Shown in pieces: positions 1-32,459 of a stretch of DNA of 32,459 bases (position 1 is its first letter; the number at the start of each line of letters is the position of its first letter). A program made the position numbers and the translations under genes. The notes beneath the pieces were generated by a model. The model worked only from the letters and a program-made list of their open reading frames with translations. It was not told the origin of the DNA and did not search any database. Source of the stretch: Chromatiales bacterium (lineage in GTDB: Bacteria; Pseudomonadota; Gammaproteobacteria; SZUA-152); the NCBI GenBank assembly GCA_026982475.1, contig JALSHB010000208.1, positions 1 through 32,459 on the forward strand, written 5' to 3'.

Positions 1-833
1 ACGATGGTGGCGTTCTCCACCTGCGCGGAGAGGCGCAGCGCCGCAGCCACGGCACCACCGGAGGAGACGCCGGCGAAGATGCCCTCGCGGGCGGCCAGGG
101 CGCGGGTGGTGTCCTCGGCGTCTTCCTGGGTCACGTCGATGACGCGGTCCACCCGCGAGGCCTCGAAGATGGCCGGCAGGTATTCCGCCGGCCAGCGGCG
201 GATGCCAGGGATGGAGGCGCCCTCGGCGGGCTGCACGCCGACGATCTCGATGGCCGGATTCACCTCCTTGAAATAGCGCGAGCAGCCCATGATGGTGCCG
301 GTGGTGCCCATGGCGCTGACGAAGTGGGTGATGGCGCCGCCGGTGTCGCGCCAGATCTCCGGGGCGGTGCCCTCGTAATGGGCCAGCGGGTTGTCCGGGT
401 TGGCGAACTGGTCCAGCACCCGCCCCTTGCCCTCGGCCTGCATCTGCTGGGCCAGGTCGCGCGCGCCCTCCATGCTGGCCTCGCGGCTCACCAGGATGAT
501 CTCGGCGCCGAAGGCCTTCATGGCGCCGCGCCGCTCCACGCTCATGTGCTCGGGCATGATCAGCACCATGCGGTAACCCTTGATGGCCGCGGCCATGGCC
601 AGGGCGATGCCGGTGTTGCCGCTGGTGGCCTCAATGAGGGTGTCGCCGGGCCGGATCTCGCCGCGCGCCTCGGCGCGCTGGATCATGGACAGGGCCGGCC
701 GGTCCTTCACCGAGCCGGCGGGGTTGTTGCCCTCCAGCTTGACGAGAATCGTGTTGCCGTTGGCCACGGGCAGGCGCTGCAGGCGCACCAGCGGCGTATT
801 GCCGACGAAGGACTCAATGGTTGGAAAGGTCAT
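1..833 (-). CDS. cysM: Cysteine synthase B (O-acetylserine sulfhydrylase), 3' end outside window
   Basis: PLP-dependent enzyme that makes cysteine from O-acetylserine and sulfide or thiosulfate in the cytoplasm. The reverse strand reads open from the ATG at 833 to the window edge, giving 277 codons of a protein usually near 300 residues, so only the C-terminal tail is missing. Visible motifs are the N-terminal GNTPLVRLQRL, the PLP-lysine motif GSVKDRPA near residue 42, the substrate loop EATSGNTGIALA and the phosphate-binding MGTTGTIMG. CysM is preferred over CysK because of the short N-terminus and the internal DQFANPDNPLAHYEGTAPEI stretch, although the paralogues are close. It is divergent from the TonB receptor gene. 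Family assignment is secure; the A/B subtype is slightly less so. Confidence 0.93.
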   Translation of the reverse strand, partial: MTFPTIESFVGNTPLVRLQRLPVANGNTILVKLEGNNPAGSVKDRPALSMIQRAEARGEIRPGDTLIEATSGNTGIALAMAAAIKGYRMVLIMPEHMSVERRGAMKAFGAEIILVSREASMEGARDLAQQMQAEGKGRVLDQFANPDNPLAHYEGTAPEIWRDTGGAITHFVSAMGTTGTIMGCSRYFKEVNPAIEIVGVQPAEGASIPGIRRWPAEYLPAIFEASRVDRVIDVTQEDAEDTTRALAAREGIFAGVSSGGAVAAALRLSAQVENATI

Positions 834-849
834 GGCCGATACCCGGGAT

Positions 850-896
850 CTGGCGAAGGGGGGCCTAATTTAATCCATCGCCCAAGCTTTGCAAAG
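850..896 (-). promoter_or_regulatory. Possible cysM promoter
   Basis: Reading the reverse strand upstream of cysM, a TTGCAA box and a TAAATT box are separated by 16 bases. Both match the sigma-70 consensus at four of six positions. A perfect 10-bp palindrome, CTTTGCAAAG, at 887-896 overlaps the -35 side and could be an operator. This is pattern matching only. Confidence 0.3.
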
Positions 897-928
897 TGCT
901 GGCGGACAAACTGTGCTGGCGGACAAAC
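896..928 (+). repeat. 17-bp tandem direct repeat, two copies
   Basis: GTGCTGGCGGACAAAC occurs at 896-911 and again at 913-928, a period of 17 bases. It lies in the divergent spacer between cysM and the TonB receptor gene. The copies match over 16 bases. It could be a recent slippage duplication or a paired regulator site; the sequence does not decide. Confidence 0.8.
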
Positions 929-1069
929 CGCGCCAGGCATCGAGAGACATCGGCGTCATGCCTGTTAAAATGGCTGAAAAGCAATGGCATCGCAGCCACC
1001 CCATTCTCGGCAGGAAGCGCTCCCACACACAGGGTGGAAAATCCGCCCCTGCACGTATTCGAGGCCAGC

Positions 1070-3100
1070 ATGTACCACAAGCCGTTTTTTTATCGACTCC
1101 TTCCCGCCCTGCTGCTTGCCACATCCGGCGTCTCGGCCACCGCTGAACCCCGGGAAGACCCGGCGTTCGCGGAAGAAGAAGACTTTCTCGGTGAACTGCC
1201 GGTGGTGCTGACGGCGACACGGCTTTCCCAGCCGGCCCGCGAGGCCCCCGTGGCCACCACCATCATCGACCGCGAACTCATCAAGGCCTCCGGCGCGCGC
1301 GAAATCGCCGACCTGTTCCGCCTGGTGCCCGGCTTCGTGGTCAGTCATGACAACGGCTACACCCCCATCGTCACCTACCACGGCCTGAGCAACGAGCAGG
1401 CGCGCCGCATGCAGGTGCTGGTGGACGGACGCTCGGTCTATTCCGTGGTCTTTGGTGGCACCAAGTGGACGGATCTGCCCCTGGCCATCGATGATATCGA
1501 ACGCATCGAGGTGATTCGCGGTCCCAATGCCGCCAGCTATGGCGCCAACGCCTTTCTCAGCACCATCAACATCATCACCCGCCATTCGAGCGAAACCACC
1601 GGCGTGTTCGCGCGCGCCAACGTCGGCAATACCGATATCCGCGACGCCTATCTGCGCTACGGCGACAGCCGCGGCGACCTCAGTTACCGGCTGACGCTGG
1701 GCTACAAACACGACACCGGCTTCGCCGACCGTTACGACAGCCACCAGGTGCGCATGATCAACATGCGCAGTGACTACCAGCTCTCCACCAGCGACACCCT
1801 GGAATTCCAGTTAGGCTTCAACAACGGTGAAATGGGCGTGGACTCGAAGACCCTCAACGCCGAAGACGAAAAAAACAACAAGAATCACTTTGCGCAAGTC
1901 CGCTGGCAGCACGATCTTTCCATGGACGAAAACGTCAGCGTCCAGCTTTACTACATCGAAGAGGAAACCGCCCAGATCTATGACGTCACCATTCCCGTTC
2001 TGGGCCGGGTGGTCGCCGACAACTCGTACAAGGCCAGCCGCCTGGACATGGAGCTGCAGCATACGCGGCAGATTTCCCGCAATGCCCGTGTCGTCTGGGG
2101 GGGCGGTATTCGCCGTGACGCGGCCACCGCCCCCGGCTATTTCGGCACTGCGGAAATACCTTTCAAGGATCTCTATTACATCAACAATCTCTATCGAATC
2201 TTCGGCAACCTGGAATGGCATCTGACACAAAAGCTGCTGTTCAACGCCGGCGCCATGTGGGAAAAGACCGATCTGGCCGGCAGCGACTTCGCCCCCCGCA
2301 TCGGCTTCAACTACCTGTTCAACCCGGTGCACAGCATACGCCTCACCGCCAGTCACGGCACCCGCTCGCCGACCCTGGCCGAGACGAAATCCAACTTCCG
2401 CGTACCGGTCTACGACAGCTATCTGCCGACCCTCCCCACCACGCCCTCCGATTTCGTCAGCACCATGTGGCGCGGCAACGAAAACCTTGCACCGGAGACC
2501 ATCACCTCCTACGAACTGGGCTATATGGCATCCCTGCCCCAGAAAGGATTCACCCTCGACATCAAGGTCTACAGGGAGGAGCTGGGGGGACTGATCTACA
2601 TGGACGAAAACAAGATCTATGAACCGACGGATTATTATGATTTCCACTATGAGGTTCCAGGAAACTTTGGCGACGCAACCATCAAGGGCGTGGAAACCAC
2701 CATCAACTACCAGCCAGTGAGAAATACGCGCTTCGTCGTTTCCCACTCCTATACCGAACTCGACAGCGCACTGCCAAAACTGTTGCCGGACCAGGGAAAC
2801 AAGACGGCCCCCGAACAGATCTTTTCCTTCCTCGCCATGCAGAAATTCCCACGGCGGATCAACGGCAGCCTGGCCTATTATTACGTCAGCGAAAGCGATG
2901 GCCTGGGCTCAGGCAAGCCGATACCCGCCATCCGCCGCCTCGACCTGCGTCTCGCACTGGCCTTCAGCGGGCGAAAAATACGTGGAGAAATTGCCGCCAT
3001 CGTGCAAAATGCACTGCCGGACAATGATTATATCGACTGGCGAAACGACAACATCTTCGAACGGCGGCAGTACATTTCACTGGACGTGAAATTCATTTAG
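1070..3100 (+). CDS. TonB-dependent outer-membrane receptor
   Basis: A 676-residue outer-membrane beta-barrel receptor expected to import a scarce ligand using TonB energy. I chose the ATG at 1070 because it begins a good signal peptide (MYHKPFFYRLLPALLLATSG) with GAGG five bases upstream. The longer open frame from 896 adds an implausible arginine- and cysteine-rich extension. After the signal peptide come a TonB-box-like ELPVVLTATR and a plug domain (about residues 45-155) with VLVDGRSVY and IERIEVIRGPNAASYGANA. The remainder is a barrel ending in the aromatic-hydrophobic YISLDVKFI. No STN signalling domain is visible, and the ligand cannot be read from sequence. It is 31 bases upstream of a periplasmic binding protein gene that overlaps a histidine kinase gene, so the three are probably one operon. 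Confidence 0.93.
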   Translation: MYHKPFFYRLLPALLLATSGVSATAEPREDPAFAEEEDFLGELPVVLTATRLSQPAREAPVATTIIDRELIKASGAREIADLFRLVPGFVVSHDNGYTPIVTYHGLSNEQARRMQVLVDGRSVYSVVFGGTKWTDLPLAIDDIERIEVIRGPNAASYGANAFLSTINIITRHSSETTGVFARANVGNTDIRDAYLRYGDSRGDLSYRLTLGYKHDTGFADRYDSHQVRMINMRSDYQLSTSDTLEFQLGFNNGEMGVDSKTLNAEDEKNNKNHFAQVRWQHDLSMDENVSVQLYYIEEETAQIYDVTIPVLGRVVADNSYKASRLDMELQHTRQISRNARVVWGGGIRRDAATAPGYFGTAEIPFKDLYYINNLYRIFGNLEWHLTQKLLFNAGAMWEKTDLAGSDFAPRIGFNYLFNPVHSIRLTASHGTRSPTLAETKSNFRVPVYDSYLPTLPTTPSDFVSTMWRGNENLAPETITSYELGYMASLPQKGFTLDIKVYREELGGLIYMDENKIYEPTDYYDFHYEVPGNFGDATIKGVETTINYQPVRNTRFVVSHSYTELDSALPKLLPDQGNKTAPEQIFSFLAMQKFPRRINGSLAYYYVSESDGLGSGKPIPAIRRLDLRLALAFSGRKIRGEIAAIVQNALPDNDYIDWRNDNIFERRQYISLDVKFI

Positions 3101-3131
3101 CGCCCCTTACCCCACAGGTAATACAACAGGG

Positions 3132-4139
3132 ATGCCGACCCATCCAGCAGCAGGCCCCAGCGACACACCTCCTCTCCTCAGGTGCACCGCCGCTCTGTGC
3201 CTGCTCATGCTCTGTTCGCTGGACGTGTATGCCAGCACCCTCAACGTCACCCTTGTCCCCAGCCGTGACGATGGTGCCTATCAACGGGTTCTCGGCGCCA
3301 TCGTCAGCCGCATCGGTGAACAGCCAGCCGCCGATATATCACTGAAAATAGTCAATCTGGATGAACTCCGTAAAAATAGCCGCGAGATCGATCAGGCCGC
3401 CGATCTCTTCATACCCATTGGCATTCGCGCCACGGAGCACATCCTTCGTCAATCGGTCAACAGCCCCGTCCTTGCCGTGCTGGTGCTGCGATCGAGCTTC
3501 AACGCCACTCTGAAAAGAAGCACTGAAAAAACACCTGCGGTGACGCCTTCCGGCACACGCCGCATCAGCGCCATCCTGCTCGATCAGCCTGTCAATCGGC
3601 AACTGCATTTGACCCGTCTGCTGTTTGGCACCGTCAAGCGCATTGGCATTCCACTGGGTCCTGACAGCCAGCCACTGCGCGCCGAGATCGCGGACCTTGC
3701 CCAGCGGCTGGAACTGTCCATAGAAATCGAAAACATCGATTCCGCCGACAGGCTGATGCAACAACTGACCCAGCTCATGGAGCGCAGCGATGTCCTGCTG
3801 GCCTTTCCCGATCCACTGATCTTCAACCGGCGCAATGTCCGCTACATTCTCTTGAGCAGCTACCGCAAACGCATTCCCGTGATCGGATATTCACAGAGCT
3901 ATGTCAAGGCCGGGGCCCTTGCCGCCACCTACTCCAGCCCCGAACAAATCGGCAAACAGGCCGCCGAGGCGATCATCGAGCTGCAACGAAACCCCTCACT
4001 CAGATTCCCCGCCATCATGGCGCCAACGTATTTTTCTGTCGCAATCAATGATCAGGTTGCCCGCGCCTTTGGCTACATGAATCTCTCGGCAGAGGATCTG
4101 GCGCAACAGATCCGCCAGCTTGAGCGCAACCTGCAATGA
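3132..4139 (+). CDS. Periplasmic substrate-binding protein, ABC-type (PF04392-like), without transporter genes
   Basis: A 335-residue protein with a signal peptide whose hydrophobic core, [14 protein letters not shown], lies near residues 21-34. The mature part resembles the two-lobed binding fold of the 'ABC transporter substrate-binding' family PF04392. The C-terminal stretch around residues 235-280, with [20 protein letters not shown] followed by [14 protein letters not shown], is the clearest family signature. No permease or ATPase gene is nearby. Its stop codon overlaps the kinase start in an ATGA, implying translational coupling. By analogy with TorT-TorS and LuxP-LuxQ it may present a ligand to the kinase sensor domain; that role is inferred. 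No strong ribosome binding site precedes the ATG. Confidence 0.8.
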
Positions 4140-6868
4140 TCAGCCTGGGCATCAAGGGGCGCATCCTGCTACTGGCCCTGATACCCATTACGGGTATTGC
4201 TCTCGTCCTCTCGGCCTATTTCATTCATGTGCAACTGAAAAGCCTGGACCATGCGCTCAACAACCACGGCCAGGCGCTGGCCCGTCATCTCGCCAGCGCC
4301 AGTGAATATGCGGTCTTTTCCGGCAACCGTGACATTCTCGAGGCCTTGGCGAGACAGGCCCTGACGGAAAGCAACGTGGCCAGCGTCAGCATCACCGACA
4401 GGCAGGGAACCACTCTGCTGAGTCTCCACAACGGGCCCGCTGCCGAGGCAAACGGAGAAAGGCAGCCGGTGCGGGTCTTCACCCAGCCGATCATTCAGCA
4501 GATCATTGCCAAGCTGGATGAAGACGAGGCCTTCCCCAGGCCGGAAGGAGGCAAAGCCTCTGACCAGGATACGCTCGGCTGGGTGGTGGTCGAACTGTCA
4601 CTCGCCACCCTGCAGGCGGAAAAGAACCAAAGCATCATCGATTCCGTCTTGATCACCCTGCTGGGCATCATCCTCAGCGTACTGCTGGCCACCCGCCTGG
4701 GCCGCGGCCTGACGCGCCCTCTGTTGCGGCTTCACCAGGCCGCCGAGGAGATACAGCGCGGCAACCTGAACATCCACATCGAACGCACGGCAACGGGTGA
4801 ACTGGGCACCCTTGAAGAGGGCTTCCAGTCCATGGCGACCGCGCTGCGCAAGTCGCGCAGGAACCTGCAACAGCAGATCGACAGGGCCACCGCGGGATTG
4901 CACGAATCCCTGCAGACCGTCGAACAACAGAATACGGAGTTGACCCAGGCCCGCCAGCAGGCGCTGGCGGCCAGCGAGGCAAAATCCATCTTTCTCGCCA
5001 ACATGAGTCATGAACTGCGCACGCCGATGAACGGCATTCTCGGTTTCACCAGGCTCATCAAGAGAACCGATCTCAGCGATGAACAGCGAGACTATATCGA
5101 CACCATCGAAAAGTCCGCCGACAACCTGCTCCACCTGCTGAACGACATCCTCGACATTTCCAAGATCGAGGCCGGCAAGCTGACCATCGAGGAATCCGTC
5201 TGCAGCCTGCGCGACACCATCGACGATGCTCTCTCGCTGCTCGCTCCCGCCGCGCAGGACAAGGGACTCGAACTGATATCACTGTTCTACCAGGACGTCC
5301 CCGAAACCCTCTTCACCGCCGCCGATCGCATTCGCCAAATCCTGCTCAATCTCATCGGCAACGCCATCAAGTTCTCCTCGGCAGGCAGCATCGTCATTCG
5401 CACCATGCTGGAAGAGGAAAGCGATGACAGCGTGCTGATCAGGATATCCGTCAGCGACCAGGGCATCGGCATTTCGGCCGAGAACCAGCAGCGGCTGTTT
5501 CACAGCTTCGAGCAAGTCGATGATTCAATGGCGCGCCAATACAGGGGCGCGGGGCTGGGGCTGGCCATTTCCCGTTCCCTGGCGGAATTGCTCGGCGGTG
5601 AAATCGGTGTCGACAGCCGCGAGGGCGACGGCGCAACCTTCTGGTTTACCCTTCGCTGCCGGAAGTTGGCGGAGAGGCCGCCCGGCCCCGCCGCCGTTGC
5701 GCCACTCACTGGTTACGCCGTTGCCATCCACGACCCCAATGAGTTCGCCAGCCTTTCCCTCCGGCACATGCTGCAGGCATCGGGGCTGGACGTTCATCAG
5801 CACCAGCACCTGCAAGGCCTGCTCGAACAGCTGGCGTCAACGGTCAAGATCGACCTTGCCATCATCGCCACCGAGCTGGGCGAAGAGGACGAAAACGCCC
5901 TGCGGGCCCTCTGCGACAGACAGCGGCAGGGAGGGGACTTCAGGGTTGTATTGCTGATCAACAGCGCCGACCCCGTCACCCTGCTCCATGTGCGTCAGAA
6001 ATACGGATGCCTGTGCCTGCCAAAGCCCCTGCGCAAACAGGAAATCCTCTCCGCACTGGAGTCCGTGCTCTCTCCACACGCGCCACGCGCAGCAAAACAG
6101 CAAACAGAGGCCGCCAGCGGCAACGAAGCCCCTGACTGCTTGTCCGGCTACAGAATACTGGTGGCGGAAGACAACAAGATAAACAGCAAGCTTATCGCCC
6201 ACATCCTCACCCAGGCCGGCGCAAGCGTGACCCTGGTGGAAAATGGCCAGCAGGCCATCGACAGCTGCGCGCACACCTGTTTCGACGCCATTCTCATGGA
6301 CATCCACATGCCGGTCATGAACGGCATTCAGGCGGCGCAACGGATCAGGCACCGGGAAGGCGGCGATGAACATATTCCCATCATAGGCCTCACCGCCAGC
6401 CTTCTCGATGCAGAGCGGGAAGATCACCTGCAGGCGGGCATCGACGCCATGCTGGTCAAGCCCGCCGACAATGCGCAACTGATTGCGCTGATAAGAAGCT
6501 TCCGTCCTCGGCCCACGGCCTTGCCCACCACGGATTTGCGGGCCGCGTCGCCGCGCCCCCCCACCACCGCCCCTTCCTCAACATCGCTACGAACGTCATT
6601 GACGGCCATGCTGGTCAAGGAGATTCCCGAGGTCCGCGGCCAGCTGCACGACGCCCACGATGCGCAAGACTGGCCGCGGCTACGTGAAATCCTGCACCGC
6701 TTCCTCGGCGGCCTGGCCTATTGCGACGCCGGCGCATTGCACGCCGCGGCCACCCGGCTCCACCGGCATCTGCTCGCCGAGCAACACGACGCCATGGCCG
6801 ACGCCCTCGCCGAGCTCGTTACGGAAATGGACGAGCTGCTCAGGCAACACGACCGTGATCAGCAATGA
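4136..6868 (+). CDS. BarA-like hybrid sensor histidine kinase (HAMP-HisKA-HATPase-REC-REC-Hpt)
   Basis: A 910-residue membrane-bound phosphorelay kinase. A transmembrane helix at about 10-30 and another at about 168-188 enclose a periplasmic sensor region of roughly 140 residues. HAMP and a coiled coil follow. The HisKA box [11 protein letters not shown] carries phospho-acceptor His292. The ATPase domain has N-box Asn409, DQGIGIS with Asp441 and GAGLGLAIS. The first receiver (about 527-645) lacks a recognisable acceptor aspartate and looks degenerate. The second (about 671-790) has [11 protein letters not shown] and [11 protein letters not shown] with Asp722, and Lys in the VKP motif. A C-terminal Hpt-like helix has His854 in LHRFLGG. 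This order matches BarA/GacS. No cognate response regulator with an output domain is encoded nearby, so the target is elsewhere. The gene overlaps the binding-protein gene by 4 bases. Confidence 0.93.
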
Positions 6869-6925
6869 CACCTTGCCAGCACGCGGCATAACGGGAAGTT
6901 GCCAAGCCGAGTGGCGCCGGAAGGG

Positions 6926-7810
6926 TTAGCCCACGGGCAGGCAGTAACCCCTCAGGTATTGCAGAAACTCTTGCTTTAGTTGCGGATGCTTCAAGGCATA
7001 TTCCACGGTGGCCTTGAGATAGCCGATCTTGCTGCCGCAGTCGTAGCGCTGGCCATCGAACGTGTAGGCCATCACCGCCTCCTCGCCAAGCAGGTCGGCA
7101 ATGGCATCCGTCAGCTGGATCTCGCCACCGGCGCCCTTGCGGGTCTTTTCCAGCAGGCTGAAAATACGCGGCGTGAGAATATAACGACCGACCACGGCGA
7201 GGTCCGATGGCGCCTCGTCGATGGGCGGTTTTTCGATGATCTGTTCGACGCGGCCGAGACGCTGGCCCTTCTTTTCCAGCTTGACGATGCCGTACTTGTC
7301 CGTCTCCTGCGCATCGACCTCTTCCACGCCCAGCAGGCTGCAGTGCTGCCGATCGAACAATTCGGCCATCTGCGAAAGACAGCCATGCTGGCCGCCATCG
7401 ATCAGGTCATCGGCCAGAATGACCGCAAAGGGGTCATTACCGACGACATTCTTCGCACACAACACGGCATGCCCCAGGCCCAGCGCCTCCGGCTGGCGGA
7501 TATAGACGCAGCTCACCCCCGCCGGCAGGATGTCCTGCACGATATTCAGCAGGGTCTGCTTGCCACGCTGTTCGAGTTCGTATTCCAGTTCGAAATTGCG
7601 ATCGAAGTGATCCTCGATGGCGCGCTTGCTGCTGCTGGTGACAAAGATCAGCTCGGTCACGCCGGCGGCCACCGCCTCCTCCACCGCATACTGGATCAGG
7701 GGCTTGTCGACGATGGGCAGCATTTCCTTGGGGTTGGCCTTGGTGGCCGGCAGGAAGCGCGTGCCCATGCCGGCAACGGGAAACACGGCCTTGCGAATTC
7801 CTCGTGTCAT
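6926..7810 (-). CDS. galU: UTP-glucose-1-phosphate uridylyltransferase
   Basis: Makes UDP-glucose from UTP and glucose-1-phosphate, feeding capsule, LPS and galactose metabolism. The 294-residue length is normal. The N-terminal nucleotide-binding motif [12 protein letters not shown] is followed directly by [16 protein letters not shown]. Further family blocks are EALGLGHAV near residue 110, [12 protein letters not shown], and [10 protein letters not shown] near residue 230. It is convergent with the kinase gene and separated from the upstream pnp gene by a strong terminator and a repeat remnant, so it is likely transcribed alone. The start is ATG with no strong ribosome binding site. An ExoN-type paralogue is a remote alternative. 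Confidence 0.96.
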
Positions 7811-7840
7811 TGCTTTCTACTCGTTGTCCTGTTGGCTGAA

Positions 7841-7897
7841 ACCTGAATCCGTGCGCTCATGACGGCGAATCGCACAACGTCTCGATGCATCGCCGTC
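7841..7897 (-). repeat. Solo arm of a dispersed palindromic repeat upstream of galU
   Basis: Positions 7841-7879 match the reverse complement of 20701-20739 at 37 of 39 bases, 13 kb away. Here only one arm is present, followed by a shorter hairpin in which GACGGCGA at 7861-7868 pairs with TCGCCGTC at 7890-7897. It fills most of the galU leader, between the pnp terminator and the galU start. Confidence 0.75.
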
Positions 7898-7902
7898 TAA
7901 CC

Positions 7903-7928
7903 AAAAAAGGGGCCATACGGCCCCTTTT
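7903..7928 (-). terminator. Rho-independent terminator of pnp
   Basis: A perfect 10-bp stem, AAAAGGGGCC (7905-7914) pairing with GGCCCCTTTT (7919-7928), closes an ATAC loop. On the reverse strand it is followed by a run of T. It lies 18 bases after the pnp stop codon. The A/T-flanked stem could also work on the other strand. Confidence 0.92.
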
Positions 7929-7946
7929 CCATCACGCGCAGGCGCC

Positions 7947-10034
<2,088 letters not shown>

Positions 10035-10134
10035 GTTGTGGGATTCCTTCAATTACACCGGTTAACAGGATTGCTTGAATGAGTGACGCGTCACCACGCT
10101 CCCCGCCCGCGGATCCGTAAAGCGCAGACCCGCA

Positions 10135-10166
10135 AAGGCCCGGCCACACTGCTGTGACCGGGCCTT
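10135..10166 (-). terminator. Strong hairpin in the rpsO-pnp spacer (terminator or processing site)
   Basis: On the reverse strand AAGGCCCGG and an extending CACA pair with TGTG and CCGGGCCTT around a GCAG loop, with one internal mismatch. Only three T residues follow, so termination would be leaky. In E. coli this spacer holds the rpsO terminator and an RNase III site that controls pnp autoregulation, and this hairpin may serve either role. A 14-bp perfect palindrome, GCCGCCGCGGCGGC, lies at 10188-10201, nearer rpsO. Confidence 0.65.
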
Positions 10167-10256
10167 CCCGTGGGCAGGAAACCCCCTGCCGCCGCGGCGG
10201 CAAAGGGTCTTGCGGATGATCTCTTGCATGGGACGCAAGATGGTCGAATAACGGCT

Positions 10257-10529
10257 TCAGCGACGCAGGCCAAGACGTGAAATCAGATCACGGTAGCGCT
10301 CGACGTCCTTGCCCTTGAGGTAGTCCAGCAGCTTGCGGCGACGACTGACCATGCGCAACAGGCCCTGGCGGGAATGGTGGTCATGGATGTGGGACTTGAA
10401 GTGTCCGGAAAGGTGGTTGATGCGGGCGGTCAGCAGGGCCACCTGGACCTCGGGGGAACCGGTGTCGCTCTCGGCGCGCGCATAATCCTTGACGATCTGT
10501 TCTTTCTGCTCGGCAGACAATGAAGACAT
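10257..10529 (-). CDS. rpsO: 30S ribosomal protein S15
   Basis: Primary 16S rRNA-binding protein of the small-subunit platform. At 90 residues it has the normal length. The family core is clear: [16 protein letters not shown] (about 22-37), then [34 protein letters not shown], and the end [12 protein letters not shown]. The ATG at 10529 has AGGAG five bases upstream. It sits between truB and pnp, the standard gammaproteobacterial order. A 153-base gap after truB holds a promoter candidate. Confidence 0.99.
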
Positions 10530-10600
10530 ACATACTCCTAGTATCGATGATTGAATGAGCGAAGCCGGTTACTAGGTCCAGCCCCGCCAGAGAGTGCGCG

Positions 10601-10629
10601 ATTCTACCCCATTTCCGCCGGTGCAACCA
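10601..10629 (-). promoter_or_regulatory. rpsO: Probable rpsO promoter
   Basis: On the reverse strand a TAGAAT -10 box (10601-10606) lies 17 bases downstream of TGGTTG (10624-10629), a weak -35. The distance to the rpsO start is about 70 bases. The -10 box is identical to the one in front of the initiator tRNA gene in this window. Confidence 0.45.
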
Positions 10630-10682
10630 CAGGGGATAACAGGAAATCACGGATTTGTGCCCGTGGCGCCGCGCCGGGCTGC

Positions 10683-11603
10683 TCAGCTCGACGGCAGCAG
10701 CAGCCGCTTCGGCGCCACGCGACCGTCATCGAGCACCGTGCCCAGGCCGAGAAACTCCTCGTCGCCGCGATACAGGCGCACCCAGCCGCGATCCTTGAGC
10801 TGCGGCACGAACACCGGCTGCCCCTGGCGCAGGTAGAAGCTGGCGTCTTCGGACAGGCGCACCGCCGGCCATTCCGGCAGCGCATCGCCGGCGGGCACCA
10901 GCAAGGCGTCCAGGGCCTCGGCGCCCTGCGCGGCCAGCGCCTCCAGGGTCTCGAAATCCACCACGCTCGCCATTTCCAGGCCGCCGACGCCAGTGCGGCG
11001 CAGCGCGCTGATGTGCGCGCCACAACCCAGCGCCTCGCCGATGTCCTCGGCCAGGGTGCGGATGTAGGTGCCCTTGGAACAGCGCACGTCGATCGTCAGC
11101 TCATCGCCGTCGAGCCGCAACAGCTCGATGCCGTGAATGGTCACCTCGCGCGCCTTGCGTGCCACCTCGATCCCTTGGTGGGCCAGTTTGTACAGCGGCA
11201 CACCCTGCTGCTTGATGGCGGAGTGCATGGGTGGGGTCTGCATCTGCGCGCCGAGAAAACCCTCCAGCACCTCGATGACCCGCTCGCGCGTCAGCTGGGG
11301 CACCGGCCGCGTCTCGATCACCTCGCCATCGGCGTCGGCGCTGTCGGTCCTCACCCCCAGCCGGCACACGGCGCGGTACCGCTTGTCGGCCTCGAGCAGA
11401 AAGCCGGACACCTTGGTGGCCTCGCCGAGGCAGATGGGCAGCATGCCGGTGGCCAGCGGGTCGAGGCTGCCCGTGTGCCCCGCCTTGTTGGCGTTGAACA
11501 GGCGTTTGACCTGCTGCAGGGCGCGATTGGAGGTCAGCCCGATGGGCTTGTCCAGCAGCAGAATGCCGTCAACGTTGCGTCCGCGATTTCGCCGTCGTGC
11601 CAA
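10683..11603 (-). CDS. truB: tRNA pseudouridine(55) synthase
   Basis: Makes the universal pseudouridine 55 in the T loop of tRNAs. It has 306 residues; E. coli TruB has 314. The catalytic motif GHTGSLDPLATGMLP places the aspartate nucleophile at residue 48. The N-terminal GILLLDKPIGLTSN, the KRYRAVCRLGVRTDSADADG block and a PUA-like C-terminal region ending in RVAPKRLLLPSS are all present. The start codon is TTG at 11603, read from the reverse complement of CAA, with GGAG seven bases upstream. The gap to rbfA is widened to 234 bases by an inverted repeat. Confidence 0.97.
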   Translation of the reverse strand: MARRRNRGRNVDGILLLDKPIGLTSNRALQQVKRLFNANKAGHTGSLDPLATGMLPICLGEATKVSGFLLEADKRYRAVCRLGVRTDSADADGEVIETRPVPQLTRERVIEVLEGFLGAQMQTPPMHSAIKQQGVPLYKLAHQGIEVARKAREVTIHGIELLRLDGDELTIDVRCSKGTYIRTLAEDIGEALGCGAHISALRRTGVGGLEMASVVDFETLEALAAQGAEALDALLVPAGDALPEWPAVRLSEDASFYLRQGQPVFVPQLKDRGWVRLYRGDEEFLGLGTVLDDGRVAPKRLLLPSS

Positions 11604-11631
11604 GTTGATTCTCCAGAAGTCCTGTTAATTG

Positions 11632-11804
11632 ATTCACCACAGAGACACGGAGGCCGCAGAGAAAGATGTCGAAATGAAAACAGGAGGCGGCCATGCATCG
11701 CCGGAGCTGAATGCCCCGGTTCACTTCGCTCAACCGGAAAGCCTGGGGCGATCCGTGCTTCGTTGAAGCGATTTCTCTGTGTTCTCCGCGCCTCTGTGGT
11801 GAAT
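11632..11804. repeat. ACAGAG-type inverted repeat element (truB-rbfA gap)
   Basis: Arms at 11632-11664 and 11772-11804 are 33 bases each and pair with 28 matches; both begin ATTCACCACAGAG when read inward. The 107-base interior contains a smaller hairpin, with GCCCCGG and CCTGGGGC around 11712-11749. Related arms occur in the rnc-era and lepA-degQ gaps, so this is a dispersed repeat. No transposase or terminal target duplication is seen. Confidence 0.85.
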
Positions 11805-11837
11805 GAAAAATGCGGAAAAAAACGAGAAAGGTGTACT

Positions 11838-12209
11838 TCAGTCGTCTTCGGGCTTTTTCTGCCCGCGCACGGCCTCGTCGATCAGCGCCGTCAGGCGATT
11901 GCCGCGCTCCATGCTGAGGTCACGATGGAAGTGCAGCGCGGGGGTGGTGCGCAGCTTGAGACGGCGGGCCAGCGCGCTGCGCAGGAAGCCCGCCGCCTTG
12001 TTCAGCACCTTGGCGGTCTGTTCCGCCTCGGTCTCGTCGCCCAGCACCGTGAAGTACACCTTGGCGTGCTCGAACTCGTGGCTGACCTCCACCGCGGTGA
12101 TGGTCACCATGCCCACGCGAGGGTCGCGGATCTCGGACTGGATCAGCTCCGCCAGCTGGCGCTGGATCTCATCCCCGACGCGTTGTCCCCGACTGTATTC
12201 CCTGGCCAT
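11838..12209 (-). CDS. rbfA: Ribosome-binding factor A
   Basis: Late 30S maturation factor that binds near the 16S rRNA 5' helix and is important in the cold. The 123-residue protein opens with [21 protein letters not shown], followed by the core [29 protein letters not shown]. The late [18 protein letters not shown] block is typical of the KH-like fold. The ATG at 12209 lies 18 bases after the infB stop, with little ribosome-binding sequence, which suggests coupled translation. Confidence 0.97.
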
Positions 12210-12227
12210 GGCTTGTCGTCACGCCGC

Positions 12228-14756
12228 TTACAGCGTGCGCTCCACCTTGACCTGCTCGAACACCTCGATCTGGTCGCCGGGCTTGACGTCGTTGTAGTTC
12301 TTCACGCCGATGCCGCACTCGGTGCCGGCGCGCACTTCCTGCACGTCGTCCTTGAAGCGGCGCAGGGATTCCAGCTCGCCTTCGTAGATGACCACATTGT
12401 CGCGCAGCACGCGGATCGGGTTGTTGCGCTTCACCGTACCCTCGATCACCATGCAGCCGGCGATGGCGCCCAGCTTGGGCGAGCGGAACACGTCGCGCAC
12501 CTCGGCGAGACCGACGATCTGCTCCTTGAACTCCGGCGCCAGCATGCCGCTCATGGAGGACTTGATCTCCTCGATGACGTCGTAGATCACGCTGTAGTAG
12601 TGCAGATCCACGCCCTCTTCCTCGATCAGGCGCTTGGCGGAGGCGTCGGCGCGCACGTTGAAGCCGATGATGATGGCATCGGAGGCCACCGCCAGGTTGA
12701 CGTCGGACTCGTTGATGCCGCCAACGCCGGATGAAACGATGTTCACCCGCACCTCGTCGGTGGAGAGGTTGGTCAGGGCCTCGCTGAGGGCCTCGGCGGA
12801 ACCCTGCACGTCGGCCTTGATGACCAGGTTGAGGGTGTTGACCTTGCCCGCTTCCATCTGCGAGAACATGCTTTCCAGCTTGGCCTTCTGCTGGCGGGCC
12901 AGCTTGACGTCGCGGTACTTGCCCTGACGGAACAGCGCCACTTCGCGCGCCTTGCGCTCGTCGGCCACGACGATGACCTCGTCACCGGCGCTGGGGGTGC
13001 CGGACAGACCCAGCACCTCCACCGGCGTCGACGGGCCGGCCTCCTTGATCGGCTTGCTGTTCTCGTCCAGCAGCGCACGCACACGGCCGTATTCATGCCC
13101 GGCCAGCAACACGTCGCCCTTCTTCAGGGTGCCGCTCTGCACCAGCACCGTGGCCACCGGGCCGCGGCCCTTGTCGAGGCGCGCCTCAATCACCACGCCG
13201 CGCGCCGGGCCGTCCTTGACGGCCTTCAGCTCCAGCAACTCGGCCTGCATGGAGATGGCCTCCAGCAGCTCGTCCACGCCTTCGCCGGTGAGGGCGGAAA
13301 CGTTGACGAACTGGGTGTCGCCACCCCAGTCCTCGGGCACCACTTCCTCGGCCACCAGCTCCTGTTTGACGCGGTCCGGCTGCGCCTCTTCCTTGTCGAT
13401 CTTGTTCACCGCCACGATCATCGGCACCCCGGCCGCCTTGGCGTGCTGGATGGCCTCGCGGGTCTGCGGCATCACGCCGTCGTCGGCGGCCACCACCAGC
13501 ACCACGATGTCCGTGGCCTTGGCGCCGCGCGCACGCATGGCGGTAAAGGCCGCGTGTCCCGGGGTATCGAGGAAGGTGATCCGGCCATGTGGCGTGTCCA
13601 CCTGATAGGCACCGATGTGCTGGGTGATGCCACCGGCCTCACCCGCCGCCACCTTGGCCTTGCGGATGTAATCCAGCAGCGAGGTCTTGCCGTGATCGAC
13701 ATGGCCCATGATGGTCACGGCCGGCGCGCGGGTCACTTCCTCGGCGCCGCTCTCGTCGCTGGCGACCAGCGCCTCTTCGATGGCATTGTCCTTCACCAGC
13801 TTGACCGTGTGACCCATTTCCTCGACCACGATGCTGGCCGTTTCCTGGTCCAGCACCTGGTTGATGGTCGCCATGGTGCCCATGTTCATCATCACCTTGA
13901 TGACCTCGGCGGCCTTCACGGCCATCTTCTGCGCCAGCTCGGCGACGGTGATGCTCTCGGGAATCGCCACTTCACGCACGATGGGCGCGGTCGGCTTCTC
14001 GAAGGCATGCTCGCCCGAGGCGGCGGAAACCGCGGTGCGGCGCGCACCACGGCCCTTCTTCTTGCGACGGCCCGACTTGCTGGCGTCGACGTGCAATTCC
14101 TTGCGCCCGTACTTGGTCGCCTTGTCCTTGCCGGCACCGCGCTTGGGGCGTTTGTCGGCGGCGGCGGGCGCCGGCGGCGCGGCGGGGGCGGTGGCGACGG
14201 ACACCACCGCCTCCTTCTGCAGCTGGGCGACCTTTTCGCGTTCTTCCTCCAGTCGGCGTGCCTCTTCGGCGGCCTTGCGCGCCGCCTCTTCTTCGCGCGC
14301 CTTGGCCTCTTCGGCCTCGCGCCGACGGCGCTGCTCTTCGGCCTCGCTGGCCCTGCGCTGCTCTTCGAGGCGTTCCTGATCCATCCTGGCCTTTTCGGCC
14401 TTGATGCGCTCGGCGTCCTCGGTCAGCACTTCGCTGCGCTTCACGTAGGTGCGCTTCTTGCGCACCTCCACGCTCACCGTCTTGGCGCGACCGACGGTGC
14501 GCCCCTGGGTGCTGCTCGGCACCTTCAGCTCGCTGACGGTCTTGCGCCGCAGCGTCACCTTGCGCGGCTCCGTGCTGGCGCCTTGCGTGGAGCCATGCGC
14601 ACTGCGCAGGAACTGCAGCAGCTTCTGCTTTTCTTCGTCGCTAACGGTCTGGTCCGGGGACTCGAAAGTCATGCCGGCCTTGTCCAGTTGGCTGAGCAGA
14701 CGCTCGGGCGATACGCCCAGAACCTCTGCGAGTTGTTTTACGGTCACACCCGCCAT
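12228..14756 (-). CDS. infB: Translation initiation factor IF-2
   Basis: GTPase that brings formyl-Met initiator tRNA to the 30S subunit and promotes subunit joining. It has 842 residues (E. coli 890). The N-terminal IF2N helix domain ([21 protein letters not shown]) is followed by a charged E/A/R-rich coiled linker (about 115-195) and a second IF2N-like domain (about 265-320). The G domain carries [14 protein letters not shown], the switch region around [18 protein letters not shown] and NKID. Domains II to IV follow, ending [16 protein letters not shown] stands just upstream of the ATG. The start is 17 bases after nusA, inside the rimP-nusA-infB-rbfA-truB cluster. Confidence 0.99.
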
Positions 14757-14773
14757 ACTTTCCCCCGGAAACC

Positions 14774-16306
14774 TTAACCCTGCTGCTCTTCAGCAGGCGA
14801 CTCTTCTGCAAACCATGGCGCACGCGCGGTCATGATCAATTCACCGGCACGCTTCTCGTCCACGTCTTCAATATCCAGCAGATCGTCCACCGACAACTCG
14901 GCCAGATCTTCCATGCTGACGACGCCGCGGCTGGCCAGCACATAGGCCAGATGCTGATCCATGCCTTCCATGTTCAGCAGGTCGTCGGCCGGCTTGGCCT
15001 CTTCCAGCACCTCTTCCTGCATCAGGGCGCGGGTCAGCAGCACATCCTTGGAGCGGTTGCGCAGCTCCTGCACCATGTCTTCATCGAATTCCTCGATCTG
15101 CAGCATCTCTTCCAGCGGCACATAGGCCACCTCATCGATGCTGGTAAAGCCTTCCTGCACCAGGATGTTGGCGACTTCCTCGTCCACATCCAGCTGCTCC
15201 ATGAACAGCTGCAGCGCGGCCTGGCCCTCGGCCTCGCTCTTTTCCTGCATCTGCTGCTCGGACATCACGTTGATGTTCCAGCCGGTCAGCTCGCTGGCAA
15301 GGCGCACGTTCTGCCCGCCGCGGCCAATGGCCTGCGACAGCTGCTCCTCTTCCACCGCGATGTCCATGGTGTGACTATCCTCGTCGACGACGATGGACAC
15401 CACCTCCGCCGGCGACATGGCGTTGATCACGAACTGGGCCGGATTTTCGTCCCAGAGGATAATATCGACGCGCTCGTCGGCCAACTCATTGGAGACCGCG
15501 CGCACGCGCGAACCGCGCATGCCGACGCAGGCGCCCACGGGGTCGATGCGCGGATCGTTGCTCTTCACCGCGATCTTGGCGCGGAAGCCCGGGTCGCGGG
15601 CGGCGCCGAGGATCTCGATCAGGCCCTCGCCCACCTCCGGCACCTCCAGCTTGAACAGCTCGATGAGCAGTTCCGGCGCGGTGCGGCTGACGAACAGCTG
15701 CGGGCCGCGCGGCTCCAGACGCACGTCCTTCAGGTAACCACGCAGGCGGTCGCCGGGGCGGATGGCCTCGCGGGAGATCATGTCCTCGCGCGGGATCAGG
15801 GCCTCGACATTCTCGCCCAGGTCGAGGATCACATTGCCCTTGTCCAGGCGCTTGACGATGCCCATCACCAACTCGCCCTTGCGATCCTTGAAGGCCTCGA
15901 CGATGCGCTCGCGCTCGGCCTCGCGCACCTTCTGCACGATGACCTGCTTGGCGGCCTGGGCCTCGATGCGACCGAACTTGACCGAGGGCACACGCTCTTC
16001 GATGTAGTCGCCCACCTGGATGTCCGGGTTCTGCTCGCGCGCCTCGCTGAGACGGATCTGGCGATCGGGGAATTCCACGCCGTCGTCACCGTCCTCATCG
16101 ATATCCGGCACCACTTCCCAGCGGCGGAAGGTCTCGTAGTCACCGGTCTCGCGGTCGATGGCCACGCGCACGTCGATGTCCATCTCGCTCTGCTTCTTAC
16201 TGGCCGTGGCCAGGGCCGCCTCGATGGCGCCGAAGATGACTTCACGATCAATGCCCTTTTCATTGGACACCGCGTCTACAACGAGCAAAATCTCTTTGTT
16301 GTTCAT
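14774..16306 (-). CDS. nusA: Transcription elongation/termination factor NusA
   Basis: RNA polymerase-binding factor controlling pausing, termination and antitermination. It has 510 residues (E. coli 495). The N-terminal polymerase-binding domain begins [20 protein letters not shown]. An S1 domain (about 135-200) contains [16 protein letters not shown]. Two KH domains carry [17 protein letters not shown] and [16 protein letters not shown]. The C-terminus has two acidic helix-hairpin repeats starting near [16 protein letters not shown] and [16 protein letters not shown], the arrangement found in gammaproteobacteria with the alpha-CTD-binding tail. It lies between rimP (120-base gap) and infB. 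Confidence 0.99.
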
Positions 16307-16426
16307 TGCACTCTGCCTTAAATACGTAAAGAACCGAATCGTCTGCGGTCCTTTTCCTCAAACGCTTGCGCGTTCCCACCTTGTCTCGGCACACATCCCG
16401 CCTATCGGTGTGTTCCGAGTGAAAAC

Positions 16427-16882
16427 CTAGAACTGCGGCACCAGGTTCGCCCTGTCGATCGACGCCAACGGCACCCGCACCTCTTCGCCATCCATCAGCA
16501 AGCGCACCTCACCGTCCTCGACGCCGATCAGCGTGCCGCGAAACTTGCGGCGGCCATTCAGCGGCGCATCCAGGCGCAGCTTGACCTCGGAGCCGGCAAA
16601 ACGCGCGAAGTGCGCGGCGCTGAACAGCGGCCGGTCCAGGCCCGGCGAAGAGATCTCCAGGCTGTAATGCCCCTTGATGACATCTTCCACGTCCAGCACA
16701 CCGCTCAGCTGGTGGCTAACCCGCTGGCAGTCCTCGACCCGGATGCCGTCCTCGGCATCGATATAGACACGCAACAGGCCATCCCGGCCCTGGGTCAGGT
16801 ATTCCACCCCCACCAGTTCGTAACCCAGTGATTCCACGACGGGCTCAATCACATTCAGCACGTTTGCCGGCGCCTGGCGCAT
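16427..16882 (-). CDS. rimP: Ribosome maturation factor RimP
   Basis: Assembly factor for the 30S subunit, 151 residues with the ATG at 16882, almost the E. coli length. An in-frame GTG two codons upstream is less likely, because the GGAG motif lies seven bases from the ATG and only one from the GTG. Family motifs are VVESLGYELVGVEYL, LRVYIDAEDGIRVEDCQRVSHQLSGVLD, YSLEISSPGLDRPLF and KFRGTLIGVEDG, with a C-terminal SH3-like domain. It is the first protein gene downstream of the initiator tRNA, as in the E. coli metY operon. Confidence 0.97.
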   Translation of the reverse strand: MRQAPANVLNVIEPVVESLGYELVGVEYLTQGRDGLLRVYIDAEDGIRVEDCQRVSHQLSGVLDVEDVIKGHYSLEISSPGLDRPLFSAAHFARFAGSEVKLRLDAPLNGRRKFRGTLIGVEDGEVRLLMDGEEVRVPLASIDRANLVPQF

Positions 16883-16940
16883 GCACACTCCACATTCACT
16901 TCACGCGCCAGCCAGTGCAAAAAACCGCTGCCGCAAAAAC

Positions 16941-16961
16941 AAAAAATGGGCCCAAGGCCCA
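16941..16961 (-). terminator. Rho-independent terminator between tRNA-fMet repeats and rimP
   Basis: On the reverse strand TGGGCC, a TTG loop and GGCCCA are followed by six T residues. It is the second strong terminator met by transcription leaving the tRNA region, about 60 bases before rimP. A weaker four-pair stem followed by seven T residues lies at 17024-17043. Confidence 0.8.
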
Positions 16962-17053
16962 CACGATAACCACATCCTGTCAGACGCCAATTATAACGCC
17001 CGGGGGCCTTTCAGCCAAGCCGCAAAAAAACCCGGCGGGGCCGAAAAAAACCT

Positions 17054-17084
17054 AAAAAAAAGCCTCGTGACCGAGGCATTTTTC
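17054..17084 (-). terminator. Rho-independent terminator after the tRNA-fMet repeats
   Basis: GCCTCG (17062-17067) and CGAGGC (17072-17077) form a perfect six-pair stem with a 4-base loop. On the reverse strand a run of T residues follows. It comes after the last tRNA-derived repeat and ends the tRNA transcript before rimP, unless readthrough occurs. Confidence 0.9.
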
Positions 17085-17156
17085 ATTCTTCTTCTCGATA
17101 CTGGCAGCCAAACATTCGCTTGGCGTCAGAGGGGTCGGGTCGACCCTGCGACCTTC

Positions 17157-17404
<248 letters not shown>

Positions 17405-17417
17405 ACCGAGGCTGCGC

Positions 17418-17445
17418 ATTCTACCTAAACCAGCGAGAAACACAA
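17418..17445 (-). promoter_or_regulatory. Probable tRNA-fMet promoter
   Basis: TAGAAT (17418-17423) lies 16 bases downstream of TTGTGT (17440-17445) on the reverse strand. The -10 box is followed by a GC-rich stretch, GCGCAGCC, which resembles the discriminator of stringently controlled stable-RNA promoters. It ends 13 bases before the mature tRNA 5' end. Confidence 0.6.
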
Positions 17446-17485
17446 GACCCCCTTGGTGGTTTTTCCGTCACGCAGAAAAAACACC

Positions 17486-17866
17486 CTATGCACACTCCAG
17501 AATCACGAAGGCCACGGCATATTCCCGCTCGTCGGTGAGGCTGAGGTGCGGTCGGTCGATGCCGCATGCGCGCAGGCGATCGGCCAGTTTGTCGCTGAAT
17601 GCCAGCGTCGGCTTGCCCAGTGCGTCATTGGCCACGGCGATGTCGCGCAGGCTGAGACCATCGCGAAAGCCGGTACCCAGAGCCTTCACCAGCGCCTCCT
17701 TGGCGGCGAAGCGCTTGGCGAGAAAATGGGCCTTGTCAGCGGTCTCACGGAAAGTGGCCAGCTCCGGCTCGGTAAGAATGCGCGCCGCGAAACGTTCGCC
17801 GTAACGGTCCAGGTTGGCCTGCAGGCGGGGCACGGCGACGATGTCGGTGCCGATGCCGTAGATCAC
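17486..17866 (-). CDS. acpS: Holo-[acyl-carrier-protein] synthase
   Basis: Transfers 4'-phosphopantetheine from CoA to acyl carrier protein. The 126-residue length is normal for a trimeric AcpS. Asp8 in GIGTDIV and Glu57 in [14 protein letters not shown] are the magnesium-binding residues. The end [18 protein letters not shown] is the expected last strand. The start is GTG at 17866, overlapping the pdxJ stop as GTGA, so translation is probably coupled. It closes the lepB-to-acpS gene string and is followed by the tRNA promoter region. Confidence 0.97.
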
Positions 17867-18609
17867 CGCGCCACGGCCTCGCGCATCAGGCGTTTCATTT
17901 CGCGCACCGATTCCTCCAGGCCACTGAACACGGCGCGGGCGATGATGGCGTGGCCGATGTTCAGTTCGGAAATGCCGGGGATGGCGGCGATGGCCTGCAC
18001 GTTCTGGTAATTGAGGCCGTGGCCGGCGTTGACCTGCAGGCCCAGTTCCAGCCCCAGCCGCGTGGCCTCGACCACCCGTGCCAGCTCACGCTGCCGCTGT
18101 TCACGGTCTTCGGCATCGGCGAAGTGGCCGGTGTGGATCTCGATCACCGGCGCGCCGACCGCCTTTGCCGCCGTCACCTGCGCCGCATCGGCATCGATGA
18201 ACAGGGACACGCGCACGCCGGCGCCGGCCAGCCGCGCGCAGGCCTCGCGCAGGCGCGCCTCCTGGCCGGCGACGTCGAGACCACCTTCGGTGGTCAACTC
18301 TTCGCGCCGCTCCGGCACCAGGCAGCAGTCCTGCGGGCGGATGCGCTCGGCAATGGCGAGCATTTCATCGGTCACCGCCATTTCCAGGTTCATGCGCGTG
18401 AGCAGGATGTCACGCAGCATTTCCACGTCGCGGTCCTGAATGTGGCGGCGATCCTCGCGCAGGTGCAGGGTGATGGCGTCGGCGCCCGCCTGCTCGGCGA
18501 GGATGGCGGCCTGAATGGGATCCGGGTAGCGCGTGCCGCGCGCCTGACGCAGGGTGGCGACGTGATCGATATTGACGCCCAGCAGCATCCCCGTCGTGTG
18601 TTCGTTCAT
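17863..18609 (-). CDS. pdxJ: Pyridoxine 5'-phosphate synthase
   Basis: Condenses 3-amino-2-oxopropyl phosphate and deoxyxylulose 5-phosphate into pyridoxine phosphate. TIM-barrel family motifs include [42 protein letters not shown], a phosphate-binding [20 protein letters not shown] and [13 protein letters not shown]. The start is uncertain. The ATG at 18609 (248 residues) has a GAGA-rich upstream region. The ATG at 18627 overlaps the recO stop as ATGA and would add six residues. A third ATG at 18588 directly precedes LLGVNIDH. Its 3' end overlaps acpS. Confidence 0.96.
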
Positions 18610-18623
18610 TTGCTGTCTCTCTG

Positions 18624-19373
18624 TCATTCGCTTGTCTCGTTTCGCGCCGATGCCGGGCGCACCAGCATCTGCCGGCTGGCAAGGGGCTTGGGACCGAGAT
18701 AGCGCGCCAGCACCGCCCGCATCAGACGCTTGGCCTCGCGGCGTTCGCGCTCGCCCTGCAGACGCTGCGCGCGGAGCGCCAGCAGTGTCTCGCCGTGCAG
18801 CGCGATGCCTTGCGCCTCGTCGTCCCCGGCCAGCGGCAACGGGCCGCGCTCGATCTGATAATCATAGCGCTGCGCCGAGCGCAATGGCCGGCCCGTTTCA
18901 GCCTCGTGATCCAGCGCCAGGGCATAACCCAATGCCGTCAGCAGGTCGCGCTCGAAATAACGCAATGTCCGCTCCAACGCCGCTTCGTCCTTGGCCGTTG
19001 CCAGGGCCCGGAGGCTGGCATCATAGCACCCAAACAGCGTCAGCTGGGCATCCTGGCGCGCCACCAGGCGCATCAGCAATTCGTTGAGGTAAAAGCCGCT
19101 GGCCAGCGACGACGGCGGCAACCGCAACGCCATGCCCTGCGGCTCGGCCACGGTGAGGGTCTTCAGTTCGCCACCGCCCTGCCAGGCCACCAGCAGCGGC
19201 TGAAAGGGCTGCAACAGGCCGCGCCAGGGTGACCTGGGACGCTTGATGCCCTTCGCCACCACTCCGACCCGGCCGTGCTCCGGGGTAAACAATTCAACGA
19301 TGGCGCTGCTGTCGCGCCAGGCGCGCTGATGCAGCACATAGGCAGGCTGGAGTGCCGTCTGCCTTGGCGACAT
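18624..19373 (-). CDS. recO: DNA repair protein RecO
   Basis: RecFOR-pathway mediator that loads RecA on SSB-coated single strands and anneals complementary strands. It has 249 residues (E. coli 242). The N-terminal OB fold reads [36 protein letters not shown], followed by [16 protein letters not shown]. The all-helical middle contains LNELLMRLV, and the C-terminal part carries [13 protein letters not shown]. No zinc-finger cysteines are visible, as in enteric RecO. It follows era after a repeat-filled gap and overlaps or abuts pdxJ. Confidence 0.95.
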
Positions 19374-19443
19374 GGTGCTTCAGCCGGCCTCTCGCGTGGG
19401 CCGTGCAGAAAAGCGGCTTCGGGGAATAAACAGGCCGCGTTCT

Positions 19444-19538
19444 TCAACGCAAAGGCGCAAAGACGCGAAGACCGCAAAGGAAAACATTTTTTTTATTTGT
19501 CTTTGCGTCCTTTGCGCCTTTGCGCCTTTGCGTTGGAT
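19444..19538. repeat. GCAAAGG-type inverted repeat (era-recO gap)
   Basis: Arms at about 19444-19486 and 19500-19538 are near reverse complements, built from short units such as GGCGCAAAG repeated about every 9-10 bases. They are separated by an A/T-rich loop with eight T residues. The element occupies about half of the gap between era and recO and would form a long hairpin in the transcript. It may be a dispersed repeat; a half-similar fragment (AAGGCGCCAAG) is at 20543-20553. Confidence 0.85.
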
Positions 19539-19553
19539 CTTCGCGCGCGTCAC

Positions 19554-20471
19554 TCAGTCGTCCTGATAGCCGAGGCTGCGCAGGGCACGTTCGTCGTCGG
19601 ACCAGCCCTGACGCACCTTGACCCATAACTGCAAAAAGACCTTTCCGTCGAAGGCGCGCTCCATGTCCTTGCGCGCCTGTTCGCCGATGCGCTTGAGCTG
19701 CTGGCCCTGCTTGCCGATGATGATGCCCTTCTGTCCCTGGCGTTCTACCCAGATAATGGCGTGGATGTGACGCACCGGCGGCTTGCCCGGGGTGGTCTCT
19801 TCGAGGCTGAATTTTTCGATCTCCACGGTGGTGGAATACGGCAGTTCCTGGGCCAGGGTGCGCACCAGCTTTTCCCGCACCAGTTCGGCGGCCATGAAGC
19901 GCTCGCTGCGATCGGTGATCTGATCCTCGGGGAAGAACGGCCCGGAGGTGGGAACCATGTCCTGCAGCAGGGCCTCCAGCCTGTCCACCGATTCACCGGT
20001 GCGCGCCGACAGCGGCACCACGGCGGCAAAGTCCCGCTTTTCGGCCAGCATCTGCAGATGCGGCAGCAATGCTTCGCGGTTCTTCAGCTCATCGATCTTG
20101 TTCACCACCAGCACCACCGGGGCGCGGGCATTCTCGAGTTTTTCCAGCACGTTCTGGTCTTCCTCGTCCCAGCGCGTACGGTCGACCACGAACACCACCA
20201 CGTCGACATCGGTGATACTGCTGGTCGCCTCGCGGTTCATGTAGCGATTGATCGCCCGCTTGCCACCCAGGTGCATGCCGGGGGTGTCGACGTAGATCAT
20301 CTGCGCCGAGTCGCTGGTCTTCACGCCGAGGATGCGGTGCCGGGTGGTCTGCGGCCGGTGCGCGGTGATACTGATCTTCTGACCGAGAATGCGATTGAGC
20401 AGGGTGGACTTGCCGACATTGGGCCGGCCCACGATGGCCACGAATCCGCAGCGGAATTGGGCGTCTTGCAT
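19554..20471 (-). CDS. era: GTPase Era
   Basis: Essential GTPase that binds the 3' end of 16S rRNA during 30S assembly. It has 305 residues (E. coli 301). The G domain has GRPNVGKST at 15-23, DTPGMH and NKID. The C-terminal KH domain contains [15 protein letters not shown] near residue 260. I start at the ATG at 20471 ([15 protein letters not shown]). The open frame upstream runs through repeat sequence and is rejected. AGGAG lies 14 bases before this ATG, longer than usual, and abuts the end of the ACAGAG repeat. Era normally follows rnc directly; here a 338-base repeat cluster separates them. Confidence 0.97.
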
Positions 20472-20491
20472 GATGTTGGGTACTTCTCCTG

Positions 20492-20796
20492 GTTCACCAC
20501 AGAGGCACGGAGACACAGAGAAACAAAGAATGGATTTCTCGCCAAGGCGCCAAGTACGCAGAGAAAAAAGAATCAGACCTGAATCCGTGAGTTCAGGGCG
20601 GATGAAGCGTGCAACGGCTTGATTCGTATCGCGTAATGAAAAATCGAGGAAATAGCGGGGACTATTACCGAGATTTTTCATAGTGCGAGACAGATCAATG
20701 CGTTGTGCGATTCGCCGTCATGAACTCACGGATTCAGGTCAGATTCTTTTGGTCTTTCTTTGTGCTCTCTGTGTCTCCGTGCCTCTGTGGTGAATG
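20492..20796. repeat. ACAGAG-type inverted repeat interrupted by other repeats (rnc-era gap)
   Basis: Arms at about 20492-20529 and 20753-20796 both read inward as TTCACCACAGAGGCACGGAG and stay near-identical for over 35 bases. The interior holds a fragment with AAGGCGCCAAG (20535-20569) and a 185-bp palindrome. This fills the 338-base gap between rnc and era; no gene is seen there. Confidence 0.88.
20566..20750. repeat. 185-bp near-perfect palindromic element nested in the rnc-era gap
   Basis: The two halves are imperfect reverse complements over almost the full length. The outer ends are AAAAGAATC and GATTCTTTT. Next comes CCTGAATCCGTGAGTTCA in one arm and its exact complement in the other. 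Closer to the centre, ATGAAAAATC pairs with GATTTTTCAT. The centre is near 20658. The right arm recurs upstream of galU at 7841-7879 with 37 of 39 matches, so the sequence is dispersed. There is no coding sequence. Confidence 0.88.
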
Positions 20797-20809
20797 GTTT
20801 TAGGTGTCG

Positions 20810-21487
20810 TTACGTCTCGTGACCGGCACTCAGGGCATCCAGTGCCTGCCGCGCCGCCGCCTGCTCGGCCTTGCGCCGGGTGTTTCCCACGCCCTGTGCG
20901 GGCTCGGGCAAACCATTGACGCTGCACTGTACTTCAAACTGTTGGTCATGGGCGGTGCCGTGTGTCGCCGTGACACGGTATTCCGGCAGGGGCCGGCGCC
21001 GCGCCTGCAGAAACTCCTGCAACTGGGTCTTTGGATCTTTCTGCACGCGGAGATGCTCGAAGCGATCACCGAGGCTGCGCAACACGAAGGCGCGCGCCGT
21101 GGCCATGTCGCTGTCGAGATAAATGGCACCGATGACCGCCTCCATGGCGTCGGCCAGAATGGAGTCGCGCCGAAAGCCGCCGCTTTTCAACTCGCCGGGG
21201 CCAAGCCGCAGATAGTCACCGAGCCGGTAGCCGCGCGCCATCTCCGCCAGGGTTTCCTTTTTCACCAGCGCGGCACGGAAACGGGTCAACACCCCTTCGG
21301 ATTCCTTGGGAAAGCGCGCGAACAACACCTCGGCAACCACAAAACCCAGAATGGCGTCACCGAGAAACTCCAGCCGCTCGTTGTTCGCCGAACCCTTGCT
21401 GCGATGGGTCAGCGCCTCTTCCAGCAGGCTGGCCGTCTTGAACTGGTAGCCAATCGTTGCGGCAAGTTCATCGATGCTGCGCCTCAA
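20810..21487 (-). CDS. rnc: Ribonuclease III
   Basis: Double-strand-specific endoribonuclease for rRNA and mRNA processing, 225 residues (E. coli 226). The signature [13 protein letters not shown] spans about 36-48, with Glu40 and Asp44 as metal ligands. [13 protein letters not shown] near residue 115 supplies the second acidic pair. The dsRNA-binding domain runs from about 152 ([12 protein letters not shown]) to 222. The start is TTG at 21487, overlapping the upstream stop as TTGA, with GAGG seven bases before it. The cluster downstream carries long hairpins that are potential RNase III substrates. Confidence 0.98.
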
Positions 21488-21858
21488 GGGTTGACCTCGA
21501 CCTCATCGACGAAGCTGACCACCATGTCCACGTTGCCAAAGGCCGGCGTGCGCACCTCGTACTCGATGGCGATGAGGGTGGTGTTGCGGTCCGGGTGTTC
21601 GATGAAGATATCCTCGGCTCGCACATTCTCGACGTCATCGATGTCAAAGCGCTTGAGCAGGGTCTTGCGGATCTCATTGTCGCTGAGCTTGCCGACCCCC
21701 TCCTCCGTGGCCAGATTCTGCAGATGACTGGAGACCTTGAAATGTTCCAGATAGACGGGAAACAGGCGAATGGCGAGAAGCGCAAAAAACACCACCAGGG
21801 CCACGATCAAGACCATGGTGATCCCGGTTACCCCCCGCTGCTGATGCAAACCCTTCAT
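21484..21858 (-). CDS. DUF4845-type single-pass membrane protein
   Basis: A 124-residue protein of unknown function. [15 protein letters not shown] is followed by one hydrophobic segment, [22 protein letters not shown] (about 16-37), then a soluble C-terminal domain. This matches the small proteins often found between lepB and rnc in gammaproteobacteria (DUF4845). The short basic start followed by [11 protein letters not shown] resembles type IV pilin-like leaders, but the usual GFTLIE motif is missing. The ATG at 21858 has GGAGG seven bases upstream; the 24-residue upstream extension overlaps lepB and is rejected. It overlaps rnc by 4 bases. Confidence 0.85.
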
Positions 21859-21886
21859 CTCAAAGCCTCCAGGATAATAGTCATGT

Positions 21887-22717
21887 TTACTCGATATCGG
21901 CGCCAATGCGCGAAAAGTTGATGCCGCCATCCCAGCTCATCCAGATCATGAAGGCCTTGCCGACCAGGTTCTCCTCCGGCACATAACCCCAGTAGCGGCT
22001 GTCGTTGCTGTTGTCGCGGTTGTCGCCCATCATGAAATAGTGGCCCTCGGGAACGATGAACTCGCCCTCCACGGTGCCACGACTGGGGTCGATGAGAATC
22101 TTGTGCGTTACCTTGCCCAGTTTTTCGGTACGCACCTTGGCGCCGGTCATGGAGCTGCCCTGACCTTCGCCCACATAGGTTTCCCAGCCGCTCTGCGGTA
22201 CCGCCTCGCCATTGATGAACAGCTGTTTGTTGTAGTAGCCAATGCGGTCACCGGGCAGACCGACGACGCGCTTGATGTAGTCGATGGCGGGATTCTCGGG
22301 ATAACGAAACACCACCACGTCGCCGCGTTCGGGCTCCCCCACCTCGATGACCTTGGTGTCCAGCACCGGCAGGCGGATGCCGTAGGCGAACTTGTTGACG
22401 AGAATGAAATCGCCCACCAACAGGGTCGGCATCATCGAGCCGGAGGGGATGCGAAAGGGTTCCACCACGAAGGAGCGCAGCAGCAGGACGATGAGAATAA
22501 CCGGGAATAGCGAGCGCGCGTATTCCACCAGCACGGGTTCCTTGAGCAGCTTCTCACGCGCCTCGTCCAGCGATGCGCCATTGCTGACGGCCATGTCCTG
22601 TCCCAGCATCTCGGCGCTGGCGCGGCGCTTGGGCGCCCACAGCCAGGCATCCAGCGCCCAGATGATGCCGGTTACGAATGTCGCGGTGACCATGATGGCC
22701 GGGAAATCGAAATCCAT
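21887..22717 (-). CDS. lepB: Signal peptidase I
   Basis: Inner-membrane protease that removes signal peptides from exported proteins, 276 residues. Two hydrophobic segments, at about 7-27 and 68-82, flank a cytoplasmic loop. The catalytic serine is Ser94 in IPSGSMMPTL and the general base is Lys149 in DYIKRVVGLPGD. Box E appears as GDNRDNSNDSRYWG. The ATG at 22717 lies 20 bases after the lepA stop, so the two are likely cotranscribed. A longer upstream frame overlaps lepA and is rejected. Its substrates here would include the RseB and DegQ-type precursors. Confidence 0.97.
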   Translation of the reverse strand: MDFDFPAIMVTATFVTGIIWALDAWLWAPKRRASAEMLGQDMAVSNGASLDEAREKLLKEPVLVEYARSLFPVILIVLLLRSFVVEPFRIPSGSMMPTLLVGDFILVNKFAYGIRLPVLDTKVIEVGEPERGDVVVFRYPENPAIDYIKRVVGLPGDRIGYYNKQLFINGEAVPQSGWETYVGEGQGSSMTGAKVRTEKLGKVTHKILIDPSRGTVEGEFIVPEGHYFMMGDNRDNSNDSRYWGYVPEENLVGKAFMIWMSWDGGINFSRIGADIE

Positions 22718-22737
22718 GGATTGCTTACCTGCCTTGC

Positions 22738-24537
<1,800 letters not shown>

Positions 24538-24595
24538 TGTGATACGGCTGCCTGCTTGGGGCCGGGGGATCGCAGCCTCCCGGCAGATATTTTTT

Positions 24596-24672
24596 ATTCA
24601 CCACAGAGGCACAGAGGACACAGAGTGCAAGCAAAATATCCTCTGTTCACGCCGTGCCTCTGTGGTGAAAAT
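24596..24672. repeat. ACAGAG-type inverted repeat (lepA-degQ gap)
   Basis: The left arm at 24596-24625 reads ATTCACCACAGAGGCACAG and continues. The right arm at 24640-24672 is its near reverse complement, with a 14-base loop. It is the shortest and simplest of the three complete copies in the window, without nested sequence. It lies in the lepA leader. Confidence 0.87.
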
Positions 24673-24682
24673 GAAATTGCGC

Positions 24683-24707
24683 AAAAAAACGGGCACGCGA
24701 ATGCCCG
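24683..24707 (-). terminator. Second terminator downstream of degQ/mucD
   Basis: On the reverse strand CGGGCA, a TTCGCG loop and TGCCCG are followed by seven T residues. It lies about 100 bases after the protease stop, beyond another terminator. Confidence 0.92.
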
Positions 24708-24748
24708 CTGCGCATTGTAGTTCATCTGGTACACGGCCGAAACTGAAA

Positions 24749-24776
24749 CGCCCGCCCCACGCAAGCGGGACGGGCG
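24749..24776 (-). terminator. First terminator downstream of degQ/mucD
   Basis: A 12-pair stem with two mismatches, CGCCCGTCCCGC against GTGGGGCGGGCG, closes a TTGC loop on the reverse strand. TTTCAGTTT follows, a modest T tract. Confidence 0.8.
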
Positions 24777-24809
24777 CCAGCCTCACACGTGTGTGCGTCG
24801 TTGGCGGTA

Positions 24810-26252
24810 TCAGTCCTCGTCGATTTTCAGGGCGAGGAACACCGGACCACCGCGACGCTGAACCAGCATCGGCACCGACTTGCCCGCCGACAGACCCTTC
24901 ACCAGTTCGCGGAACTGCTTGGCGTCCGTGACCTCGACGTTGTTGATCATCAGGATCACGTCGCCACGCCGCACCCCGGCCTTGCGCGCCGGGCCGGCCT
25001 GTACCTGGTTCACCAGCACGCCCTTTTCGCTGATATCCAGTCGCTTGCGCTGCTCCGGGGTCAGGTCGGAGACGGTGATCTTGAGACGGCTGGCCTTGGC
25101 GCTCTTCGGCTCGCCGCCGGCCAGTTGCAGGTCGTCCTCGGACAGCTCACCCAGTTTCACGGACAGGGTCTTGACCTTGCCGTTGCGCAGGATCTCCACG
25201 CGCACCTTCTCGCCCACCGGGGTAATGCCCACCAGCGGCGGCAGGTCGGAAGAAAGAATGATCGCCTTGCCATTGAACTTGGTGATGACGTCGCCCACCT
25301 TCAAGCCGGCGGCCTCGGCCGGGCTGCCCGGCACCACCTTGGCCACCAGCGCGCCGCGCGGCTTGTCCATGCCGAAGGATTCGGCCAGCTCACGGGTCAC
25401 GTCCTGAATCAGCACACCCAGCCAGCCGCGCGTCACGTGGCCGCTGTCCTTGAGCTGCTTGACCACCTTCATCGCCATGTCGATGGGGATGGCGAAGGAC
25501 AGGCCCATGAAGCCGCCGGTGCGGCTGTAGATCTGCGAGTTGATACCCACCACCTCGCCGTCCAGGTTGAACAGCGGACCACCGGAATTGCCCGGATTGA
25601 TGGCCACGTCGGTCTGGATGAAGGGCACATAGTTCTCACGCGGCAGGGCGCGGCCCTTGGCACTGACGATGCCGGCGGTGGCGGAATGGTCGAAGCCGAA
25701 CGGGGTGCCGATGGCCAGCACCCATTCGCCCACCTTGAGCTTCTCGGAGCTGCCGATCTTCACCACTGGCAGATGATCCGCGTCGATCTTCAGCAGCGCG
25801 ACGTCACTGCGCTCGTCACTGCCGATCAGCTCGGCCACCAATTCGCGGCGGTCGCTCAGGCGCACGAGGATTTCCGTGGCGTCCTTGATGACATGGTGAT
25901 TGGTCAGCACATAGCCGTCAGAGGAAATGATAAAGCCCGACCCCAGGGACTTGGCGTCATACTGCTCGATACCGCCCCCCCCGCCCGGATCGCCAAAGAA
26001 GTGGCGAAACAGATCACCAAAGGGGCCTTCAGGGATTCCCTCGGGCAGGCCATGGGGCATGCGTGGAGCCTTCGGGCGCTTCAGCTTCTGAGTGGTGCTG
26101 ATGTTGACCACCGCGGCGCCGTGATCTTCCACCAACTCGGTAAAGTCGGGCAATGACGCGCGAGCCTGTGCCGCAAGGGAAAGCGTCAAAAGCATCGGTA
26201 GCGCCAGTACCGAGATCCACGAAAGCCGTCGCAGAGGTTGATGTAAAGACAT
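24810..26252 (-). CDS. mucD: DegP/DegQ-family periplasmic serine protease (MucD-like)
   Basis: HtrA protease and chaperone of the periplasm, 480 residues from the ATG at 26252, which has AGGAG five bases upstream. A signal peptide covers about 1-32, ending AQARA. The trypsin-like domain has catalytic His120 (TNHHVI), Asp150 (RSDVALLKID) and Ser223 (GNSGGPL). Two PDZ domains follow, about 255-350 and 370-475, the first starting at GWLGVLIQDVTRELA. It lies 45 bases after rseC, at the end of the rpoE operon, matching the algU-mucABCD order of Pseudomonas. That context suggests it degrades misfolded envelope proteins and dampens RpoE activity. DegQ is an equally valid name. Confidence 0.95.
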   Translation of the reverse strand: MSLHQPLRRLSWISVLALPMLLTLSLAAQARASLPDFTELVEDHGAAVVNISTTQKLKRPKAPRMPHGLPEGIPEGPFGDLFRHFFGDPGGGGGIEQYDAKSLGSGFIISSDGYVLTNHHVIKDATEILVRLSDRRELVAELIGSDERSDVALLKIDADHLPVVKIGSSEKLKVGEWVLAIGTPFGFDHSATAGIVSAKGRALPRENYVPFIQTDVAINPGNSGGPLFNLDGEVVGINSQIYSRTGGFMGLSFAIPIDMAMKVVKQLKDSGHVTRGWLGVLIQDVTRELAESFGMDKPRGALVAKVVPGSPAEAAGLKVGDVITKFNGKAIILSSDLPPLVGITPVGEKVRVEILRNGKVKTLSVKLGELSEDDLQLAGGEPKSAKASRLKITVSDLTPEQRKRLDISEKGVLVNQVQAGPARKAGVRRGDVILMINNVEVTDAKQFRELVKGLSAGKSVPMLVQRRGGPVFLALKIDED

Positions 26253-26297
26253 GCTTGCTCCTAATCGAGTCATGAGAGAGTCATCGATGAAATTGAT

Positions 26298-26771
26298 TCA
26301 AGGGGTATTGTAGAAGGAAACGACCGGCGTGGCATTGGCCAGAATCACTGGCTGATAGCGCTGATCGCCACGCGCATAGCGCCGTGCCCAGAGAAAGCCC
26401 AGCAGCAGCCCCACCAGGCTGAACAAGATGCTCAGGCCCTCGCCACTGTCCAGCAGCAACTGCCGCGCCAGCGCCTGACCGAGCACGCCAAACAGGAAAA
26501 AACTCAACAGCGGAACCAGATAGACCGCCAACGAGCCGCGCACCAGCGCCGACTCGTCGATGCCGATCAGCACCTGGTCACCCACCCGCACCGGGGCCTG
26601 CCTGGGATTGGCCACCTGCACCCGACTGCGCTTCTTGCCCAGCGCCTTGCCCAGCACCGCCGTGCCGCAGCCCTTGCGCACGGCGCACTGGCCACAGGCC
26701 GACTGACGCTGGGTCTCCACCCACACGCCCTGCGGACCCACGGCAACCACGAAGGCGGTTTCCTCAATCAT
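26298..26771 (-). CDS. rseC: RseC/MucC-family membrane regulator
   Basis: A 157-residue inner-membrane protein of the sigma-E operon. The N-terminal cytoplasmic part has the cysteines Cys26, Cys29 and Cys35 in SACGQCAVRKGCGT, a metal- or redox-type motif seen in the family. Two hydrophobic segments follow, about 74-100 and 108-130. The ATG at 26771 overlaps the rseB end by 8 bases. An upstream extension rich in Arg and Trp lies inside rseB and is rejected. RseC homologues positively modulate RpoE and have been linked to SoxR reduction and thiamine-precursor synthesis; its role here is inferred. Confidence 0.9.
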   Translation of the reverse strand: MIEETAFVVAVGPQGVWVETQRQSACGQCAVRKGCGTAVLGKALGKKRSRVQVANPRQAPVRVGDQVLIGIDESALVRGSLAVYLVPLLSFFLFGVLGQALARQLLLDSGEGLSILFSLVGLLLGFLWARRYARGDQRYQPVILANATPVVSFYNTP

Positions 26772-27744
26772 TGCCCGCTCCGGGGGTCTGTCGGCGCACC
26801 GACCTGGCCAGCATTTCCACCGTCGCCGCCGGCACCTCGCCCACCACCACGATCTGGTGATCATCCAGGGCCGTGCTGTAGACGTTCACCGCGCCGCGCT
26901 TGAAGGGGCCATTGAAGGGCGCCGGCTCGCCGTTCAGGGCCTCGATGTAGATGGAGACGCTGGCCAGGCCATCGGTGACCAGCAGGTGCTCGGCCAGATG
27001 CGAGCTGTCCGGCAGGAGATGGCGCTTTTGCGAGACCAGCTTGAACCCCGCCGGCATCTTGGTGACGCGCCAGGCCCTCGCCGCGGGCGGAATCTCCTCG
27101 ATCTCGCTGTTCTCTTCGTACCAGACGAAATCGTCGCCGGGGGTCGAGGGCTGCAACATCGCGGCTGGCACCTCATCGACAATGGAGATCTCCGCGAACA
27201 TGGCCTGTTCGAGGATTTCCTCCGATTCGCTCAGCAGAGCGGACTTCAGCAACAGGCCGCTGTCCTTGTCCAGCCACAGACGATAGCCATAGCGGAAGGC
27301 GTCGTTGGGCTGGATCAGCACACGCTGGGTGAAATGGCCCGCCACCCGATCCTCACCGTCCATCTGAAAGGTATACAGTGCCTGCAGGGCAGCGAAATCA
27401 TTGGCCACCAGTTTCGACAACCAGCCGCCCTTGCCCGAACGGCGCGTGCTCACGGTGACGGATTTGCTGTCGGGCAGATAACAGATGACGCGATCGTCGT
27501 TGCGGATCACCTCGCGCGCATAGCCGTTGAGGTTGACGATGCGCTCGATCTCGCCCTCCTCGGTGGCCTGATGCGCCAGACTCATGGACTGCACGTCGCC
27601 CCCCTGCATGAAGACCAGGGTGCCGTAGTAGTTCAGGTTCTGCAGCGCATCCTGCATGCGGCTGAGGGATTTGAGCAGATCATCCCCGGCCAGCGCGGCG
27701 CCAAAGGGGAGATAAAGAAAGAGAAGAAAAAGACCCCGCTTCAC
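26764..27744 (-). CDS. rseB: Sigma-E regulatory protein RseB/MucB
   Basis: Periplasmic protein that binds the anti-sigma factor RseA and protects it from proteolysis until mislocalised lipoprotein or LPS signals displace it. It has 326 residues with a signal peptide (MKRGLFLLFLYLPFGAALAG). The large N-terminal lipoprotein-carrier-like domain starts LSRMQDALQNLNYYGTLVFM. A C-terminal domain includes LVTDGLASVSIYIEAL. The start is GTG at 27744, overlapping the rseA stop as GTGA. It sits between rseA and rseC as in E. coli and Pseudomonas. Confidence 0.95.
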   Translation of the reverse strand: MKRGLFLLFLYLPFGAALAGDDLLKSLSRMQDALQNLNYYGTLVFMQGGDVQSMSLAHQATEEGEIERIVNLNGYAREVIRNDDRVICYLPDSKSVTVSTRRSGKGGWLSKLVANDFAALQALYTFQMDGEDRVAGHFTQRVLIQPNDAFRYGYRLWLDKDSGLLLKSALLSESEEILEQAMFAEISIVDEVPAAMLQPSTPGDDFVWYEENSEIEEIPPAARAWRVTKMPAGFKLVSQKRHLLPDSSHLAEHLLVTDGLASVSIYIEALNGEPAPFNGPFKRGAVNVYSTALDDHQIVVVGEVPAATVEMLARSVRRQTPGAGND

Positions 27745-28454
27745 TGTTGAACCGGTCTCTGCGGCACGCCGGGATAGGTGACGATGCGCGCATAGGGCAT
27801 CACGCCCTGAATATTGGAACGCGCCGCCTGCTGGCTGTGGTTGATGAGGTATTTGTGCAAACGGGGATCGATGCGCCGGGCGATCTCCGGGTGGGCGCGG
27901 AGCATCTCGGCGCGCGCCGCCAGCGAGGGGCCCGCGGCAGAGGTCGCCAGCGGCGCATTCGAGGACGCCAGCGTCGCGCCAAGAGGCGCCGACGGTTGCC
28001 TGGCGAGGCGTATGTATTCGGACGGCTCTGCCTTGCTTTCCGCCACCTGCTGATTGCGCGGCGCCATGGGATCCTCGTGATACAGCGACTCGACCCCCAT
28101 CACCGCAATGGCGGCCACGGACGCGGCCACGGCCAGACCGGCGAAGCGTTTGCTGAAGCTGGCGCGCGCCGGGGCATGATCGGTGGAATCGGTGGAAACA
28201 GATGGCTTGCGGGGAGGTGGTGGTGCGAGGATGGTCGGTTCGTCTTCAATGGCGGCCATGACGCGAGAGGCAAAGCGCGGGTCGATAGCCCCGGGCAGAT
28301 TGCCGTGCAGGGCGTCGCTTGCCAGGTGGAAGCGCTCCCAGCGCTCACGGGCATCGGCGTCATGGATCAAGGCGTCGATGGCATGCCGCTGCTGGGTATC
28401 GTCGAGTTCGCCGTCGATCAGGGATGACAGCCGTTCATCGGATAGATTGGTCAT
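27741..28454 (-). CDS. rseA: Anti-sigma-E factor RseA/MucA
   Basis: Membrane-spanning anti-sigma factor that holds RpoE at the inner membrane. It has 237 residues from the ATG at 28454, preferred over a GTG three codons upstream because of ribosome-site spacing. The cytoplasmic sigma-binding domain begins MTNLSDERLSSLIDGELDD and contains RWERFHLASDAL. A proline-rich linker follows, then a single transmembrane helix, FAGLAVAASVAAIAVMGVESLY (about 103-124). The periplasmic tail ends in RIVTYPGVPQRPVQQ. The C-terminus is not the VAA or YYF class that activates DegS, so the protease signal needs testing. It lies 80 bases after rpoE and overlaps rseB. Confidence 0.92.
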   Translation of the reverse strand: MTNLSDERLSSLIDGELDDTQQRHAIDALIHDADARERWERFHLASDALHGNLPGAIDPRFASRVMAAIEDEPTILAPPPPRKPSVSTDSTDHAPARASFSKRFAGLAVAASVAAIAVMGVESLYHEDPMAPRNQQVAESKAEPSEYIRLARQPSAPLGATLASSNAPLATSAAGPSLAARAEMLRAHPEIARRIDPRLHKYLINHSQQAARSNIQGVMPYARIVTYPGVPQRPVQQ

Positions 28455-28534
28455 TGCGTCCACCGCCTAGCTATGTGGTTTTCTTCCAAGCAACCCTTTC
28501 GGACACCGGATCGGCCATCAAAAAATAGTTGCTT

Positions 28535-29116
28535 TCACTGATTGCTCAGCAACGGCCTGAGCTTCTTGTCGATGGCCTCCCGGGCGCGAAATATCCGCGA
28601 CCTCACGGTACCCACCGGGCAATCCATGGCCTCTGCAATCTCTTCGTAACTCAGCCCTTCGAGTTCGCGCAGGGTAATCGCGGTGCGCAGATCGCCCGGC
28701 AACTGATCGATGGCGGAGTATACCGTGGATTCGACCTGATCCCGCATCAACAGGTGTTCCGGTGTTGCCTGTTCTCTGAGACCCGAGGCACCCTCGTATT
28801 GTTCCGCTTCCTGGGCATCGATATCGACATTCGGCATCCGCCGCCCCTGCGCCACCAGATAGTTCTTCGCCGTATTGATGGCGATACGGTACATCCAGGT
28901 ATAAAAGGCGCTGTCGCCACGAAAGCGCGGCAGGGCACGATAGGCCTTGATGAAGGCCTCCTGCGCCACGTCGTAGACCTCGCTCTGGTCTCGCACGTAA
29001 CGGGATATGACCTTGATAACCTTGTGCTGATACTTGCGCACCAACAGGTCGAAGGCTGATTTATCCCCACGCTGAACGCGCTCGACGAGCGCCTGGTCTA
29101 CATTCTTTTCGCCCAT
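28535..29116 (-). CDS. rpoE: RNA polymerase sigma factor RpoE/AlgU
   Basis: Extracytoplasmic-function sigma factor for envelope stress, 193 residues (E. coli 191). Region 2 carries LVRKYQHKVIKVISRYVRD and YDVAQEAFIKAYRALPRFRGDSAFYTWMYRIAINTAKNYL. Region 4 carries LRELEGLSYEEIAEAMDCPVGTVRSRIFRAREAI. The ATG at 29116 (MGEKNVDQALVERVQRG) matches the family start; the upstream extension has no family match. AAGGA lies about 11 bases before it. A sigma-E-type promoter is found just upstream, suggesting autoregulation, and rseA follows directly. Confidence 0.98.
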   Translation of the reverse strand: MGEKNVDQALVERVQRGDKSAFDLLVRKYQHKVIKVISRYVRDQSEVYDVAQEAFIKAYRALPRFRGDSAFYTWMYRIAINTAKNYLVAQGRRMPNVDIDAQEAEQYEGASGLREQATPEHLLMRDQVESTVYSAIDQLPGDLRTAITLRELEGLSYEEIAEAMDCPVGTVRSRIFRAREAIDKKLRPLLSNQ

Positions 29117-29171
29117 CCGGGCCAATCCTTTTATCAATGATGTCGAAAGGCAGGCCCGGCCCCTCACCCCG

Positions 29172-29198
29172 ATAGACCGTGGCCTGTTTGGATAGTTC
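29172..29198 (-). promoter_or_regulatory. rpoE: Sigma-E-type autoregulatory promoter of rpoE
   Basis: On the reverse strand GAACTA (29193-29198) is followed after 16 bases by TCTAT (29172-29176). This fits the RpoE/AlgU consensus GAACTT-N16-TCTGA closely. Transcription would start near 29165, about 50 bases before the rpoE ATG. Confidence 0.8.
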
Positions 29199-29218
29199 GC
29201 CGGGACCGGAAAATTTTA

Positions 29219-29274
29219 GGGTACCTCTCGATAACGGCTCGTGGTCTCTGCGCAAGCCGTTATTAGAGGTGCCC
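29219..29274. mobile_element. 56-bp MITE-like inverted repeat upstream of rpoE
   Basis: The ends are GGGTACCTCTC and AGAGGTGCCC in inverted orientation. The arms extend to ATAACGGCT and AGCCGTTAT, leaving a 15-base loop. The 4 bases on each side are TTTA (29215-29218 and 29275-29278), a possible target-site duplication. It is non-coding. IS5-type ends are a possible source, but I cannot confirm this. Confidence 0.7.
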
Positions 29275-29375
29275 TTTATTCCGGCCGCAAGAGGGCCTGC
29301 GACATGCGGGCCCATAATACGCCAAGACAGCGTAGAAATGTGGGCGATAATCAGGGAATCAAGTAAGCTGTGACG

Positions 29376-31010
29376 ATGAGCCAGCACTTCAATCACGATA
29401 TCCTCGTCATCGGCAGCGGCGCCGCCGGCCTCAGCCTGGCCCTGCGCCTCGACCCCGCCATTCGCGTCGCGGTGATCGCCAAGTCGGCGCTCTCAGAGGG
29501 CAGCACCCGTTACGCCCAGGGCGGCATCTCCGCGGTACTCGATCCTGGCGACTCGGTGGAGGCCCACATTGCCGACACCCTCGACGCCGGCGCCGGCCTG
29601 TGCAAGCCGGAGGTGGTGCGCTTCACCACCGAGCATGGCGCCGACCAGATCCGTTGGCTGCGGTCGCTGGGCATGCAGTTCACAGTGCGCGAGGGCCACG
29701 ACGACGAATGCCACCTGACCCGCGAGGGCGGCCACAGCCACCGCCGCGTGGCCCACGCCACCGACGCCACCGGCCGCGCGCTGGAGGATACCCTGATCCG
29801 CGCGGTACGGGAACGCCCCAACATCGAGGTATTCGAGAACCACATCGCCGTGGATATCATCACCGCCGCCAAGCTCGGCCAGCGGCCGCAGCGCGCCCTC
29901 GGCGCCTACGTGCTGGACCGCGACAGCGGCCGCGTGCAGGTCTTCCACGCCCGCAACGTGGCGCTGGCCACCGGCGGCGCCAGCAAGGTCTACCTCTACA
30001 CCAGCAACCCGGACGTCTCCACCGGCGACGGCATCGCCATGGCCTGGCGCGCCGGCTGCCGCACCGCCAACATGGAATTTATCCAGTTTCACCCCACCTG
30101 TCTGTATCACCCGCAGGCCAAGTCATTCCTGATTTCCGAGGCCCTGCGCGGCGAGGGCGCGAAACTGTTGCTGCCCGACGGCAGCCGCTTCATGGACCGC
30201 TTCGACCCACGTGGCGAGCTGGCCCCGCGCGACGTCGTCGCCCGCGCCATCGACCACGAGATGAAGCGCCTCGGCGCCGACTGTCTGTACCTCGACATCA
30301 GCTTCAAGCCGGCGGACTTCATCAAGGCGCACTTTCCCAACATCTACCGGCGCTGCCTGGAATTCGGCTTCGACATGACAAAGGAGCCGCTGCCCATCGT
30401 ACCCGCCGCCCACTACACCTGCGGCGGCGTGATGACCGACCTGCACGGCCGCACCGACCTGGCCGGCCTGTACGCCATCGGCGAGACCGCCTGCACCGGC
30501 CTGCACGGCGCCAACCGCCTGGCCAGCAACTCGCTGCTGGAATGTCTGGTGTTCGGCGAGGCCGCCGCCGAGGACATCAACCGCCACTGGCGGGAACAAC
30601 GCATCCCCGAACACCTGCCGGACTGGGACGAGAGCCGCGTCAGCGACTCCGACGAACAGATCGTCGTCGCCCACAACTGGGACGAACTGCGCCGTTTCAT
30701 GTGGGACTACGTGGGCATCGTGCGCACCAGCAAGCGTCTGCAGCGCGCGCAGCGGCGCATCGACCTGCTGGTCCTGGAGATCGAGGAGTACTACAGCAAC
30801 TTCAGCATCACCAACGACCTCATCGAGCTGCGCAACCTGGTGCAGGCCGCCGAGCTGATCATCCGCTCCGCCCTGCAACGCACCGAGAGCCGCGGCCTGC
30901 ACTACACCCTCGACTACCCGCACACCGACGACACCCGCCCGCCCCAGGACACGGTGCTCACACCCACCAACTACACGCCCCGCGCCAAGACCCTGCGGGA
31001 AAGCGCCTGA
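29376..31010 (+). CDS. nadB: L-aspartate oxidase
   Basis: FAD enzyme that oxidises aspartate to iminoaspartate, the first step of de novo NAD synthesis; NadA is not in this window. It has 544 residues from the ATG at 29376; an in-frame GTG at 29370 is an alternative. The N-terminal dinucleotide fold has [15 protein letters not shown]. Family blocks are [39 protein letters not shown], and the FAD-binding [18 protein letters not shown] near residues 387-404. The helical C-terminus resembles that of succinate dehydrogenase flavoproteins. It is divergent from rpoE, as in E. coli, and convergent with the ygfX-like gene. Confidence 0.98.
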
Positions 31011-31017
31011 GACTCAC

Positions 31018-31491
31018 TCAATTTGCGGAAAACAGACTGCCGGCCTCGGTCGTCAGCCGCACGCGCAGCTGGCGGAACGTCGTGGCATCCAGGCTGTCAC
31101 GGGCAAGCACCAGCGAGCGCGGCAGCCACCGCCCCTCGACGCGCAGGCTCAACACCACCAGCCAGGGATGCAGAAAGCTCGATGGCCGCAAGCGGGCCGC
31201 CACGGTTTCCCCGCTGCACAATTCCACTCGCCATTGATTCTCCGTCTGCCAGACGAGACGACGGACACAGGCGGGGCTGCGCCGCCAGCCCAGCCCACCC
31301 AGGGAAAACCACAGACCGGCGATCACCGCCATAACCAGCAACAGACGTACCGGCCACGGCATTTCGCCCAGCGCCAGCAATACCGCCATGGCGCCGCCGT
31401 GGGTAAACAGCATCAGGGACAACAGCCACCGCGACGGACGCGGTTCAAGGACGAGCGGCGTGGCGTATCTTGGCGACGACATCGGCGGCAT
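31018..31491 (-). CDS. YgfX-like (CptA-type) membrane protein
   Basis: A 157-residue protein with two hydrophobic segments, about 24-42 (LSLMLFTHGGAMAVLLALG) and 46-66 (WPVRLLLVMAVIAGLWFSLGG). A cytoplasmic beta-rich tail with WRVELCSGETVAARLRPSSFLHPWLVVLSLR follows. This layout and the position after sdhE match YgfX, which in E. coli has been described as a toxin (CptA) acting on MreB and FtsZ with SdhE/CptB as partner; that role is disputed. The ATG at 31491 has AGGGA five bases upstream and lies inside sdhE, a 47-base overlap. A second ATG at 31482 is possible. Confidence 0.78.
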   Translation of the reverse strand: MPPMSSPRYATPLVLEPRPSRWLLSLMLFTHGGAMAVLLALGEMPWPVRLLLVMAVIAGLWFSLGGLGWRRSPACVRRLVWQTENQWRVELCSGETVAARLRPSSFLHPWLVVLSLRVEGRWLPRSLVLARDSLDATTFRQLRVRLTTEAGSLFSAN

Positions 31492-31690
31492 CCGAGTCCC
31501 TGGGCATGCTGCGGCCCATGAAATACTCGAGCAGCAGATTGTCCTGGGTGGCGAGCAGGCGCTCGAAGGTGAGGCGTTGCGCGGCGTTCAGTTGCGGATA
31601 GCCGCGTTCGAGGAAACCCTGCAACAGCTCGTCCAGTTCGCGCATGCCACGGCGGCATTGCCAGCGCAGGCGCGGCGAGGCCTCAGACAT
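31445..31690 (-). CDS. sdhE: FAD assembly factor SdhE
   Basis: Small cytoplasmic factor that promotes covalent flavinylation of succinate dehydrogenase subunit SdhA. It is 81 residues long, normal for the family. The diagnostic RRGMRELD motif (about 13-20) is followed by LLQGFLERGY, LNAAQRLTFERLLATQDNLLLEYFMG and a short C-terminal tail. The ATG at 31690 overlaps the sdhB stop by 8 bases, so the SDH iron-sulfur subunit and its maturation factor are coupled. Confidence 0.95.
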   Translation of the reverse strand: MSEASPRLRWQCRRGMRELDELLQGFLERGYPQLNAAQRLTFERLLATQDNLLLEYFMGRSMPRDSDAADVVAKIRHAARP

Positions 31691-32381
31691 GGTGCTTCAG
31701 CATCAGCTTCTTGATGTGCCCGATGGCCCGGGTGGGATTCAGCCCCTTGGGACAGACATCGGCGCAATTCATGATGGTATGGCAGCGGAACAGGTGATAC
31801 GGGCCCTCCAGCTCCGCCAGCCGGTCGCCGGTGGCCTGGTCGCGGCTGTCGGCGAGAAAGCGCCAGGCCTGCAACAGTGCCGCCGGACCGCGGAACTTGT
31901 CCGGGTTCCACCAGAAGGACGGACAGGCCGTGGAGCAGCAGCCACAGAGGATGCATTCGTAGAGACCGTCGAGCTGGTCGCGCTGTTCCGGGGTCTGCAG
32001 ATACTCGGTCTCCGGTTCCGGGTCGTGCACCGTCAGCCAGGGCTTGACGGCACGGTACTGGTGATAGAACTGCTCCATGTCCACCACCAGATCGCGGATC
32101 ACCGGGCGACCCGGCAGCGGCCGGATCTCCACCGTCTCCCCCAGTTCCTTGAGCGGCGTGATACAGGCCAGGCCATTGCGGCCATTGATGTTCATGGCGT
32201 CGGAACCGCACACGCCCTCGCCGCAGGAGCGGCGGAAACTCAGGGTCGGGTCCAACTCGGCCTTGATGCGCAACAGGGCATCGAGCAGCTTGTCGCCATT
32301 GCCGAAACCGTCCAGCAGATATTCCTGCATGCGGGGTTTCTGGCCGTCGTCCGGGTTGTAGCGATAAATCAGAAAACGCAT
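31683..32381 (-). CDS. sdhB: Succinate dehydrogenase iron-sulfur subunit
   Basis: Electron-transfer subunit of respiratory complex II, 232 residues. The [2Fe-2S] ligands are in FRRSCGEGVCGSD (Cys53, Cys58, Asp61) and Cys73 of NGLAC. The [4Fe-4S]/[3Fe-4S] ligands lie in ECILCGCCSTACP (143-153) and RCHTIMNCADVCPKGLNP (Cys200, Cys206, Cys210). The start MRFLIYRYNPDDGQKPRMQ matches enteric SdhB, so I chose the ATG at 32381; the open frame extends 14 codons further. sdhA and sdhCD are probably beyond the window. The last bases (32440-32455) contain ACAGAGACACAG, possibly another repeat arm. Confidence 0.97.
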   Translation of the reverse strand: MRFLIYRYNPDDGQKPRMQEYLLDGFGNGDKLLDALLRIKAELDPTLSFRRSCGEGVCGSDAMNINGRNGLACITPLKELGETVEIRPLPGRPVIRDLVVDMEQFYHQYRAVKPWLTVHDPEPETEYLQTPEQRDQLDGLYECILCGCCSTACPSFWWNPDKFRGPAALLQAWRFLADSRDQATGDRLAELEGPYHLFRCHTIMNCADVCPKGLNPTRAIGHIKKLMLKHHV

Positions 32382-32459
32382 GAGTTTAATTTTCCTGAAC
32401 ATGCCCGCGAGCCATGCCCGCAATTGCCAAAGGATTTGCTACAGAGACACAGCGTGCAC

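What the first reader, a model, noticed from the sequence alone, without database searches (positions are those of the whole stretch)
20492..20796. Nested palindromes between rnc and era
A 185-bp near-palindrome (20566-20750) lies inside an ACAGAG-type inverted repeat, which also holds a fragment of a third repeat type. Deleting the inner element would leave a simpler hairpin, which suggests one element inserted into another. The transcript would fold into a stem of nearly 90 pairs directly downstream of the RNase III gene, whose product cuts such stems.
Basis: partly seen in the sequence, partly recalled or inferred. Interest (0 to 1): 0.68.

Follow-up and report, generated by a model that had tools for sequence, protein, structure and literature searches.

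The report
Palindromic transposon nested in repeat hairpin
Between two genes that are normally joined back to back (those for RNase III and Era), this bacterium carries a 161-base non-coding jumping sequence that landed exactly in the loop of another repeated hairpin, giving a giant RNA hairpin there; it is a new member of a familiar class of small mobile DNA, caught in an unusually informative place.

Summary
The inner palindrome is a 161-bp miniature inverted-repeat transposable element (MITE; 20578-20738, ends CCTGAATCCG...CGGATTCAGG) flanked by a 5-bp target duplication (TCAGA). About 30 near-full copies and more than 50 collapsed 20-bp copies occur in the genome, many with their own exact 5-bp duplications. 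Removing it restores the loop of an older hairpin of the dispersed ACAGAG repeat family. The 'third repeat type' is the usual inner arm of that family, not a third insertion. Four same-genus genomes have only a few bases between rnc and era; a fifth keeps only a remnant of the ACAGAG arm. So both layers are lineage-specific and arrived in order. The likely driver is an IS1380-family transposase: elements of that family in this genome and its relatives have nearly the same ends. Predicted, not shown: the 338-bp insert breaks the tight rnc-era junction and puts a plausible RNase III substrate between them. Unexpected: across 39 copies the hairpin is kept by compensatory changes, and G-U outnumbers A-C on one strand, hinting at constraint on an RNA (or single-stranded DNA); at rnc-era that strand is antisense. 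New member of a known kind.

The parts
20810..21487 (-). rnc (RNase III), upstream gene of the pair
   Evidence: ORF 225 aa; best relatives at 85-86% identity are followed by era. Name is by sequence recognition and synteny; no domain scan was completed (one search failed).
19554..20471 (-). era (GTPase), start codon ATG at 20471-20469; AGGAG-like ribosome site at 20486-20490 just outside the outer hairpin
   Evidence: Sequence; the 375-aa ORF is an over-extension through the insert.
20472..20809 (.). 338-bp rnc-era gap, a few bp in four same-genus relatives
20493..20521 (+). outer ACAGAG-family hairpin, arm 1
   Evidence: 29 nt, 100% complementary to 20766-20794; family copies
20766..20794 (+). 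outer ACAGAG-family hairpin, arm 2
   Evidence: remnant CCGTGCCCTTGTGGTGAACCA in relative G005
20540..20554 (+). CGCCAAGGCGCCAAG: inner arm of the same composite ACAGAG family; its partner arm is missing in this copy
   Evidence: Paired inner arms in L161, L290, L300 and L302
20573..20577 (+). target-site duplication, left (TCAGA)
20578..20738 (+). 161-bp MITE, near-palindrome; 5' 20 bp (CCTGAATCCGTGAGTTCAGG) form a small hairpin of their own; + strand is the more stable RNA strand
20739..20743 (+). target-site duplication, right (TCAGA)
20566..20574 (+). left half of the original hairpin loop stem (AAAAGAATC)
   Evidence: Pairs with 20742-20750 when insert and one TSD are removed
20742..20750 (+). 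right half of the original hairpin loop stem (GATTCTTTT)

Best explanation
The inner palindrome is a non-autonomous 161-bp MITE moved in trans by an IS1380-family DDE transposase. It inserted, with a 5-bp target duplication (TCAGA), into the A+T-rich loop of an older ACAGAG-family hairpin that already separated rnc from era. Shown: dispersed copies, defined ends, target duplications, the restored loop, relatives without the insert, and IS1380-type elements with near-identical ends in this genome and its relatives. Inferred: the IS1380 transposase really moves it. Inferred and untested: the gap breaks the close rnc-era junction (translational coupling in other gamma-proteobacteria), era now starts from its own ribosome site, and RNase III can cut the co-transcript in this stem, so rnc and era mRNAs become separable.
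For: Copies: about 30 near-full matches at 88-97% identity in 3.0 Mb. Exact 5-bp direct duplications at 15 of 28 full copies (shuffled mean 0.69, max 4; one more is seen when L012's end is set at 161 bp) and 20 of 55 collapsed 20-bp copies (shuffled mean 0.54, max 5); lengths 3, 4 and 7 show no excess. Window copy TCAGA on both sides. Relatives: rnc-era gap of a few bp in G001, G002, G003, G006; G005 keeps only an ACAGAG arm remnant. Two 20-bp copies lie at sites empty in relatives. IS1380: own genome has an IS1380 transposase start at a contig end, preceded by CCTGAATCCGTAACTT (12 identical terminal bases with the TAGG subfamily of the MITE); G008 fragment with end CCTGAGTCCGTGAGTTCA (17/18 with the window copy; NCBIfam NF033539 E = 2.8e-28, below its curated cut-off because truncated); G001 full transposase (NF033539 E = 1.4e-99) with ends CCTGGATCCGAG / CCTGAATTCGAG, 1669 bp; G013 element with TIR CCTAAATCCTGCAA and TSD TAGAA. 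Literature: IS1247 of the IS1380 family makes 5-bp repeats (PMC3281130). Intergenic at 28 of 29 sites by a codon-usage gene caller. Coupling and RNase III control of rnc-era in gamma-proteobacteria: PMC10582724; RNase III cutting of Correia MITEs: PMC10969869.
Against: No complete IS1380 element is assembled in this genome, so the driver cannot be matched end to end. Identity between MITE and own IS1380 end weakens after 12 bp. The 161-bp element alone was not seen with and without insert at one orthologous ACAGAG hairpin: G005 lost most of that hairpin. No expression or cleavage data exist.
Confidence: 0.85

Rival explanations
1. REP/REPIN-type element: two inverted REPs plus spacer moved by a RAYT tyrosine transposase; the solitary 20-bp palindromes would be single REPs.
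For: Solitary 20-bp palindromes outnumber full copies, and full copies are doublets in inverted orientation; compensatory changes also occur in REPINs (PMC3116915).
Against: Exact 5-bp target duplications at both full and 20-bp copies; from general knowledge IS200/IS605-type Y1 enzymes make none. The solitary unit keeps only one proper CCTGAATCCG end, and it equals the product of deletion between the two TTCAGG repeats of the 161-bp element. Presence of a RAYT gene was not tested.
Confidence: 0.06
2. Fixed local structure: a long rnc-era terminator or RNase III operator built in place, resembling repeats by chance.
For: Very stable fold; a weak terminator-like match on the - strand at 20578-20597.
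Against: Many copies elsewhere, target duplication and gaps of a few bp in relatives.
Confidence: 0.02
3. The MITE is moved by a DDE transposase of another family with 5-bp duplications (for example IS1634 or Tn3-like), and the IS1380 end similarity is convergence.
For: Other IS families also make 5-bp duplications (general knowledge); own-genome IS1380 end identity is only 12 bp.
Against: IS1380 ends CCTGARTCCG occur in several genomes of the same family, one matching 17 of 18 terminal bases.
Confidence: 0.12

Closest known systems
Correia / NEMIS elements of Neisseria
   Same: Short inverted-repeat MITE in intergenic DNA, long stem-loop when transcribed; RNase III cuts it in mRNAs (PMC10969869, PMC2229807).
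   Different: Unrelated ends here; 5-bp duplication; no TA dinucleotide at the termini; complementary along nearly the whole length; IS1380-like ends.
YPAL / RU-2 of Yersinia
   Same: About 168 bp, palindromic, intergenic, filled and empty sites known, targets at or beside dyad symmetry, not A+T-rich (PMC2229807).
   Different: YPAL duplications vary from 3 to 26 bp and its inverted repeats are internal; here a constant 5 bp and terminal inverted repeats.
ERIC / RU-1 of enterobacteria
   Same: About 127-bp intergenic inverted-repeat element found within operons, effect depends on orientation (PMC2229807, PMC10969869).
   Different: Different sequence, ends and termini.
REPINs (RAYT-associated REP doublets)
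   Same: Inverted pair of short palindromes forming a hairpin, compensatory changes, singlets and doublets (PMC3116915).
   Different: Here 5-bp target duplications and IS1380-type ends; singlets look like collapsed doublets.
IS1380-family insertion sequences (ISEcp1, IS1247)
   Same: Ends beginning CCT and 5-bp duplication; PF13701/NF033539 transposases in relatives with near-identical ends (IS1247 DR 5 bp in PMC3281130).
   Different: The MITE has no transposase gene; its arms pair along the whole length.

Membership tests
MITE (non-autonomous DNA transposon) | Terminal inverted repeats with fixed ends shared by many dispersed copies | tested here: met
MITE (non-autonomous DNA transposon) | Constant-length target-site duplication | tested here: met
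   5 bp exact at 15-16 of 28 full copies, window included
MITE (non-autonomous DNA transposon) | No transposase gene of its own | tested here: met
   Only 161 bp long, so no room for a transposase
MITE (non-autonomous DNA transposon) | Sites with and without the element among relatives | tested here: met
   Gap absent in four relatives; two 20-bp sites empty in relatives. Not shown for the MITE alone inside the ACAGAG hairpin.
IS1380-driven MITE | Ends shared with an IS1380-family element in the same genome | tested here: inconclusive
   12 identical terminal bases with an incomplete IS1380 copy at a contig end; 17/18 in relative G008
IS1380-driven MITE | Movement by the transposase in trans | not testable with these tools
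   Needs a transposition assay
REPIN | Movement without target duplication by a RAYT | tested here: not met
   5-bp duplications; RAYT presence not searched
Correia-like RNase III-processed MITE | RNase III cleavage of the transcribed stem | not testable with these tools
   Only the predicted fold
Known Rfam RNA | Match to a covariance model | tested here: not met
   No match over the gap at E <= 1

The most novel reading that the evidence does not exclude
The MITE family is a mobile structured RNA: one strand is under selection to fold as RNA (or as single-stranded DNA), independent of host gene direction, while movement is by DNA transposition. In two subfamilies with different interiors the stem is kept by compensatory changes and by G-U but hardly A-C on one strand, and spent copies collapse to a 20-bp hairpin scar with the duplication intact.
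Probability: 0.3. Interest if true: 0.65.

Novelty: new member of a known kind. Interest (0 to 1): 0.48.

Why it matters
It is a clean case of two palindromic repeats nested by insertion, with order and boundaries resolved, inside an operon whose tight linkage is normally conserved and is controlled by the enzyme encoded just upstream. It makes a direct test possible of whether mobile hairpins can create an RNase III site and uncouple two ribosome-assembly genes. The strand-specific pairing pattern would bear on why bacterial MITEs are so often long hairpins.

Tried and rejected
Complete IS1380 element in the own genome: none assembled; candidate pair of ends 1.47 kb apart in L161 (C37) encloses a 353-aa ORF that does not look like a transposase, rejected. 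Rfam: nothing over the gap. Sigma-70 promoter in the insert: none. Preferred orientation towards genes: none (9 sense, 6 antisense in tandem contexts). Target duplication for the outer ACAGAG family: not consistent. Orthologous proof that a 161-bp copy became a 20-bp copy: not obtained; G005 loci L250 and L254 carry compound insertions instead. A stop-free-frame test for intergenic position was uninformative in this G+C-rich genome and was replaced by the codon-usage caller. Literature search for the repeat sequences themselves: none found. Preference for ACAGAG hairpins as targets: several cases (window, L185, L046, L024) but no test of enrichment, so not claimed.

Full report
Observation. 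The arms described are there. The outer arms, 20493-20521 and 20766-20794, are 29 nt and perfectly complementary. The inner 185 bp are a near-palindrome. As RNA the gap folds at -168.5 kcal/mol, z = -17.3 against dinucleotide shuffles.

The inner element. A search of the own genome (3.0 Mb, 224 contigs) finds about 30 near-full copies of a 161-163-bp core. Aligning the flanks fixes the ends: CCTGAATCCGTRRGTT...AACYYACGGATTCAGG, 161 bp. Testing direct repeats of 3 to 7 bp at the ends, 5 bp stands out: 15 of 28 full copies have an exact duplication, against a mean of 0.69 and a maximum of 4 when flanks are re-paired at random. The window copy has TCAGA on both sides. Copies lie between genes at 28 of 29 sites by a simple codon-usage gene caller.

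The outer element. It belongs to a family of dispersed hairpins that begin TTCACCACAGAGGCACGGAG; the window alone has three (11633-11803, 20493-20794, 24597-24669). Several copies have a second, inner pair of arms of the CGCCAAGGCGC type (L161, L290, L300, L302), so the 'third repeat type' at 20540-20554 is one surviving inner arm. No constant target duplication was seen for this family, and how it moves is unknown. A strict 25-base pattern for it occurs 66 times in the own genome and in 5 of 397 other genomes sampled from the phylum.

Relatives. G005 shares the window's flanks (TAACGAYACCTAAAAYC... and GTGAACCARGAGAARTACC) and keeps a remnant of the right ACAGAG arm. The simplest order is: tight rnc-era; insertion of the ACAGAG hairpin in the ancestor of G000 and G005; insertion of the MITE in the G000 lineage and loss of most of the hairpin in G005.

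Driver. IS1380-family transposases (PF13701, NF033539) occur in the family. Their ends resemble the MITE: G001 (1669 bp, CCTGGATCCGAG / CCTGAATTCGAG), G008 (CCTGAGTCCGTGAGTTCA, 17 of 18 identical to the MITE end of the window, about 105 bp upstream of a transposase start), G013 (CCTAAATCCTGCAA with 5-bp duplication TAGAA), and the own genome (CCTGAATCCGTAACTT, about 100 bp upstream of a transposase start at the end of contig C118). IS1247 of this family makes 5-bp repeats (PMC3281130). The assignment is likely but not proved, because no full element is assembled in this genome.

Collapsed copies. More than 50 sites carry only CCTGAATCCGNNGNTTCAGG or close variants. Of 55 examined, 20 have an exact 5-bp duplication (random re-pairing mean 0.54, max 5), and 12 of the 19 with the exact consensus do. 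This 20-mer is what remains if the 161-bp element is deleted between its two TTCAGG direct repeats, one ending the left 20 bp and one at the right end, so most are probably collapsed MITEs. Two such sites are empty in relatives. A copy changing from 161 to 20 bp at one orthologous site was not found, so an independently mobile 20-bp unit is not excluded.

Structure across copies. In 39 aligned copies (two interior subfamilies), 97.9% of cells pair; 137 cells change on both sides with pairing kept, against 39.7 in shuffles and 3-16 in slid controls. One strand (CCTG...CAGGGCGG) is more stable in 39 of 39 copies (mean -94.2 against -71.1 kcal/mol). Distinct departures from Watson-Crick pairs are 30 G-U to 9 A-C (binomial p = 0.001), while transitions are roughly strand-symmetric. 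This points to constraint on RNA, or on single-stranded DNA, of one strand. Cautions: copies are related, changes were not placed on a tree, and the pairing scheme came from the same strand. In the window the rnc-era transcript carries the other, less stable strand, so this constraint is not about rnc-era.

Consequence at rnc-era (inference). In many gamma-proteobacteria era translation is coupled to rnc, and RNase III cuts a stem in the 5' leader of the operon (PMC10582724). RNase III cuts Correia MITEs in mRNAs (PMC10969869). Here a 338-bp gap holds a 29-bp perfect stem continued by the MITE stem, and AGGAG lies 14 nt before the era start outside the hairpin. Likely effects are loss of coupling, independent era initiation and possible processing between the genes. 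None of this was tested.

Noticed in passing
19441-19537: A strong hairpin of CGCAAAG-type repeats lies between era and recO; it gives sub-threshold chance matches to eukaryotic miRNA families in Rfam.
   Followed up: no
11633-11803 and 24597-24669: Two further ACAGAG-family hairpins in this window, without a nested MITE.
   Followed up: partly
7841-7879: A truncated MITE end (39 bp, 95% identity) directly upstream of the nucleotidyltransferase gene at 6926-7810.
   Followed up: no
L185 14-212; L046 501-841; L024 287-447: Other MITE copies or 20-bp scars nested inside ACAGAG or CGCAGAG hairpins; L046 holds a decayed copy with the second interior type.
   Followed up: partly
L239 (G000 contig C118, 17885-18061): IS1380 transposase start running off the contig end, with a MITE-like end upstream; the assembly seems to break inside this element.
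   Followed up: partly
L250 and L254 (G005): Orthologues of two 20-bp sites carry compound insertions of several repeat types, sharing a further dispersed sequence (CATGAGCCCGCTGGCCACACCCCTGATCATGG).
   Followed up: no
L226-L235 (G153, G208, G307, G271): MITE copies or 20-mers in genomes of other families of the class, suggesting horizontal spread or long persistence.
   Followed up: no
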